A stretch of 64,000 nucleotides of DNA, from the NCBI RefSeq assembly GCF_003933745.1, contig NZ_RSEB01000002.1, positions 186,001-250,000 on the forward strand, written 5' to 3'. This document shows positions 1 to 64,000 of this stretch, one piece after another (the first letter of the stretch is position 1; each line of letters opens with the position of its first letter). Source of the stretch: Glycomyces terrestris (GTDB lineage: Bacteria > Actinomycetota > Actinomycetes > Mycobacteriales > Micromonosporaceae). The notes below the pieces were generated by a model. It saw only the letters and a list, made by a program, of their open reading frames with translations. It did not search any database and had not been told where the DNA came from. The translations under genes were made by a program, and so were the position numbers.

Positions 1-44
1 CGGGCATTCACCCGCGAGTCAGGCCGGGCCCCGAAGCTGAGGCC

Positions 45-1094
45 ATGAGACGCTTCCTCACCGCCGGCGCGGTGGCGGTCATCGCCGCCTCAGCGCTCTT
101 CATCGCCCTGCCCTCGCCCGCCGAAGCGCACCCCAAGCGCGACTTCGACCTCCAGGCCCACCGCGGCGGCCTCGGGCTCGTCGTCGAGAACACGCTGCCC
201 GCCTTCGCGAACGCCCTCGAACTCGGCGTCACCACCCTTGAACTCGACGTCCAGATCACCGAAGACGGCCACGCGGTCGTGACCCACGACCGCCGCGTGG
301 CCGCCACGAAGTGCCTCGACACCGCCCCCGCGTTCGCGGGCGACCCCGAGTACCCGTACGTCGGCAAGTACATCACCAACCTCACCCTCGACCAGGTCCG
401 CACGCTCGACTGCGGCACCCTCACCCAGGTGAACTTCCCCGGCCAGGAGGCCCACCCCGGCGAGCGGATGCCGCTGCTGTCGGAGGTGTTCGGCCTCGTG
501 CGCGAGTACCGCGCCAACGGCGTGAAGCTCAACGTCGAGACGAAGGTCGAAGCCGGTGCGCCGCAGGAGACCGCGCCGCGCGCCGCGTTCGTGGAGGCCG
601 TCGTCGCGGACATCCGCGAGGCCCGCATCGGCCGCCAGGTGACGATCCAGAGCTTCGACTGGGGCGCGCTCATGCTCATGGGCGAGACCGCGCCGGACCT
701 GCCGCTGATCGCGCTCACGAACATCTCGTTCCTCCAGACCGGCCAGCCCGGCGCCTCGCCCTGGCTGGGCGGCATCGACATCGACGACTTCGGCGGCGAC
801 CCGATCGCGGCGATCGCCTCGTTCGGCGCCGACGCGTTCTCGCCCGTGCACGGCTCCCCGCAGCACGGCAAGGTCGGGGACTCGGACTACGTCCCGTACG
901 TCACGGAGGCGATGGTGGACCACGCGCACGACCACGGCATCGAGGTGATCCCGTGGACCGTGGACGACGAGGCGACGATGCGCAAGCTCGTGGACGACGG
1001 CGTGGACGGCATCATCACCGACTACCCGGACGTGCTGCGCGAGGTCATGCGGGACTACGGCTTCCGGCTGCCGAAGCGCTACCGCGCCTGCTGA
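45..1094 (+). CDS. Secreted glycerophosphodiester phosphodiesterase
   Basis: This 349-residue protein starts with a Sec signal peptide (MRRFLTAGAVAVIAASALFI, cleavage probably after AEA near residue 28). It continues as a GDPD-type TIM barrel: AHRGG near residue 38, ENTLPAF, then ELDVQITEDGHAVVTHD with the metal-binding Glu/Asp and second catalytic His. The C-terminal part VIPWTVDDEATMRKLVDDGVDGIITDYPD is split over the motif typical of the family's last barrel strands. The expected reaction is hydrolysis of glycerophosphodiesters to glycerol-3-phosphate and an alcohol outside the membrane, for phosphate or glycerol scavenging. The ATG at 45 has a weak GAGG-type ribosome site. It is followed by the VWA lipoprotein on the same strand 86 bp later. 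The family call is firm; the in vivo substrate is unknown. Confidence 0.9.
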   Translation: MRRFLTAGAVAVIAASALFIALPSPAEAHPKRDFDLQAHRGGLGLVVENTLPAFANALELGVTTLELDVQITEDGHAVVTHDRRVAATKCLDTAPAFAGDPEYPYVGKYITNLTLDQVRTLDCGTLTQVNFPGQEAHPGERMPLLSEVFGLVREYRANGVKLNVETKVEAGAPQETAPRAAFVEAVVADIREARIGRQVTIQSFDWGALMLMGETAPDLPLIALTNISFLQTGQPGASPWLGGIDIDDFGGDPIAAIASFGADAFSPVHGSPQHGKVGDSDYVPYVTEAMVDHAHDHGIEVIPWTVDDEATMRKLVDDGVDGIITDYPDVLREVMRDYGFRLPKRYRAC

Positions 1095-1136
1095 CGGGTC
1101 ACGGTTCGGCAACGGCCGGAACCGGATCGCCCGCCC

Positions 1137-1190
1137 GGCGTCTCATGGAGGAACGCCCACCGCACCGAAGGGACCCCTCCATGAGACGCC
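1137..1190 (+). promoter_or_regulatory. Inverted repeat enclosing the start codon of the VWA lipoprotein
   Basis: A perfect 15-bp inverted repeat has arms at 1137-1151 (GGCGTCTCATGGAGG) and 1176-1190, separated by 24 nt. The downstream arm contains the ATG at 1181, and the loop contains the purine-rich GAAGGGA ribosome site. If the RNA folds, the start codon is paired, so this could control translation. It could also act as a DNA operator. No known family was recognised. Confidence 0.55.
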
Positions 1191-2632
1191 TCCTCGCGAT
1201 ACCCGCCGCACTCCTGCTCGCCCTTCTCGCCGCCTGCACCGGCGAGGCCGGCGGTGAGACCGCCGTCGACCTGGCCGGCCCCGGCGCCGTGGACCCGGCC
1301 GAGAGCGAGGCCGAGTACGAGGTCAACGAGTCCGCCGACCCGGCCGACGACCCGGAGTCGACGTTCGCCGTCGACGTCGACACCGCCTCCTACGACTACG
1401 CCCGCCAGTCCCTTCTGGACGGTGAACTTCCGCCGCCGGACCAGGTGCGGCCCGAGGAGTTCGTGAACTCCTTCGACTACGGCTACGAGGAGCCGGCCGG
1501 GAACGGCTTCGCGCTCACCGTCGGATACCAGGACCTGCCCGAGTGGTACGGCGCCGAGGACGGGGCGCAGGTGGTGCGGGTCGCCCTCCAGACCCGGACC
1601 GAGTCCGACGCCGGGCGCGACGACGTCAACCTGACGTTCGTCATCGACGTCTCCGGTTCGATGGAGGGCGACCGCATCGCGATCGTGCGCGACGCCCTCC
1701 ACCTGCTCGTCGACGAGCTCCGGCCGACCGACGCGGTCGCGATCGTCACCTATGAGAGCGAGTCCGACGTGCTCCTCGGCATGACCGAGGTCGGCGACGG
1801 CGAGGCGCTCCATGACGCGATCGACGACCTGGAGGCCGACGGCTCCACCAACATGCACGCGGGCCTCGAGGACGGCTACGAGCTCGCCGCCGAGGCCTTC
1901 GACGGCGACCGCGACAACCGGGTCGTGCTCCTCTCGGACGGTGAGGCGAACGTCGGGCTCACCGAGCACGACGCGATGCTGGATGCGATCGGCGGCGAGA
2001 TCGCCGACGGCATCACGCTCCTGACCGTCGGCGTCGGCGACTCCTACAATCAGGAGCTGCTCGAGCAGCTGGCCGACAACGGCGACGGCTGGGCGGTCTT
2101 CTTCGCCTCCCAGGGCCGCGCCGAGGAGGTGTTCTCCGAACGGCTCACCTCGACGCTCGGCGTCACCGCGGAGGACGCGAAGGTCCAGGTGACCTTCAAT
2201 CCCGAGACGGTCGCCTCCTACCGCCTCATCGGCTTCGAGAACCGGGCCCTCCAGGACGAGGACTTCGAGGACGACTCGGTCGACGCCGGCGAGGTCGGAC
2301 CCGGCCACAGCGTCACCGCGCTCTACGAGGTGGTGCCGACCGGCGAGACGGGCGAGTACCTGACGGCCGCCGTGCGCTGGACCGACCCCGAGACCGGCGA
2401 GACCGGCACCGCCGAGCAGACCGCCGACGCCGGCGCGGTCTTCGACTTCCCGGACAGCGGCCTCGACGTCGCCACGGTCGCCGCGGCCTTCGCCGAAGCG
2501 CTCCGCGGGTCCGCCGAGTTCGACTGCGCCGCGATCCTGCCCGAGGCGCAGGCGCTCGCCGAGACGACCGACGACCCGGACGTCGACGAGCTCGCCGAAC
2601 TCGTCGCCGCCGCCGCGGAACTCGGCGCGTAG
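1181..2632 (+). CDS. VWA-domain lipoprotein (YfbK-like)
   Basis: The 483-residue protein has a lipoprotein signal (LLALLAAC, lipidated Cys near residue 19). An acidic linker leads to a conserved N-terminal segment (STFAVDVDTASYDYARQSL...PEEFVNSFDY), typical of YfbK-type VWA proteins. The von Willebrand A domain follows with an intact MIDAS: DVSGSMEG near residues 157-164, a Thr/Ser-containing second loop (DGSTNMHAGL) and LLSDGEANVG. The C-terminal part resembles the DUF3520 domain found in this family. It is probably a surface-anchored metal-dependent adhesion or assembly protein of unknown partner. The ATG at 1181 is chosen because the lipoprotein signal begins there and GAAGGGA lies 7 nt upstream. 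Translation may be limited by the hairpin over its start. Confidence 0.85.
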   Translation: MRRLLAIPAALLLALLAACTGEAGGETAVDLAGPGAVDPAESEAEYEVNESADPADDPESTFAVDVDTASYDYARQSLLDGELPPPDQVRPEEFVNSFDYGYEEPAGNGFALTVGYQDLPEWYGAEDGAQVVRVALQTRTESDAGRDDVNLTFVIDVSGSMEGDRIAIVRDALHLLVDELRPTDAVAIVTYESESDVLLGMTEVGDGEALHDAIDDLEADGSTNMHAGLEDGYELAAEAFDGDRDNRVVLLSDGEANVGLTEHDAMLDAIGGEIADGITLLTVGVGDSYNQELLEQLADNGDGWAVFFASQGRAEEVFSERLTSTLGVTAEDAKVQVTFNPETVASYRLIGFENRALQDEDFEDDSVDAGEVGPGHSVTALYEVVPTGETGEYLTAAVRWTDPETGETGTAEQTADAGAVFDFPDSGLDVATVAAAFAEALRGSAEFDCAAILPEAQALAETTDDPDVDELAELVAAAAELGA

Positions 2633-2990
2633 CGGCACGCGGCCCGCTCGACCGAGACCGAGCCACCCGCGAGCGGGGCCGACCGGTCCCGAGCCGGGGC
2701 CGGGCCTTGCCGACACGGCCCGTTCCCGGCCGGGCCCGCCCGGGCCCGGCCGCTCGGTCCTCCGCGGCGGCGTCCGGAGACGGATCTTCCGCGGACGCCG
2801 GGTCGGCCCGCGAGGAGCGCCGGCCGGACCTCCGACGGCGCCGCGCCGACGAGCACCCCTCCAAGGCCGCTCGACCGGAAATTGAGCGCTGCCGGGACGC
2901 ACCCGCCCCGAGCCGGGCCCGATCCCGCCTCGACCAGCGTTTTCGCAGGCACAGAGGTTTTTGAACACGTTCGGAAGCGCCCGAGACGGC

Positions 2991-3010
2991 CTTGTGAAAG
3001 CATTCACAAG
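2991..3010. promoter_or_regulatory. Rex (redox-sensing repressor) operator of cydAB
   Basis: The sequence CTTGTGAA-AGCA-TTCACAAG is a perfect inverted repeat with a 4-nt spacer. It contains the published Rex consensus TTGTGAANNNNTTCACAA without mismatch. Rex senses the NADH/NAD+ ratio and in actinobacteria and Firmicutes represses cytochrome bd genes. The site ends 38 bp before the cydA ATG, so cydAB is predicted to be derepressed when oxygen is low and NADH is high. The match is read directly; binding is inferred. No rex gene lies in this window. Confidence 0.9.
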
Positions 3011-3036
3011 CGCATGGAATCGGTCATCGGAGGGCT

Positions 3037-3042
3037 TAGCGT
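3037..3042 (+). promoter_or_regulatory. Putative -10 box of cydA (leaderless)
   Basis: TAGCGT at 3037-3042 lies 6 nt before the ATG at 3049, the spacing expected for a leaderless actinobacterial transcript. A purine run GGAGGG at 3029-3034 is too far upstream (14 nt) to be a good ribosome site, which favours leaderless initiation. The Rex operator would then sit at about -58 to -39. Confidence 0.4.
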
Positions 3043-3048
3043 CAAAGC

Positions 3049-4518
3049 ATGGACGCAACCCAGCTCCTCGCCCAAGCCTCCGACGCGGTCGCCGCAGCCG
3101 ACCCCGCGGGGCTCCTCCCGGCCCGCCAGCAGATGGCGCTCTCGCTCGGGTGGCACATCATCCTCGCCTGCTTCGGCGTCGCCTTCCCCGCGATCATCTT
3201 CGTGATGCACCTGCGCGGCATCCGCAAGGACGACCCCGTCGCACTCAACCTCGCCAAGCGCTGGGGCAAGGTCTCCGCCGTGCTCTTCGCCATCGGCGCC
3301 GTATCCGGCACCGTCCTCAGCTTCGAGATGGGCCTCCTGTGGCCCGGCCTCATGGGCACCTACGGCGACGTCCTCGGCCTCCCCTTCGCCTTCGAAGGGC
3401 TCGCGTTCTTCCTCGAAGCGATCTTCCTCGGCATCTACCTCTACGGCTGGGGCCGCATGCCGCAGAAGCTCCACCTCCTCATGGTGCTGCCCATGGCGAT
3501 CACCGGCGTCATCGGCACCTACTGCGTGCTCGCCGTGAACGCCTGGATGAACGTCCCCGTCGGCTTCGACCTCGTCGACGGCGAGGTCACCAACGTCCAG
3601 CCCTGGGCCGTCCTCTTCAACCCCCACGCGTTCATGCAGTTCGCGCACATGTGGGTCGCCGCCTACATGGTCGCCGGCTTCTCCATCGCCGCCGTCTACG
3701 CCGCCGGCATGCTCAAAGGCCGCCGCGACCGCCACCACCGCCTCGGATTCATGGTGCCCTTCGCGTTCGCCACCATCGCCGCCCTCGCCCAGCCCTTCGT
3801 CGGGCACTTCCTCGGCGAGGGCCTCGCCGAACGCCAGCCCGCCAAACTCGCCTCCTTCGAGTTCGCCGACACCACCGAGGACGGCGCCACCCCGCTGCGC
3901 ATCGGCGGCGTCTACGTCGACGGCGAGGTCAAGTGGGCCATCGAGGTCCCCTACCTCAGCTCGATCGCGTCGATGGGCTCGCTCACCGAACCCGTGCCCG
4001 GCCTCGACCAGTTCCCCGAGGAGGACGAGCCGCCCGTGAACCTCACCCACTACGCGTTCCAGGCCATGATCGGCATCGGCCTCCTGCTCATGGCCGCGGT
4101 CGCCCTGTACTGGTTCCTGCGCTGGCGACGACGCGAACTGCTCGACAACAAGTGGTTCCTGCGGTTCATGGCCGTCTCCGGCATCCTCGCCGTCGTCGCC
4201 ATGGAGGCCGGGTGGATCGCCACCGAAGTGGGGCGCCAGCCGTGGATCGTCTACGGCGTCATGCGCACCACCGAGGCCGCCGGCGACCACTCCTCGGCGC
4301 TGTGGCTCGTCTACGGCGGATCGGTCGTCCTCTACGGCGGCATGACCCTCGGCGCGATCGTGGTGCTCCGCTCCATGGCCCGCCGCTGGCGCAAGGGCGG
4401 CGACCTGCCGAGCCCGTACGGCCCCAAGACGCTCGCGGCCGAAGGCCCGGCGGGAGCCGACGTGCGGGACTGCCCCGACGAACGGGAGGCGCCGGCCGGC
4501 GGGGAGGCCGGGCGATGA
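3049..4518 (+). CDS. cydA: Cytochrome bd ubiquinol oxidase subunit I
   Basis: The 489-residue multi-spanning membrane protein carries the haem ligands of CydA: His36 in LGWHII (distal haem), His200 in FAHMWVAAYMV (b558) and the GRQPW signature at about 395-399. GLAFFLEAIFLGIYLYGWGRM holds the conserved Glu residues of the haem b595/d site. The quinol loop between helices 6 and 7 is short, as in the S-type/CIO-like oxidases of actinobacteria. It oxidises menaquinol and reduces O2 with high affinity, without proton pumping. It overlaps cydB by 4 bp (ATGA), so the two are translationally coupled. A Rex operator precedes it. The cydDC exporter genes are not adjacent. Confidence 0.96.
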   Translation: MDATQLLAQASDAVAAADPAGLLPARQQMALSLGWHIILACFGVAFPAIIFVMHLRGIRKDDPVALNLAKRWGKVSAVLFAIGAVSGTVLSFEMGLLWPGLMGTYGDVLGLPFAFEGLAFFLEAIFLGIYLYGWGRMPQKLHLLMVLPMAITGVIGTYCVLAVNAWMNVPVGFDLVDGEVTNVQPWAVLFNPHAFMQFAHMWVAAYMVAGFSIAAVYAAGMLKGRRDRHHRLGFMVPFAFATIAALAQPFVGHFLGEGLAERQPAKLASFEFADTTEDGATPLRIGGVYVDGEVKWAIEVPYLSSIASMGSLTEPVPGLDQFPEEDEPPVNLTHYAFQAMIGIGLLLMAAVALYWFLRWRRRELLDNKWFLRFMAVSGILAVVAMEAGWIATEVGRQPWIVYGVMRTTEAAGDHSSALWLVYGGSVVLYGGMTLGAIVVLRSMARRWRKGGDLPSPYGPKTLAAEGPAGADVRDCPDEREAPAGGEAGR

Positions 4519-5573
4519 TGACGGTCGAGTTCGCGGTCGCCGCGGCGCTGTTCGCGGGCGTCCTGTTCTACGCGGTGCTCGGCGGGGCCGACTTCGGCTC
4601 CGGGTTCCACGACCTCACCGCCGGCGGCAGCCGCCGCGGCGCCGAGGTGCGCACCCTCATCGACCACAGCATCGGGCCGGTCTGGGAGGCGAACCACGTG
4701 TGGCTCATCTACGTCCTCGTGACGTGGTGGACCGGCTTCCCCGAGTCGTTCGCGGCCGCGATGACGACCCTGTACGTGCCGTTCGTGCTCGCCCTCGTCG
4801 GGATCGTGCTGCGGGGCGCGAGCTTCGCGTTCCGCAAGTACAGCGAGACCCTGTGGCAGGCGCGGCTGTTCGGGATCGTGTTCGCGACCTCCTCGGTGCT
4901 CGCGCCGTTCTTCCTCGGCACCATCGCCGGGGCGCTCGCCTCCGGGCGCGTCCCCGCGGGAGGCGGCGGCGACCCGTGGTCGTCGTGGATCGCGCCGACG
5001 CCGCTGTTCACGGGCGCGATCTCGGTCGGCACCTGCGCGTTCCTGGCCGGCACGTTCCTGACCGCCGACGCGGCCCGGCGCGGCCAGGCCGCGCTCGCGG
5101 AGCGGATGCGGCGGCGGTCGCTGGTGGTCGGCGCGGTCACGGGCGTCGTCGTCTTCGCGGGGCTCATCCCGATCGAGCACGACGCCCCGACCCTCTGGGA
5201 GGGCCTGGTCGGCCGCGCGGCGCCGGTGATCGCACTGTCGGCACTCGGCGGGATCGCCACGCTGGTCCTGTTGTGGCGCAGGCGGTTCAGCCCGGCCCGC
5301 GGCACCGCGGTCATCGCGGTCGCGGCCGTCATGGCCGGCTGGGGGATCGGCCAGTACCCGTGGGTCCTCGTCGACCAGGTGACGATCGCGGAGGCCGCCG
5401 GCGCGCCGGCGACGATGCAGGGCCTGCTCGTGGCCGTGGGCATCGCGGCGGTCGTGGTCGGGCCGGCGCTCGGCTACCTGTTCTACCTGACGCAGACGCC
5501 GCAGTGGAATGGCCAGGAGGGCGAGGGCCGCGAGCGCGTCCACTGGAGCGCCCGCCTCAATGATCGACCATAA
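4515..5573 (+). CDS. cydB: Cytochrome bd ubiquinol oxidase subunit II
   Basis: This 352-residue polytopic membrane protein begins with FYAVLGGADFGSGF and contains WEANHVWLIYVLVTWW. Both are hallmarks of CydB, including the conserved Trp-Glu-X-Asn-His-Val-Trp motif. About eight or nine hydrophobic segments are visible. It is the structural partner of CydA. The ATG at 4515 overlaps the cydA stop; a second ATG at 4518 is an equally possible start. Transcription probably ends at the strong hairpin 5605-5637. Length is normal for the family. Confidence 0.95.
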   Translation: MMTVEFAVAAALFAGVLFYAVLGGADFGSGFHDLTAGGSRRGAEVRTLIDHSIGPVWEANHVWLIYVLVTWWTGFPESFAAAMTTLYVPFVLALVGIVLRGASFAFRKYSETLWQARLFGIVFATSSVLAPFFLGTIAGALASGRVPAGGGGDPWSSWIAPTPLFTGAISVGTCAFLAGTFLTADAARRGQAALAERMRRRSLVVGAVTGVVVFAGLIPIEHDAPTLWEGLVGRAAPVIALSALGGIATLVLLWRRRFSPARGTAVIAVAAVMAGWGIGQYPWVLVDQVTIAEAAGAPATMQGLLVAVGIAAVVVGPALGYLFYLTQTPQWNGQEGEGRERVHWSARLNDRP

Positions 5574-5604
5574 AGGACATACTTGACCCCGCGGTGGATA
5601 CAGT

Positions 5605-5637
5605 GGAGGGCCGGGCGCGATGCGCGCCCGGCCCTCC
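5605..5637. terminator. Hairpin terminator between cydB and the nuclease gene
   Basis: A perfect 15-bp stem (5605-5619 with 5623-5637, arm GGAGGGCCGGGCGCG) closes on a 3-nt loop. There is no T-tract. It lies 31 bp after cydB in a convergent interval, so it can serve both strands. The GGGCGC-nnn-GCGCCC core recurs in other terminators of this window. Confidence 0.75.
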
Positions 5638-5672
5638 GCGCGAGCCCTGGGGGACTGCTGGGTGACCGCTTC

Positions 5673-5699
5673 GGCGGCCGGCCCGCCGGGCTGGCCGCC
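5673..5699 (-). terminator. Second hairpin, 3' of the nuclease gene
   Basis: An 11-bp stem with one G.T pair (5673-5683 with 5689-5699) and a 5-nt loop lies 8 bp downstream of the stop codon of the minus-strand nuclease gene. It is probably that gene's own terminator. Confidence 0.5.
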
Positions 5700-5707
5700 G
5701 GTGGCCG

Positions 5708-6730
5708 CTAGATGCTCAGCGACCAGCTGTTGAGCGTGCCGCTCGACCCGCCCGAGTAGGTGTCGGTGACCCGCAGCGTCCAGGTGCCTGAGCGGGACTC
5801 GCTGGAGAGGTTGGCGCTGTAGGTCGTGTTGATGTTCGGCGTGGTCGAGCCGCTCGCCGATTTGAGCGTGTACGTCGAGCCGTCGGGGACGACGAGCGCG
5901 ATGGCGATGTCGCCGCTGTAGGGGTGGGTGACGCTCACGGTGATCTGGCCGCTCGCGGACGCGGTCCCGGTGCAGGACAGGCTGATCGTCGAGTTCAGCG
6001 GCGCGCCTTCGGGGATCGCGGCCGCCGTGGTCTTCGAACCGGTGCAGCCGGTGCCGCCGGAGGAGCCGCAATAGTTCGTCAGGTGCGACTGGATCGCGGA
6101 CTTCTCGGCGGAGTCGACCGTGAGGTTGTAGAGGTACTTCACGTGCGTCCACGCCTTGACGTAGTCGCAGCGCACGGACGTGTTGGACGGCATCCACTCG
6201 GCGGGGTCGTAGTCGCTCTTGGACGAGTTCGCTGAGGTGGTGGCGATCCACAGCTGCGGCGAGTTGATGTCGTTCGCGAAGGCCTGGCGCTGGGCGGTGG
6301 TCCAGGCGTAGGCGCCCGAGGCCCACGCCTCCGACAGCGCCACGACGTGGTCGATGGTGGCGTTGGAGACCGAGGTGGTCCAGACGTTGTCGAAGTCGGA
6401 CTGCCAGCGGCCGGAGGTGGGCTGGCAGCCGTCTGAGGTGACCACGTTCTGGCCGTCGCGCTTGAGGATGTGCTGGCGGGCGGTGCACCCGCCGGTGCCG
6501 CTGACCGCGCTCCAGTGCGGGAACAGGGAGCGGTCGTAGCTCGATCCGTTCGACTCGGCGGCGACCCGGAGGGCGTTCAGTTCGGACTGGGCGGTCGCGG
6601 TCGAGGGGATGCCGGGCGGGCGGACCGCTTCGGCGGGGGTGGCGTCGACGGCGAGGACGGCCAGCAGCGCGAGCGCGACGGCGGCGAGGGCGGCCAGGGC
6701 GCGGCGGGGGAGGAGGGACCAGGCAGGCAT
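5708..6730 (-). CDS. Secreted HNH-type nuclease (DUF1524) with C-terminal P-domain
   Basis: The 340-residue protein has a signal peptide (LLPRRALAALAAVALALLAV, cleavage near AEA at residue 34). The middle domain shows the GmrSD/DUF1524 HNH pattern: TIDHVVALSEAWASGA for the catalytic Asp-His, then NDINSPQLWIATTSANSSKSD and PAEWMPSN, and a late Tyr/Asn/Lys-rich helix. After a Gly/Ser/Thr linker, residues about 230-340 form a proprotein-convertase P-domain (HPYSGDIAIALVVPDG, SGTWTLRVTDTYSGGSSGTL). The predicted product is an extracellular DNase for nutrient gain or competition; the P-domain probably aids folding or binding. The start at 6730 has AGGAGC 6 nt upstream. The pairing of the two domains in one secreted protein is uncommon to my knowledge. 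Confidence 0.85.
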   Translation of the reverse strand: MPAWSLLPRRALAALAAVALALLAVLAVDATPAEAVRPPGIPSTATAQSELNALRVAAESNGSSYDRSLFPHWSAVSGTGGCTARQHILKRDGQNVVTSDGCQPTSGRWQSDFDNVWTTSVSNATIDHVVALSEAWASGAYAWTTAQRQAFANDINSPQLWIATTSANSSKSDYDPAEWMPSNTSVRCDYVKAWTHVKYLYNLTVDSAEKSAIQSHLTNYCGSSGGTGCTGSKTTAAAIPEGAPLNSTISLSCTGTASASGQITVSVTHPYSGDIAIALVVPDGSTYTLKSASGSTTPNINTTYSANLSSESRSGTWTLRVTDTYSGGSSGTLNSWSLSI

Positions 6731-6948
6731 GTGCAGCTCCTGAGCGGTGATGGGGAACCGGCGGATCCGGTTGCGGGGGAGCGGCTGACGGGGGACGGGG
6801 GCATCGGCCTCATTCGATGTAAACATGGGATCATCGGCTAAGGCAAGAGCGTCGGACGAATGTTCACGAGCCGGACACGGCGCCGCCGCCCGGCCTTCGG
6901 CCGGACGGCGGAACGGGCGCGGACTGCCGTCCCCTTTCCCCGCGCTCG
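6731..6948. other. Intergenic region between nuclease and membrane-protein genes
   Basis: About 218 bp. The part near 6815-6845 is locally AT-richer (GATGTAAACATGGGATCATC) and probably holds the nuclease promoter on the minus strand. No -35/-10 pair is clear. No terminator was seen for the upstream gene other than GC-rich inverted sequence near 6885-6915. Confidence 0.3.
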
Positions 6949-7899
6949 CTACTGCACCTCGCGCCGCGGGTTGAGCTGGTCCACGAACCAGATGTCGAGC
7001 ACGTCGCCGACGATCGTGCGGACGCCGTCGTTCGCGTCCTGGAGCGGCTCGCCGTCGGTGGAGCCGATGACGACGTACATCAGGTAGTGCCCGTACGTGT
7101 TGTAGCCGAGCTGGGTGTCGGCGCGGCCGAGCTCCTCGGCGCCGCCCCCGGTGCGCAGCACCGCGAATCCGCCGTCGAGACCGGCCGCGATCGCGGCCCG
7201 CAGCTCCTCGGCCTCGGCGGCCGTGGCGAGGTTGAGGACCCCCGCGGTGGCGGCGTACTCGCCGTCGGGGCTCACGACGGTGGCCCGCACCGTCTGGGTG
7301 CAGTCGGCGTCGGCGAGGAGGTCGGCGAGCTCGTCGAGCCCGGCCTCGGCGCAGTCGGCGAGCTCCTCGGTCTCGAGGACCTCGTACGCGCCGGCGGCGC
7401 CGGCGGGCGTGATCGAGTCGGCGCCGAAGAGCTCGGCGACGGTGAGCGGCGCGGCGTCGGTCTCGCGGCTCGCGATCGGGTCGACGACCTCGGGCGCGCC
7501 CGCCGATGCGTCCCCTGTGGACGACTGCTCGGGGCCGGCGCTCGGCGCGGCCGGGTCCGGCTCGCCCTCGCGCAGCACGATGAACGCGCCCGCGGCGCAC
7601 GCGGCCGCGACCGCGAGCCCGCTGACGACCGCGAGCGCGACGAGCCACCACTTGGTACGGCGCCGGGCGCGCTGCGCGGCGCGGCGCAGGGGACGGGACG
7701 CCTGGATGTGCTCCAGGTGCGCCTCCATCTCCTCCTCGGGAGACCGCTGGAGCGGCGCGCGCTCCTCCGGGCTGAGCCGGACGGTCGACGCGTCCATCCG
7801 CGCGCGCTCGTCGTACTCCGCCCAGTCGGTTCCCGGTCGGTGCTGGTTCCGGTGCCCCGCCTGCTGCGGGACCCCGAAGGGGGACGGGCCGTGTGCCAT
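6949..7899 (-). CDS. Single-pass membrane protein of unknown function
   Basis: This 316-residue protein was not assigned to a family. Residues 1-80 are charged and Arg-rich (cytoplasmic side), with one membrane helix at about 85-110 (WWLVALAVVSGLAVAAACAA). A Pro/Ser/Ala linker leads to an extracytoplasmic domain of about 190 residues rich in Glu and Ala, containing two Cys (ADCAEAG and ADCTQTV) that could form a disulfide. The layout resembles anti-sigma or septal envelope proteins, but no sigma factor is adjacent. Start ATG at 7899. Codon use is normal for the window, so it is a real gene. Confidence 0.8.
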   Translation of the reverse strand: MAHGPSPFGVPQQAGHRNQHRPGTDWAEYDERARMDASTVRLSPEERAPLQRSPEEEMEAHLEHIQASRPLRRAAQRARRRTKWWLVALAVVSGLAVAAACAAGAFIVLREGEPDPAAPSAGPEQSSTGDASAGAPEVVDPIASRETDAAPLTVAELFGADSITPAGAAGAYEVLETEELADCAEAGLDELADLLADADCTQTVRATVVSPDGEYAATAGVLNLATAAEAEELRAAIAAGLDGGFAVLRTGGGAEELGRADTQLGYNTYGHYLMYVVIGSTDGEPLQDANDGVRTIVGDVLDIWFVDQLNPRREVQ

Positions 7900-7983
7900 G
7901 GTGGCAGCTTAGACCCGGAAGCGGGCGAATCGGTGAATCGTTCCCCCTGGAGATGGACGGGATGAGCGCCGTTCATCTCCCCG

Positions 7984-8279
7984 GGTGACACGCCGGGTCG
8001 AATCCGGTGGGCGCCATGTGACATGTGATGTTCCACCGGGCGGCATCGGCCGGTCCCGGCCCGCGTCCCTTCCCCTGCGCAGCATGGGTTTCGCACCCGT
8101 GCCGTGTGGGTTCGAATCCCTGTCGTCCCCAGGTGACACGCCGGGGCGAATGCAGTGGGCGCCATGTGACATGTGATGTTCCACCGGGCGGCATCGGCCG
8201 GTCCCGGCCCGCGTGCCATCCCCTCCGCAGCACGGGTCTCGCACCCGCACCGTGTGGGTTCGCATCCCTCCCGGGCCGG
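7984..8279. repeat. Two tandem 148-bp repeats containing tRNA T-arm-like sequence
   Basis: Unit A is 7984-8131 and unit B 8132-8279, both starting GGTGACACGCCGG. They share long identical blocks, such as the stretch from GTGATGTTCCACC to GGTCCCGGCCCGCG. Each unit contains GTGTGGGTTCGAATCCC (unit B: one change), which matches the tRNA T-arm. Just before it is an anticodon-arm-like hairpin (unit A: GCATGGG-TTTCGCA-CCCGTGC, 7 bp). A second T-arm-like motif (CCGGGTCGAATCCGG followed by TGGGCGCCA) opens unit A. No matching 5' half or acceptor strand exists, so these are not functional tRNAs. They look like tRNA-derived repeats or remnants of integration at a tRNA locus. Confidence 0.7.
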
Positions 8280-8362
8280 CGCACGGTCTGAGTGGTGACA
8301 TTCCACTGCCCGGCCCGGCGCATGGTCTGAGTGCCGTGTGACATTCCACCTCCCGGGCCGGC
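8278..8362. repeat. Two short degenerate repeats following the 148-bp units
   Basis: Two imperfect copies of about 40 bp start GGCGCACGGTCTGAGTG (8278) and GGCGCATGGTCTGAGTG (8318). Each includes GTGACATTCCAC and a CCCGGGCCGG-like tail. They share GTGACAT...TTCCAC with the larger units and are probably eroded copies. The remaining bases between 7900 and 8449 hold no gene. Confidence 0.5.
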
Positions 8363-8449
8363 CCCGTCAGCCGTGCGGACCGGGACGCACGCCTCTCTCC
8401 CTCCCGGTCCCGCCGCTTCGGCCCGGCGGGGCGGGTGACAATGGTCCGC

Positions 8450-9067
8450 ATGTCCAACGGTCCAGGCGAGCAGCCAGAGCACTACTTCAGCGAGCAGCCC
8501 GCGGTCGACGACCGCGAGCGCACCATCGGGTTCGAACTCGACGGCGTCGAGTACGAGCTGACGACCTCGACCGGCGTCTTCTCCGGCAACCGCCTCGACC
8601 CGGGCACGAGCGTGCTCCTGCACAAGGTGGTCCTGCCCGAGGAGCCCGGCGTCTTCCTCGACCTCGGGTGCGGCTACGGCCCGATCACCAAGGTCCTCGC
8701 CCAGCGCGAGGACGCCGAGGTCTGGGCCGTCGACGTCAACCGCCGCGCCCTGGACCTGACCCGCCGCAACACCGCGGACGTCCCTGGCACGGTCCGCACC
8801 GCGGCCCCCGAGGACGTCCCCGCCGACCTCCGGTTCGACGAGATCTGGTCCAACCCGCCGATCAAGGTCGGCAAGGAGGCCCTGCACGAACTCCTCGACA
8901 CCTGGCTGCCGCGCCTGAAGGACGGCGGCGTCGCCTGGCTCGTCGTCTCCAAGCACCTCGGCGCCGACTCGCTCGCGCGCTGGCTCGCCGAGCGCGGCTG
9001 GGCCGTCGACAAGCACGCGAGCGCGAAGGGCTACCGGGTCCTGCGCGTCGACCGCGTCGCGGCCTAG
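8450..9067 (+). CDS. Class I SAM-dependent methyltransferase (RsmC-like)
   Basis: The 205-residue protein has methyltransferase motif I VFLDLGCGYGPITKVLA (SAM binding) at about 67-83, an acidic end of strand 2 (VWAVDVNRRAL) and the catalytic NPPI motif (IWSNPPIKVGKE). NPPI is typical of RsmC/RlmG-type enzymes that methylate the exocyclic amine of guanine in rRNA. It is about the size of the C-terminal half of E. coli RsmC, as usual in actinobacteria. Starts at 8435 (GTG), 8441 (ATG) and 8450 (ATG) are in frame. The last is preferred because GACAAT at 8437-8442 would be a leaderless -10 box and no ribosome site is seen. The exact rRNA target is not known. Confidence 0.8.
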   Translation: MSNGPGEQPEHYFSEQPAVDDRERTIGFELDGVEYELTTSTGVFSGNRLDPGTSVLLHKVVLPEEPGVFLDLGCGYGPITKVLAQREDAEVWAVDVNRRALDLTRRNTADVPGTVRTAAPEDVPADLRFDEIWSNPPIKVGKEALHELLDTWLPRLKDGGVAWLVVSKHLGADSLARWLAERGWAVDKHASAKGYRVLRVDRVAA

Positions 9068-9074
9068 CGCCGAA

Positions 9075-9133
9075 ACCGGCGGGGCGCATCGCGCCCCGCC
9101 GGTCCCGGTACTCGCCGGGGCGCGACGCGCCCC
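9075..9133. terminator. Clustered terminator hairpins between convergent genes
   Basis: Hairpin 1 is a perfect 13-bp stem (9075-9087 with 9091-9103, loop ATC). Hairpin 2 is a 7-bp stem (GGGGCGC-GAC-GCGCCCC, 9117-9133). A third, weaker GGGGC...GCCCC follows near 9150-9164. All share the CGCCGGGGCGC core. They separate the methyltransferase from the minus-strand glycosidase gene. There is no T-tract. Confidence 0.7.
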
Positions 9134-9207
9134 CTCTGCTTCATCCGCCGGGGCGCGGAGCCCCGATGGCCTGGTGGCGCGGCGGCATCGCGTGCCGCCG
9201 CTCGCCG

Positions 9208-11307
9208 CTACTGGATGCCCTCCTTGACGAGCCGCCACTGCTGGCAGGCCGCACCGTTCGAGGTCCACTGCTGCGCCACGGCGCCGTCCGCTGTGGAGCA
9301 GCCGGCGATCTCGAGGAGCTTGCCGCTGTTGGCGTTCGCGAACGTCCAGTAGCCGCCGCTGGTCGCGGCCGTCCACGACTGGGTGGCGCTGCCGGTCGGG
9401 CCCCACTGGACGGCGTCGACCCCGTCGGCGGTCTGCGCGGAGGGGATCTCCAGGAGCTTGCCGCTGTTGCGGTTGACGAGCTGCACGGTGGAGCCGCCGG
9501 TGACGGTCCAGCGCTGGGTGGCATGGTTCGTGTCGCCCCACTGGCCCGCGGCCGCGCCGTCGGCGGTCAACGCGCTGAGGACTTCGAGGTACTTGCCGCT
9601 GTTGCGGTTCTGCACCTGGAAGACCGGGTCGAGCGCGGTGCTGCGGTAGAGGTGGATCACGTCGAGTTCGGCGAAGTTCGTCGCCTTCGAGAACCGGATC
9701 GTGTTGCTGCCGGCGTTGAGCGTCACGGACTTCTGGGCCCACGCGAAGCGGCCCCAGTCCACGGTGGCCGGATAGCTGATCGAGGAGGCGGCGCCGCCGT
9801 TGACGCTGACGGAGTGGGTCGCGGTCGAGCCGAAGCCGTTGTCGTAGCGGACGTTCATCGTGTAGGTCCCGGCGGCCGGGACGTTCACGGTGAACTCGAC
9901 ATAGTCGCCGGTGTCGTTGATGTTGCCGATCTTCGACCCGTTCGAGGCCTGCACGTGCGTCACGGTGGAGACGCTGTTCAGCGCGGCGTTCTCGGCCTCG
10001 TACTGCTGGGCGTCGAGCGGGATCGAGCCGACGCGGATGTCGTTCAGGTCGGTGGTCGTGTTCTCGACGTTCACGGCCTGGTAGAGGGTGCGGCCGTCGG
10101 CGCCCACGTCGATGCCCTGGGCGAAGCCGCTGAAGTTGCCGCCCTGGGTGTCGCTGGCGTCGTAGGTGACCGCCATCGGCAGGCGCTCCCACGGGCCCTC
10201 GCCGAGGTTGTAGTTGACGTAGAAGTTCTGGCCGCCGTCGATGTTGCCGCTCGCGTCGAGCGACCACTTCGAGGCCACCACGACCATCCCCTTCGGACCT
10301 CCGGTGGGCACCCACTTGACGTACGGCGAGGAGCCGATGCCCCGCCCGTCCGCGAGCTTGATCGGGGTGCCGATGCTGGTGGTCGTGCCCCAGTTGAGGC
10401 CGTCGTTGGAGATCTTGTAGTAGACCGGCGCGGTGTTCTGGGACTGGCTGGGGCGGTTGACGACCTCGAAGGTCGCCATGTAGCGGCCGTCGGGCAGCTC
10501 GGTCACCGTGATCATGCCGGGCCGGTCGGACCGGTTGTTCGGGGCCGAGACGTTCACCAGGGAGCCCCAGGTCTGGCCGCCGTCGGTGGAGCGGCGGTAG
10601 GAGACGGCTTGGAGGACGCCGTTCGCCTTCTGGCGCTCGTCGGAGTAGTACGCGACGAGGCCGCCGTTGGCGTCGATCGCCAGCGAGGGCTCCCACACGG
10701 TGGTGGTGGTCGAGCTCGGGCTCGGGTCGTACACGGCCGGGCCGCCGGAGTCGATGGTGCTCAGGTAGCTCCAGCTGGTGCCCCGGTCGGTGCTCTTGTA
10801 GACGACCAGGCGGCTGGAGGAGCGGTCCTCGGGCATGATCATGCCCGCCAGGAGGATCGTGCCGGCGGTGAGGTTCCCGGTGGTCTCGGAGACCTCGAAC
10901 AGGAACGGCTGCGCGGTGCGCGTCAAGGCCGGGAACTGGTCGCTCGGGTTCACGTCGGCGACGTGCGTCCAGCTCACGCCGTCGTTGGTGCTGCGGTAGA
11001 TCGGGTAGACCTGCTCGTTGTTCTGGAGGACGAGCTTGTCGAAGGTGACCAGCTGCGTGCCGTTCGAGGAGCCGGCGTGCTTGAGCACGATGATCTTGGC
11101 GTAGGTGGTGCCGGCGGGCGTGCCGCCTTCGGGGTTGAACGAGCTGCCCGCCGCGGGCGAGAACACGAGGGCGCCGTTCCCGGTGGTGACGGCCGCCGCG
11201 GGAGCGGGGGACCACCCGATGGACGCGGCCGTGGCGGCGAGCACGAGGACCGCCGCGAGGAGGAGGGCGCCTCCTCGCCGCAGGTCGAGGAGTAGGGATT
11301 GTCGCAT
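9208..11307 (-). CDS. Secreted sialidase-fold glycosidase with CBM6/35 and ricin-type lectin domains
   Basis: The 699-residue protein has a signal peptide (residues 1-40, ending PAPAAA). Residues about 45-380 form a six-bladed propeller with Asp-box repeats (STNDGVSWTHV, STDRGTSWSYL, STDGGQTWGSL). This fits a GH93-like exo-arabinanase or another sialidase-superfamily enzyme. Residues about 395-530 (QYEAENAALNSVSTV...DTGDYVEFTVNVPAAGTY) form a CBM6/CBM35 module. Residues 540-699 hold three ricin-B-like repeats (NRNSGKYLEV...QRW, NRNSGKLLEI...QSW, NANSGKLLEI...QQW). It probably releases sugars from plant cell-wall arabinan or a similar glycan. The start at 11307 has GGGAG 6-7 nt upstream and a palindromic operator behind it. 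Confidence 0.82.
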   Translation of the reverse strand: MRQSLLLDLRRGGALLLAAVLVLAATAASIGWSPAPAAAVTTGNGALVFSPAAGSSFNPEGGTPAGTTYAKIIVLKHAGSSNGTQLVTFDKLVLQNNEQVYPIYRSTNDGVSWTHVADVNPSDQFPALTRTAQPFLFEVSETTGNLTAGTILLAGMIMPEDRSSSRLVVYKSTDRGTSWSYLSTIDSGGPAVYDPSPSSTTTTVWEPSLAIDANGGLVAYYSDERQKANGVLQAVSYRRSTDGGQTWGSLVNVSAPNNRSDRPGMITVTELPDGRYMATFEVVNRPSQSQNTAPVYYKISNDGLNWGTTTSIGTPIKLADGRGIGSSPYVKWVPTGGPKGMVVVASKWSLDASGNIDGGQNFYVNYNLGEGPWERLPMAVTYDASDTQGGNFSGFAQGIDVGADGRTLYQAVNVENTTTDLNDIRVGSIPLDAQQYEAENAALNSVSTVTHVQASNGSKIGNINDTGDYVEFTVNVPAAGTYTMNVRYDNGFGSTATHSVSVNGGAASSISYPATVDWGRFAWAQKSVTLNAGSNTIRFSKATNFAELDVIHLYRSTALDPVFQVQNRNSGKYLEVLSALTADGAAAGQWGDTNHATQRWTVTGGSTVQLVNRNSGKLLEIPSAQTADGVDAVQWGPTGSATQSWTAATSGGYWTFANANSGKLLEIAGCSTADGAVAQQWTSNGAACQQWRLVKEGIQ

Positions 11308-11324
11308 GAGGAGCTCCCGTTCTT

Positions 11325-11336
11325 TACAACGTTGTA
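11325..11336. promoter_or_regulatory. LacI-family-type operator of the glycosidase gene
   Basis: TACAACGTTGTA is a perfect 12-bp palindrome with the central AACGTT core common to LacI/GalR-family operators in actinobacteria. It lies 18 bp upstream of the glycosidase start on the minus strand, so it would overlap the promoter or early transcript. This predicts induction by a breakdown sugar. The cognate repressor is not in the window. Confidence 0.6.
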
Positions 11337-11485
11337 GTATGGGTGCGGGTCATCGTAAGACTCCCCGGGGCCGGAGGTCAAGCCCCAGGTCACAGGTGTA
11401 AAAGTGGCCTCAAACGGGCCGCGCGGGGCAATGGCGACAGCAGCGCGGGTCCGCGAACCGCCGTGTCCGCTTGCTGACACACCGG

Positions 11486-11515
11486 TTGCGAAGACCGCTC
11501 GCGATGGCGTAGCGT
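11486..11515 (+). promoter_or_regulatory. Putative promoter of the thiamine operon
   Basis: TTGCGA at 11486-11491 and TAGCGT at 11510-11515 are separated by 18 bp. A start near 11522 would place the TPP riboswitch at the very 5' end of the transcript. The rest of 11337-11485 shows nothing recognisable. Confidence 0.45.
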
Positions 11516-11531
11516 GACGGCCGAACAACGA

Positions 11532-11620
11532 AACCCGCGGGAGTCCGATGCATCGGGCTGAGAGGGGACTGGGTAGTCCCGACCGTCGAACCTGATCCAG
11601 ATCATGCTGGCGCAGGGAGA
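11532..11620 (+). ncRNA. TPP riboswitch (THI element)
   Basis: The conserved TPP aptamer blocks are present in order: CCCGCGGGAGTCC (P1/P2 5' side), GGGCTGAGAGGGG (J2-3 containing CTGAGA), then GACCGTCGAACCTGATCC, AGATCATGCTGG and CGCAGGGAGA. CTGAGA pairs with the pyrimidine-sensing arm, and the GAACCTGATC...GG block binds the pyrophosphate. The aptamer ends 8 bp before the thiE ATG and overlaps AGGGAGAAGGAG, the ribosome-binding region. Control is therefore most likely at translation initiation: TPP binding would hide the ribosome site. The identification is very secure; the mechanism is inferred from spacing. Confidence 0.95.
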
Positions 11621-11628
11621 AGGAGCCT

Positions 11629-12651
11629 ATGCGCGCTATCCGCCTACCCCGGCTGCACGTCGTCACCGACACCCGAGTCCCCGCCCCGGGACGGCCCGAC
11701 CCGCTGACCGTCGTCGAGGCCGCGCTCGCGGCCGGCGCGCGGCTCGTCCAGGTCCGGCCCGAGGACCACTACACCGACCGCGCGGCGTACGACTTCGCCG
11801 CCGCCGTCGCCGAGCGCTGCGCCGAGTACGGCGCGGTGTGCCTGGTCAACGACCGCGTGCACATCGCCCAGGCCGTGGGCGCGCACGGCGTCCACCTCGG
11901 CGCCGACGACCTCCCGCTCGACGCCGGCCGCCGCCTCCTCCCCGCCCGCGCGATCATCGGCGGCACCTGCCGCGACCCCGAGTCGGCCCGCGCGGCCCGC
12001 CGCGCCGGCGCCACCTACCTCGGCGTCGGGCCCGTCTGGGGCACCACCACCAAGGCCGGGCTGCCGCGGCCGATCGGCCTCGACGGCCTCGCCGCCGTCT
12101 GCGCCGCCGTCGACCTCCCCGTGATCGCCATCGGCGGCATCACCGCCGAACGCGCCGCGCAGTGCCGCGACGCCGGCGCGCACGGCGTCGCGGTCGTCGG
12201 CGCCATCTCCGCCGCCGCCGATCCGGCCGCAGCCACTGCGGAACTGCTTGCGGCCGTTGGAGAGACGGCCGTGCCGACGGCTCCGCCGCGAACGTGGGCG
12301 CGGGCCGATCAGGGCGCCCGCTCGACAGCCGAGTTGGCTCGCGAAGACTCGGCCCCCGATCCCGCCACCACTGCGGAACTGCTTGCGGCCGTAGGAGAGA
12401 CGACCGTGACGGAGGTTCCGTCGCGAACGCGGGCTGACCAGGGCGCTCGCTCGGCCACCGAATCCGATCGCGAAGACTCGACCCTCGATCGCGACGCGCC
12501 CGCCCCGACGGTGCGGACCGGTCGCACCGAGTCCTCCCGCCCGGACCTCCGCAGTGGCCGCGCCGCCCTCCCCGCCGGGGACCCGCGGATCGACCGCGAC
12601 CAGCCGCCCCCGGACCCAACCGGGGTCCTGCGAGGGACGGGCGAACGCTGA
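11629..12651 (+). CDS. thiE: Thiamine-phosphate synthase with repeat-derived C-terminal tail
   Basis: Residues 1 to about 202 are a complete ThiE TIM barrel: LVQVRPEDHYTDR, CLVNDRVHIAQAVGAHGVHLGADDLP, IIGGTCRDPESARAA, TYLGVGPVWGTTTKAG (pyrophosphate loop) and PVIAIGGI. It joins HMP pyrophosphate to thiazole phosphate to give thiamine phosphate. Normal ThiE is about 210 residues; this one has 340. The extra 138 residues are Arg/Asp/Ala/Thr-rich and include a tandem duplication (TAELLAAVGET...RADQGARS...REDS, 45 then 43 residues). The tail is unlikely to be catalytic. First gene of the operon behind the TPP riboswitch; its TGA overlaps the thiO ATG. Confidence 0.93.
   Translation: MRAIRLPRLHVVTDTRVPAPGRPDPLTVVEAALAAGARLVQVRPEDHYTDRAAYDFAAAVAERCAEYGAVCLVNDRVHIAQAVGAHGVHLGADDLPLDAGRRLLPARAIIGGTCRDPESARAARRAGATYLGVGPVWGTTTKAGLPRPIGLDGLAAVCAAVDLPVIAIGGITAERAAQCRDAGAHGVAVVGAISAAADPAAATAELLAAVGETAVPTAPPRTWARADQGARSTAELAREDSAPDPATTAELLAAVGETTVTEVPSRTRADQGARSATESDREDSTLDRDAPAPTVRTGRTESSRPDLRSGRAALPAGDPRIDRDQPPPDPTGVLRGTGER
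12235..12498. repeat. Tandem duplication inside the thiE 3' end
   Basis: Two adjacent units begin with the identical ACTGCGGAACTGCTTGCGG block: 12235-12369 (135 bp) and 12370-12498 (about 129 bp, two codons shorter). Shared blocks include GGAGAGACG, GACCAGGGCGC/GATCAGGGCGC and CGCGAAGACTCG. The first unit starts exactly where the ThiE barrel should end, which suggests repeat DNA inserted at the gene's end and was kept in frame. Confidence 0.75.
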
Positions 12652-13711
12652 TGCGCGTCGCCGTCGTCGGCGCCGGGTCGATCGGGCTCGCCGTCGCGTG
12701 GCGGGCCGCTCAGGCCGGGGCCGAGGTCGTCGTGCACGACCCCGAGCCCGGTTCCGGCGCCTCCCGCGTGGCCGCCGGCATGATCGCCCCCGTCACCGAA
12801 TCCCACTACGGCGAAGCGGCCCTGACCCCGTTCATGGCCGCCTCCGCCGACGCCTGGCCCGCCTTCGCCCGCGAACTCGAGGCCGCCTCCGGCCTCCCGG
12901 TCGGCTTCCGCGACATCCCGACCGTCGTCGTCGGCGTCGAGGACGGCGACCGCGCCGAAGTCGAGCGCCAGACCGAGCTCTACCGCCTCACCGCCCGTGA
13001 GGTCGAGACCCTGACCGGCCGCGCCGTCCGCCGCACCGAACCCCTGCTGAGCCACCGCGTCCGGGCCGGCGTCCTCGCCGCCGAGGACCGCGCGGTCGAC
13101 CCGCGCGCCGTCCACGACGCCCTCCTCGCCGCGGCCGACCGCGCCGGCGTGCGCCTCGAACCCACCGCCGTCGACGATCTCGATGCGGTCGACGCCGACC
13201 GCGTCGTGATCGCCGCCGGCTGCGGCTCCGCGCGCTTCGGACTCCCGGTGCGGCCCGTGCGCGGCGTCGTGCTCCGGCTCAGGGCCGCACCGGAACAGCC
13301 CGTCCCGCGCACCACCGTGCGCGGCTACGTCAAAGGCGGCAGCGTCTACATCGTCACCCGCGAGCACGGCGAAGTCGTCATCGGCGCGACCAGCGACGAA
13401 CGCGGCTTCGACAGCACCACCGGCACCGCCGGCGCCGTCCACGACCTCCTGCGGCGGGCGATCGAACTCGTGCCCGAGACCGCCGAGTACCACCTCGCCG
13501 AAGTCAGCGTCGGCTTCCGGCCCGGCACCCCCGACAACCTGCCGCTCATCGGCCGCCTCGACCCGCGCACCCTCGCCGCCACCGGCCACTACCGCAACGG
13601 CATCGCCCTCGTCCCCGCCACCGCGACCGCCGTCGCCGCACTCCTCGCCGGCGGCGACCCCGGCCCCGTCGCGGCCTTTGCCCCGCAGCGGTTCACCGAA
13701 CAGGAGGAAAC

Positions 13712-13715
<4 letters not shown>
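12651..13715 (+). CDS. thiO: Glycine oxidase ThiO
   Basis: The 354-residue FAD-dependent amine oxidase of the DAO family starts with the Rossmann fingerprint VAVVGAGSIGLAVAWRAAQAGAEVVVHD and ends with GFRPGTPDNLPLIGRLD and ATGHYRNGIALVPATA, both typical of ThiO. It oxidises glycine to dehydroglycine (iminoacetate), the C2-N unit for the thiazole ring in aerobic bacteria. Its position between thiE and thiS supports this over other DAO-type activities. The ATG at 12651 overlaps the thiE TGA by one base. Its stop overlaps the thiS GTG. Confidence 0.94.
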
Positions 13716-15524
<1,809 letters not shown>

Positions 15525-15538
15525 ATCGAGGGCAGCAC

Positions 15539-15691
15539 AAGCACCGCCCGATTCGCGGATTCCGGGCCCCCGGCATCAACCCTGCCCCAAGGGTCCGACA
15601 TCGCGGAGGCGGCGGATCGGCTGGTCCGCGAGAGGTTTTCAAGCAGCCCAAGCACCGCCCGAATCGCGGATTCCGGGCCCCCGGGTCCAAA
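15539..15691. repeat. Pair of 42-bp direct repeats between thiD and thiC
   Basis: The repeats at about 15539-15580 and 15650-15691 start AAGCACCGCCCG and run through CGCGGATTCCGGGCCCCC. They differ at a few positions and are spaced 111 bp apart. They occupy the only large gap in the thi operon (15525-15763). The function is unknown; they contain a GGGGGCCC inverted core but no clear terminator. No second TPP riboswitch lies before thiC. Confidence 0.6.
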
Positions 15692-15709
15692 CCTGCGGCA
15701 TAGGTATGA

Positions 15710-17446
<1,737 letters not shown>

Positions 17447-17455
17447 CGGGCCGGT

Positions 17456-17481
17456 CCCGCGGCCCCGGGCGGGGCCGCGGG
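17456..17481 (+). terminator. Terminator of the thiamine operon
   Basis: A perfect 11-bp all-G/C stem (17456-17466 with 17471-17481) with a GGGC loop lies 10 bp after the thiC stop. It has no T-tract, the form usual in high-GC actinobacteria. Confidence 0.75.
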
Positions 17482-17510
17482 GCCTGTATCCGAGGTCACG
17501 GCGGCCGCCT

Positions 17511-17539
17511 TCAAGCGGGCCGCCACCACCGCGTAGACT
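17511..17539 (+). promoter_or_regulatory. Promoter of rplM-rpsI
   Basis: TTCAAG (17511-17516) and TAGACT (17534-17539) are exactly 17 bp apart. The predicted start near 17546 gives an untranslated leader of about 180 nt before rplM. Confidence 0.6.
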
Positions 17540-17604
17540 TGGCAGCTGTTGTTCGAGTGCCACCGCACCAGGCCGCCCGCGCGGCCGCCGCGGCGGCGCT
17601 GTCC

Positions 17605-17695
17605 AACGAATCCCGGACGGCCGCGATGCGGCCGGCGCGCGCCGCCAGCGGCCGCGGGGATTCAGGCGGTCCCGCCCTCATCTGCGGGATTCGTT
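17605..17695 (+). promoter_or_regulatory. Structured leader of rplM with long-range 11-bp pairing
   Basis: AACGAATCCCG (17605-17615) and CGGGATTCGTT (17685-17695) are perfect complements that would close a 69-nt GC-rich internal region rich in GGCCGCG repeats. The structure ends 30 nt before the rplM GTG. By analogy with L13-binding leaders in other bacteria this may be an autoregulatory element. That is inference; no known RNA family was matched. Confidence 0.45.
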
Positions 17696-17725
17696 CCACA
17701 CCGACAACGAAAGCTAGGTAACACT

Positions 17726-18169
17726 GTGCCGACGTACAGCCCCAAAGCGGGTGACATCGAACCGCAGTGGCTCGTGATCGACGCGACCGACGTGGTGTTG
17801 GGTCGTCTCGCGACGCACGCAGCCGATCTGCTCCGCGGCAAGCACAAGCCCACGTTCACGCCGAACGCCGACACCGGCGACTACGTCATCGTGGTCAACG
17901 CCGACAAGGTCGTGCTCACCCGCAACAAGCTCCAGACCAAGAAGGCCTACCGCCACTCCGGCTTCCCGGGCGGTCTCAAGGAGAAGTCCTACGCCGAGCT
18001 GATGGAGAAGGCCCCGCACAAGGTGGTCGAGAAGGCCGTCATCGGCATGCTGCCCAAGACCAAGCTCGGTCGCAGCGTATTCAAGAAGCTGAAGGTCTAC
18101 GCGGGCCCCGGCCACCCGCACGCCGCCCAGCAGCCGAAGCCGTACGAGATCACGAAGGTCGCGCAGTAG
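17726..18169 (+). CDS. rplM: 50S ribosomal protein uL13
   Basis: The 147-residue protein has the L13 core: [64 protein letters not shown] and [12 protein letters not shown]. It is an early-assembly protein of the large subunit. The GTG at 17726 is preceded by AGGTAAC; longer in-frame starts upstream would read through the leader and are rejected. It is followed 19 bp later by rpsI, the usual pairing. Confidence 0.97.
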
Positions 18170-18188
18170 GCGCGGGCGAGGAGCAGAC

Positions 18189-18716
18189 ATGAGTGACGAG
18201 ATCCAGGCCACCGAGGCCGTCGAAACCGAGGCCCCCGAGGCCGCCGCCGAGCCCGTCGAGGTCCCGGTCGAGGTCCCCGCCGACGTCGCCGCCGCGCCGT
18301 CCGTGCCCACCATCCCCGTGGTCCCCGTCGACCGCCCCATCCAGACCGTGGGCCGCCGCAAGCGCGCCATCGCCCGCGTCCGCCTGGTCCCGGGCACCGG
18401 CAAGTACGTCGTCAACGGCAAGAGCCTCGAGGACTACTTCCCGTCCAAGGTCCACCAGCAGACCGTCGCGGAGCCCTTCGTGACCGTCGAGGCCGGCGAC
18501 AACTTCGACGTCCTGGTCAACATCCACGGCGGCGGCGCCACCGGCCAGGCCGGCGCCCTGCGCCTCGGCATCGCCCGCGCCCTCGTGGAGATCGACCCGA
18601 ACACCCGCCCGGCCCTCAAGGCCGCCGGCTTCCTGACCCGCGACGCCCGCGAGAAGGAATCGAAGAAGTACGGCCTCAAGAAGGCCCGCAAGGCGCCGCA
18701 GTACTCGAAGCGCTAG
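18189..18716 (+). CDS. rpsI: 30S ribosomal protein uS9
   Basis: The protein has 175 residues. Residues about 50-175 are the S9 core: [48 protein letters not shown], the basic C-terminus [13 protein letters not shown] that reaches P-site tRNA. The first 45 residues are an acidic Glu/Ala/Val/Pro tail, as in other actinobacterial S9 proteins. It is cotranscribed with rplM and ends before the terminator at 18764. Confidence 0.97.
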
Positions 18717-18746
18717 CACGCCTTCCCTCTTCCGAGAGGGACGCGC

Positions 18747-18752
18747 TAGTCT
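18747..18752 (+). promoter_or_regulatory. Possible -10 box between rpsI and glmM
   Basis: TAGTCT resembles an actinobacterial -10 box, but it lies before the rpsI terminator and has no good -35, so its use for glmM is doubtful. A small hairpin CCCTCT-TCCG-AGAGGG (18725-18740) overlaps. Confidence 0.2.
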
Positions 18753-18763
18753 GCACAAGCGAC

Positions 18764-18802
18764 GGGGCTGCCGAGGAGGACATCCTCGGCGGCCCCTTTT
18801 TC
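18764..18802 (+). terminator. Rho-independent terminator of rplM-rpsI
   Basis: A 14-bp stem with a single G.T pair (18764-18777 with 18783-18796) and a 5-nt loop is followed by six T. It is one of the few terminators here with a true T-tract. Confidence 0.92.
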
Positions 18803-18906
18803 CATGCCACCCGGCAGGCCGACCGGCACTGCCGCCGACCGACAGGTCCGGTCCCGGCCCGCAGCCCGCAGCAGAGGCCCGCGAGCACAGCACCGGCACC
18901 GCCAAG

Positions 18907-20250
18907 ATGGGAAGCCACACCGTGTCACGACTGTTCGGCACCGACGGCGTACGGGGGCGGGCGAACGCCGACCTCACGCCGGACCTGGCGCTCCGCCTCA
19001 ACATCGCCGCCGCCCGCGTCCTCGGCGCCACCGACCGGCGCACCGTCGCCGTCATCGGACGCGACCCCCGCGCCTCCGGCGAGATGCTCGCCGCCGCCAG
19101 CGCCGCGGGCCTCGCCGCCGCCGGCGCCAAGGTCATCGACCTCGGCATCCTTCCCACGCCCGCGGTCGCCCACCTCACCGCGCTGACCGGCGCCGACTTC
19201 GGCGTCATGGTCTCCGCCTCGCACAACCCGATGCCCGACAACGGCATCAAGTTCTTCGCCGCCGGCGGCCGCAAGCTCCCCGACCACGTCGAGGACGCCA
19301 TCGAAGCGGCCCTCGACGACACCGCGCCGCTCCCGCAGGGCGAGGGCGTCGGCCGCATCGTCCGCTCCGTCGACCCCGTCGAGTCCTACATCCAGCACCT
19401 CGTGGCCGTCTGCCCGAACCCGCTCGACGGGCTCAAGGTCGTCGTCGACCCCGCCAACGGCGCCGCCACCGGCGCGGCCCCCGAGGCCCTGCGCCGCGCC
19501 GGCGCCGAGGTCGTCACCATCAACGACGACCCCGACGGCCTCAACATCAACGAGAACTGCGGCTCCACGCACATGGACGGCCTGCGCCGCGCCGTCGTCG
19601 AGCACGGCGCCGACGCCGGCATCGCCCTCGACGGCGACGCCGACCGCTGCCTCGCCGTGGACGCCGAGGGCAACACCGTCGACGGCGACGCCATCATGGC
19701 GATCCTCGCCCTCGCGATGCGCGACGCCGGCCGGCTCAACGGCGGCGTCCTCGTCACCACCGTCATGAGCAACCTCGGCCTCCACCAGGCCATGAGCGCG
19801 GCCGGCATCGAGCTCGAGACCACCAAGGTCGGCGACCGGTACGTCCTCGAGCGCCTCGCCGAAGGCGGGTACTCCCTCGGCGGCGAGCAGTCCGGGCACA
19901 TCATCATGTCCGACCACGCCACCACCGGCGACGGCTCCCTGACCGCGATCATGCTGCTCGCGCGCATGGCCGCCACCGGCCGGACCCTGAAGGACCTCGC
20001 GTCGGTGTTCACGCCCGCGCCCCAGGTCCTGCTGAACGTGCGCGTCGCCGACAAGTCCGTCATCGACCACGAGGACGTCAAGAACGCCGTCGCGCTCTGG
20101 CAGGCCAAGCTCGGCGCGGACGGCCGCGTCCTCCTGCGGCCCTCCGGGACCGAGCCACTCGTGCGCGTCATGGTCGAGGCCGCCGAGGAGCCCGTCGCGC
20201 AGTCGGTCGCGGCCGAGCTCGCCGCGGTCGTGGAGCACGCCCACTCCTGA
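18907..20250 (+). CDS. glmM: Phosphoglucosamine mutase
   Basis: The 447-residue alpha-D-phosphohexomutase has [12 protein letters not shown] at the N-terminus, the phosphoserine loop SASHNP (Ser about 105), the metal loop LDGDADRC, the sugar loop GGEQSGH and the phosphate loop [14 protein letters not shown]. The family signature GTDGVRG marks GlmM rather than phosphomannomutase. It converts glucosamine-6-phosphate to glucosamine-1-phosphate for UDP-GlcNAc, upstream of GlmU (also in this window). ATG 18907 is used; GTG 18922 would give the shorter form starting VSRLFGTDG and cannot be excluded. Confidence 0.96.
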
Positions 20251-20272
20251 CCACTGACCACCGTCTCCGCAC

Positions 20273-20303
20273 GCGGGAGGGCCCCTTGGGGGTGCCCTCC
20301 CGC
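20273..20303 (+). terminator. Terminator of glmM
   Basis: A perfect 10-bp stem GCGGGAGGGC/GCCCTCCCGC flanks an inner CCC-TTG-GGG pairing, 22 bp after the glmM stop. There is no T-tract. Confidence 0.75.
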
Positions 20304-20317
20304 TGGCACAGATGGAC

Positions 20318-20323
20318 TAGGCT
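20318..20323 (+). promoter_or_regulatory. -10 box of lemA (leaderless)
   Basis: TAGGCT lies 8 nt upstream of the lemA ATG at 20332, and no ribosome site is present, so the transcript probably starts at or next to the A of the ATG. Confidence 0.5.
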
Positions 20324-20331
20324 CACGGATT

Positions 20332-21225
20332 ATGGACAACCCAATCGTCTGGATCCTGATCCTCGTTCTGCTGATCGGCCTGATCGTGCTCTTCGCCGTC
20401 ATCGGCGGGCGCAACAAGCTGGTCCGGCTCCGCAACATCGCCCAGGAGTCGTGGGCGCAGATCGACGTCGAACTCCAGCGCCGCTACGACCTGCTCGACA
20501 ACCTGATGTACGTCGTGCAGCAGGCGGCCGGGGCCGAGAACGCGACGCTCCGCCAGGTGGCCGAGGCCCGCGCGCTGGCGATGCAGGCCCGCCAGGACCC
20601 GAACGCCGGCCACGCCGCGCAGGGCCAGGTCGAGGGCCAGCTGGGGAACGCCATCCGCGGCGTCATCCACATGCAGGAGGCGTACCCGCAGCTCCAGACC
20701 AACCAGAACTTCCTCCAGCTCCAGACGGAGATCGCGGAGACCGAGAACCGGATCGCGGCCCCGCGTCGGTTCTACAACGCGAACGTGCGCGAGTACAACA
20801 CCGCGCTCCAGGTGTTCCCCGGTTCGATCTCGGCGAAGATGGGCGGGTTCAAGCCCGAGGAGTACTTCGAGCTCGACACCCCCGAGGCCCGCACCGCCCC
20901 GAAGCTCCGCGACATGCAGCAGCCCGGCTTCATGCAGCAGCCCCAGCAGCAGCAGATGCCGCCGGCGCCCGCGCCCGGCCAGCTGCCCGGATACGGCCAG
21001 TCCCCCCAGCCCGGCTACGGTGCCCCGCAGCCCGGCTACCAGCAGCAGCCCACTCCGCAGCCCGGGTACGGCCAGCAGCCAGGCTACGGTCAGTCGCCGC
21101 AGCCGGGCCATGCTCCCGGCTACGGTGCCCCGCAGCCGGGCTACGGCCAGCCGCAGCCCGGTTACCCGCAGCAGCCCCAGCAGCCGCAGCAGCCCGGCTA
21201 CGGCCAGCAGCCCTACGGCCGGTAG
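20332..21225 (+). CDS. lemA: LemA family protein with Pro/Gln/Gly/Tyr-rich tail
   Basis: The 297-residue protein has an N-terminal membrane helix (residues 5-25). The LemA helical-bundle domain spans about 28-190 ([54 protein letters not shown]). Residues 200-297 are a low-complexity tail of repeated [14 protein letters not shown] units, of the kind seen in membrane-anchored scaffold or condensate-forming proteins. LemA function is not settled. It is followed by two membrane proteins that are paralogues of each other; LemA commonly sits beside such partners. Confidence 0.9.
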
Positions 21226-21301
21226 CCGGCCCCCGATCCCCCTGCCCCGGCGGCGCTCGCGGTTCGAGCGCGTCCGCCACCCGTGAGAAGGAAAGCACCC
21301 C

Positions 21302-21958
21302 GTGGAGAGCTCCAACTGGCTGGTCTACGCCGGCTGCGGCGCGATCGTCCTCATCCTCGCCTACATCGGCTGGCGCGCCCGACAGAAGAAGATCGCGATG
21401 TACCGGGCCTGGGCGGCCCAGTACGGCTTCCACTACGAGCCGAGCGACAACTCGGTGGTGGGCCTGTCCAGCGAGGAGCCGTTCAACCAGGGCCACTCGC
21501 GCAAGGGCATCGACGTCTTCCGCGGCATGTACAAGGGCTCGCACATCGTCTTCTTCCAGTACCAGTACACGACCGGTTCGGGCAAGGAGTCGCAGACGCA
21601 CACGAACCAGGTGGTCGCGATCGGCCTGCCCACGGCCCGGCCGCTGCTGGACATCAGCCAGGAGAACTTCCTGACCAAGCGGTTCGCGAAGGACATCGAC
21701 TTCGAGAACCAGGCGTTCAACGACACGTTCCGGATCAAGTCGCCCAACCGCCGGTTCGCGTACGACGTGATCCACGCCCGCACCATGGAGTGGATGCTCG
21801 CCGACCAGCGGGCCCGCTCCTACCAGTGGCGGTTCGAGGGCCCGTGGCTGATGACGTTCCGCTCGGGGGCGCTCAAGCTGGAGGAGGTCTTCTTCTACGC
21901 GGACTTCCTGCTCGACATCTACGGCCAGGTGCCCAAGCACGTCTGGTCGAACAACTAG
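21302..21958 (+). CDS. LemA-associated membrane protein, copy 1
   Basis: This 218-residue protein has one N-terminal helix (residues 5-24, LVYAGCGAIVLILAYIGW) and a cytoplasmic domain not assigned to a named family with certainty. DUF3137-like proteins occupy this place in other genomes. It is about 40% identical by eye to the next gene, sharing DVFRGMYKGSHIVFFQYQY, QAFNDTFRIKSP, RFAYDVIHAR, EWMLADQRA and HVWS. GTG at 21302 with AAGGAAAG upstream. Together with lemA it probably forms one transcription unit. Confidence 0.8.
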   Translation: MESSNWLVYAGCGAIVLILAYIGWRARQKKIAMYRAWAAQYGFHYEPSDNSVVGLSSEEPFNQGHSRKGIDVFRGMYKGSHIVFFQYQYTTGSGKESQTHTNQVVAIGLPTARPLLDISQENFLTKRFAKDIDFENQAFNDTFRIKSPNRRFAYDVIHARTMEWMLADQRARSYQWRFEGPWLMTFRSGALKLEEVFFYADFLLDIYGQVPKHVWSNN

Positions 21959-21969
21959 CGAAGGCTTCC

Positions 21970-21997
21970 GAGGGCCGCGCCGCCGGGCGCGGCCCTC
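21970..21997 (+). terminator. Hairpin between the two paralogous membrane genes
   Basis: A perfect 10-bp stem GAGGGCCGCG/CGCGGCCCTC with an 8-nt loop lies 11 bp after the first paralogue and 20 bp before the second. It may be a terminator or attenuator. It could also stabilise the upstream mRNA. Confidence 0.5.
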
Positions 21998-22017
21998 GCG
22001 CGTCCCGGGAGGTGCCC

Positions 22018-22686
22018 GTGTCCGCCGATCCGTTCACCCTCTTGCTCACCGTCGCCGTGGGCGGGCTGTGCCTCGGCGGCGTGGTCGTCGGCTTCGTGTT
22101 CCTCGTCAAGGCGTCGGTCGACGGCCAGAAGCGCCGGATGCACCGGCTCTCGGTGTGGGCGATCGAGCGCGGGCTGCACTACCAGCGGTCCGACCGGTCG
22201 CTGCGGGCGCTGTCGCGGCGCTCGCCGTTCCTGGAGTCGCGGCGCCCGGACTGCCTCGACGTGTTCCGCGGCGTCCACCGCGGCAGGCACATGGTGGCGT
22301 TCACGTGGCAGTACCGGTACCAGTCCGGGGACGACACGCGCGAGTGGCGGGCCCAGGTGACGGCGGTGGACCTGCCGGCGGCGCGGCCCTTCCTAGAGGT
22401 GCGCCCGGGGCGCGCGGGGGACCTGAAGTTCGAGGCGCAGGCGTTCAACGACCGCTTCCGGGTCGAGTCGCCCAGCCCTCGGTTCGCCTCCGACGTGATC
22501 GACCCGCGCATGATCGAGTGGCTGCTCACCGACCCGCGGGCGCACCGGTCGCGGTGGCGGATCGAGGGCCGGTGGCTCCTGACGTGGCGCGAGGGCCCCT
22601 TGGACCTGGAGGCGATCCTGCCGACCGCGGACTTCCTGATCGACCTCCGCGCCCGGATACCCGAGCACGTCTGGTCGGGCGAGTAG
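22018..22686 (+). CDS. LemA-associated membrane protein, copy 2
   Basis: The 222-residue tandem paralogue of the preceding gene has the same layout: an N-terminal helix (LLLTVAVGGLCLGGVVVGFVFLV) and a soluble domain with DVFRGVHRGRHMVAFTWQYRY, QAFNDRFRVESPS, RFASDVIDPRMIEWLL, LDLEAILPTADFLIDL and HVWSGE. It is more Arg-rich than copy 1. GTG at 22018 is selected because GGGAGG is 5 nt upstream; another GTG at 22012 overlaps that site. No function is known. Confidence 0.78.
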   Translation: MSADPFTLLLTVAVGGLCLGGVVVGFVFLVKASVDGQKRRMHRLSVWAIERGLHYQRSDRSLRALSRRSPFLESRRPDCLDVFRGVHRGRHMVAFTWQYRYQSGDDTREWRAQVTAVDLPAARPFLEVRPGRAGDLKFEAQAFNDRFRVESPSPRFASDVIDPRMIEWLLTDPRAHRSRWRIEGRWLLTWREGPLDLEAILPTADFLIDLRARIPEHVWSGE

Positions 22687-22689
22687 CGA

Positions 22690-22695
22690 TATCCT
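22690..22695 (+). promoter_or_regulatory. Putative -10 box of tRNA-Gln
   Basis: TATCCT lies 25 bp before the mature tRNA 5' end, immediately after the stop of the membrane gene. A -35 box is not obvious. Confidence 0.35.
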
Positions 22696-22720
22696 TGGTG
22701 CGGCCGCCTCGCGCGGCCAT

Positions 22721-22795
22721 TGGCCCGTGGTGTAATCGGCAACACTACTGATTTTGGTTCAGTCGTTTCAGGTTCGAGTCCTGGCGGGCCAGCCA
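22721..22795 (+). tRNA. tRNA-Gln (anticodon TTG), CCA encoded
   Basis: All four arms fold. The acceptor stem is TGGCCCG/CGGGCCA, the D-stem GTGT/ACAC, the anticodon stem ACTGA/TCAGT with loop TTTTGGT (anticodon TTG reads CAA and CAG), and the T-arm has loop TTCGAGT. The discriminator is G at 22792 and CCA is encoded at 22793-22795. The mature tRNA without CCA ends at 22792. The stop codon of the minus-strand YoeB gene lies only 3 bp downstream. Confidence 0.97.
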
Positions 22796-22798
22796 TCC

Positions 22799-23056
22799 TC
22801 AGCCGTAGTGCCCCCGGGCCTGGACGACTTCGAGGGCGTCCTCCCTCACCCGGTAGACCAGGCGGTGCTCTTCGTCGATCCGCCGCGACCACCAGCCCGA
22901 CAGCGGCCCCTTGAGGGCCTCGGGCTTGCCGATGCCGGTGAAGGGCTCGCGTTTGATCTCCTTGATCAAGCGGTTGATCCGCTTGGTGATCTTGCGATCG
23001 GTCTCGGCCCAGAAGGTGTAGTCCTCCCAGCCGGCTTCCGAAAAGACCGTCTTCAC
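22799..23056 (-). CDS. yoeB: YoeB family mRNA interferase toxin
   Basis: This 85-residue protein keeps every YoeB catalytic residue at its usual number: Glu46 (KPEALKG), Arg65 (EEHRLVYRV), His83 and Tyr84 (GHYG end). It has the family's N-terminal [19 protein letters not shown] and PFTGIGKPE motifs. YoeB cleaves mRNA in the ribosomal A site. It starts with GTG directly after the antitoxin stop on the minus strand (TGAGTGAAG), so the pair is translationally coupled. Its 3' end abuts the tRNA-Gln 3' end in opposite orientation, which may mark insertion at the tRNA. Confidence 0.95.
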
Positions 23057-23314
23057 TCAGTCGTCCTCGACCTCGATGAGGTCGCGGACGGTGCCGCCGC
23101 CCGCGTCCATCTCGGCGATCGACCGCATCAGGCGCTCGGCGTTGCGACGCGACCTGAGCAGGAACATCGTCTCCTGCCATGCCTCGTAGTCCTCCTCGGA
23201 CATGAGCACGGCGTTGCCGCTCTTCGAGGAGATGCGCACCGGAGCGTGGTCGTCGTTGACCTTCTTGATGAGGGGGAACAGATCCCTCCGGGCCTCGCTG
23301 GCGGTGATGGTCAT
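23057..23314 (-). CDS. yefM: YefM/Phd family antitoxin
   Basis: The 85-residue protein has a Phd/YefM N-terminal DNA-binding fold (MTITASEARRDLFPLIKKVND), VRISSKSGNAVLMSEEDYEAWQETMFLL in the middle and an acidic C-terminus (DLIEVEDD) that would wrap the toxin. It neutralises YoeB and represses the operon. ATG at 23314 with GAGGAGG 5 nt upstream. The TA promoter should lie in 23315-23388, where GGTACCTGATCGGTACGA contains two GGTAC half-sites that could be the operator. Confidence 0.93.
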   Translation of the reverse strand: MTITASEARRDLFPLIKKVNDDHAPVRISSKSGNAVLMSEEDYEAWQETMFLLRSRRNAERLMRSIAEMDAGGGTVRDLIEVEDD

Positions 23315-23343
23315 CGCCGCCTCCTCTCGCATCGGTGGCACTT

Positions 23344-23374
23344 CAGATGGTACCTGATCGGTACGAGAAATCGT
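23344..23374 (-). promoter_or_regulatory. Likely yefM-yoeB promoter/operator region
   Basis: The short AT-richer interval contains GGTACCTGATCGGTACG and then GAAATCGTACC, giving three GGTAC/GTACC half-sites. YefM/Phd repressors often bind short repeated palindromes around GTAC (for example TGTACA in the E. coli operon). Placement 30-60 bp upstream of the antitoxin start fits autoregulation. Confidence 0.45.
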
Positions 23375-23388
23375 ACCACCGAATCGCG

Positions 23389-24474
23389 TCAGCGCATCCG
23401 GTCGATCACGCCCGCGAATCCCGTCTCGGCCGCGCCGACGAGGGCGCCCTCGTCGCCGAGGACGGGGGTGCGCAGGCGCAGCCGGGAGCGCAGGTGCGGG
23501 AGGGTCGTCTCGGCGAGGGCCGAGCGGACCGGGGCCGCCGTCGCGAGGTAGAGCTCGCGGAGCCAGCCGCCGAACAGGATCTCGTCGGGACCGGTCGCGG
23601 TGACGACCGCGCCGAGGGCGCGGCCGAGGTCCTCGCCGGAGCGGCGCAGGCCGTCGCGGGCGGCGGCGTCGCCCATGCCGGCGGCGAGCGTGGCGTGCTC
23701 GATGTCCTCGGCGTAGCCGAAGACCTCCATCTCCGCTTCGAGGCAGCCGCGCAGCCCGCACCCGCATTCGCGTCCGCCCGGCTGGACCACGATGTGCCCC
23801 AGCTGGATCGACCCGCCGCGCTGGGCGCGGCCGTCGACGACGAGGCCGGCGGTGAGGCCGCGGCCGCCGTGCAGGTAGAGCAGCTTCGTCGACTCGTGCG
23901 CGTCGCCGCGGGACCATTCGCCGACGGCGGCGGCGGTCGCGGTGTCGACGACCTGCCACTCGCGGCCGGTCGCGGCGGCGAGGTCCGCGGCGAGGTCGCG
24001 TCCGGTCCAGCCCAGCTCGGTCGAGTGCGCGACGGCGCCGGCGTCGACCAGGCCGGGGACCGCCGCGACCGCCTCGATGGCCTCGCGGGCCGTGCCGCCG
24101 GCGACGGCCTCGATCGCGTCGACCGGGTCGGCGCCGTCGAGCTCGGCCTCGCCGCGCTCGAGGACCTCGCCGCCGAGGCCCACGAGCGCGAACCGCATCC
24201 GGTCGGCGCGGATCTCGACGGCGGTCACGGTGGCGGCCTTGGAGACGCACTCGGCGAGGGTCGAGGGCCGGCCGGCCGAGCCGGTGGAGCGGCCGCTCGT
24301 CTCCCGGACGTACCCCGAGTCGGCCAGGTCCGCCGCGAGCGCGCCGATCGTCGACCGGTTGAGCCCCAGGGCCTCGGTGAGCTCGGCGCGGGTCTGAGGA
24401 CCGTGCCGGTGGAGCTGCTCGACGAGCGCCGCGCGGTTGCGTCGCCGCAGCTCCTCGGTCCCGGTCCGGGCCAC
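23389..24474 (-). CDS. ROK family transcriptional regulator (XylR-like)
   Basis: The 361-residue protein has an N-terminal winged HTH (residues 8-65, LRRRNRAALVEQLHRHGPQTRAELTEALGLNRSTIGALAADL in parts), then a ROK sugar-kinase fold with GGRGLTAGLVVDG and the Zn-binding CGCGLRGCLE motif. The usual kinase Asp in the NDAN-like loop is changed (VVDTATAAAVGE), so it is probably a pure regulator. It lies 3 bp downstream of the sugar permease in the same operon, so it most likely controls this importer in response to its sugar. GTG start at 24474. Confidence 0.9.
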   Translation of the reverse strand: MARTGTEELRRRNRAALVEQLHRHGPQTRAELTEALGLNRSTIGALAADLADSGYVRETSGRSTGSAGRPSTLAECVSKAATVTAVEIRADRMRFALVGLGGEVLERGEAELDGADPVDAIEAVAGGTAREAIEAVAAVPGLVDAGAVAHSTELGWTGRDLAADLAAATGREWQVVDTATAAAVGEWSRGDAHESTKLLYLHGGRGLTAGLVVDGRAQRGGSIQLGHIVVQPGGRECGCGLRGCLEAEMEVFGYAEDIEHATLAAGMGDAAARDGLRRSGEDLGRALGAVVTATGPDEILFGGWLRELYLATAAPVRSALAETTLPHLRSRLRLRTPVLGDEGALVGAAETGFAGVIDRMR

Positions 24475-24477
24475 CGG

Positions 24478-25755
24478 TCAGTGCCTGCCGAAGAGCTTGC
24501 CCCGGCCGCGGGACATCGCGTCGACGCCGGCGGCGAGGAGCAGGACCGCACCGGTGACGCCGAACCGCACCCCGGCGCTGAGGCCCATGAGCCCCATGCC
24601 GTTGTTGATGATCGCCACCACCGCTCCTCCCAGGAGGGCAGCCCGCACCGTGCCCTTGCCTCCGAAGAGGCTAGCACCGCCGATCACGGCCGCCCCGACG
24701 GAAAGCAGCAGCACATTGGACCCGCCGGTGTTCGGGTCGACCGAGGCGGCGCGGGAGGCGGCGACGACGCCGCCGACCGCGGCCATGCCCGAGCAGATGA
24801 CGAACGCGGCGATCCGGACCCGGTCGACGTTCACGCCGGCGCGCACGGCCGCCTCCGGGTTGCCGCCCACGGCGTACAGGTGGCGCCCGAACCTGGTGCG
24901 GTGCAGGACGAACGTCCAGATCGCGAACAGGGCGCCGAGGATCACGATGACGATCGGCACGCCGGTGAGCGAGATGATCTGCGGGTTCGCCGAGCGCTCC
25001 AGGTTGAGCAGGAACACGCCCGCGGCGAGCAGGGCCGCGAGCGCGCCGATGCGCGCGAGGACGACCGCGAGCGGCTCGTGGACGAGCGAGCGCGCGACGC
25101 GGCGGCGCCACCGCTGGATCTGGAGGGCCGCGAACGCCGCGACGGTGAGGGTGAGGAGCGCCCAGCCCTGCCAGCGTTCGAGGTTCCCGCCCGCCACGGC
25201 CTTGACGGTCTCGTCGTTGATCGAGATGTTCGTGCCCTCGTCGAGGAGCATGAGGACGATCCCCTGGAACGCGAGGAACGCGGCGAGGGTGACCACGAAG
25301 GACGGGATGCCGAGCTTGACGACGAGCGTCCCGAGCACGAGGCCGATGACGACGCCGGTCGCGAGGGCCGCGCCGATCGCGAGCGTCCAGTGCAGGCCCC
25401 AGTCGGTGAGGATCACGGCCATCACCGACGCGCACACGCCGGAGGCGAACCCGGCGGAGAGGTCGATCTCGCCGAGGATGAGGACGAACACCAGGCCCAT
25501 CGCGATGCACGCGACGGCGGCGCCCTGCCCGAACAGGTTGGCGAGGTTCCCGACGGACAGGAACACGGGCTTGCTCAGGCCGAAGAACACGCACAGGGCG
25601 ATGATCCCGGCGACGGCCGGGAGGGCCCCGACCTCGCCGGAGCGGACGTCGGCCCAGTACGCCCTGGCGTGGGCGACGACGGCCTGGACGGCGCCGGGCT
25701 CGGCCGGAGCGGCCTCGGGGGCCTCGGCGTCGTTCGGTATCACGGGGGTGGTCAC
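24478..25755 (-). CDS. xylH: Sugar ABC transporter permease (CUT2, XylH-like)
   Basis: The 425-residue polytopic membrane protein shows CUT2 permease features: GLVFVLILGEIDLSAG, the EAA-like region GGNPEAAVRAGVNVDRVRIAAFV, and VIGGASLFGGKGT near the C-terminus. Its length, above the usual 320-350, includes about 60 extra residues in the middle (RWQGWALLTLTVAAFAALQIQRWRRR), as in XylH. The GTG at 25755 overlaps the ATPase stop (GTGA). Xylose is the best guess from the XylH-like length and XylF-like partner; other pentoses are possible. Confidence 0.88.
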   Translation of the reverse strand: MTTPVIPNDAEAPEAAPAEPGAVQAVVAHARAYWADVRSGEVGALPAVAGIIALCVFFGLSKPVFLSVGNLANLFGQGAAVACIAMGLVFVLILGEIDLSAGFASGVCASVMAVILTDWGLHWTLAIGAALATGVVIGLVLGTLVVKLGIPSFVVTLAAFLAFQGIVLMLLDEGTNISINDETVKAVAGGNLERWQGWALLTLTVAAFAALQIQRWRRRVARSLVHEPLAVVLARIGALAALLAAGVFLLNLERSANPQIISLTGVPIVIVILGALFAIWTFVLHRTRFGRHLYAVGGNPEAAVRAGVNVDRVRIAAFVICSGMAAVGGVVAASRAASVDPNTGGSNVLLLSVGAAVIGGASLFGGKGTVRAALLGGAVVAIINNGMGLMGLSAGVRFGVTGAVLLLAAGVDAMSRGRGKLFGRH

Positions 25756-26528
25756 GGCCGGGCTCCGTTCAGGTCGGTGTGCTGGTCGGTGAGGCCCAGC
25801 TGGCCGGAGCGGCCGCTGGTGATCAACTCGACGACCTGCGACTGGGTGGTGTCGGCCGCGTCGAGCACGGCGGCCATGCGGCCCAGGTAGAGCGCGGCGA
25901 TCCGGTCGGCCACGGCGAAGACGTCGTTGAGGTTGTGGGAGATGTAGAGGACGGCCAGGCCCTGGTCGGCGAGGCGCCGGATGAGTTCGAGGACCTGGCG
26001 GGTCTGGGCCACGCCGAGCGCGGCGGTGGGCTCGTCGAGGATGACGAGCCGGGAGTTCCACAGGACCGCCTTGGCGATGGCGACGGTCTGGCGCTGCCCG
26101 CCCGAGAGGCTGGCGACGGGCTGGCGGAGGTTCCGGATGGTGCGCACCGCGAGCGAGGAGAGGGTCTCGGCGGCGAGCTGCTCCATGGCGTCGTCGTCGA
26201 GGACGAGGCCGCGGCGCTTCTCGCGCCCCAGGAACAGGTTCTCGACGACGTCGAGGTTGTCGCAGAGCGCGAGGTCCTGGTAGACGACCTCGATGCCGAG
26301 GCCGGCGGCGTCCCGGGGGCTGGAGATGACCTGGGGCGCGCCGTCGACGCGGATCTCGCCGCCGTCGACGCCGTGGATGCCGGCCACGCATTTGACCAGA
26401 GTGGACTTCCCTGCGCCGTTGTCGCCGACCAGGGCGCAGACCTCTCCGGCGTCGATCGCGAGATCGACGTCGGAGAGGACCTCCACCGGTCCGAAGCGCT
26501 TCGAGATGCCGGTGAGTTCGAGCAGCAC
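25752..26528 (-). CDS. Sugar ABC transporter ATP-binding protein (single-domain, XylG-like)
   Basis: The 258-residue ABC ATPase has Walker A GDNGAGKS, Q-loop VYQDLAL, signature SLSGGQRQ, Walker B LVILDEPTAAL and switch His in YISHNL. CUT2 importers usually have a duplicated ATPase of about 500 residues; this is a single domain, so the transporter would use a homodimer, as in several actinobacterial XylG-like proteins. GTG at 26528 is chosen with AGGAGACAAG upstream overlapping the end of the binding-protein gene. Overlaps the permease by 4 bp. Confidence 0.9.
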   Translation of the reverse strand: MLLELTGISKRFGPVEVLSDVDLAIDAGEVCALVGDNGAGKSTLVKCVAGIHGVDGGEIRVDGAPQVISSPRDAAGLGIEVVYQDLALCDNLDVVENLFLGREKRRGLVLDDDAMEQLAAETLSSLAVRTIRNLRQPVASLSGGQRQTVAIAKAVLWNSRLVILDEPTAALGVAQTRQVLELIRRLADQGLAVLYISHNLNDVFAVADRIAALYLGRMAAVLDAADTTQSQVVELITSGRSGQLGLTDQHTDLNGARP

Positions 26529-26542
26529 CGTGTTCTTGTCTC

Positions 26543-27670
26543 CTAACCGATCCCGTGCGCTTCGCACAGGGCCGCGTAGTCGCCGGCGCACAGCTCGGCC
26601 GGGTCGGCGTAGCCGTCGTCGACGACGACCTGGATGTTCTCGGCGGTGATGGCGACCGGTTCGAGGAGCACGGCCGGGATCTCGGCGTTCGAGATCGGGT
26701 CGGTCACGCTGGCCTCGGTCTCGGGCGTCTCGCCGTTGGCGAGGGCCACCGCGAGCTCGGCGGCGGCGTCGGCCTCCTGCTTGATCGCCTTGTAGACGGT
26801 CATGCACTGGTCGCCGGTGAGGATGTTCTGGAGGCCCTGGATGGTCGCGTCCTGGCCGGTGACCGGGACGGTGCCGTTGAGGTTGTTGCGCTGGAGGACG
26901 GTGATCACGGCGTGGGCGAGGCCGTCGTTGGCGGCCAGGACCCCGTCGATCTCGGCGCCGGTGTCGGTGAGCATCTGCTCGAACAGGGTGCCGCCCTGGG
27001 CGTTGTCCCAGTCGGGGACCCACTCGTCGGGGCCCTTCTCGAAGGTGCCGTCGGCGTAGAGCGGGTCGAGGACCGAGTCGTAGCCGTTCTTGAACAGGGT
27101 CGCGTTGTTGTCCGTGGGGGAGCCGTTGAGCTCGGCCACGAGCGGGGTCGCCGCGGCGCCTTCGAGGCACGCCACGAGGCCCTCGCCCTGGAGGACGCCG
27201 ACCTGCTCGTTGTCGAAGCTCACGTAGTAGTCGGCGCCGCCGTCCTCGGTGAGGCGGTCGTAGTCGATCGTGGCCACGCCCTGCGACTTGGCCTTCTCGA
27301 TGACGGTCTTGCCGGTGCCGGAGTCGAGGTTGACCGTGACCAGGACGTCGACGCCGTTGGTCAGCATCTGGTCGGCGATGGTCTGGAAGTCCTCGCGGCT
27401 GCCCTGGGCGTTCTGGATGTCGTAGTCGACGCCGGCGGCCTCGAAGGCCTCCTCGAGGTACTTGCGGTCGGCGGTCTCCCACCGGTCGGAGGAGGCGGAG
27501 TCGGGGAGGATGACGCCGATGAGGGGGGTCTCGCCGTCACCGCCCGCGCCGTCGTCGCCGGCGCCGCAGGCCGCGGCGGTCAGGGCCAGCGCCGCCGCGC
27601 CCAGCGCGGCCGCCCCTCGGCGGAGCGTGCGTGCGGTGCCCGGCCGGGTCGGGCTGCTGATGGAGTGCAT
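26543..27670 (-). CDS. xylF: Sugar ABC transporter substrate-binding lipoprotein (XylF-like)
   Basis: The 375-residue lipoprotein (LALTAAACG, lipidated Cys near 36) has a periplasmic-binding-protein type-1 fold: LIGVILPDSASSDRWETADRK, IADQMLTNGVDVLV, VATIDYDRL, GVLAANDGLAHAVI and VTGQDATIQGLQNILTG. It is closest in pattern to XylF: the DRW and QDA segments contact the pentose. It is the first gene of the operon xylF-G-H-ROK. ATG at 27670 with GGAGG 8 nt upstream. Confidence 0.9.
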   Translation of the reverse strand: MHSISSPTRPGTARTLRRGAAALGAAALALTAAACGAGDDGAGGDGETPLIGVILPDSASSDRWETADRKYLEEAFEAAGVDYDIQNAQGSREDFQTIADQMLTNGVDVLVTVNLDSGTGKTVIEKAKSQGVATIDYDRLTEDGGADYYVSFDNEQVGVLQGEGLVACLEGAAATPLVAELNGSPTDNNATLFKNGYDSVLDPLYADGTFEKGPDEWVPDWDNAQGGTLFEQMLTDTGAEIDGVLAANDGLAHAVITVLQRNNLNGTVPVTGQDATIQGLQNILTGDQCMTVYKAIKQEADAAAELAVALANGETPETEASVTDPISNAEIPAVLLEPVAITAENIQVVVDDGYADPAELCAGDYAALCEAHGIG

Positions 27671-27693
27671 GAGAGGTACCTCCAAGGTTTGTT

Positions 27694-27705
27694 GTTGACT
27701 GCAAC
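27694..27705 (-). promoter_or_regulatory. Possible ROK regulator operator/promoter of xylF
   Basis: GTTG-ACTG-CAAC is an inverted repeat with a 4-nt spacer, 24 bp upstream of the xylF start. On the minus strand TTGTGC and a following CATAAG about 16 bp later could be the promoter, placing the repeat on the transcription start. Assignment to the downstream ROK protein is inference. Confidence 0.4.
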
Positions 27706-27834
27706 TTATGATGGAGGACACAGTTCGCACAAGATGCGGCGGGGTGGAGAGCGTGTTCCATTCGTAACGATTCGGTAATGGGGCGGGGGCGCGCCGCCGC
27801 GGCGGCCCCGGCCGTTCACGTCGGCGCCACCGAC

Positions 27835-27840
27835 TACCAT
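27835..27840 (+). promoter_or_regulatory. -10 box of glmU (leaderless)
   Basis: TACCAT lies 8 nt before the glmU ATG at 27849; there is no ribosome site. The neighbouring 27706-27834 is the shared upstream region of xylF (minus) and glmU (plus). Confidence 0.5.
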
Positions 27841-27848
27841 GGCCCATC

Positions 27849-29288
27849 ATGAGCAGTGAGCGTTCTGCGATCATCCTGGCCGCCGGCCTGGGCACCCGCA
27901 TGAAGTCCTCCAAACCCAAGGTCCTGCACGAGGTGCTCGGCCGCACCCTCGTGGGGCACGTCCTCCGCAGCGTGAAGGCCATCGGGGCCGCGCGCCAGAT
28001 CGTGGTCGTGGGCGCCGCCGCCGACCAGGTCCGCGAGCACCTCGCCGAGGTCGCCCCCGAGGCCGAGACGGTCTACCAGGACAAGCAGCTCGGCACCGGG
28101 CACGCCGTCAGCATCGCCATGGACGCCCACCCCGACCTCAAGGGCACCGTCGTGGTCGCCTTCGGCGACGCGCCCCTGCTGCGCTCCAGCTCCATCGCCG
28201 AGCTGGTCGAGGTGCACGAGAAGAAGGGCAACGCCGTCACGGTCCTCACCGCGTTCGTCGACGACCCCACCGGCCTGGGCCGCATCGTGCGCGACAACGA
28301 GGGCAACGTCCTGCGCAACGTCGAGCACCGCGACGCCGACGCCGAGGAGCTCGCCATCCGCGAGATCAACTCCGGGACCTTCGCGTGCGACGCCGACGTC
28401 CTGCGCGAGCAGCTCGCGCGCCTGAGCACCGCCAACGACCAGGGCGAGTACTACCTCACCGACATCCTCGAACTCGCGCGCGAGGCCGGGCACACCGTCG
28501 GCGCGGTCGTCGTGGACGACCCCACCGAGACCCTCGGCTGCAACGACCGCTCCCAGCTCGCCGAGCTGCGGCGGATCCTCCAGGGCCGCATCAACACCGA
28601 GCTGATGAAGTCCGGCGTCACCATGGACGACCCGGCCACCACCTGGATCGACGCCACCGTGAAGGTCGCGCCCGACGTGACGCTGCGCCCGGGCGTGCAG
28701 CTCAAGGGCGCCACCGCCGTCGACTCCGGCGCCGAGATCGGCCCCGACACGACGCTCACCGACACCATCGTGGGCGCCGGCGCGGTCGTCGTCCGCTCGC
28801 ACGCCGACCAGGCCCACATCGGCCAGGACGCGCACGTCGGCCCGTACGCGCACCTGCGCCCGGCCTCCAAGCTCGCCGAGTCCGCGAAGGTCGGCGCGTT
28901 CGTGGAGACCAAGAACGCCGAGATCGGCCGCGGCGCGAAGGCCAACCACCTCGCCTATCTCGGCGACGCCACGGTGGGCGCCGACGCGAACATCGGCTGC
29001 GGCGTCATCACCGCCAACTACGACGGGGTGCACAAGCACCGCACCGAGATCGGCGAGGGCGCGTTCATCGGCTGCGACAGCGTCCTGGTCGCCCCCGTCT
29101 CGGTCGGCGACGGCGCCTACGTCGCCGCCGGCTCCACGATCGTGAAGGACGTCGAGCCCGGCGACCTCGCCGTCGCCCGCGCCCGCCAGGCCGCGCTCAC
29201 CGACTGGGTCGCCAAGAAGCGCCCCGGCACCGTCTCGGACCAAGCAGCACGGCGTGCGAAAGGTGAGGCGGGAGTGGCCGAAGCGTGA
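27849..29288 (+). CDS. glmU: Bifunctional GlcNAc-1-P uridyltransferase / GlcN-1-P acetyltransferase
   Basis: The 479-residue protein has an N-terminal nucleotidyltransferase (AIILAAGLGTRMKSSKPKVLH, QLGTGHAV, GDAPLL) and a C-terminal left-handed beta-helix of hexapeptide repeats from about 255 (PDVTLRPGVQLKGATAV...GCGVITANYDGVHKHRT...GCDSVLVAPVSVGDGAYVAAGSTI). It makes UDP-GlcNAc from GlcN-1-P, the product of GlmM at 18.9-20.3 kb. The acetyltransferase His and acetyl-CoA motifs (GANTxANYDG-like) are intact. Terminator follows at 29304. Confidence 0.97.
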   Translation: MSSERSAIILAAGLGTRMKSSKPKVLHEVLGRTLVGHVLRSVKAIGAARQIVVVGAAADQVREHLAEVAPEAETVYQDKQLGTGHAVSIAMDAHPDLKGTVVVAFGDAPLLRSSSIAELVEVHEKKGNAVTVLTAFVDDPTGLGRIVRDNEGNVLRNVEHRDADAEELAIREINSGTFACDADVLREQLARLSTANDQGEYYLTDILELAREAGHTVGAVVVDDPTETLGCNDRSQLAELRRILQGRINTELMKSGVTMDDPATTWIDATVKVAPDVTLRPGVQLKGATAVDSGAEIGPDTTLTDTIVGAGAVVVRSHADQAHIGQDAHVGPYAHLRPASKLAESAKVGAFVETKNAEIGRGAKANHLAYLGDATVGADANIGCGVITANYDGVHKHRTEIGEGAFIGCDSVLVAPVSVGDGAYVAAGSTIVKDVEPGDLAVARARQAALTDWVAKKRPGTVSDQAARRAKGEAGVAEA

Positions 29289-29303
29289 CGCGACACTAAA
29301 CGC

Positions 29304-29327
29304 CCCGGTCGGCTACCGCCGACCGGG
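29304..29327 (+). terminator. Hairpin between glmU and prs
   Basis: A perfect 10-bp stem CCCGGTCGGC/GCCGACCGGG with loop TACC lies 16 bp after glmU. No T-tract. Confidence 0.7.
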
Positions 29328-29386
29328 CAGGTCGGGGACACTGGAACCGTCACAGGTTCAGGTGAGACGACCTATGGGGGAGCCCA

Positions 29387-30370
29387 ATGGCGAGCATGTC
29401 CGCTGTCAACTCCAAGATGCTGATGCTGTTCTCCGGGCGCGCGTACCCGGAGCTGGCGGAGGAGATCGGCAAGCACCTCGGGGTCGCGCCGACCCCGATG
29501 AGCGCGTACTCGTTCGCCAACGGCGAGCTGTTCGTCCGCTACCAGGAGTCCGTCCGCGGCTGCGACGCCTTCGTCGTCCAGTCCATGCCCGCGCCGATCA
29601 ACGAGTGGGTCATGGAGACGCTCATCATGATCGACGCGCTCAAGCGCGGCTCCGCCAAGCGCATCACCGTCGTCCTGCCGTTCTACCCGTACGCGCGCCA
29701 GGACAAGAAGCACCGCGGCCGCGAGCCCATCTCCGCGCGCCTCATGGCCGACCTCCTCAAGACCGCCGGCGCCGACCGCATCCTCACCGTGGACCTGCAC
29801 ACCGCCCAGATCCAGGGCTTCTTCGACGGCCCCGTCGACCACCTCTTCGCCATGGGCACCCTCGCGCGGTACGTCGAGGAGAAGTACGCCGACCGCCAGA
29901 TGGCCGTCGTCTCGCCCGACACCGGGCGCGTGCGGCTTGCCGAGCGCTGGTCCGACCGCCTCGGCGGCTGCCCGATCGCGTTCGTGCACAAGACCCGCGA
30001 CCCGCTCAAGCCGAACCAGGTCGTCGCGCACAAGGTCGTCGGCGACGTCGAGGGCCGCACCTGCCTGCTCATCGACGACATGATCGACACCGCCGGCACC
30101 ATCTGCTCCGCCGCCGAGATGCTCGCGAAGTCGGGCGTCGAGGACATCGTCATCGCCTCCACGCACGCGATCATGTCCGGCCCCGCCGTCGAGCGCCTCG
30201 CCAAGGCCCCCGTCTCCGAGGTCATCGTGACCAACACCCTGCCGCTCCCCAAGGAGGCGCAGGACCTCGAGAAGATCACCACCCTCTCCATCGCCCCGCT
30301 CGTCGCGAAGGCCATCTGGGAGGTCTTCAACGACGGCTCCGTCACCACCCTGTTCGGCGGCCTCTCCTAA
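29387..30370 (+). CDS. prs: Ribose-phosphate pyrophosphokinase
   Basis: The 327-residue class I PRPP synthetase has SFANGELFVRYQESVRGCD, the ATP-flexible loop LPFYPYARQDKKHRGREPISA, the PRPP signature VDLHTAQIQGFFDGPVDHL and the ribose-5-phosphate loop LLIDDMIDTAGTI. It makes PRPP for nucleotides, His and Trp. The N-terminus MASMSAVNSK is slightly longer than usual; ATG 29387 has a GGGGGAG ribosome site. glmU-prs-rplY-pth is the common actinobacterial order. Confidence 0.97.
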   Translation: MASMSAVNSKMLMLFSGRAYPELAEEIGKHLGVAPTPMSAYSFANGELFVRYQESVRGCDAFVVQSMPAPINEWVMETLIMIDALKRGSAKRITVVLPFYPYARQDKKHRGREPISARLMADLLKTAGADRILTVDLHTAQIQGFFDGPVDHLFAMGTLARYVEEKYADRQMAVVSPDTGRVRLAERWSDRLGGCPIAFVHKTRDPLKPNQVVAHKVVGDVEGRTCLLIDDMIDTAGTICSAAEMLAKSGVEDIVIASTHAIMSGPAVERLAKAPVSEVIVTNTLPLPKEAQDLEKITTLSIAPLVAKAIWEVFNDGSVTTLFGGLS

Positions 30371-30388
30371 GTCACACATCGATGCCCG

Positions 30389-30427
30389 TGTCAAGCCCCA
30401 CCGGACGTGCGGTGTACTCTGGTGGGG
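30389..30427 (+). promoter_or_regulatory. Promoter and leader start of rplY
   Basis: TGTCAA near 30389 and TACTCT at 30415-30420 form a possible promoter. CCCCACC (30396-30402) pairs with GGTGGGG (30421-30427), overlapping it. The untranslated leader to 30571 is about 145 nt and may be structured; no known L25 leader was recognised. Confidence 0.35.
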
Positions 30428-30571
30428 TTGCCGACGGCGAGGGTGTCCTCCAGAGGGCGCCGTAATCGACGCAAAGGCGTAGGTCTTTTCAGGGCTGCTG
30501 TGCCCTTCTGAATGCCGACGTGAGCGTCGAGCGCCGCATGAATCGTTGTTGAGAAACAGGGGAGTATTTCC

Positions 30572-31189
30572 GTGTCCGAAGTTCGTATCAGCGCAGAGCC
30601 TCGCACTGACTTCGGGAAGGGCGGTGCCCGCCGTACGCGCAGGGCTGGAAAGGTTCCCGCAGTGGTCTACGGCCACGGCGAGAAGCCGCGCCACATTTCC
30701 CTTCCCGGACTCGAGTTCGCCGCCGCCCTCCGCAAGGGCGGCCTGAACCAGCTGATCCAGGTCGAGGTCACCGACGGCACCCGCGAGCTGGTGATCCCCA
30801 AGGACATCCAGCGCGACCCGCTCAAGGACGACATCGTCCACGCCGACCTGCTCATCGTCCGCCGCGGCGAGAAGATCACGACCGACGTCCCGATCTCCTT
30901 CACCGGTGAGGTCGAGAAGGGCGGCCTGGTCGTGCACGAGCTGACCAGCCTGTCCGTCGAGGCCGAGGCCACCCACATCCCCGAGTCGATCGAGGTCGAC
31001 CTCGAGGGCCTGGCCATCGGCTCGCAGCGCACCGTCGCCGAGGTCACCGCGCCCGAGGGCGTCGTCATCCTCAACGACGGCGAGCAGACCGTCGCCACCG
31101 TCGCCGAGCCGCGCGCCGAGGCCGCCGCCGACGACGAGGCCGAGGCTGCCGCCGAGGAGACCGCCGAGGCCGAGGCCCCCGCGGAGTAG
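30572..31189 (+). CDS. rplY: 50S ribosomal protein bL25 / general stress protein Ctc
   Basis: The 205-residue protein is the long CTC form of L25. The N-terminal 5S-rRNA-binding domain (residues 1-95) has [26 protein letters not shown] and the C-terminal TL5-like domain VPISFTGEVEKGGLVVHE and VEATHIPESIEVDL. It ends in an acidic Ala/Glu tail (about 178-205). GTG at 30572 is preceded by GGGGAG. It binds 5S rRNA in the large subunit. Confidence 0.95.
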   Translation: MSEVRISAEPRTDFGKGGARRTRRAGKVPAVVYGHGEKPRHISLPGLEFAAALRKGGLNQLIQVEVTDGTRELVIPKDIQRDPLKDDIVHADLLIVRRGEKITTDVPISFTGEVEKGGLVVHELTSLSVEAEATHIPESIEVDLEGLAIGSQRTVAEVTAPEGVVILNDGEQTVATVAEPRAEAAADDEAEAAAEETAEAEAPAE

Positions 31190-31192
31190 ATT
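31187..31192 (+). promoter_or_regulatory. -10 box of pth overlapping the rplY stop
   Basis: TAGATT uses the rplY TAG stop as its first bases and ends 6 nt before the pth ATG at 31199. pth can thus be made from a leaderless transcript of its own as well as by readthrough. Confidence 0.5.
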
Positions 31193-31198
31193 CGACTC

Positions 31199-31807
31199 AT
31201 GACCGACACCCCGACGCTCGTGGCCGGCCTGGGCAACCCCGGGCCGAAGTACGCCGCGAACCGCCACAATGTCGGTTTCATGGTCGCCGACGCGCTCGCC
31301 CGGCGCGTCGGCGGCACGTTCGCGGTCGCCCGCAAGGCCCGCGCCGAAGTCTGCGAGGCCCGCCTGGGGGTAGGCGGGCCTCGCGTCATCCTCGTCAAGC
31401 CCCTGACGTACATGAACCTCTCGGGCGACTCGGTCGCCCCGCTCGCGCAGTACTACGGGATCGCCCCCGAGTCGGTCATCGCCGTCCACGACGAGCTCGA
31501 CATCCCCTTCGGCGAGATCCGCATCAAGCGCGGCGGCGGCGAGGGCGGCCACAACGGCCTGCGCTCGCTCTCGAAGTCGCTCGGCACCAAGGACTACGCC
31601 CGGGTCCGGTTCGGCGTCGGCCGCCCGCCCGGCCGCCAGGACGCCGCCGACTTCGTCCTCAAGGACTTCGCCAAGGCCGAACGGCCCGAAGTGGAACTCG
31701 GCATCGAGCTCGCCGCCGACGCGGTCGAGGCGATCATCGAGAAGGGCTTCGTCATGGCCCAGAACGCCGTGAACGCCGCGAAGCGCAGTGAACCGAAGGT
31801 GCAGTAG
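31199..31807 (+). CDS. pth: Peptidyl-tRNA hydrolase
   Basis: The 202-residue protein has LVAGLGNPGPKYAANRHNVGFM (Asn13, catalytic His23), KPLTYMNLSG, VHDELDIPFGEIRIKRGGGEGGHNGL (catalytic Asp) and YARVRFGVGRPPG. It recycles peptidyl-tRNAs released early from ribosomes. The gap of 9 bp after rplY indicates a shared operon, with a possible internal promoter. Confidence 0.97.
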   Translation: MTDTPTLVAGLGNPGPKYAANRHNVGFMVADALARRVGGTFAVARKARAEVCEARLGVGGPRVILVKPLTYMNLSGDSVAPLAQYYGIAPESVIAVHDELDIPFGEIRIKRGGGEGGHNGLRSLSKSLGTKDYARVRFGVGRPPGRQDAADFVLKDFAKAERPEVELGIELAADAVEAIIEKGFVMAQNAVNAAKRSEPKVQ

Positions 31808-31927
31808 CGCCTTCGTAACCCTTGTGCCGCAAGGCCGCCCGCCGGTCCCGTGACCGTGCACCGATCTCATGTACTCCTGAGCGTCACAAGTCCGTCACTC
31901 TTCGTCTCCTCGGTCGTTAGATCCGTT

Positions 31928-33427
31928 GTGACGGTTACCGAGGCACGCGAGAGCATTCAGGACACAGAGGCGCGCGGGCGCGTCTACTCCATCGGCCCCC
32001 AGGCGGCGAGCCGCCCGTACCGCGGCCAGCCCGGATGGCAGCGCAAGTACTTCGCCGGGATCGTCTGCTCCGACGTCGCCGCGGGCGTCCTCGGTGCGGC
32101 CCTGGCGTTCTTCGCCCGCTTCGGCCACTTCGACCACCACAGCCGCGTCTACGCGCTCGCGCTCGTGGCGCTGCCGGCGGTGTGGATCGCCGCGCTCGGG
32201 CTCTCGCGGGCCTTCGAGAAGCGGTACCTGTTCGTCGGCACCGAGGAGTACCAGCGGGTCGTGCACGCCGCGGTCGGCCTCACCGCCGTCGTCGCGATCG
32301 TCTCCTATGGACTCGAACTGCCGACCTCGCGCGTGTTCGTGCTCATCGCGATCCCCACGGCCGCCGCGTTCTCCATCACCGCGCGCTTCGCCTGGCGCAA
32401 GTGGCTGCACCGGATGCGCCGCTCCGGCAGGTGCATGAAGCGCGTCGTCCTGGTCGGCCACGAGTCCTCCGTCGCCGCGCTCATCGTGCAGCTGCGCCGC
32501 GAGCACTATCACGGCCTCAACGTCGTCGCCGCCTGCCTGCCCACCGAGCGGCCCCGCGGGGCCCTCCTGGAGTTCAACACCCGGGTGCGCGGCAGCTTCG
32601 ACCGCATCGCCGAGGCCGTCGCCGCCGAACGCGCCGACACCGTGATCGTCCTGTCCTGCCCCGAGATCGACGGCCAGGCCCTGCGCCGCCTCGCGTGGAA
32701 GCTCGAACGCAGCGAGGTCGACCTCATCGTCGCCTCCGCGCTCGTCGACGTCGCCGGCGACCGCACCACCGTGCGCCCCGTCGACGGCCTCCCGATGCTC
32801 CACCTCGACCACGCCCGGCTCACCGGCGTGCGCCGCGTCGCCAAGGACGCCGTCGACCGCCTCGGCGCCGCGTTCCTGCTCCTGATGCTCGCGCCGCTGC
32901 TGCTCGCCGCCGCGTTCCTCATCCGCTGCACCTCGCCCGGCCCGGCCCTGTTCAAGCAGGAGCGCATCGGCAAGGACGGCCAGCCGTTCACGATCTGGAA
33001 GTTCCGCACGATGTACACCGACGCGGAACGGCGCCTCGCCGAGATCGCGCACCTGAACGAGAGCGACGGCGTCCTGTTCAAGATGAAGGACGACCCCCGC
33101 ATCACCACCGTCGGGAAGTACCTGCGCCGCTTCTCCATCGACGAGTTCCCGCAGCTGGTCAACGTGCTGCGCGGCGACATGAGCCTGGTCGGGCCGCGCC
33201 CGCCGCTCGCCGTCGAGGTCGCCGCCTACGAGTCCGACATGCGCCGCCGCCTCGCCGTCAAGCCCGGCATGACCGGCCTCTGGCAGGTCTCCGGCCGCTC
33301 CGACCTGCCGTGGGAGGAGGCCGTGCGCCTCGACCTGCGCTACGTCGAGCACTGGACGCTCTCGCTCGACTTCGTGATCCTGCTCCGCACCGTGACCGCG
33401 ATCCTGCGCCCGCAGGGCGCGTACTAG
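31928..33427 (+). CDS. Polyprenyl-phosphate sugar-1-phosphate transferase (WbaP/CpsE type)
   Basis: The protein has 499 residues from the GTG at 31928; an upstream GTG at 31850 would add 26 residues. Four N-terminal membrane helices and a CoA-binding-like domain ([14 protein letters not shown]) precede the catalytic bacterial sugar transferase domain from about 320. That domain has the re-entrant helix [46 protein letters not shown] in parts, the [19 protein letters not shown] Asp-Glu site, and GPRPPL and [18 protein letters not shown]. It loads the first sugar phosphate on undecaprenyl phosphate for an exopolysaccharide or cell-wall glycan. No other glycan genes adjoin it. The start is favoured by TTAGAT (31917-31922) as a leaderless -10 box. 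Confidence 0.9.
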
Positions 33428-33434
33428 CCCGCGG

Positions 33435-33529
33435 GGCCGGGCGCAGGGCCCGGCCGCGACGCCCGCGCGGCGCGTTCCGAAAGTCATCCGCACCCCGAGC
33501 CGGGAGCGCCGCCGCGGCGGCCCTCCCGG
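33435..33529 (+). terminator. Two hairpins after the sugar transferase
   Basis: GGCCGGGC/GCCCGGCC (33435-33442 with 33448-33455) lies 8 bp after the stop. A longer 14-bp stem with one mismatch spans 33500-33529. Either could end the transcript; no T-tract is present. Confidence 0.5.
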
Positions 33530-33630
33530 CCCCGATCACGACCCCGGGGTGCGCCGGTTCCACATCGACGGTTGGAGTTCGCATGAACCCGGGAGTTGCT
33601 CCCATTTCGCGGGATGACCTGGCCCAACAT

Positions 33631-33659
33631 TTGGACGCGGCAGGGCCGCAGCGTAGACT
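33631..33659 (+). promoter_or_regulatory. Promoter of cysQ-cysD-cysN
   Basis: TTGGAC (33631-33636) and TAGACT (33654-33659) are 17 bp apart. The cysQ ATG follows 7 nt after the -10 box, indicating a leaderless transcript. Confidence 0.65.
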
Positions 33660-33666
33660 GACCGGC

Positions 33667-34488
33667 ATGCACGACGCCCCAGGCTCCGCCCCCGCGACCG
33701 GAGCCCCCACCGCCACGCCCGAGGCCGCGGCGCCCGCTGACGCGGCGCTCGCCGCCTCGCTCGCGGCCGGCGCGGGCGAACTGCTGCTCGCGATCAGGAC
33801 CGAACTCGGCTTCGCCGACTCCCGCGCCCTCAAGACCGCGGGCGACCTGCGCGCCAACGACTTCCTGCTCGGCCGCGTCGCCGCCGAGCGCCCCGGCGAC
33901 GCCGTCCTCTCCGAAGAGGGCAAGGACGAGGCCGGCCGCGTCGGCACCGAGCGCCTCGACGCCGACCGCGTCTGGATCATGGACCCGCTCGACGGCACCC
34001 GCGAGTACGCCGAGGAGGGCCGCGACGACTGGGCCGTGCACGTCGCCCTCTGGCAGCGCGGCCTCGGCCTCACCGCCGCCGCCGTCGCCCTCCCCGCGCA
34101 GGGAGTGACCTTGCGCACCGACCGCGCGTACCCGGTCCCCGCGGCGGCGCCCGCGAAACCGCGGATCGCCGTCTCCCGCACCCGCCCGCCCGCGCAGGCG
34201 CTGGCCGCGGAGGCCGCGCTCGGCGCCGAACTCGTCCCGATGGGCTCGGCCGGAGCCAAGGTCATGGCCGTCGTCGCCGGTACAGTTGACGCCTATGTCC
34301 ACGCCGGCGGCCAGTTCGAGTGGGACTCCGCCGCCCCCGTCGCGGTGGCCCTGGCCTCCGGCTGGCACGCCACGCGGATCGACGGCGCTCCGCTGCGGTA
34401 CAACCAGGCCGATCCCTACCTTCCCGACCTGCTGGTCTGCCGCCCCGACCTGGCCGAGCCGCTGCTCGGCGCCGTCAACGGGCACTGA
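33667..34488 (+). CDS. cysQ: 3'(2'),5'-bisphosphate nucleotidase (CysQ-like)
   Basis: The 273-residue protein of the inositol monophosphatase superfamily has [14 protein letters not shown] (N-terminal), VLSEEGKDE, the metal signature [20 protein letters not shown], and [16 protein letters not shown]. The first 35 residues are Ala/Pro-rich. Next to cysDN the most likely role is removal of 3'-phosphoadenosine 5'-phosphate, formed when PAPS is used, or trimming of PAPS back to APS. It lies 76 bp before cysD. Confidence 0.88.
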
Positions 34489-34564
34489 CCGCCCGGCCCC
34501 GACCGGGGCCGACACGACCGACCGACACCCCGCGAGGGGCCGAGCCGAGAGGAGCACTGCGCCG

Positions 34565-35467
34565 GTGAGCGACTATCGAATCAGCCATATCGCCGCGCTG
34601 GAGGCCGAAGCGATCTTCATCTTCCGTGAGGTCGCGGCCACCTGTCAGCGCCCCGTGCTGCTCTTCTCGGGCGGCAAGGACTCGATCGTCATGCTGCACC
34701 TGGCGCAGAAGGCGTTCGCGCCCGCGCCGGTCCCGTTCCCGGTGATGCACGTCGACACCGGCCAGAACTTCGCGGAGGTCATCGACTACCGCGACCGCCG
34801 GGTCGCCGAGACGGGCGTCCAGCTCATCGTCGCCTCCGTCCAGGACGCGATCGACCGCGGCATGGTCACCGAGCCGCCGGACGGCACCCGCAACCGCATC
34901 CAGACGCCCGTGCTCCTGGAGGCCGCCGAGAAGTACCAGTTCGACGCCCTGTTCGGCGGGGCCCGCCGCGACGAGGAGAAGGCCCGCGCCAAGGAGCGCG
35001 TGTTCTCCTTCCGCGACGACTTCGGCCAGTGGGACCCCAAGAACCAGCGGCCCGAGCTGTGGAACCTGTACAACGGCCGGGTGCACCCGGGCGAGCAGAT
35101 CCGCGTGTTCCCGCTGTCGAACTGGACCGAGCTCGACGTGTGGCGCTACATCGGCTCCGAGTCGATCCCGCTGCCCGAGGTGTACTTCGCCTCCGAGCGC
35201 GAGGTCGTCGACCGCGGCGGCATGCTCTACGCCGTCAACGAGTTCATCCAGCCGCGCGAGGGCGAGACCGTCTTCAAGGAGACCGTGCGCTACCGCACCG
35301 TCGGCGACGCGAACCTGACCGCCGGCGTGCGCTCCGAGGCCCGCACGATCGAGGAGATCATCGCCGAGGTCGAGTCGACCCGCATCACCGAGCGCGGCGC
35401 GACCCGAGGCGACGACAAGACCTCCGAGGCCGCGATGGAAGACCGCAAGAGGGAAGGCTACTTCTGA
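34565..35467 (+). CDS. cysD: Sulfate adenylyltransferase subunit 2
   Basis: The 300-residue protein has the PP-loop LLFSGGKDSIVMLHLA, FPVMHVDTGQNF, FGGARRDEEKARAKER, PLSNWTELDVWRYI and the characteristic C-terminal RKREGYF. With CysN it makes APS from sulfate and ATP, driven by GTP. GTG at 34565 is used because upstream frame sequence belongs to cysQ; GAGAGGAG lies 10-16 nt upstream. It overlaps the next gene by one base (TGATG). Confidence 0.97.
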   Translation: MSDYRISHIAALEAEAIFIFREVAATCQRPVLLFSGGKDSIVMLHLAQKAFAPAPVPFPVMHVDTGQNFAEVIDYRDRRVAETGVQLIVASVQDAIDRGMVTEPPDGTRNRIQTPVLLEAAEKYQFDALFGGARRDEEKARAKERVFSFRDDFGQWDPKNQRPELWNLYNGRVHPGEQIRVFPLSNWTELDVWRYIGSESIPLPEVYFASEREVVDRGGMLYAVNEFIQPREGETVFKETVRYRTVGDANLTAGVRSEARTIEEIIAEVESTRITERGATRGDDKTSEAAMEDRKREGYF

Positions 35468-36744
35468 TGACCGACGTCCTGAGCTCCCGCGAGGACACGC
35501 ACGAGCTGCTGCGCTTCGCCACGGCCGGATCGGTCGACGACGGCAAGTCCACGCTCATCGGGCGCCTCCTGTTCGACTCCAAGTCGCTGTTCGACGACCA
35601 GTGGGACGCCGTCGAGGCCGTCTCCGCCGGCCGCGGCGACGAGTACACCGACCTCGCCCTCCTCACCGACGGCCTGCGCTCCGAGCGCGAGCAGGGCATC
35701 ACGATCGACGTCGCGTACCGCTACTTCTCCACGCCCGAGCGGAAGTTCATCATCGCGGACACCCCCGGGCACATCCAGTACACGCGGAACATGGTCACCG
35801 GCGCCTCGACCGCCGACCTGGCCCTGATCCTCGTGGACGCCCGCAAGGGCCTGGTCGAGCAGTCGCGGCGGCACGCGTTCCTGTGCTCGCTGCTGCGCGT
35901 CCCGCACATGGTCCTGTGCGTCAACAAGATGGACCTGGTCGACTACGACGAGGCCGTGTTCAAGCAGATCGAGAACGAGTTCAAGGCGTTCGCGACGAAG
36001 CTCGAGGTCCCCGACCTGACGGTCATCCCGATCTCGGCCCTCAAAGGCGACAACGTCGTCAACCGATCCGAGAACATGCCGTGGTTCCAGGGCCCGAGCC
36101 TCCTCCACCACCTGGAGAAGGTCCACATCGCCTCGGACCGCAACCTCGTGGACGTGCGCTTCCCGGTCCAGCACGTGATCCGGCCGCATTCGAGCGACAA
36201 CCACGACTACCGCGGCTACGCGGGCCAGATCGCCTCCGGCGTCATGAAGCCCGGCGACGAGGTCATGGTGCTGCCCAGCGGCTTCACCTCCCGCATCGCG
36301 TCGATCGAGACCGCCGACGGGCCCCTCGACGAGGCGTTCCCGCCCCTGTCGGTCACGGTCCGCCTCGAGGACGAGCTCGACGTCTCCCGCGGCGACATGC
36401 TCTGCCGCCCCGGCAACCAGCCGCGCGTCTCCCAGGACATCGAGGCCATGGTCTGCTGGATGGACGAGGCCCGGCCGCTGCGCCTGCGCGGCAAGTACGC
36501 CATCAAGCACACCACCTCCGACGCCCGCGCGGTCGTCAAGGACGTCCAGTACCAGCTCGACGTCAACACCCTCCACCGCGACGAGTCCGCCAGCGAGCTG
36601 AAGCTCAACGAGATCGGCCGCGTCACCCTCCGCACCACGAAGCCGCTCCTGTGCGACGACTACCGCCGCAACCGCGCCACCGGCGGCTTCATCATCATCG
36701 ACGAATCCGACAACCGCACCGTGGGCGCCGGCATCATCGTCTAA
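35467..36744 (+). CDS. cysN: Sulfate adenylyltransferase subunit 1 (GTPase)
   Basis: The 425-residue EF-Tu-like GTPase has G1 GSVDDGKSTLIGRLL, G2 region EREQGITIDVAYRYF, G3 DTPGH, G4 NKMD and G5 SALKG, followed by two beta-barrel domains. There is no C-terminal APS-kinase domain, so CysC, if present, is encoded elsewhere. It couples GTP hydrolysis to APS formation by CysD. Length is normal for the single-function form. Confidence 0.97.
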   Translation: MTDVLSSREDTHELLRFATAGSVDDGKSTLIGRLLFDSKSLFDDQWDAVEAVSAGRGDEYTDLALLTDGLRSEREQGITIDVAYRYFSTPERKFIIADTPGHIQYTRNMVTGASTADLALILVDARKGLVEQSRRHAFLCSLLRVPHMVLCVNKMDLVDYDEAVFKQIENEFKAFATKLEVPDLTVIPISALKGDNVVNRSENMPWFQGPSLLHHLEKVHIASDRNLVDVRFPVQHVIRPHSSDNHDYRGYAGQIASGVMKPGDEVMVLPSGFTSRIASIETADGPLDEAFPPLSVTVRLEDELDVSRGDMLCRPGNQPRVSQDIEAMVCWMDEARPLRLRGKYAIKHTTSDARAVVKDVQYQLDVNTLHRDESASELKLNEIGRVTLRTTKPLLCDDYRRNRATGGFIIIDESDNRTVGAGIIV

Positions 36745-36752
36745 GCGACACA

Positions 36753-36795
36753 ACAGGATCGGGGCCGGGCGCTGTGCGCCCGGCCCCGATCCTGT
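36753..36795. terminator. Bidirectional terminator with 20-bp perfect stem
   Basis: Positions 36753-36772 pair perfectly with 36776-36795 (loop TGT). It lies 8 bp after cysN and 56 bp from the stop of the convergent MmcQ-type gene. This is the longest perfect hairpin in the window and contains the recurring GGGCGC core. Confidence 0.9.
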
Positions 36796-36851
36796 CGTCC
36801 CTGAACGCGACCGCCGACACGGGCCGCGACAATGGCCCGGACCTCGGCCGT

Positions 36852-37199
36852 TCAGTCGCCGCGTTGCTCGTACGCCTTGCGGACCCTGAACGGGGCCTTG
36901 AGGCGCCAGGCGTCCTCGATGAGGTCGGCGAGGCGGGCGTCGTCGATGCGGTCGAGGTGGACGAGGATCATCGCGGAGCCGTCGTAGTGCCTCGTGGTGT
37001 AGAACGCGGGGTCGCCGGAGGCGAGGAGGGCGGCCTTCTCGCTCGGGTCGCACACGATCGCGAGGCCGCCCTCGGCCTCGGTGCGCAGGCGTGCGAAGAA
37101 GCGGCCCTTCACCTTCAGCGAGGGCGTCTGCCAGCTGGTGGTCTCCTCGACCTCGGGGTAGCGCATCGCGATCTCGACCACGTCGTCCCAGGTAGCCAT
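36852..37199 (-). CDS. MmcQ/YjbR family protein
   Basis: The 115-residue protein fits the YjbR/CyaY-like fold family: EIAMRYPEVEETTSWQTPSLKVKGRFFARL, IVCDPSEKAALL, FYTTRHYDGSAMILVHLDRID and DAWRLKAPFRVRKAYE. The family is often called DNA-binding, but its biochemical role is not established. ATG at 37199. It stands alone, convergent with cysN. Confidence 0.88.
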   Translation of the reverse strand: MATWDDVVEIAMRYPEVEETTSWQTPSLKVKGRFFARLRTEAEGGLAIVCDPSEKAALLASGDPAFYTTRHYDGSAMILVHLDRIDDARLADLIEDAWRLKAPFRVRKAYEQRGD

Positions 37200-37238
37200 G
37201 CCTCCATGGTCCCCCAGGGGTACGACAGGAGGGGTCCG

Positions 37239-37934
37239 CTACGGGTTGATCCAGTTGCCGATCGAGATGAGGCTGGCGGCGGAGGCGCCGAGGACCGCGG
37301 TGGCGACGACGGCCGCGGCGAGGAGCCGCAGCGGGGTCTGCGTCCAGTCGGGGCCGATCTGGTGGCGCATCGCCGGCATCGGCCCGGTGCCCTCGGGCCG
37401 GGGCGACTCGACCGCGTCGGGGATCTCCTCCGGCTGGGGCCGCATGAACGCCGACGTGGGGAGCAGCTGCGTGTCGTCGGAGCGGACGCCGCCGTCGACG
37501 CGCACGTGTTCGACCTGGACGGTGACGGGCCCGACGGAGCCGCGCAGGCCGTCGCCGACGCGCGCGAACTGGGCGGTGTCGTCCGGGCGGGGCCGCGCGG
37601 GCTCGGGGCGCGGCTGCGAGGTCTCCCACGAGTACCGGAACCGGTTCGAGTCCGCCGTCGACTCGGTGGCGGGCGACCCGTCGCGGCCGACGCGCGGCAC
37701 GGACCAGCCGCTCGGCTCCGGCCGCGGCGCGGACGGCGCCTGGGGGCCGTGGTCGGGGTTCTCCCACGAGAAGCGCGGCCGGGACGGCTCGCGCGTGTGC
37801 GGGATCGGCCCGCTGACGGTGTCGACCTGGACGGTCTTGAGCTTGTCGGTGCCGCGGCCGTCGCCGACCCGGGGCAGCTCCCCGGTGGTCGGGTGCGTCG
37901 GGTCGCCGTACCGCGGTCCCCAGTTCTCGCTCAC
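37239..37934 (-). CDS. Tail-anchored membrane protein with internal repeats, unknown function
   Basis: The 231-residue protein was not recognised. Residues 1-200 are hydrophilic and Pro/Arg/Asp-rich, with two-fold repeats: PRVGDGRG / PRVGRDG / ARVGDGLRG; RFSWENPD / RYSWETSQ; VQVDTVSG / VQVEHVRVDGG. One helix at the C-terminus (about 203-226, LRLLAAAVVATAVLGASAASL) suggests a tail-anchored protein. It is 10 bp from the DUF305 gene upstream, likely in one operon. Confidence 0.75.
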   Translation of the reverse strand: MSENWGPRYGDPTHPTTGELPRVGDGRGTDKLKTVQVDTVSGPIPHTREPSRPRFSWENPDHGPQAPSAPRPEPSGWSVPRVGRDGSPATESTADSNRFRYSWETSQPRPEPARPRPDDTAQFARVGDGLRGSVGPVTVQVEHVRVDGGVRSDDTQLLPTSAFMRPQPEEIPDAVESPRPEGTGPMPAMRHQIGPDWTQTPLRLLAAAVVATAVLGASAASLISIGNWINP

Positions 37935-37944
37935 GGCGGACTCC

Positions 37945-38565
37945 TTAGCCCTCGACGCTCGCGAGGATCCGGTCGCGGTGGCCTTCGAGGTTCTCGATCT
38001 CGGACTGCTGCACCGTGATCGTGCGCTGCGCCGCGTCCACGACGAGCGGGTCGTCGCTGCGGTCGAGGGCGGCCTTGGCCATGTCGACGCCGCCGATGTG
38101 GTGGTCGATCATGAGGTTCGCGAACATGACGTCGGCGTCGGTCCCGGTGGTGGCCTTGAACTCGGCCATCTCCTCCTCAGAGGCCATGCCCGGCATGAGG
38201 CCGCCGGCCGCCTCCGAGTCGTGGGCGTGCTCCTCGCCCGCCCAGGCCATCGGGTCGCCGCTGGAGAGCTGGACGCCCCACTGCCGCAGCCAGGTGCGGT
38301 ACATGCCCATCTCGGCGCTCTGCGCGGTGGCGATGTCGTACGCGACGGCCTTCATCGTCTCGTCGGAGCCGTTCTGCCACTCGTACATGGCCATGTCGAC
38401 GGCCTGCTGGTGGTGCCTGATCATGTCGCGGGCGAACCCGGCCTCGACCGAGTCGTTCCCCGGCGCGGACGTGGCCGCCACCCAGCCGACCGCGCCGCCG
38501 GCGGCGAGCATGAGCACGGCGGTGATCACGATGAGCACCGCGGGCCTGCGCCACAAGCCGGTCAT
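37945..38565 (-). CDS. DUF305 domain protein, membrane-anchored
   Basis: The 206-residue protein has an N-terminal anchor or signal helix (VLIVITAVLMLAAGGAVGWVAA). The DUF305 ferritin-like bundle follows: FARDMIRHHQQAVDMAMYE, AQSAEMGMYRTWLRQWG, FANLMIDHHIGGVDMAKAAL and TVQQSEIENLEG. HHQQA and HHIGG plus Met-rich stretches (HAHD...LMPGMASEEEM) resemble copper-binding CopM-type members of this family. Extracytoplasmic metal handling is plausible but unproven. Confidence 0.88.
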   Translation of the reverse strand: MTGLWRRPAVLIVITAVLMLAAGGAVGWVAATSAPGNDSVEAGFARDMIRHHQQAVDMAMYEWQNGSDETMKAVAYDIATAQSAEMGMYRTWLRQWGVQLSSGDPMAWAGEEHAHDSEAAGGLMPGMASEEEMAEFKATTGTDADVMFANLMIDHHIGGVDMAKAALDRSDDPLVVDAAQRTITVQQSEIENLEGHRDRILASVEG

Positions 38566-38649
38566 TCGTCCTCCTTCGGCGGGCGCCCCGGTAGAGCGCC
38601 CGCGCCTCCCTGATGCCTAACGAGCGTCGGCCCGAAAGGTTCGCCCCGG

Positions 38650-39513
38650 TCAGCCCGTGGGCATCTGGCCGGCGTCCTCGACCGTGGTCGAGACCCCGCC
38701 GGAGCAGACCGCGTTCGCCTCGGCCGTGTTGTCGGCGTTCTGGATGTAGAAGTCCAGGAACTCGTCGATCTTCGGGTCGTCCAGGTCGTCGGTCTGGTAC
38801 TGCACGCCCCACGCCTGGAGCGAGACCGCGACGCCCTGCTCGGGGTAGGGGCTCATGAGGGAGTAGTCGCGTCCGGTGATCTTCGCCGACAGCTGCGCGA
38901 TGCCGTCGCCGTCGACCAGCGCCGGGTCGTACGTCAGCCACACGGCGCCGTGCTCGAGGGAGTGGACGGCGTTGCCGTCGAGGATCGCGGCGGGGTACAC
39001 CGAGCCGGTGCACGTCTGCCACTGGCCGAGGTGGTTGCCGCCCGCGGGCGGGCTGACCTCGTAGGTCGGGGTGTCGTTCGCGGTGTCCTCGTCGGCGTCC
39101 ACGTGGTTCTGCTGGACGACCCACGGGTTGTCGAGGTCCTCCTCGGTGATGTCGCCGTCCTGGAGGGCCGCGGACACCTCGGAGTAGTTCGCGTAGTCGC
39201 CGTAGAAGTCGGTGACGCCTTCCGGCGGCTGGCTCCGGTCCCACACGACGAACACGGCGGCCCCGATGAGGCCGAGCGCGACGACGCCGACGCCCGCGAA
39301 GGTGAGGATCAGGCCCCACGGCTTCGGCTGCTTCACCTGGACGGCGCGAGCCTTGCGGGACGCGGGCGCCGTCTTCGCGTCCTTGTCGAAGGCGCTCTTC
39401 GCGGGGGCCTTGCCGGCCCCCTTGGCCGGGGTCTTGCCCGAGCCCTTGTCGGTGCCTTTGCCAGTGCTGCCCTTGCCGGCGCTCTTGGTGGCGGTCTGCT
39501 TCTTGGTAGCCAT
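38650..39513 (-). CDS. DUF3105 membrane protein with basic Lys/Gly/Ala tail
   Basis: The 287-residue protein begins with a cytoplasmic Lys-rich tail (residues 1-62, KKQTATKSAGKGSTGKGTDK and similar, histone-H1-like composition). A membrane helix follows (about 68-92), then the DUF3105 domain: GGNHLGQWQTCTGSVY, AVHSLEHGAVWLTYDP, YSLMSPYPEQGVAVSLQAWG and a C-terminal Cys (AVCSGGVS). Conserved His/Cys/Met residues suggest metal binding or a disulfide. Function is unknown. It neighbours DUF305, as often seen in actinobacteria. Confidence 0.87.
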   Translation of the reverse strand: MATKKQTATKSAGKGSTGKGTDKGSGKTPAKGAGKAPAKSAFDKDAKTAPASRKARAVQVKQPKPWGLILTFAGVGVVALGLIGAAVFVVWDRSQPPEGVTDFYGDYANYSEVSAALQDGDITEEDLDNPWVVQQNHVDADEDTANDTPTYEVSPPAGGNHLGQWQTCTGSVYPAAILDGNAVHSLEHGAVWLTYDPALVDGDGIAQLSAKITGRDYSLMSPYPEQGVAVSLQAWGVQYQTDDLDDPKIDEFLDFYIQNADNTAEANAVCSGGVSTTVEDAGQMPTG

Positions 39514-39656
39514 ATCGCGGGGCGTGCCTCTTCGTCGACGACAGGTTGAGCCGGAGCGGCACCGGGGGAGGGCCCGGCATGAACACCACTCGCGTAGGCC
39601 ACCTTACCCGGTCCGGCCTGGACGGTTCCTTCGAGACGCGCCCCGTTTGCCGCCCT

Positions 39657-40358
39657 CTACGCCCCGATGGTCGTGCTGACGCCGCCCGCGCACGTCGCCA
39701 TCGGCTCCGGGTTGAACCGGTCGTTCAGGACGTACGCGTCCAGATACGCCTCGATCGCCTGGTCGGCGGGGTCGTCGGTCTGGTACCGGTTGCCCCACGA
39801 CTGGAGCGACACCGCCGCGCCCTGCTCCGGGTACGGGCTCATCAGCGTGTAGTCGCGGCCCTGGATCAGCAGCGCCAGCGCCTCGACCGCCTCCGGTTCG
39901 ACCAGCTCCGGGTCGTACGTCAGCCACACCGCGCCGTGCTCCATCGAGTGGACCGCGTGCCCGTCGACGAGCGGCGCGTCGTACACCGAGCCGGTGCACG
40001 TCTGCCACTGGCCGAGGTGGTCGCCGCCGACCGGCGGCCGCAGCTCGTACACCGGCGGCTGCCCGTCCCAGCCGGTCTGGGCGTCCACGTGGTCCTGCTG
40101 GGCCACGAACGGGTGCTCCAGCTCCTCGGCGGTGACGTCGCCGGCCTGGATCGCGGCCATGACGGTCGCGTAGTCGCCGTACTCGCCGTAGAAGCTCTCC
40201 ACGCCCTCGATCTCGGCGGGCGCCTCGGCCTGCTGCGTCGCGGGCTCGGCCGCGGCGCCGCCGTCGGCCGACGGGTCGGGGGAGGGGGTGCAGGCCGCGA
40301 GGGCCGCCAGGGCCAGGAGGGACGCGGTCGCGGACCAGCCGGTGTGAAGCGGGCGCAT
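39657..40358 (-). CDS. DUF3105 lipoprotein, paralogue of the upstream-located gene
   Basis: The 233-residue lipoprotein (LLALAALAACT, Cys near 22) has the same DUF3105 domain as the neighbouring gene (GGDHLGQWQTCTGSVY, AVHSMEHGAVWLTYDP, YTLMSPYPEQGAAVSLQSWG). The two domains are clearly duplicates, but one is anchored by a helix and the other by lipid. ATG at 40358 is chosen from the lipoprotein signal; the ribosome site is weak. Confidence 0.87.
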   Translation of the reverse strand: MRPLHTGWSATASLLALAALAACTPSPDPSADGGAAAEPATQQAEAPAEIEGVESFYGEYGDYATVMAAIQAGDVTAEELEHPFVAQQDHVDAQTGWDGQPPVYELRPPVGGDHLGQWQTCTGSVYDAPLVDGHAVHSMEHGAVWLTYDPELVEPEAVEALALLIQGRDYTLMSPYPEQGAAVSLQSWGNRYQTDDPADQAIEAYLDAYVLNDRFNPEPMATCAGGVSTTIGA

Positions 40359-40424
40359 GTTCGGAAGCCTTCCGTCGGAGTTGCCGACCCTCAACCTACC
40401 CGTGCAGGCCACACGGGCCTTTAT

Positions 40425-40457
40425 CACTCGCGAGTGCGCGAGCCGGGAGTCTACGAT
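40425..40457 (+). promoter_or_regulatory. argS promoter with upstream palindrome
   Basis: TACGAT at 40452-40457 ends 6 nt before the argS GTG at 40464, the leaderless arrangement. Upstream, CACTCGCGAGTG (40425-40436) is a perfect 12-bp palindrome that would cover the -35 region and could bind a regulator. Confidence 0.5.
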
Positions 40458-40463
40458 TACCGG

Positions 40464-42113
40464 GTGACTCCTGAGACGCTCGCAGAGAAAGTGCTGTCCG
40501 CTACGCGCGAAGCCTTCGAGGCCCTCGGCCTCGACGCCACCGTCCTGCCCGCCCAGACGGCGGTGGAGCGACCCAGGGACCCCAAGCACGGCGACTACGC
40601 CTCCAACATCGCGCTCCAGACCGCGAAGAAGGCCGGCACGAACCCGCGGGCCCTCGCCGAGAAGGTCAGCGAGCTCCTCGCCGCCGCCGACGGCGTCGCC
40701 AAGGTCGACATCGCCGGACCCGGCTTCCTGAACATCACCCTCGACGCGGCCGCCGCCGCGGGCATCGCCGGGAAGATCGTCGCCGCCGGAGCCGCCTACG
40801 GCACCAACAACTCCATGGAAGGCGTCTACGCCAACCTCGAGTTCGTGTCCGCCAACCCGACCGGCCCCATCCACGCGGGCGGCACCCGCTGGGCCGCCCT
40901 CGGCGACGCCCTGGCCCGGATCATGCGCGCCTCCGGCGCCAAGCTCACCACCGAGTACTACGTCAACGACGCCGGCGCCCAGATCGACCACTTCGCCGCG
41001 TCGCTCCTCGCCCGCGCCAAGGGCGAGCCGACCCCCGAGAACGGCTACGTCGGCGCCTACATCGACGAGATCGCCGCCGACGTCCTCAAGGAGCGGCCCG
41101 ACGCGCTCCAGTCCGAGGACCCGTACGAGGTCTTCAAGACCGCGGGCCTCGACCTCATGCTCAAGGACATCCAGGCCACCCTCGCCGACTTCGGCACCCA
41201 CTTCGACGTGTTCTTCAGCGAGAAGGGCATGCACGACCGCGGCGAGGTCGAGAACGCGGTCCAGCGGCTCTCCGACCTCGGCCACGTCTACGAGGCCGAC
41301 GGCGCCGTCTGGCTGCGCACCACCGAGTTCGGCGACGACAAGGACCGGGTGCTCAAGAACTCCAAGGGCGCCTGGACCTACTTCGCCTCCGACTGCGCCT
41401 ACTACCTCGACAAGCGCGAGCGCGGCTTCGCGAAGCTCATCTTCATGCTCGGCGCCGACCACCACGGCTACGTCGGCCGCATGCAGGCCATCAGCCGGGC
41501 CTTCGGCGACGAGCCCGGCACGATGGAGATCCTCATCGGCCAGTTCGTGAACCTGCTGAACAACGGCGAGCCGGTCCGGCTCTCCAAGCGCGCCGGCACC
41601 ATCATCACGCTCAACGACGTCGTCGAGGCCGTCGGCGTCGACGCCGCCCGGTACGCGCTCACCCGCTACAGCGCCGACTCGACCATCGACCTCGACATCG
41701 AGCTGTGGACCAAGCACGGCAACGAGAACCCGGTCTACTACGTGCAGTACGCGCACGCCCGGACCTCCGCCGTCCTCCGCAACGCCGCCGAGCGCGGCGT
41801 CGACAAGGGCGAGTCCTACGACGCCGCCCTGCTCACCCACGAGCGCGAGTCCGACCTGCTCAAGGCCCTCGCCGAGTTCCCGGCCGTGGTCGCCTCGGCC
41901 GCCGAGCTGCGCGAACCGCACCGGGTCGCCCGCTACGCCGAGGAGCTCGCCGGCGCTTACCACCGGTTCCAGCACGACTGCCGGGTCCTGCCCTTCCCCG
42001 ACGAGGAGGCCACGGACCTGAACCGGGCCCGGCTGTGGGTCGTCGACGCCACCCGCACCGTCCTCGCCAACGCGCTCGCCCTGCTCGGCGTCTCGGCCCC
42101 GGAGCGGATGTAA
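40464..42113 (+). CDS. argS: Arginyl-tRNA synthetase
   Basis: The 549-residue class I synthetase has an N-terminal add-1 domain (residues 1-100), NLEFVSANPTGPIHAGGTRWAALGDAL (HIGH-like motif HAGG), YYVNDAGAQ, VRLSKRAGTIITLNDVV (KMSKS-like), YALTRYSADSTIDLD and the anticodon-binding DALR domain (YVQYAHARTSAVLRNA to the end). GTG start with leaderless -10. Its TAA overlaps the lysA ATG, beginning an argS-lysA-hom-thrC-thrB operon. Confidence 0.97.
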   Translation: MTPETLAEKVLSATREAFEALGLDATVLPAQTAVERPRDPKHGDYASNIALQTAKKAGTNPRALAEKVSELLAAADGVAKVDIAGPGFLNITLDAAAAAGIAGKIVAAGAAYGTNNSMEGVYANLEFVSANPTGPIHAGGTRWAALGDALARIMRASGAKLTTEYYVNDAGAQIDHFAASLLARAKGEPTPENGYVGAYIDEIAADVLKERPDALQSEDPYEVFKTAGLDLMLKDIQATLADFGTHFDVFFSEKGMHDRGEVENAVQRLSDLGHVYEADGAVWLRTTEFGDDKDRVLKNSKGAWTYFASDCAYYLDKRERGFAKLIFMLGADHHGYVGRMQAISRAFGDEPGTMEILIGQFVNLLNNGEPVRLSKRAGTIITLNDVVEAVGVDAARYALTRYSADSTIDLDIELWTKHGNENPVYYVQYAHARTSAVLRNAAERGVDKGESYDAALLTHERESDLLKALAEFPAVVASAAELREPHRVARYAEELAGAYHRFQHDCRVLPFPDEEATDLNRARLWVVDATRTVLANALALLGVSAPERM

Positions 42114-43510
42114 TGCGGACCCACGAAGCCGGCGCGCTGCACGGCGACTTCGCCTCCCTGCGCCCCGCCTGGCTCAGCGTGCCCGAGGACGTGAACACGC
42201 TCCTCCCGCAGCTGTGGTCCCGGAACGTCGAGCGCGCCGACGACGGCGTCCTCCACATCGGCGGCGTCTCCGTCGAGAAGCTCGCCGCCGAGTTCGGCAC
42301 GCCCGCGTACGTCTTCGACGAGGACGACTTCCGCGCCCGCTGCCGCGCCTGGACCGAGGCCTTCGACGGCGCCGACGTCTTCTACGCCTCCAAGGCGTTC
42401 TGCTCCAAGGCCGTGCTCCGCGCCGCCGCCGAGGAGGGCCTGTTCGTCGACGTGTGCACCGCCGGCGAACTCGCCGTCGCCCTCGCGGCCGGCCTCGACC
42501 CGGCCCGCCTCGGCCTGCACGGCAACAACAAGTCCGCGGCCGAGCTGCACCAGGCGGTGGCGATCGGCGTCGGCCGCATCGTCGCCGACTCGTTCCAGGA
42601 GATCGAGCGCCTCGAGGCGATCGCGAAGGAGCTCGGGAAGCGCCCGAACGTCATGATCCGCGTGAACGTGGGCGTCGAGGCGCACACGCACGAGTTCATC
42701 GCGACCGCGCACGAGGACCAGAAGTTCGGCTTCGCGCTGGCCGACGGCGTCGCCTACGAGGCCGCGCGCCGCGTCATCGCCGCCGAGCACCTGCACCTCC
42801 TCGGCCTGCACTCGCACATCGGCTCGCAGATCTTCGACACCGCCGCGTTCGAGGTCTCGGCCGCGCGCGTGGCCCGCCTCCAGGCGAAGCTCCAGGCCGA
42901 CTTCGGCGTCACCCTCGACGAGCTCGACCTCGGCGGCGGCTTCGGCATGGCCTACACGACCCAGGACGACCCGCTGGCGCCCGCCGACATCGCCGCGAGC
43001 CTGCGAAAGATCGTCGACGACGAGTGCGCGGCCGCCGGGATCGCGGTCCCGCGCCTGTCGATCGAGCCCGGCCGGACCCTCATCGGCCCGTCGATGTTCA
43101 CGCTGTACGAGGTCGGCACGGTCAAGCCCGTCACCCTCTCGGCGGGCGCCTCGCGCCTGTACGTCTCCGTCGACGGCGGCATCAGCGACAACATCCGGAC
43201 CGCGCTGTACGACGCCACCTACTCGGCGACGCTCGCCTCGCGCTCGTCGGCCGCCACGCCCGCGCTCGCCCGCGTTGTGGGAAAGCATTGCGAATCCGGC
43301 GACATTGTTGTTAAAGATGAATTCCTCCCGGCGGACGTCACGCCGGGGGACCTGCTCGCGGTCCCGGGGACCGGCGCCTACTGCCGCTCCATGGGCTCGA
43401 ACTACAACCACGTGCCGCGCCCGCCGGTCGTGGCCGTCCGCGACGGCCAGGCCCGAGTGATCCTGGCCCGCGAGACCGTCGACGACCTGCTGCGACTCGA
43501 CGTCGGCTAG
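42113..43510 (+). CDS. lysA: Diaminopimelate decarboxylase
   Basis: The 465-residue fold-III PLP enzyme has the PLP lysine in VFYASKAFCSKAVLR, GLHGNNKSAAEL, HSHIGSQIFD, LDLGGGFGMAYT, SIEPGRTLIGPS, VDGGISDNIR and PGTGAYCRSMGSNYNHVPRPP. It makes lysine from meso-diaminopimelate. A 40-residue N-terminal extension is usual for actinobacterial LysA. One-base overlap with argS. Confidence 0.97.
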   Translation: MRTHEAGALHGDFASLRPAWLSVPEDVNTLLPQLWSRNVERADDGVLHIGGVSVEKLAAEFGTPAYVFDEDDFRARCRAWTEAFDGADVFYASKAFCSKAVLRAAAEEGLFVDVCTAGELAVALAAGLDPARLGLHGNNKSAAELHQAVAIGVGRIVADSFQEIERLEAIAKELGKRPNVMIRVNVGVEAHTHEFIATAHEDQKFGFALADGVAYEAARRVIAAEHLHLLGLHSHIGSQIFDTAAFEVSAARVARLQAKLQADFGVTLDELDLGGGFGMAYTTQDDPLAPADIAASLRKIVDDECAAAGIAVPRLSIEPGRTLIGPSMFTLYEVGTVKPVTLSAGASRLYVSVDGGISDNIRTALYDATYSATLASRSSAATPALARVVGKHCESGDIVVKDEFLPADVTPGDLLAVPGTGAYCRSMGSNYNHVPRPPVVAVRDGQARVILARETVDDLLRLDVG

Positions 43511-43556
43511 CCCGGGCGCGATGCGCGCGCCACACCACGGAAAGAGGACACCAGCG

Positions 43557-44834
43557 ATGAGACTCGCGCTACTCGGATGCGGCACCGTCGGCAGTGAAGT
43601 CGTGCGCCTCATGCGAACGCGCGGGGAGGAGCTGGCCGCCCGCGTGGGCGAGCCGGTCGAGATCGTCGGCATCGCCGTGCGCCGCCTCGACCGGGACCGC
43701 TCGCACCTGCCGGTGGACCCGAGCCTGTTCACCAACGACGCGCTCAGCCTCGTCAAGCGCGAGGACGTGGACATCGTCGTGGAGGTCGCCGGCGGCATCG
43801 AGCCGGCCCGCACCTGGATCACCACCGCCCTCGGCGAGGGCAAGTCGGTCGTGACCGCGAACAAGGCCCTGCTCGCCGAGGACGGCCCGGCCCTGTCCGC
43901 CGCCGCGAAGGCCGGCGGCGCGGACCTGTACTACGAGGCCGCCGCCGCGGCCGCGATCCCGCTCATGCGCCCGCTGCGCGAGTCGCTCCACGGCGACACG
44001 ATCAACCGCGTCCTCGGCATCGTCAACGGCACCACGAACTACATCCTCAGCCAGATGTCGCAGACGGGCGCCTCGTTCGAGGAGGCCCTCGGCGAGGCCA
44101 CCGAGCTCGGGTACGCCGAGGCCGACCCGACCGCCGACGTCGACAACTACGACGCCGCCGCGAAGGCCGCGCTCATCGCCTCGCTCGCGTTCCACACGCA
44201 CATCGACCTCGGCGAGGTCTACCGCGAGGGCATCCGCGGCGTCTCCGCCGCCGACATCGCCTCCGCCGCGGCCGAGGGCCGCGTCGTCAAGCCGCTGTGC
44301 ATCGCCACCCGGGAGGCCGACGGCGTGTCCGTGCGCGTCCACCCGGCGATGATCCCGGCGACCCACCCGCTCGCGAACGTCAACGGCGCCTACAACGCCG
44401 TGTTCGTCGAGGCCGAGTCCGCCGGCCGCCTCATGTTCTACGGAGCGGGAGCGGGCGGCACCGAGACCGCGTCCGCGGTGCTCGGCGATATCGTGGCCGT
44501 GGCGCGCAACAAGCGCGGCGGGATCACCGCGTTCCCGCCCGAGGCCGCCTACCAGGACCTGCCGGTGAAACCCATCGGCGAGGCCCGCACCCGCTACCAC
44601 GTCAGCCTCGACGTCGTGGACGAGCCCGGCGTGCTCGCCCGTGTGGCGGCCACCTTCGCCCACCACGGCGTCAGCATCGCCACCGTCCACCAGTCCGGCC
44701 GCGGCGACGACGCCCAGCTGGTGGTGGTCACCCACACGGCCGCCGACAAGCAGTTGTCGGACACCGTTGACGAACTGTCGCAGCTGACGTCGGTGCACCA
44801 GGTCACCAGCGTCATGCGCGTCGAAGGAGAATAA
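43557..44834 (+). CDS. hom: Homoserine dehydrogenase
   Basis: The 425-residue protein has NAD(P) binding [21 protein letters not shown] (catalytic Lys region), [56 protein letters not shown] and a C-terminal ACT domain ([26 protein letters not shown] in parts), the site for threonine feedback. ATG at 43557 has AAAGAGGA 8 nt upstream. Between lysA and it are 46 bp with a small GC hairpin (43515-43531). Confidence 0.97.
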
Positions 44835-44841
44835 GGACGCG

Positions 44842-45912
44842 ATGTCCGCTGCTGCTATGCGCCCGGGGTGGCGCGGCCTGATCGAGGAGTTCCGGGACCG
44901 CCTCCCCGTCTCCGCCGCCACCCCCGTGGTGACCCTCCAGGAGGGCGGCACCCCGCTCCTCCCGGCCCCCGTCCTGTCGGCCCGGACCGGCTGCGACGTC
45001 TACCTCAAGATCGAGGGCCTGAACCCGACCGGCTCCTTCAAGGACCGCGGCATGACGCTCGCGGTCTCGAAGGCCGTCGAGGACGGCTCGAAGGCCGTCA
45101 TCTGCGCCTCGACCGGCAACACGTCCGCGTCGGCCGCCGCCTACGCCGCGCGCGCCGGGATCACCTGCGCGGTGCTCATCCCGGCCGGGAAGATCGCCCT
45201 CGGCAAGCTCGCCCAGGCGCTCGTCCACGGCGCCAAGGTCCTCCAGGTCGACGGCAACTTCGACGACTGCCTCTCCATCGCCGACAAGCTCGCGATCGAG
45301 TACCCGGTCACGCTCGTCAACCACCTGAACTACAACCGCATCCTCGGGCAGAAGACCGCCGCGTACGAGGTCGTGCAGGTCCTCGGCGACGCCCCGGACC
45401 TCCACTGCCTCCCGGTCGGCAACGCCGGCAACATCACCGCGTACTGGCTGGGCTACAACGAGGACCACGCCGCCGGCGCGGCCACGAAGCTGCCGACGAT
45501 GCTCGGCGTCCAGGCCGCCGGCTCGGCCCCGATCGTCGAGGGCCGCGTCGTGGAGCACCCGCAGACCATCGCCACCGCGATCCGCATCGGCAACCCCGCG
45601 TCCTGGACCAAGGCCCTCGACGTGAAGAAGGAGTCCGGCGGCGACATCATCGCGGCCACCGACCGCGAGATCCACGCCGCGTACATGCTCCTGGCCCGCT
45701 CCGAAGGCGTCTTCGTCGAACTCGCCTCCGCCGCCTCCGTGGCCGGCCTCCTCAAGCAGGCCGAAGCCGGCCTCGTCGAGAAGGGGCAGACCGTCGTCTG
45801 CACCGTCACCGGCAACGGGCTCAAGGACCCCGACTGGGCCGTCTCGACCGCGCCGCAGCCGCAGACCGTCCCGGTCGACGTGCTCAAGACCGCGACCGCG
45901 CTGGGGCTGTGA
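44842..45912 (+). CDS. thrC: Threonine synthase
   Basis: The 356-residue fold-II PLP enzyme has [19 protein letters not shown] (PLP Lys), [36 protein letters not shown] and [13 protein letters not shown]. It converts O-phosphohomoserine to threonine. It is the short bacterial form. It starts 7 bp after hom and is followed by thrB after 55 bp. Confidence 0.97.
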
Positions 45913-45967
45913 TGGGCGGCGAAGCGGCCACCGGCCCGGGTCGCGGCGGACGACGGGCGGACCGGTA

Positions 45968-46894
45968 GTGGGCGCCGTCTCGACCGGGCCGCGGGCGACC
46001 GTCCGCGTCCCGGCCACCTCCGCGAACCTCGGGCCCGGCTTCGACTCGCTCGGGCTCGCGCTCGACCTGTGGGACGAGGTCACCGCCGAGGCCACCAGCG
46101 GCACCGCGATCACCGTCGAGGTCGAAGGCGAGGGCGCCGGCACCGTGCCCGGCGACGAGCGCCACCTCGTCGCCTCCGCGATGCTCCGCACGTTCGCCTC
46201 GCTCGACCTCGCCACTCCCGGCCTGAAGCTCAAGTGCCGCAACAGGATTCCGCACGCGCGCGGCCTCGGCTCCTCGTCCGCGGCGATCGTGGCCGGCATC
46301 ATGCTCGCCGACGCGCTCGCCGGCGCGGGCCTCACTCCCGGCCAGAAGCTCAAGCTCGCCGACGAGATCGAAGGCCACCCCGACAACGTCGCGCCGTGCC
46401 TCTTGGGCGGCTTCACCATCGCGTACTCCACTGAGGACGGCGCGAAGGCGGTCGCGCTCGACCCGTCGCCGCGCATCCGCCCGTGGGTCTACATCCCGCA
46501 GACGAAGGGCCTGACCTCGGTCGCGCGCGCCGCGCTCCCGGAGAAGGTCGCGTACGCCGACGCGGTCTTCAACCTGTCGCGCGCGGCGCTGCTCGTCGCG
46601 GCCGTCTCGCACCAGCCCTCGCGGCTGTTCGAGGCCACCGACGACCGCCTCCACCAGCGCTTCCGCGCCTCGGGAATGCCCGAGAGCACGCGGTTGTTGC
46701 AGGCATTGCGCACCTCCGGGACCGCCGCGGCGATCTCGGGAGCGGGGCCGACCGTGCTCGCACTGGCGGTCGACGACGCCGACGTCCCCGAAGCCCCCGC
46801 GGGCTTCGAACGGCGGCGCCTCGACTGCGCTTCGGGAGCGGCACTCGTCGCGTCCGAAGGCGCGGCGCAGGTCGCAACCGCTGCGAACGAGTGA
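45968..46894 (+). CDS. thrB: Homoserine kinase
   Basis: The 308-residue GHMP kinase has VPATSANLGPGFDSLGLAL, the ATP loop IPHARGLGSSSAAIVAGI, EGHPDNVAPCLLGG and AAISGAGPTVLAL. It phosphorylates homoserine for ThrC. GTG at 45968. End of the aspartate-family operon. Confidence 0.97.
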   Translation: MGAVSTGPRATVRVPATSANLGPGFDSLGLALDLWDEVTAEATSGTAITVEVEGEGAGTVPGDERHLVASAMLRTFASLDLATPGLKLKCRNRIPHARGLGSSSAAIVAGIMLADALAGAGLTPGQKLKLADEIEGHPDNVAPCLLGGFTIAYSTEDGAKAVALDPSPRIRPWVYIPQTKGLTSVARAALPEKVAYADAVFNLSRAALLVAAVSHQPSRLFEATDDRLHQRFRASGMPESTRLLQALRTSGTAAAISGAGPTVLALAVDDADVPEAPAGFERRRLDCASGAALVASEGAAQVATAANE

Positions 46895-46906
46895 TCCTCG
46901 GGTCCG

Positions 46907-46936
46907 TTGTTGGGAATGGCAAGAGTGCGCTACTAT
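46907..46936 (+). promoter_or_regulatory. Promoter of rho
   Basis: TTGTTG (46907-46912) and TACTAT (46931-46936) are 18 bp apart. It is among the best promoter matches in the window. It implies a leader of about 465 nt before rho. Confidence 0.6.
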
Positions 46937-46942
46937 TCCAGT

Positions 46943-47409
46943 TAGACGACCACCCGGTGTCGTGACTGCTCGAAGCCTTGCTTATGCTTGTGGTCACAAC
47001 AGCTGCGGCGCATCCAGCGCACGCCTGATCTCTTGTTTGGGTCATCACCCTCAACCATGGATTTGTGACTTTGCATAGCTCCAGCGTGGCATGGCACGGT
47101 TTCGACGAAGGAACAGTCGCTGTCCGCTTGGATCGCAATCAGCGGGGATCGGCGCCACGTGTCTCACCGTGCACGATCATTCAGCGCGAGCTCGCCGGTC
47201 ACAAACCCTCGATCAGGACCGTCTGCCCAGCGGACAGCCCAGGGGTGTTGCACCCGGTGTCAACCGTCGTCTTCCATCCGCCGCGCCCGGCAGGGCCGAG
47301 GCGGTCGAAGCGATGGCGGGACGCAGACCAGAACATCGGCATTGCGGCTATTTGAAAGACGCGGAAACTCCTCGAATCCCATTCGAAGTTCCGCCAGGGA
47401 AGGAATCCA
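46943..47409 (+). other. Long untranslated leader of rho
   Basis: About 465 bp have no gene-like codon usage and a base composition clearly less GC-rich than the neighbours (for example TTGCTTATGCTTGTGG and TTTGTGACTTTGCATAG). The region is pyrimidine- and C-rich in stretches, as expected of Rho utilisation sites. Autoregulation of rho by termination in its own leader is known in other bacteria. Small open frames here are not convincing genes. Confidence 0.5.
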
Positions 47410-49344
47410 TTGAGCGACACCACCGGCACGACGTCGGACCGGATGAGCGATGCGGCGTCTGCTTCGGAAGAAACTCCGGAGACCAAGAAGCGCCGCCGGG
47501 CAGGAACCGGTCTGGCCTCTCTGCTGATGCCCGAGCTCCAGCAGATGGCCCAATCGCTCGGTATCACGGGCGTCGGCCGGATGCGCAAGAGCGAGCTGAT
47601 CGCCGCCATCCAGGAACGGCAGGATGCGGGCTCGCAGCCCGGCGGTGCCAGCGCAGAACAGGAGGCCCCGCCAGTGCCTGACTCCGAACACACACCGATC
47701 GCCGAGGGTCCGCAGGCCACTGTCGACTCCGCGCCGAGCGACAACGGCTCCGATGCCAAGGGCGGCAGCGCCGTCCGCCGGGCCACGCGCCCGGCCGGGC
47801 CGCCGCAGCCGCGCCGCCGGCAGGAGTCCCAGTCGACGTCCCAGGAGGTCGCCGAGACCGGAACCGCCGAGGTCCCCGCGTCCGTCGCCGTCATCGAGTC
47901 CGATGAGGACCGTCCGTCGCGCCGTCGCCGCGTCCGCGAAGGCGGCCGAGAGATCAGCCGCGACGGCGGCCGCGAGTCCCGCGACAACGGCCGCCGCGAC
48001 GAGCAGGAAGCCCGCACCGAGTCCCGCGAGCGCCGCAGCGAGCGCGACGACTACGACGACGACCGCGGTCCCCGCGACGGGGACGGCGAGGGCCGCCGCC
48101 GCAAGCGCCGCGACCGCTCCGACCGCCGCCAGCGCGGAGGGCGCGACGAGTCCGAGCAGCGCGGCGGCCAGCCGCAGCAGAACGACGAGCTGCTCGTCCC
48201 GGTCGCCGGCATCCTCGACATCCTCGACAACTACGCGTTCATCCGCACCACCGGCTACCTGGCCGGGCCGGACGACGTCTACGTCTCGATGTCGCAGGTC
48301 CGCAAGTACCGGCTGCGCCGCGGCGACGCCATCACCGGCGCGGTGAAGCCCACCCGCACCGAGGAGCCCGGCGGGAACCAGAACAACGCCAAGCAGCGCC
48401 GCGAGAAGTACAACCCGCTCGTGCGCCTCGACACCGTCAACGGGATGAACCCCGAGGACGCGAAGAAGCGCGACGAGTTCTACAAGCTCACGCCGCTGTA
48501 CCCGCAGGAGCGCCTGCGCCTGGAGACCGAGCCGAACCAGCTGACCACGCGCGTCATCGACCTCGTGGCCCCGATCGGCAAGGGCCAGCGCGCCCTCATC
48601 GTCTCCCCGCCCAAGGCCGGCAAGACGATGGTGCTCCAGGCGATCGCGAACGCGATCACCACGAACAACCCCGAGTGCCACCTCATGGTGGTCCTCGCGG
48701 ACGAGCGGCCCGAAGAGGTCACCGACATGCAGCGCTCGGTGAAGGGCGAGGTCATCGCCTCGACCTTCGACCGGCCGCCGTCGGACCACACCACGGTCGC
48801 GGAGCTGGCGATCGAGCGCGCCAAGCGCCTCGTCGAGCTCGGCCACGACGTGGTCGTGCTGCTCGACTCGATCACCCGCCTGGGCCGCGCGTACAACAAC
48901 TCGTCGCCCGCGTCGGGCCGCATCCTGTCCGGCGGCATCGACTCGACCGCGCTCTACCCGCCGAAGCGCTTCCTGGGCGCGGCGCGGAACATCGAGCACG
49001 GCGGTTCGCTGACGATCATCGGCACGGCGCTGGTCGAGACCGGCTCCATGGGCGACACGGTCATCTTCGAGGAGTTCAAGGGCACCGGCAACGCCGAGCT
49101 CAAGCTCGACCGCAAGATCGCCGAGAAGCGCACCTGGCCGGCGATCGACGTGCACCAGTCGAGCACCCGCAAGGACGAGCTCATGATGAGCCCCGAGGAG
49201 CAGGCGGTCATGCTCAAGCTCCGCCGGGTCCTGTCCTCGCTGGAGCCGCAGCAGGCCATCGAGCTGCTCATCGACCGGCTGAAGAAGACGCAGACGAACG
49301 CCGAGTTCCTGATGTCCATCGTCAAGAGCACGCCGAACGACTAG
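47410..49344 (+). CDS. rho: Transcription termination factor Rho
   Basis: The 644-residue protein has the Rho N-terminal helix domain at about 33-65 (LASLLMPELQQMAQSLGITG). A long charged insertion rich in Arg, Asp, Glu and Gly follows (about 75-260, disordered; typical of high-GC actinobacteria). The RNA-binding cold-shock domain is at about 265-310 (GILDILDNYAFIRTTGYL). The ATPase has Walker A SPPKAGKT (about 399-406), VLADERPEEVTDM, LLDSITRLGRAYN, GSLTIIGTALVETGS and the C-terminal DELMMS. The start is TTG at 47410 with AAGGAA 5 nt upstream; no ATG fits. The whole ring-forming core is intact. Confidence 0.97.
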   Translation: MSDTTGTTSDRMSDAASASEETPETKKRRRAGTGLASLLMPELQQMAQSLGITGVGRMRKSELIAAIQERQDAGSQPGGASAEQEAPPVPDSEHTPIAEGPQATVDSAPSDNGSDAKGGSAVRRATRPAGPPQPRRRQESQSTSQEVAETGTAEVPASVAVIESDEDRPSRRRRVREGGREISRDGGRESRDNGRRDEQEARTESRERRSERDDYDDDRGPRDGDGEGRRRKRRDRSDRRQRGGRDESEQRGGQPQQNDELLVPVAGILDILDNYAFIRTTGYLAGPDDVYVSMSQVRKYRLRRGDAITGAVKPTRTEEPGGNQNNAKQRREKYNPLVRLDTVNGMNPEDAKKRDEFYKLTPLYPQERLRLETEPNQLTTRVIDLVAPIGKGQRALIVSPPKAGKTMVLQAIANAITTNNPECHLMVVLADERPEEVTDMQRSVKGEVIASTFDRPPSDHTTVAELAIERAKRLVELGHDVVVLLDSITRLGRAYNNSSPASGRILSGGIDSTALYPPKRFLGAARNIEHGGSLTIIGTALVETGSMGDTVIFEEFKGTGNAELKLDRKIAEKRTWPAIDVHQSSTRKDELMMSPEEQAVMLKLRRVLSSLEPQQAIELLIDRLKKTQTNAEFLMSIVKSTPND

Positions 49345-49357
49345 TCGTGTGAGTTCC

Positions 49358-49508
49358 TGAGGCCGACCTGGTTGAGAGCGGCCTCACGCCTTACCATTGA
49401 ACGCTGGTGCGCAGGTCGCGCACCCTGACCAGTGCCCCTCCGGGGGCGAGACGCGGTACCGGTTCACGGCCCTCCGGCCGACCCGGCGACCGACATGAAA
49501 GGGAAGTC
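49358..49508 (+). promoter_or_regulatory. rho terminator hairpin and rpmE promoter/leader
   Basis: TGAGGCCG/CGGCCTCA (49358-49365 with 49379-49386) is an 8-bp hairpin 13 bp after rho. TACCAT at 49392-49397 could be the rpmE -10 box. The leader then has GGTGCGC-AGGTC-GCGCACC (7-bp stem) and other GC stems up to the ribosome site AAAGGGAAG. A candidate L31 leader motif has been described for actinobacteria; I cannot verify a match. Confidence 0.45.
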
Positions 49509-49739
49509 ATGAAAGAGGGCATCCACCCTGAGTACGTCGTCACCGAGGTGACCTGCTCCTGCGGGAACAGCTTCACCACCCGGTCGACGGTGACCAGCGG
49601 CAAGATCCAGGCTGCGACCTGCAACAAGTGCCACCCGTTCTACACCGGCAAGCAGCGCATCCTCGACACCGGCGGTCGCGTGGCCAAGTTCAAGGCCCGC
49701 TACGCCAAGGCTGCCGAGAAGGCTCAGGCCGGCAAGTAG
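49509..49739 (+). CDS. rpmE: 50S ribosomal protein bL31 (zinc-binding form)
   Basis: The 76-residue protein has the four Cys of the zinc-containing C+ form (TCSCGNSF and [12 protein letters not shown]), then the basic tail. The zinc form is normally replaced by a C- paralogue under zinc limitation. ATG at 49509 with AAAGGGAAG. It is followed by a strong terminator. Confidence 0.96.
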
Positions 49740-49747
49740 CTTTGCTG

Positions 49748-49786
49748 CGCGGCGCTCGTGTCCTCGACACGGGCGCCGCGTTTTTT
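49748..49786 (+). terminator. Rho-independent terminator of rpmE
   Basis: A 15-bp stem with one G.T pair (49748-49762 with 49766-49780) and loop CTC is followed by six T. Clear intrinsic terminator. Confidence 0.93.
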
Positions 49787-49831
49787 CGTCCGTCAACCTG
49801 GTACGCAAGGCTCACTTTCTAAGGAACAGAG

Positions 49832-50917
49832 ATGACTACCGCCGCCGACAACCGCCTGGCCTCGCTCCTCGCCGAGTACAAGGACCTCGAGGTCCAGATG
49901 GGCGACCCCGCCCTGCACGCCGACCCGGCCCAGGCCCGGCGGGTCGGCCGCCGCTACGCCGAGCTGTCCCCGATCGCCAAGACCGCCGAGGACATCGCGA
50001 CCGCGAAGGACGACCTGGAGACCGCCGAGGAGCTCGCGAAGGAGGACCCGGACTTCGCCGAGGAGGCCGAGGGCCTGCGCAAGCGCATCCCCGAGCTGGA
50101 GGAGAAGCTCGCCGAGCTGCTCGTGCCGCGCGACCCCGACGACTCCAAGGACGTCATCATCGAGATCAAGGCCGGCGCGGGCGGCGAGGAGTCCGGCCTG
50201 TTCGCCGGGGACCTCATGCGCATGTACCTGCGCTACTTCGAGCGCCAGGGCTGGGCGGTCGAGACCCTGGAGATGGTCCCGACCGACCTCGGCGGCGTCA
50301 AGGACTCCTCGATCGCCGTGCGCACCAAGGGCAATCCCGAGGGCGGCAACGGCGTGTGGTCCCGCATGAAGTTCGAGGGCGGCGTCCACCGGGTGCAGCG
50401 CGTGCCCGTCACCGAGTCCCAGGGCCGCGTGCACACCTCCGCGGCCGCGGTCGTGGTCATGCCCGAGGCCGAAGAGGTCGACTTCGAGCTGAACATGAAC
50501 GACGTCCGCGTCGACGTGTACCGCTCCTCCGGCCCCGGCGGCCAGTCGGTCAACACCACCGACTCCGCGGTGCGCCTCACCCACGTGCCCACCGGCGTGG
50601 TCGTGACCTCGCAGAACGAGAAGAGCCAGCTCCAGAACAAGGAGGCGGCCATCAAGGTCCTGCGCGCCCGCCTGCTCGCCAAGCAGCAGGAGGAGGCCGC
50701 CGCCGCGGCCGGCGCCGCGCGGCTCCTCCAGGTCCGCACCGCCGACCGGTCCGAGCGCATCCGCACCTACAACTTCCCGCAGAACCGGCTCACCGACCAC
50801 CGCATCGGCTTCACCGCGTACAACCTCGACCAGGTCATGGACGGCTCCCTCGACGAGGTCCTCGACGCCCTCGCCGCCGCCGACCGCGCCGACCGCATGG
50901 CGCGCGGCGCCGAATGA
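49832..50917 (+). CDS. prfA: Peptide chain release factor 1
   Basis: The 361-residue protein has [43 protein letters not shown] (near the PAT-like anticodon loop), the GGQ motif at 236-238 ([16 protein letters not shown]) and [12 protein letters not shown]. It releases peptides at UAA and UAG. ATG with AAGGAACAGAG. The stop overlaps prmC by 4 bp, which fits, since PrmC methylates the GGQ glutamine. Confidence 0.97.
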
Positions 50918-51747
50918 CCTGGGCCGAAGCCGTCGCCGCGGCCGCCGAGCGGCTCGCGGCGGCCGGCGTCGCCTCCCCGCGGGTCGACGCCGAACTGCTC
51001 GCCGCCCACGTCTCCGGGCTCAAGCGCGCGCAGCTCCTCATCGCCGACGGCCCCGACGCGGGCCGCCTGGCACAGTTCGAGGCGCTCGTCGCGCGCCGCG
51101 CCACCCGCGAACCGCTCCAGCACCTCACCGGCTCCGCCGCGTTCCGCTACGGCGAACTCGCGGTCGGGCCCGGCGTGTTCGTGCCCCGGCCCGAGACCGA
51201 ACTCCTCGTGGACTGGGCCCTGGAGCACCTGCCCAAGGGCGGCACCGTGATCGACGCCTGCTCCGGCTCCGGCGCGGTGGCCTACTCGATCGCGACCGAG
51301 CGGCCCGACGCCCGCGTGTGGGCCGTCGAGATCGACCCCGACGCCTTCGAATGGCTCGAGTCGAACCTCGAAGGCACCGGCGCCGTCCCCGTGCTCGCCG
51401 ACGCCGTCGCCCCCGGCACGCTCGCCGAACTCGACGGGCAGGTCGACCTCGTCACCGCGAACCCGCCGTACGTGCCGTTCGAGATCGAAGTCGCCCCCGA
51501 GGTCGAATTCGACCCGTCCGGGGCCGTCTACGCCGCCGAGGCCGGGCTCGCGGTGATCCAGCCGCTCGCAGTGCGCGCCGCGCGCTGGCTCAGGCCCGGC
51601 GGCTGGTTCGGGTTCGAGCACGACGACACGCACGGCACCGTGGCCCCCGAGATCCTGCGGGTCAGCGGCTTCACCGATGCGGAGGACCACGACGACCTCG
51701 CCGGCCGGCCGAGGTTCGCGACGGGAAGGCTAGGCTTGCTGCCGTGA
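50914..51747 (+). CDS. prmC: Release factor glutamine methyltransferase
   Basis: The 277-residue protein has an N-terminal helical domain, [14 protein letters not shown], the SAM motif [30 protein letters not shown] and the catalytic NPPYVP (Asn183). It modifies the Gln of GGQ in RF1 and RF2. The start overlaps prfA (ATGA) and the stop overlaps the next gene (GTGA). Confidence 0.95.
51731..51736 (+). promoter_or_regulatory. Possible internal leaderless -10 box before the Sua5-type gene
   Basis: TAGGCT lies 7 nt before the GTG at 51744, inside the prmC end. It could drive a leaderless transcript in addition to operon readthrough. Confidence 0.35.
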
Positions 51748-52493
51748 GGCTGTTCAATTGCAGGAAGATCAAGGACCGCGCCACCGGGATCAAGTCCGCC
51801 GCGCGCGCCGTCACCGGCGGCCGCCTGGTCGTCATCCCCACCGACACCGTGTACGGGATCGGCTGTGACGCGTTCAACCACGCCGCCGTGAAGGCGCTCC
51901 TCGCCGCCAAGGGCCGCGGCCGCGACATGGCGCCGCCGGTCCTCATCGGCTCCAAGCGGGCCCTCGACGGCATCGCCTCCGACGTCCCCGACTCCGCCAA
52001 GGAGCTCATCGAGGCGTTCTGGCCCGGCCCGCTCACCGTGGTCGTGCCCTACACCCCGACCCTGACCTGGGACCTCGGCGACACCGACGGCACCGTCGCG
52101 GTGCGCATGCCGCTGCACCCCCTCGCGCTCGAACTGCTCAAGGAGACCGGCCCCATGGCCGTGTCCTCCGCGAACAAGCACGGCCAGCCCCCGGCGGAGA
52201 CCGCCACCGACGCGAAGGCCCAGCTCGGCTCGGACGTCTCCGTCTACCTGGAGGCCGGCCCCAGTGAGGACAACCTGCCGTCGACGATCGTCGACTGCGT
52301 CGCGCACCCGCCGCAGATCCTCCGCGAAGGCGCGCTCACGCTCGAGCAGATCCGCAAGATCGTCCCCGACACGCTCGACCGCGACGGCTACGGCCCCGGC
52401 CAGCGCCCCGAGGACCAGGAGGACGAGGCCGAGGACGGCGCGGAGACCGCCGCCGAGGCGCCCGCGGAGCAGTCCGAGGAGACGCAGGCGTGA
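51744..52493 (+). CDS. L-threonylcarbamoyladenylate synthase (Sua5/YciO/TsaC family)
   Basis: The 249-residue protein has GGRLVVIPTDTVYGIGCDA, LLAAKGRGRDMAPPVLIG (the variant of KGR motif), FWPGPLTVVV, VAVRMPLHPLALELL and MAVSSANKHGQPPAETATDA. It makes TC-AMP for t6A modification of tRNAs reading ANN codons. After residue 205 it has an acidic Glu/Ala tail of about 40 residues. It lies between prmC and the phosphatase, the conserved actinobacterial order. Confidence 0.92.
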   Translation: MRLFNCRKIKDRATGIKSAARAVTGGRLVVIPTDTVYGIGCDAFNHAAVKALLAAKGRGRDMAPPVLIGSKRALDGIASDVPDSAKELIEAFWPGPLTVVVPYTPTLTWDLGDTDGTVAVRMPLHPLALELLKETGPMAVSSANKHGQPPAETATDAKAQLGSDVSVYLEAGPSEDNLPSTIVDCVAHPPQILREGALTLEQIRKIVPDTLDRDGYGPGQRPEDQEDEAEDGAETAAEAPAEQSEETQA

Positions 52494-53041
52494 CCCCGCC
52501 CTTCTCGGTCCTCCACGTGTGCACCGGCAACATCTGCCGGTCGCCGATGTCCGAGCGCATCCTCGACGGGCTCACCGGCGACGACGTGTACAACCACGGC
52601 GCCGGCACCTCGTCGTGGCACGAGGGCGAGAACATGCAGCCGTTCTCCGCGAGCGAGCTCGAGGACCGCGGCTACGACGCCGCCGGCCACGGCGCGCGGC
52701 ACCTGAGCCGCGCCCAGCTCGCGGCCTCCGACCTGGTCCTCGTCGCCACCACCGGGCACCTCGAGTTCATCGCGGAGTCCTACCCCGAGGCCGCCGGCAA
52801 GACGTTCCTGGTCCGCACCTTCGGCCGCATCGCCGCCGACGCCGCGGCCGAGCTCCCCGACGGCGACGTGCACACCCGCGGCAAGGCGCTCGTGGCGCTG
52901 GCCGAGCAGCGGCGCGGCGAGTACGAGGCGGCCGACCTGGCCGACCCGTGGGGGATGAGCCGCGCCGAGTACGCGCGGATCGCCGACCAGCTCGAGGCCG
53001 CGCTCAAGCCGGTCGCGGCCGCGCTCGAAGGGGACGCGTGA
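52490..53041 (+). CDS. Low-molecular-weight protein-tyrosine phosphatase family protein
   Basis: The 183-residue protein has the P-loop CTGNICRS at 11-18 (CX5R: Cys11 and Arg17) and a late DPWGMS that supplies the general-acid Asp. It could act on tyrosine-phosphorylated or arginine-phosphorylated proteins. GTG start overlaps the previous gene (GTGA), and its end overlaps the next (GTGA). Confidence 0.9.
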   Translation: MTPPFSVLHVCTGNICRSPMSERILDGLTGDDVYNHGAGTSSWHEGENMQPFSASELEDRGYDAAGHGARHLSRAQLAASDLVLVATTGHLEFIAESYPEAAGKTFLVRTFGRIAADAAAELPDGDVHTRGKALVALAEQRRGEYEAADLADPWGMSRAEYARIADQLEAALKPVAAALEGDA

Positions 53042-53439
53042 GGACCGCGCGCGGCTTCCTGAAGCCCTGCTTCGCCGTCGCGGGGATCGCGGCGGCCGTC
53101 GCCGCGGTCGCCGGGTGGCTCGCGGCCGGGGGCGTCGGCGCCTGGGCCGCTCCGGCCGGAGTGGCCTTGGCCGCCTTGGGGTTCGCGGGCTCGGTGCAGG
53201 CGGTCGCGGCCGTCGAGAGGATTGACCTTCGTCTCACTCTCCTTATGGCCTTGATCACATACGCGCTCAAGCTCGTCGTCGCGCTCATTGCACTGTGGAC
53301 TGTGCGATCGACGGTTCCCGATGCCTTGCTCCCGTTCGCCTGGGGGATCGTCGGCGGGGCCGTCGTGTGGCTCGCGACCCAGGCTGTCTGGGCTTATAAG
53401 GCGAAGATTCCTTACATCGAGCTCGACCAGCGGTCTTGA
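53038..53439 (+). CDS. ATP synthase protein I-like membrane protein
   Basis: The 133-residue protein has about four hydrophobic segments (GIAAAVAAVAGWLAAGGVGAW, VALAALGFAGSVQAVAAV, LTLLMALITYALKLVVALIAL, AWGIVGGAVVWLATQAVW) and ends with a short basic tail. Its size, topology and position before atpB match AtpI/UncI-like proteins, which assist c-ring assembly or Mg uptake. Sequence evidence for the family is moderate. Confidence 0.7.
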   Translation: MRTARGFLKPCFAVAGIAAAVAAVAGWLAAGGVGAWAAPAGVALAALGFAGSVQAVAAVERIDLRLTLLMALITYALKLVVALIALWTVRSTVPDALLPFAWGIVGGAVVWLATQAVWAYKAKIPYIELDQRS

Positions 53440-53487
53440 CGCCTCCTTGACGCCTTCCGCCCCGCGACACGCGGTGTTTCCAAGAGG

Positions 53488-53560
53488 TTGACAATTCCGC
53501 ACCGATGGCGCTCATCTCAGCGAACCCGCTGGGCAGTTCCTGTGTAGTAGCTGTTAGAGT
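53488..53560 (+). promoter_or_regulatory. Candidate promoter elements of the atp operon
   Basis: A consensus TTGACA lies at 53488-53493, but no good -10 is found 17 bp later (CTCATC). TAGAGT at 53555-53560 could be a second -10 box, 10 nt before the ATG at 53571. The interval 53440-53570 otherwise shows nothing. Precise start is undecided. Confidence 0.4.
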
Positions 53561-53570
53561 TCAATCCGAC

Positions 53571-53789
53571 ATGGCCGACATGGAACCCCCCGATCGCAAA
53601 CCCCAGCCCAACGGCTCTGACATGGGCTGGCGCGCTCTGGGATATCTGCTGTCCGGGATCATCGTCTGGGGTGGTCTCGGATATCTCGTCGACCTGTGGC
53701 TCGAACTGCCCAAAGTCGGGCTCCTGGTAGGGATGCTGGTCGGTGCTGGAGCGGGGATGTACCTGCTCATCAAGCAGATGTCGCCGTAG
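53571..53789 (+). CDS. AtpZ/AtpI family small membrane protein
   Basis: The 72-residue protein has two hydrophobic segments (YLLSGIIVWGGLGYLVDLWL and VGLLVGMLVGAGAGMYLLI) with the GYxxDxWL-like pattern of AtpZ proteins. The start at 53571 (MADMEPPD) is preferred over an in-frame ATG at 53505, which would add 22 residues without a conserved match. It sits 26 bp before atpB. Confidence 0.8.
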   Translation: MADMEPPDRKPQPNGSDMGWRALGYLLSGIIVWGGLGYLVDLWLELPKVGLLVGMLVGAGAGMYLLIKQMSP

Positions 53790-53814
53790 ATTTGACCGAC
53801 ACTGACTGAGAGGC

Positions 53815-54636
53815 GTGGCTCGCGTGACCGACTCAGCCATCGTGCTGGCCGAAGGGGAGTCCCACTTCCCGCCCGGTATCCACAGCTTTGACTTTGCCGA
53901 CTGGTTCTCCGGGCTCACCGGCACCGCGCTCGCCCACATGTTCACCACCATCACCATGGCGGTCTGGGCGACCGTCGCGATCCTCATCGTCTTCTTCCTG
54001 TGGGCCTACCGCAAGCCCCAGATCGTCCCCACCAAGAAGCAGTGGCTCGCCGAATCGGCCTACGGCTTCATCCGGAACACCGTCGCCATCGACCTCATGG
54101 GCAAGAAGGACGGCGTGCGCTTCGCCCCGTACCTCGCGACGCTGTTCCTGTTCATCGTCCTCATGAACTTCTGGGCCATCGTGCCCGGCGTCCAGATCTC
54201 GCCGAACGCGCACATCGCGTTCCCGGCGATGCTGGCGGTCCTGTCCTGGATCATGTACGTCTGGGTCGGCATCAAGCAGCACGGCCTGGTGAAGTGGCTC
54301 AAGATCACCGTGGTGCCGCCGGGCGCCCCGGCCTTCGTCCTGCCGCTGCTGATCCCGATCGAGATCCTCCAGAACATCATCCTGCGGCCGGTCACCCTCG
54401 CCCTGCGGCTGTTCGCGAACATGTTCGCCGGCCACCTCATCCTGCTGGTCTTCATCCTCGGCGGGTTCGAGATGCTCAACTCGAGCAACTTCTTCATCCA
54501 GGGCCTGTCGGTCTTCTCGTTCGCCATGGGCATCGCGATGACGCTCTTCGAGCTCATCGTCATCCTGCTCCAGGCGTACGTGTTCACCCTGCTGACCGGC
54601 ATGTACATCCAGGGGTCCCTCGCCGAGGAGCACTAG
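53815..54636 (+). CDS. atpB: ATP synthase subunit a
   Basis: The 273-residue polytopic protein has the essential Arg in LRPVTLALRLFANMFAGH, GVQISPNAHIAFPAM, and FELIVILLQAYVFTLLTGMYI. It forms the proton half-channels beside the c-ring. GTG at 53815 or 53824 are both possible starts. First core gene of the atp operon. Confidence 0.96.
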   Translation: MARVTDSAIVLAEGESHFPPGIHSFDFADWFSGLTGTALAHMFTTITMAVWATVAILIVFFLWAYRKPQIVPTKKQWLAESAYGFIRNTVAIDLMGKKDGVRFAPYLATLFLFIVLMNFWAIVPGVQISPNAHIAFPAMLAVLSWIMYVWVGIKQHGLVKWLKITVVPPGAPAFVLPLLIPIEILQNIILRPVTLALRLFANMFAGHLILLVFILGGFEMLNSSNFFIQGLSVFSFAMGIAMTLFELIVILLQAYVFTLLTGMYIQGSLAEEH

Positions 54637-54731
54637 TCCTCGCCGGCTTCCACCCCCACCCACAGATTTCGCAATTGAACAACATCGTGCGCGTGACGGA
54701 CACGCCACGCTGAAACCTAGGAGAAAACGCC

Positions 54732-54935
54732 ATGGAAGGCTCTGTCAGCGTCATCGGTTACGGTCTCGCCGCGATCGGCCCCGGTATCGGTGTGGCTCTC
54801 ATCTTCGCCGCGTGGATCACCGCGACCGCGCGTCAGCCCGAGTCGGCCGGCATCACCCGTCCGATGCTGTTCATGGGCTTCGCCCTCGTCGAGGTTCTGG
54901 CCCTGTTCGGCCTGGTCCTCGCGTTCATCAACTAG
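54732..54935 (+). CDS. atpE: ATP synthase subunit c
   Basis: The 67-residue two-helix hairpin protein has a Gly-rich first helix (GYGLAAIGPGIGVALIFAAW), polar loop ARQPE (Arg34, Gln35, Pro36) and second helix with the proton-carrying Glu54 (GFALVEVLALFG). It is slightly shorter at the N-terminus than mycobacterial AtpE. There is no Na-type Gln/Ser motif, so it is proton-specific. Confidence 0.96.
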   Translation: MEGSVSVIGYGLAAIGPGIGVALIFAAWITATARQPESAGITRPMLFMGFALVEVLALFGLVLAFIN

Positions 54936-54955
54936 CCACCACACACGGAGCGAAC

Positions 54956-55501
54956 ATGATTCTCGCCGCCGAAGAAGGAGGCACCGGCATCCTCTTCCCG
55001 ATCTGGCAGGAGATGCTGATCGGGGCCATCGCCTTCGGTCTGCTCTGCTTCGTGCTCATCAAGTTCGTCTTCCCCCGCATGGAGAAGACGTTCGAAGCAC
55101 GGGTCGACGCGATCGAGGGCGGCATCGAGCGCGCCGAGCGCGCTCAGGAAGAGGCCAACCAGACGCTCGAGGAGTACCGCCGGAAGCTCGCCACCGCGCA
55201 GGAGGAGGCCGCGGCGATCCGCGACGAGGCCCGCGCGACCGCCGAGGCCAGCAAGGAGGAGATCCTCGTCTCCGCCCGCGAAGAGGCCAACCGCATCATC
55301 GCGGCCGGTCACGCCCAGGCCGAGGCCTCGCGCCAGCAGCTCATCCGCGAGCTGCGCAGCGAGGTCGGCCACCTGGCGGTCGACCTGGCCGGGAAGATCA
55401 TCGGCCAGCGCCTCGCCGGCGACGCCGACACGACCGCGACCGTCGACCGGTTCCTGGCCGAGATCGTGGACGAGACGGCTGAGACGAGCGGAGCACGCTG
55501 A
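54956..55501 (+). CDS. atpF: ATP synthase subunit b
   Basis: The 181-residue protein has one N-terminal membrane helix (about 18-38, LIGAIAFGLLCFVLIKFVF), then a long Ala/Glu/Arg coiled coil that forms the peripheral stalk. ATG at 54956 with CGGAGCG upstream; a longer frame upstream overlaps atpE and is rejected. Overlaps atpH by one base. Confidence 0.95.
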   Translation: MILAAEEGGTGILFPIWQEMLIGAIAFGLLCFVLIKFVFPRMEKTFEARVDAIEGGIERAERAQEEANQTLEEYRRKLATAQEEAAAIRDEARATAEASKEEILVSAREEANRIIAAGHAQAEASRQQLIRELRSEVGHLAVDLAGKIIGQRLAGDADTTATVDRFLAEIVDETAETSGAR

Positions 55502-56316
55502 TGTCGACGACTGGACGCGAAAGCATCGAGGCCGGCCGGGCCGTGCTGGAGGCACTGGACGCCTCCGCCGAGCAGTTCACCGAGTGCGGCGATCAGCTGC
55601 TGCAGGTAACGAGGTTCCTCGTCGACCAGCCTCGGCTGCGTCGCGCCCTGTCCGACCCCGCCCGCAAGGCGGACGACCGGGAGGGCCTGATCCGTCAGCT
55701 CCTCGCCGGTCAAGTCGGCGACACCGCCGCTGACGTGGTGGCCGCGCTGGTGCGCGGCCGCTGGGGCACCCCGTCCGAACTCATGGACGGCACCGAGCAG
55801 CTCGCCGTCGAGGCGCTGCTGCTCGCCGCCGCCAAGGACGGCAGCCTGGCGAACGTCGAAGACGAGCTGTTCCGCTTCGGGCGGCTCGTCGACGGCGACG
55901 CCGAGCTGGCCTCGGTCCTCGGCGCCTCCGGCACCGACCCCAAGGGCCGCGCCTCGCTGACCGAGCAGTTGCTCGCCGGCAAGGCCGAACCCGTGACGGT
56001 GAAGCTCGCGACCGCCGCATGCTTCGGCATCGGCGGGCGCAGCTTCCACGCCTCACTGGCCCACCTGGTCGAGGTCGCCGCGGCGGCCCGCGACGAGTCC
56101 GTGGCCTACGTGACCGTGGCCCAGCCGCTCGACGAGAACGGCGAGCGCCAGCTCGGCGCCAAGCTCTCGCTCGTGTACGGCCGCCCGGTGGCGCTCAAGG
56201 TCACCGTCGACCCCGCGATCGTCGGGGGCATCCGGGTGCAAGTCGGCTCGGACCTGTGGGACGGCACCGTCTCGCGTCGCCTCGACGAAGCCCGCCAAGC
56301 CTTGGCCGGACGCTGA
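55501..56316 (+). CDS. atpH: ATP synthase subunit delta
   Basis: The 271-residue protein is the long actinobacterial delta form (usual bacterial length about 180). It has an N-terminal helical bundle and the conserved C-terminal [38 protein letters not shown] in parts. It links the peripheral stalk to the top of F1. One-base overlap with atpF (TGATG). Confidence 0.94.
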
Positions 56317-56350
56317 TCCAGCCGGTAGAAACAGAAAGGGAAACGTTCAG

Positions 56351-57985
56351 ATGGCTGAATTGACCATCTCCTCTGACGAGATCCGCAGCGCGCTCGACGC
56401 CTACGTCTCGTCGTACCGGCCGGAGATCACCCGCGAAGAGGTCGGTACCGTCATGAGCGCCGGCGACGGCATCGCGATCGTCGAGGGCCTGCCCTCCGTC
56501 ATGGCCAACGAGCTCCTGGAGTTCGAGGGCGGCGTGATGGGCCTGGCCCTGAACCTCGACGTGCGCGAGATCGGCGTCGTCCTCCTCGGCGACCCGACCA
56601 AGGTCGGCGAGGGCCAGCCCGTCAAGCGGACCGGCAAGGTCCTCTCGGTGCCGGTCGGCGACAAGTTCCTCGGCCGCGTCGTCGACGCGCTGGGCAACCC
56701 GATCGACGACCTCGGCGAGATCGAGGCCGAGACCGAGCGGGAGCTCGAGGCCCAGGCCCCGAACGTCATCAACCGCCAGTCGGTGTTCGAGCCGGTCGAG
56801 ACCGGCATCAAGGCCATCGACTCGATGACCCCCATCGGCCGCGGCCAGCGCCAGCTGATCATCGGCGACCGCAAGACCGGCAAGACGCAGGTCGCGATCG
56901 ACACGATCATCAACCAGCGCGCCAACTGGGAGTCCGGCGACCCGAACAAGCAGCTGCGCTGCATCTACGTCGCGGTCGGCCAGAAGGGCTCCACCGTCGC
57001 GGGCATCAAGGGCATGCTCGAAGAGCACGGCGCGATGGAGTACACCACCATCGTCGCGGCGAACGCCGACGAGCCGGCGGGCCTGAAGTACCTGGCCCCC
57101 TACACCGGTTCGGCCATCGGCCAGCACTGGATGTACGGCGGCAAGCACGTCCTCATCGTCTTCGACGACCTGTCGAAGCAGGCCGAGGCCTACCGCACCG
57201 TGTCGCTGCTGCTGCGCCGTCCCCCGGGCCGCGAGGCCTTCCCCGGTGACGTCTTCTACCTGCACTCCCGCCTGCTGGAGCGCTGCGCGAAGCTGTCGGA
57301 CGAGCTGGGCGGCGGTTCGCTGACCGGCCTGCCGATCATCGAGACCAAGGCCGGCGACATCTCGCAGTTCATCCCGACCAACGTCATCTCGATCACCGAC
57401 GGCCAGGTCTTCCTCGAAGAGGGCCTGTTCAACTCCGGTGTGCGCCCGGCCATCAACGTCGGCACCTCGGTCTCCCGAGTCGGCGGCGCGGCCCAGACCA
57501 AGGGCATGCGCTCCGTCGCCGGCTCGCTGCGTCTGGACCTGGCCCAGTACCGCGACCTGGAGGCCTTCGCGGCCTTCGCGTCGGACCTGGACGCCGCGTC
57601 GAAGGCCCAGCTGGACCGCGGTCTGCGCCTGGTCGAGCTCCTCAAGCAGGGCGTGGCCGAGCCGTTCCCGATGGGCGAGGAGACCATCTCGATCTGGATG
57701 GGCACCTCCGGCGAGCTCGACGACATCCCCGTCGGCGAGGTCCGCCGCTTCGAGCACGAGTTCCTCACCTACATGCGCGCCAACCACAAGGACGTCGTCG
57801 CGCAGCTGACGGTGGGCAAGGACAAGGTCGCCGGCGACGTCGAGGACACCCTCAAGCGCGCCGTCGCCAAGTTCAAGCAGATGTTCAAGGCCACCGCCGA
57901 CGACCTTCACGTGACCGACGCCGCCGAGGACGCCCTGGAGGGCGACGTCGACGTCGAGACCGTCAAGCGCGTCAAGAAGGGTTAG
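56351..57985 (+). CDS. atpA: ATP synthase subunit alpha
   Basis: The 544-residue protein has [13 protein letters not shown], Walker A GDRKTGKT at about 172-179, [14 protein letters not shown] and the alpha arginine-finger region [34 protein letters not shown] in parts. The C-terminus has about 30 extra acidic residues ([18 protein letters not shown]), as in mycobacteria, where an alpha C-terminal extension suppresses ATP hydrolysis. Confidence 0.97.
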
Positions 57986-57987
57986 CC

Positions 57988-60356
<2,369 letters not shown>

Positions 60357-60378
60357 CCCTAGCTTGCAGCGCTTGACG

Positions 60379-60416
60379 AGGGCGGCCCCGGAACCGCGAG
60401 GTTCCGGGGCCGCCCT
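60379..60416 (+). terminator. Terminator after atpD
   Basis: A perfect 17-bp stem (60379-60395 with 60400-60416) with a GCGA (GNRA) loop is followed by TCCGTCTT. It lies 22 bp after atpD, ending the operon without atpC. Confidence 0.9.
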
Positions 60417-60505
60417 TCCGTCTTCGGCACACGAGAGAACCTTGCGGATGCCGTCAATGTTTTATAACGAAGTCGGCGTGTCGCTGGTCTCACTGCCGCA
60501 CGTTG

Positions 60506-60518
60506 TGCGATTATCGCA
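60506..60518. promoter_or_regulatory. Operator/promoter of the ImmA/IrrE-PIN module
   Basis: TGCGAT-T-ATCGCA is a perfect inverted repeat around one base, extended by GTTG/CAAC on the flanks with one bulge. Within it GATTAT (60509-60514) ends 6 nt before the ATG at 60521, so it is also the leaderless -10 box. The HTH protein encoded directly downstream probably binds here and represses its own operon. Confidence 0.65.
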
Positions 60519-60520
60519 AC

Positions 60521-61618
60521 ATGAAGCTTGAGAAGGAGTGGAAGGCCGTCGGTGAGCGGGTCAGGCGCGCCCGCGTCGCCGAAGGCTTGTCGCAGCTCGA
60601 ACTCGCCCAACGTATAGGTGTGGACGACCGAACCGTGATCTCGAAGATCGAGCTTGGCGATCGCCGAATCGACGGCATCGAGCTGGTGCAGTTGGCTCAG
60701 GTGCTGCGGGTTCCTCTCGACCAGTTCATATTCGACCCTCCTCCTGTCATATCGCGTCGCAGTGGTCTGGTCGCCGAAGAGACCACGGAAGCTGAACGTT
60801 CCATGTTCAGAGTGCAGACCGCATTGGTTGCTTGGCTGAGGGATGTGGAGCAGCTGGTCGACACCGGCCTTCTCGATATCCCCGAGCTGATCCCGTATAA
60901 GGGACCGAAAGGCACGCCCTCGGAAGCCAGAGCCGCCGCGCGTCACTTGCGCCATATCCTTAGGATCGGTGAGAATCCGACTGGCAGCCTGATGACCGTG
61001 TCGGAGCGTATCGGCGTCCTTCTCGCTGTCGTGGAGCTTGAAGGCGACGGTGCCAGCGTCGTCAACGGTGACTACGCCGTTGCGGTCGTGAACTTGAAAC
61101 AGGATTTCGGTCGCCGCCGATCGACGGCCGCGCACGAGCTCGGGCATGTCTTTCTGGGTGACGAGTACTCGAGCGAGATCGCGGTGCATGCTTCCCGAGA
61201 CCAGCGTGAAGCGGTCATTGATGCTTTCGCTTCGGAATTTCTGCTGCCTTCTGCGGTCCTCCGGCCGCACCACGGCAGATTGACGCGGTCGACGCTCATT
61301 AGCATCGCCGCGCGTTATCAGGTGTCGTGGAGCTTGGCCATCAGGCAGGCCGAGTTGGCCGGATGCGTTGAAGAATCGGTGGCGCGCGAATGGGGCGCAA
61401 AGCGGCCAACGCGTGCCGAGTTCCTCGACTCTCTTGGATGGGCGCCGCAACCGGACCTTGAACGTATGCGGATTACGCCACTGTTGGCGCATGCGGTGAT
61501 GGCTGCGTACGAAGCTCGGCTCATTACCGCGGACCGTGCGGTCGAAATCATGAGGGGACAGATCGACGGGCCCGAGGACCTGCCACAGGTCGAGGTGCCT
61601 CGGGAGATGATGTGGTAG
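60521..61618 (+). CDS. HTH XRE - ImmA/IrrE metallopeptidase fusion
   Basis: The 365-residue protein begins with an XRE-type HTH (residues about 10-68, RVRRARVAEGLSQLELAQRIGVDDRTVISKIELGDRRID in parts). After a helical linker it has an ImmA/IrrE zinc peptidase domain with AAHELGHVFLGDE (HExxH; His-Glu-His) near 205 and the downstream DAFASEFLLPSAVL with the third ligand Glu. Such proteins act as phage repressor-cleaving proteases, stress regulators or antitoxins. Composition is clearly less GC-rich than the neighbours. The ATG at 60521 is chosen over GTG 60503 because of the leaderless -10. The pair with the next gene (7-bp overlap) suggests a toxin-antitoxin or defence module. Confidence 0.88.
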   Translation: MKLEKEWKAVGERVRRARVAEGLSQLELAQRIGVDDRTVISKIELGDRRIDGIELVQLAQVLRVPLDQFIFDPPPVISRRSGLVAEETTEAERSMFRVQTALVAWLRDVEQLVDTGLLDIPELIPYKGPKGTPSEARAAARHLRHILRIGENPTGSLMTVSERIGVLLAVVELEGDGASVVNGDYAVAVVNLKQDFGRRRSTAAHELGHVFLGDEYSSEIAVHASRDQREAVIDAFASEFLLPSAVLRPHHGRLTRSTLISIAARYQVSWSLAIRQAELAGCVEESVAREWGAKRPTRAEFLDSLGWAPQPDLERMRITPLLAHAVMAAYEARLITADRAVEIMRGQIDGPEDLPQVEVPREMMW

Positions 61619-62172
61619 CGCCGAATGAGGAGGCGTTGGTCTTCGATACCACCTGTCTTTCAGCATTCGCCCTCGCAGATCGCATTGACGTTCTGGGGAA
61701 TCTGCTCGTGGGACGCCGCTGTTTGACCACCACCGTCGTATTGAATGAGCTTCAGCGCGGCGTGCCTGATCGCCCTGAGCTGCTGGCGGTCGGTGAGCAG
61801 GAGTGGCTTATCGCCGAAGCGATCGACGGTTTCGAGCGAGTTATCGAATTCGTCAGGTGGGCGAAGCGCATGGGCGGCAATCCTGATCGAAACCACGGTG
61901 AAGCGAGTGTCATGGTCATCGCAGAGGAACTCGGCGCTACCGCGATCATCGACGACAGGGCGGCCAAGCAGGTCGCGGCTGAACACTATCCGCGTGTCCA
62001 CGGGACTCTCTGGCTTCTCAGCGAGCTTCAGTACAGCGGCAAGATGACTGAGGCTGAAGCGTGTGCCATGGTCGATATGCTTGTGGGAACAGGCATGCGA
62101 CTTCCATGCAGCGGCAGTGGCTTTCCGGCGTTTGCCAAACAACTTCGGCTCGGAGACCGGTCACGGAAGTGA
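61612..62172 (+). CDS. PIN-domain-like protein (DUF3368/DUF4411-type)
   Basis: The 186-residue protein has the PIN acidic pattern: LVFDTTCLSAFALADR (Asp near residue 11), VLNELQRG (Glu), NHGEASVMVIAEELGATAIIDD (Glu and Asp-Asp) and AAKQVAAEHYPRVHGTLWLLSEL. PIN domains are metal-dependent RNases, often toxins. GTG at 61612 overlaps the previous stop by 7 bp. GC content is low for the window (33 of 60 bases in 61621-61680 are G or C). With the ImmA/IrrE partner this is a predicted TA-like pair. Its stop is 14 bp from the convergent glycosyltransferase. Confidence 0.82.
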   Translation: MVAPNEEALVFDTTCLSAFALADRIDVLGNLLVGRRCLTTTVVLNELQRGVPDRPELLAVGEQEWLIAEAIDGFERVIEFVRWAKRMGGNPDRNHGEASVMVIAEELGATAIIDDRAAKQVAAEHYPRVHGTLWLLSELQYSGKMTEAEACAMVDMLVGTGMRLPCSGSGFPAFAKQLRLGDRSRK

Positions 62173-62186
62173 TGTCGACGCTGTCG

Positions 62187-63116
62187 TCAGATGCCCCGGC
62201 CGCGGCGGTGGAGGGCCGCCATCACCGCGGGCACGCCGACGATGCCGGCCGCGGCGGCGGCCGCGACGGCCGCGCGCGGCTCGCCCGGGTTCGCCTTCGT
62301 GGCCCGCAGCGCCCACCGCAGGGCCTCCTTGCGGTCGCCGATCGCCGCGTGCCAGCACGCGATCTGCCCGTAGACGCGCGCGGCGCCCTCGGGGCTGCCG
62401 TGGATCTCCGGGTGGCGGTCGAGGATCCACCGCAGCGAGGAGATCTTAGTGTCCCAGCGGGTCTCGAAATGCGACCCGGCCCAGTTCACCAGCGCGTACG
62501 GGACGTCGACGTGCGCGATCGGCCGGCGCCGGGAGGCCCGCAGGAGCATGTCCCAGTCCTCGTTCTGGCTGCCGGGCGCGTCCTCCGCGACGAGCCCGAG
62601 CCCGCCCAGGAGCGCCGAGCGCCGGAACAGGAACGTCGAGGAGTGGAGCATCATCATCCGCGACCTGAGCAGGTCGACGTGGCGGACCGTCGACCTCTGC
62701 GCCAGCCGCGCGTTCCGCCGCCCGCGGTAGTCGACCTCGATCGCGGTGGTGCACAGCTCGGCCTCGGTGCCCAGGGCCGCGACCTGCGCGGTGAGCTTCC
62801 CCGGGAGCCACTCGTCGTCGTCGTCCAGGAACGCGACCAGATCGGTCTCCAGCGCCGTGATCCCGGTGTTGCGGGCCCCGGCCAGGCCGGGCGTGCGCTC
62901 GTTCCTGACGACGCGCACCGGCCGCTTCGACGCCTCGCCGGAGCCGCCGTTGAGCTCCTCCTCGAGGCCCGGGGCCGGCTTGGCCCGGTCGAAGACCACG
63001 ATGACCTCGAGCTCGCCGGGGTAGAACTGCGTCAGCACCGACCGGAGGGCGGCGCGCATCTGCTGGGGGCGGTCGTGCGTCGGGATCACGACCCCGACGG
63101 AGGGCCAGTCAGTCAC
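62187..63116 (-). CDS. Family 2 glycosyltransferase
   Basis: The 309-residue protein has the GT-A fold: VGVVIPTHDRPQQMRAALRSVL, TPGLAGARNTGITAL, the metal-binding VAFLDDDDEWLPGKL, and NEDWDMLLRASRR (the ED acceptor-binding motif). No membrane helix is evident. The C-terminal 60 residues are Ala/Arg-rich with a short TPR-like stretch (ACWHAAIGDRKEALRWALRATKANPGEP in parts). GTG start at 63116 overlaps the upstream sulfotransferase by 8 bp. It probably adds a sugar to a cell-surface glycan or natural product. Confidence 0.9.
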   Translation of the reverse strand: MTDWPSVGVVIPTHDRPQQMRAALRSVLTQFYPGELEVIVVFDRAKPAPGLEEELNGGSGEASKRPVRVVRNERTPGLAGARNTGITALETDLVAFLDDDDEWLPGKLTAQVAALGTEAELCTTAIEVDYRGRRNARLAQRSTVRHVDLLRSRMMMLHSSTFLFRRSALLGGLGLVAEDAPGSQNEDWDMLLRASRRRPIAHVDVPYALVNWAGSHFETRWDTKISSLRWILDRHPEIHGSPEGAARVYGQIACWHAAIGDRKEALRWALRATKANPGEPRAAVAAAAAAGIVGVPAVMAALHRRGRGI

Positions 63117-64000
63117 GGGCGCTCACCTCTTCACGCGCTGGCTCTTCCAAGGGTGCCTCGTCCTCGGCGAGGTAACCGTAGCGTCCCAGGAGCGGGCGCG
63201 TGAGCGTCGAGACCATCCGGCGGGTGCCGTCGGGGAGGTCCTCGGTCCACGCCTCGTCCGGGAAGATCGGGATGCGCCCCACGGTGAACCGCATCGGGTT
63301 CCCGGCCGCCGAGTGGCTCGGGCCGAGGTCGGCCCAGCCCTCGCCGATGTAGTTCAGGTCCGACTCGACCAGGTCGAGCCCGCAGAACCGGGCCAGGGAC
63401 GCGATGACGCGCCGCGGGCGCTGGATGATCCGCTCGTACCGGACCCGCCGCACCGGGACCCCGCGGCGAGCCAGGAGGCTGAACGCGGCGTTCTGCGCGT
63501 TCCACAGCATCGCGGCCTTCGCGGGGGAGTAGCGCGTCATCTGGTCGCCCGTGGGCGACTCGGGGCGGCGCACCTGCTTCGTCCACGAGTACGCGACGCC
63601 GCGCGAGTCGCGCACGACGTGCATGACCCGCAGGTCGATCCGGGGGGACCAGCGCAGGCAGTACGCGAGCGACGCGTGCTTCGAGGAGTCGACGACGACC
63701 TGCGCGCGCGTGTCCTTCGCGGCCGCCAGGTAGATGTTCTCGAAGTACTCGACGTACTCGGTGACGAGCTCGTGCTGCGCGGGCGCGAGCTTCCTCGCGG
63801 CGAGCGCCGGGATGTGCCGGGTGCGGTCCACGGTGGCCTTCAGGGCGTTCAGCCGCTCGACGTCCACGTTGTCCCAGGACCCGAACGCGCGCTCGCCGAT
63901 CCGCTGCCAGAACTCGCAGTGCGAGAACGTGGCCCCGCACGCGCACATCTCGTTGCCGACCAGGTCCCGTTCCCACAGGTGGGTGATCTCGCCGAGCGGG
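63109..64000 (-). CDS. Sulfotransferase family protein (5' end outside window)
   Basis: The frame stays open to the window end on the minus strand, so the true start lies beyond 64000. The visible part includes GEITHLWERDL, ENxMCACG-type Cys cluster (MCACGATFSHCEFW), VVVDSSKH (PAPS binding), VMHVVRDSRGVAYSWTKQ (3'-phosphate binding) and VRRVRYERI. The pattern fits bacterial PAPS-dependent carbohydrate sulfotransferases. It is cotranscribed with the GT2 gene, suggesting a sulfated glycan or glycolipid. PAPS supply links it to cysDN and cysQ elsewhere in the window. Confidence 0.88.
   Translation of the reverse strand, partial: PLGEITHLWERDLVGNEMCACGATFSHCEFWQRIGERAFGSWDNVDVERLNALKATVDRTRHIPALAARKLAPAQHELVTEYVEYFENIYLAAAKDTRAQVVVDSSKHASLAYCLRWSPRIDLRVMHVVRDSRGVAYSWTKQVRRPESPTGDQMTRYSPAKAAMLWNAQNAAFSLLARRGVPVRRVRYERIIQRPRRVIASLARFCGLDLVESDLNYIGEGWADLGPSHSAAGNPMRFTVGRIPIFPDEAWTEDLPDGTRRMVSTLTRPLLGRYGYLAEDEAPLEEPAREEVSARD

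Follow-up and report, generated by a model that had tools for sequence, protein, structure and literature searches.

The ATP synthase genes of Glycomyces terrestris raise the question of what has become of atpC, the gene for the ε subunit, and of what the two genes that stand behind atpD have to do with its absence from that place. The stretch of 64,000 nucleotides that was analysed (the window) holds the other ATP synthase genes, and an original prediction made from it allowed that ε is encoded elsewhere, that a module inserted at atpD displaced its gene, or that the enzyme lacks ε. Taken as a whole, the explanation that is very likely to be correct is that atpD and atpC have been split apart, that a short ε is encoded separately, and that an ImmA–PIN module came later into a variable slot behind atpD.

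The atp Cluster and the Separate atpC Gene

The atp cluster spans positions 53505–60356 and has the order atpI-like, a, c, b, δ, α, γ, β in the open reading frames (Table 1). Profiles were run for the atpI-like protein and for subunits a, α, γ, and β; subunits c, b, and δ were named by position or sequence. No atpC follows atpD, as predicted, and the predicted 17-bp terminator has a perfect stem, followed by the HTH-ImmA and PIN-like genes. Folding of positions 60357–60430 gave a minimum free energy of −51 kcal/mol (z −5.6), and GC-rich hairpins were also seen by eye after atpD in sibling intervals (imperfect in L190). The lower GC content claimed for the two genes was likewise found (61.4% for HTH-ImmA and 59.5% for the PIN-like gene, vs. 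67.2% for atpD, 74.3% for the GT2 gene, and 70.8% for the window).

Table 1. Features of the window from the atp cluster to the right border of the variable site (positions are those of the window).
Feature	Position	Strand	Basis
atpI-like small membrane protein, opens atp cluster	53505..53789	+	PF09527 25.0 bits (cut-off 26.6), E 2e-5
atpB, subunit a	53815..54636	+	PF00119 E 5.7e-58
atpE, subunit c	54732..54935	+	67-aa ORF; name from position and sequence
atpF, subunit b	54956..55501	+	ORF 54812-55501, start inferred inside; name from position and sequence
atpH, subunit δ, 271 aa	55501..56316	+	ORF; name from position
atpA, subunit α, 544 aa, C-terminal extension	56351..57985	+	TIGR00962 765 bits, match ends at residue 512
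atpG, subunit γ, acidic loop	57988..58926	+	PF00231 E 4.2e-94; alignment to 6foc/7jg5
atpD, subunit β, closes atp cluster	58929..60356	+	PF00006 E 1e-69
Intrinsic terminator 3′ of atpD	60379..60416	+	perfect 17-bp inverted repeat, 60379-60395/60400-60416, 4-base loop
13-bp palindrome TGCGATTATCGCA, probable operator of HTH-ImmA gene	60506..60518	.	ends two bases before ATG at 60521
HTH-ImmA/IrrE (Xre + Peptidase_M78), RmrA-like probable antitoxin	60521..61618	+	PF06114 E 2.6e-12, PF01381 E 2e-11
PIN-like probable toxin, 7-base overlap with ImmA gene	61612..62172	+	PADLOC PDC-S70 E 9.8e-13
GT2 glycosyltransferase, convergent, right border of variable site	62187..63116	-	PF00535 E 1e-22
Sulfotransferase-like gene, conserved border, runs off window	63109..63999	-	PF00685 E 3.9e-7

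A PF02823 profile search of the whole genome (G000; 5.24 Mb in 15 contigs, 99.46% complete) found a single atpC, on contig C9 (match at C9:106823-107065, E 6e-22), and no atpC inside the window, which lies on contig C8. The gene (G000:C9:106811-107092) starts with GTG behind AAGGAG and is flanked upstream by the gene for a Crp-type regulator (cNMP_binding and HTH_Crp_2; crp) and downstream by a DUF2550 gene (Pfam). Its 93-amino-acid product contains the N-terminal β-sandwich of PF02823 (E 9.5e-23), and the atpC genes of 21 other genomes of the genus have 77–96% identity to it. The possibility that ε is encoded elsewhere is thus borne out. An enzyme without ε, for which nothing speaks beyond the absence of atpC from the window, is virtually excluded by this intact gene with its ribosome-binding site and by the conservation of atpC in the 21 other genomes.

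In all 22 genomes of the genus, the interval between crp and atpC contains the motif TAGA[CA]TTCC, 39–45 bases upstream of the atpC start; it was seen by eye first and counted afterwards, with a chance expectation of a mean of 0.011 matches per mononucleotide-shuffled set of 22. The promoter-like motif TAGACTTCC precedes atpC, and a GC-rich hairpin was seen by eye behind crp in the printed crp–atpC intervals, so that hairpin and motif can be read as a crp terminator followed by a putative atpC promoter. It is conceivable, if rather improbable, that a stand-alone supply of ε acts as a control on ATP synthase, with a promoter of its own beside crp and with ε dosage tuning F1–Fo coupling, replacing the lost C-terminal switch. 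Whether production of ε has to keep pace with that of the other subunits is a question for which the Glycomycetaceae provide a natural experiment.

Linkage of atpD and atpC among Relatives

The gene order at atpD in relatives agrees with that of the window: atpC is absent from this place in all 22 genomes of the genus and present in each of them, always on a contig other than that of atpG. The nearest named relatives are four Glycomyces (L062–L064 and L070; AtpD identity 92–97%). All 29 genomes examined from the clade of Glycomyces, Stackebrandtia, and genomes G033 and G034 have atpC and atpD unlinked. The atpD-side genes and atpC are unlinked in G025, G033, and G034 though on one contig each; the γ gene and atpC are 533 kb apart in Stackebrandtia G090 (single contig, 6,841,557 bases) and 378 kb apart on one contig in Stackebrandtia G125; and G109 and G138 have the two genes, atpD and atpC, on separate contigs (for G109 as judged from contig numbers alone). 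Genomes G023 and G026, in which the genome search gave no atpC match, were left out of the linkage counts. The two genes are linked in all 10 other genomes of the family in which both were located, with atpC 74–1534 bp behind atpD. An assembly artefact was considered as the cause of the split and rejected, given that 21 of the 22 genomes of the genus share the GT2–sulfotransferase flank and all 22 the crp–DUF2550 flank, and that the split is seen also in G090, whose genome is a single contig.

An ε match is present in the same stretch as atpD in 73 of 80 named loci. The remaining seven comprise four Glycomyces, one Stackebrandtia, one metagenome-assembled genome with 529 bases of contig left after atpD, and a Lentzea (L127), which was viewed over 10 kb and has no atpC within that distance of atpD. 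In three further Lentzea loci (L123, L128, L130), atpC lies 6.4–7.0 kb downstream of atpD, and Lentzea is another lineage with an opened atpD–atpC junction. Family-wide searches for γ and atpC each covered 220 genomes and gave matches in 216 and 218, respectively; from these, only the genomes of the genus Stackebrandtia and G063 were taken, and the searches give no linkage frequency. In G063, of the same family, atpC is inverted relative to atpD, lying on the opposite strand at a distance of about 9 kb. Genome G090 also contains two further adjacent ATPase α/β-like frames with 29–30% identity to AtpD (G090:C1:3661707-3664162), perhaps belonging to a V/A-type ATPase.

In a tree of AtpA, AtpG, and AtpD (43 rows, 39 of them different; quick method), the 14 unlinked rows, from 12 genomes, form one clade (SH-aLRT 99), and its sister, Actinorhabdospora, is still linked, with a gap of 774 bp. 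As all unlinked rows fall in one clade, a single ancestral event is indicated. The right side of atpC in linked loci mostly has DUF2550 and a PduO-type adenosyltransferase, and in nearer relatives mostly a hydroxyacyl-CoA dehydrogenase (HBD) too (PduO and HBD were named from sequence); all three still follow atpC in Stackebrandtia, G033, and G034. DUF2550 adjoins atpC wherever the flank was read, including all 22 genomes of the genus, where Crp stands on the other side. PduO is present in one of four Glycomyces loci viewed, about 4.5 kb away, and HBD in none of the four, and PhoD is often next after DUF2550. Because DUF2550, and in Stackebrandtia, G033, and G034 also PduO and HBD, stayed with atpC, the chromosome was cut between atpD and atpC and the gene did not hop alone; this break probably happened once.

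The left neighbor of atpC differs, being marP–crp in Glycomyces, G033, and G034 and a histidine phosphatase in Stackebrandtia (marP and the phosphatase were named from sequence), and to explain this, the chromosome must have been rearranged or broken a second time. The atpD–atpC junction is soft in the order, with LCP-like genes and gaps of up to 7 kb. Both this softness, to which the inverted atpC of G063 may be added, and the differing left junctions would suit two unlinkings, one in Stackebrandtia and one in Glycomyces and its near kin; as one clade holds all split rows and a single change suffices, such a double origin is unlikely, and a single ancestral cut between atpD and atpC would account for the tree.

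An LCP query matches 28 of the 80 named loci, and in each of them the match lies between atpD and atpC; it also matches another 12 Micromonosporaceae loci, six of which are short stretches around atpC. LCP insertion was considered as a half-way stage of the split and rejected, as the query has no match in the Glycomycetaceae loci or in the sister Actinorhabdospora (L067, L170); it is therefore probably a separate event. Most Micromonosporaceae loci measured have a single LCP-like gene between atpD and atpC; a tandem pair is present at L072:11834-14334 and L079:11809-14418.

The Variable Slot behind atpD and the ImmA–PIN Module

In the genus, 21 of 22 genomes have the GT2 gene at a distance of 73 bp to 6.2 kb downstream of atpD (in G020 the contig ends first), and the sulfotransferase-like gene adjoins GT2 in as many. 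Of these 21 complete intervals, four are empty (73, 73, 73, and 116 bp; L178, L181, L192, and L195), six contain ImmA–PIN, three of them with other genes besides, and 11 contain other genes only; occupied intervals measure 1.8–6.2 kb. In representatives, the other cargo includes a response regulator, histidine kinase, VTC, DUF4956, and acyltransferase (Pfam). The interval between atpD and the GT2 gene is a variable slot, which the module occupies without having caused the split. The proposed displacement or destruction of atpC by insertion of the module does have in its favor that the element sits exactly at the expected place of atpC and is lower in GC, but atpC is equally missing there from the four empty siblings and the 11 genomes with other cargo; Stackebrandtia, G033, and G034 are split and yet have no ImmA or PIN match in the stretches behind atpD; and atpC kept its right neighbor DUF2550 where the flank was read. 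Displacement by the module is hence highly improbable.

Two Glycomyces have a Phd/YefM antitoxin and PIN pair in the atpD–GT2 slot (L185:8667-9429 and L197:7855-8608), so that, besides ImmA–PIN, a second, different toxin–antitoxin type uses the site. In L183, the hairpin sequence of the atpD terminator is present on both sides of the ImmA–PIN module, a possible sign that repeated hairpins have recombined.

The HTH-ImmA protein matches PADLOC RmrA (E 4e-25) and contains an HELGH motif in its translation. Searched against plasmids, it gave 19 records, all under 60% identity, with 30% in the top-ranked row. Its PIN-like partner has no Pfam match over cut-off and no match to phages or to PADLOC RmrT; only PDC-S70 models match, and they do so in seven of seven PIN-like homologues (PADLOC). 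Residues D12, E46, E97, D114, and D115, which we take to be the PIN site, are invariant in all seven. A PDB profile search with the seven homologues gave no match at E up to 1, and an AlphaFold model of the protein from its single sequence had a pLDDT of 41. The label "PIN" rests on PADLOC, on weak DUF3368 similarity of relatives (below the Pfam cut-off), and on the conserved residues. The palindrome TGCGATTATCGCA is perfect in four of the six loci with the pair (the window included) and imperfect in two, and its position before the ImmA start codon fits an autoregulated pair. The module looks like a putative RosmerTA-related toxin–antitoxin cassette. For ImmA-protease antitoxins, a range of toxin partners is described, PIN-like domains among them (PMC10440598).

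Close PIN homologues occur in seven of 22 genomes of the genus, each behind atpD: the window, five other full pairs, and G020, in which the PIN gene is cut off by the contig end. G019 has a 27% PIN match elsewhere in its genome, and a different contig of G020 has a second, partial match that is perhaps the remainder of the truncated gene. Between the six full pairs, the ImmA and PIN proteins are 46–74% identical; GT2, sulfotransferase, AtpG, and AtpD are 89–98% identical. The pair may be ancestral at the site, evolving fast and often lost, rather than repeatedly acquired. All seven genomes with a close homologue have it behind atpD, whereas a free cassette should turn up at other loci as well, and the possible identity of the two partial matches in G020 points the same way; against this stand the divergence of the pair between such similar flanks and the presence of the same slot, empty or with unrelated cargo, elsewhere. 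An ancestral pair is a real possibility with somewhat less than an even chance. Repeated acquisition or replacement after the split is preferred, by which the module would be an autoregulated RosmerTA-like cassette without bearing on ATP synthase, and the slot would be a place where toxin–antitoxin-like pairs come and go between very conserved flanks.

Short ε, α Extension, and Comparison with Known Systems

AtpC ends eight residues after its PF02823 match; the C-terminal helical hairpin is absent, and no other Pfam domain was found in the protein at E up to 10. ε is 92–93 amino acids long in 22 of 22 members of the genus, no more than 97 in the remaining Micromonosporaceae loci measured, and about 120–135 in mycobacterial, Pseudonocardiaceae, and Geodermatophilaceae loci. 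Short ε is not confined to Micromonosporaceae: G055 and G040, of another family of the order, have 92 and 99 amino acids, and in a class-wide sample (the best-scoring 30 loci of 118 genomes searched, which is not a frequency estimate) eight of 30 ε proteins are under 105 amino acids, only one of these (L013) from Micromonosporaceae. Since AtpC matches NF009977 over its cut-off (97.8 bits; cut-off 80) and the short form is common to the family, the missing hairpin does not exclude its identity as AtpC.

The extended α C-terminus and acidic γ loop noted in the original prediction are real, and alignment shows both to be common to mycobacterial structures. The α extension comprises about 30 residues (query 1–540 aligns to 7jg5 1–540), and the γ loop of the window protein is also present in 6foc and 7jg5. 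We assume that 6foc and 8j0s are structures of mycobacterial F-ATP synthase. By length and end sequence, the α extension is present in most relatives with a readable α gene; rows of 484–493 amino acids labeled AtpA are β matches in stretches without a full α gene and were left out of statements on α. Short or altered α ends were found in Micromonospora pattaloongensis (L068, 531 amino acids), Actinoplanes sp. DH11 (L094, 522), and G046 (517). L068 and L094 combine this altered or missing extension with a short ε and, by sequence, could be without both known inhibitory elements, sequencing or assembly errors being possible.

In mycobacteria, from which the structure 7jg5 comes (M. smegmatis), latent hydrolysis is due mainly to the α extension (PMC8698299), and truncated ε of alphaproteobacteria is described as non-inhibitory (PMC9317440). 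By analogy, it is plausible that ATP hydrolysis in Glycomyces is held by α, not by ε. The short ε would still build the central stalk and couple γ to the c-ring but would be unable to perform the helix-up inhibition of ATP hydrolysis, and latency would rest on the C-terminal extension of α, as reported for mycobacteria. The earlier suggestion that inhibition relies on α and γ is compatible with a helix-less ε of 93 amino acids; what does not stand is that it would be special to this site or this genome, because, in the loci measured, the whole family shares the short ε and most of the order the α extension. The Glycomycetaceae would be a test of how far the α extension can replace the ε switch.

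Both split atp operons and short ε are already known, the latter to annotators as NF009977. Every Glycomycetaceae genome examined gave up the β–ε junction, and Glycomyces has a helix-less ε behind a separate promoter-like motif; searches of the open-access literature gave no record of ε alone being unlinked in Glycomycetaceae and, for Glycomyces, nothing on a split-off atpC or a short ε. The ImmA–PIN module resembles RosmerTA (RmrA with a varying RmrT; PMC10440598) in having an HTH-ImmA protein beside a small toxin-like gene, and differs in that the putative toxin of Glycomyces matches PDC-S70 and not RmrT. The ε protein itself is like that of NF009977/PRK13442 (a 102-position model), and only the location of its gene in Glycomyces is unusual. 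Split atp operons described in PMC5709465, where 78.6% of Actinobacteria have standard units, are alike in that the enzyme still assembles from genes spread over two or more transcription units; the split patterns that are named keep ε and β together, and the arrangement of Glycomycetaceae, with ε alone split off, is not among them. Mycobacterial F-ATP synthase (7jg5; 8j0s, 6foc) shares the C-terminal extension of α and the γ loop, but its ε has about 120 residues, compared with 93 in Glycomyces, and in 12 mycobacterial loci atpC lies 39–101 bp after atpD, whereas the atpC of Glycomyces is unlinked.
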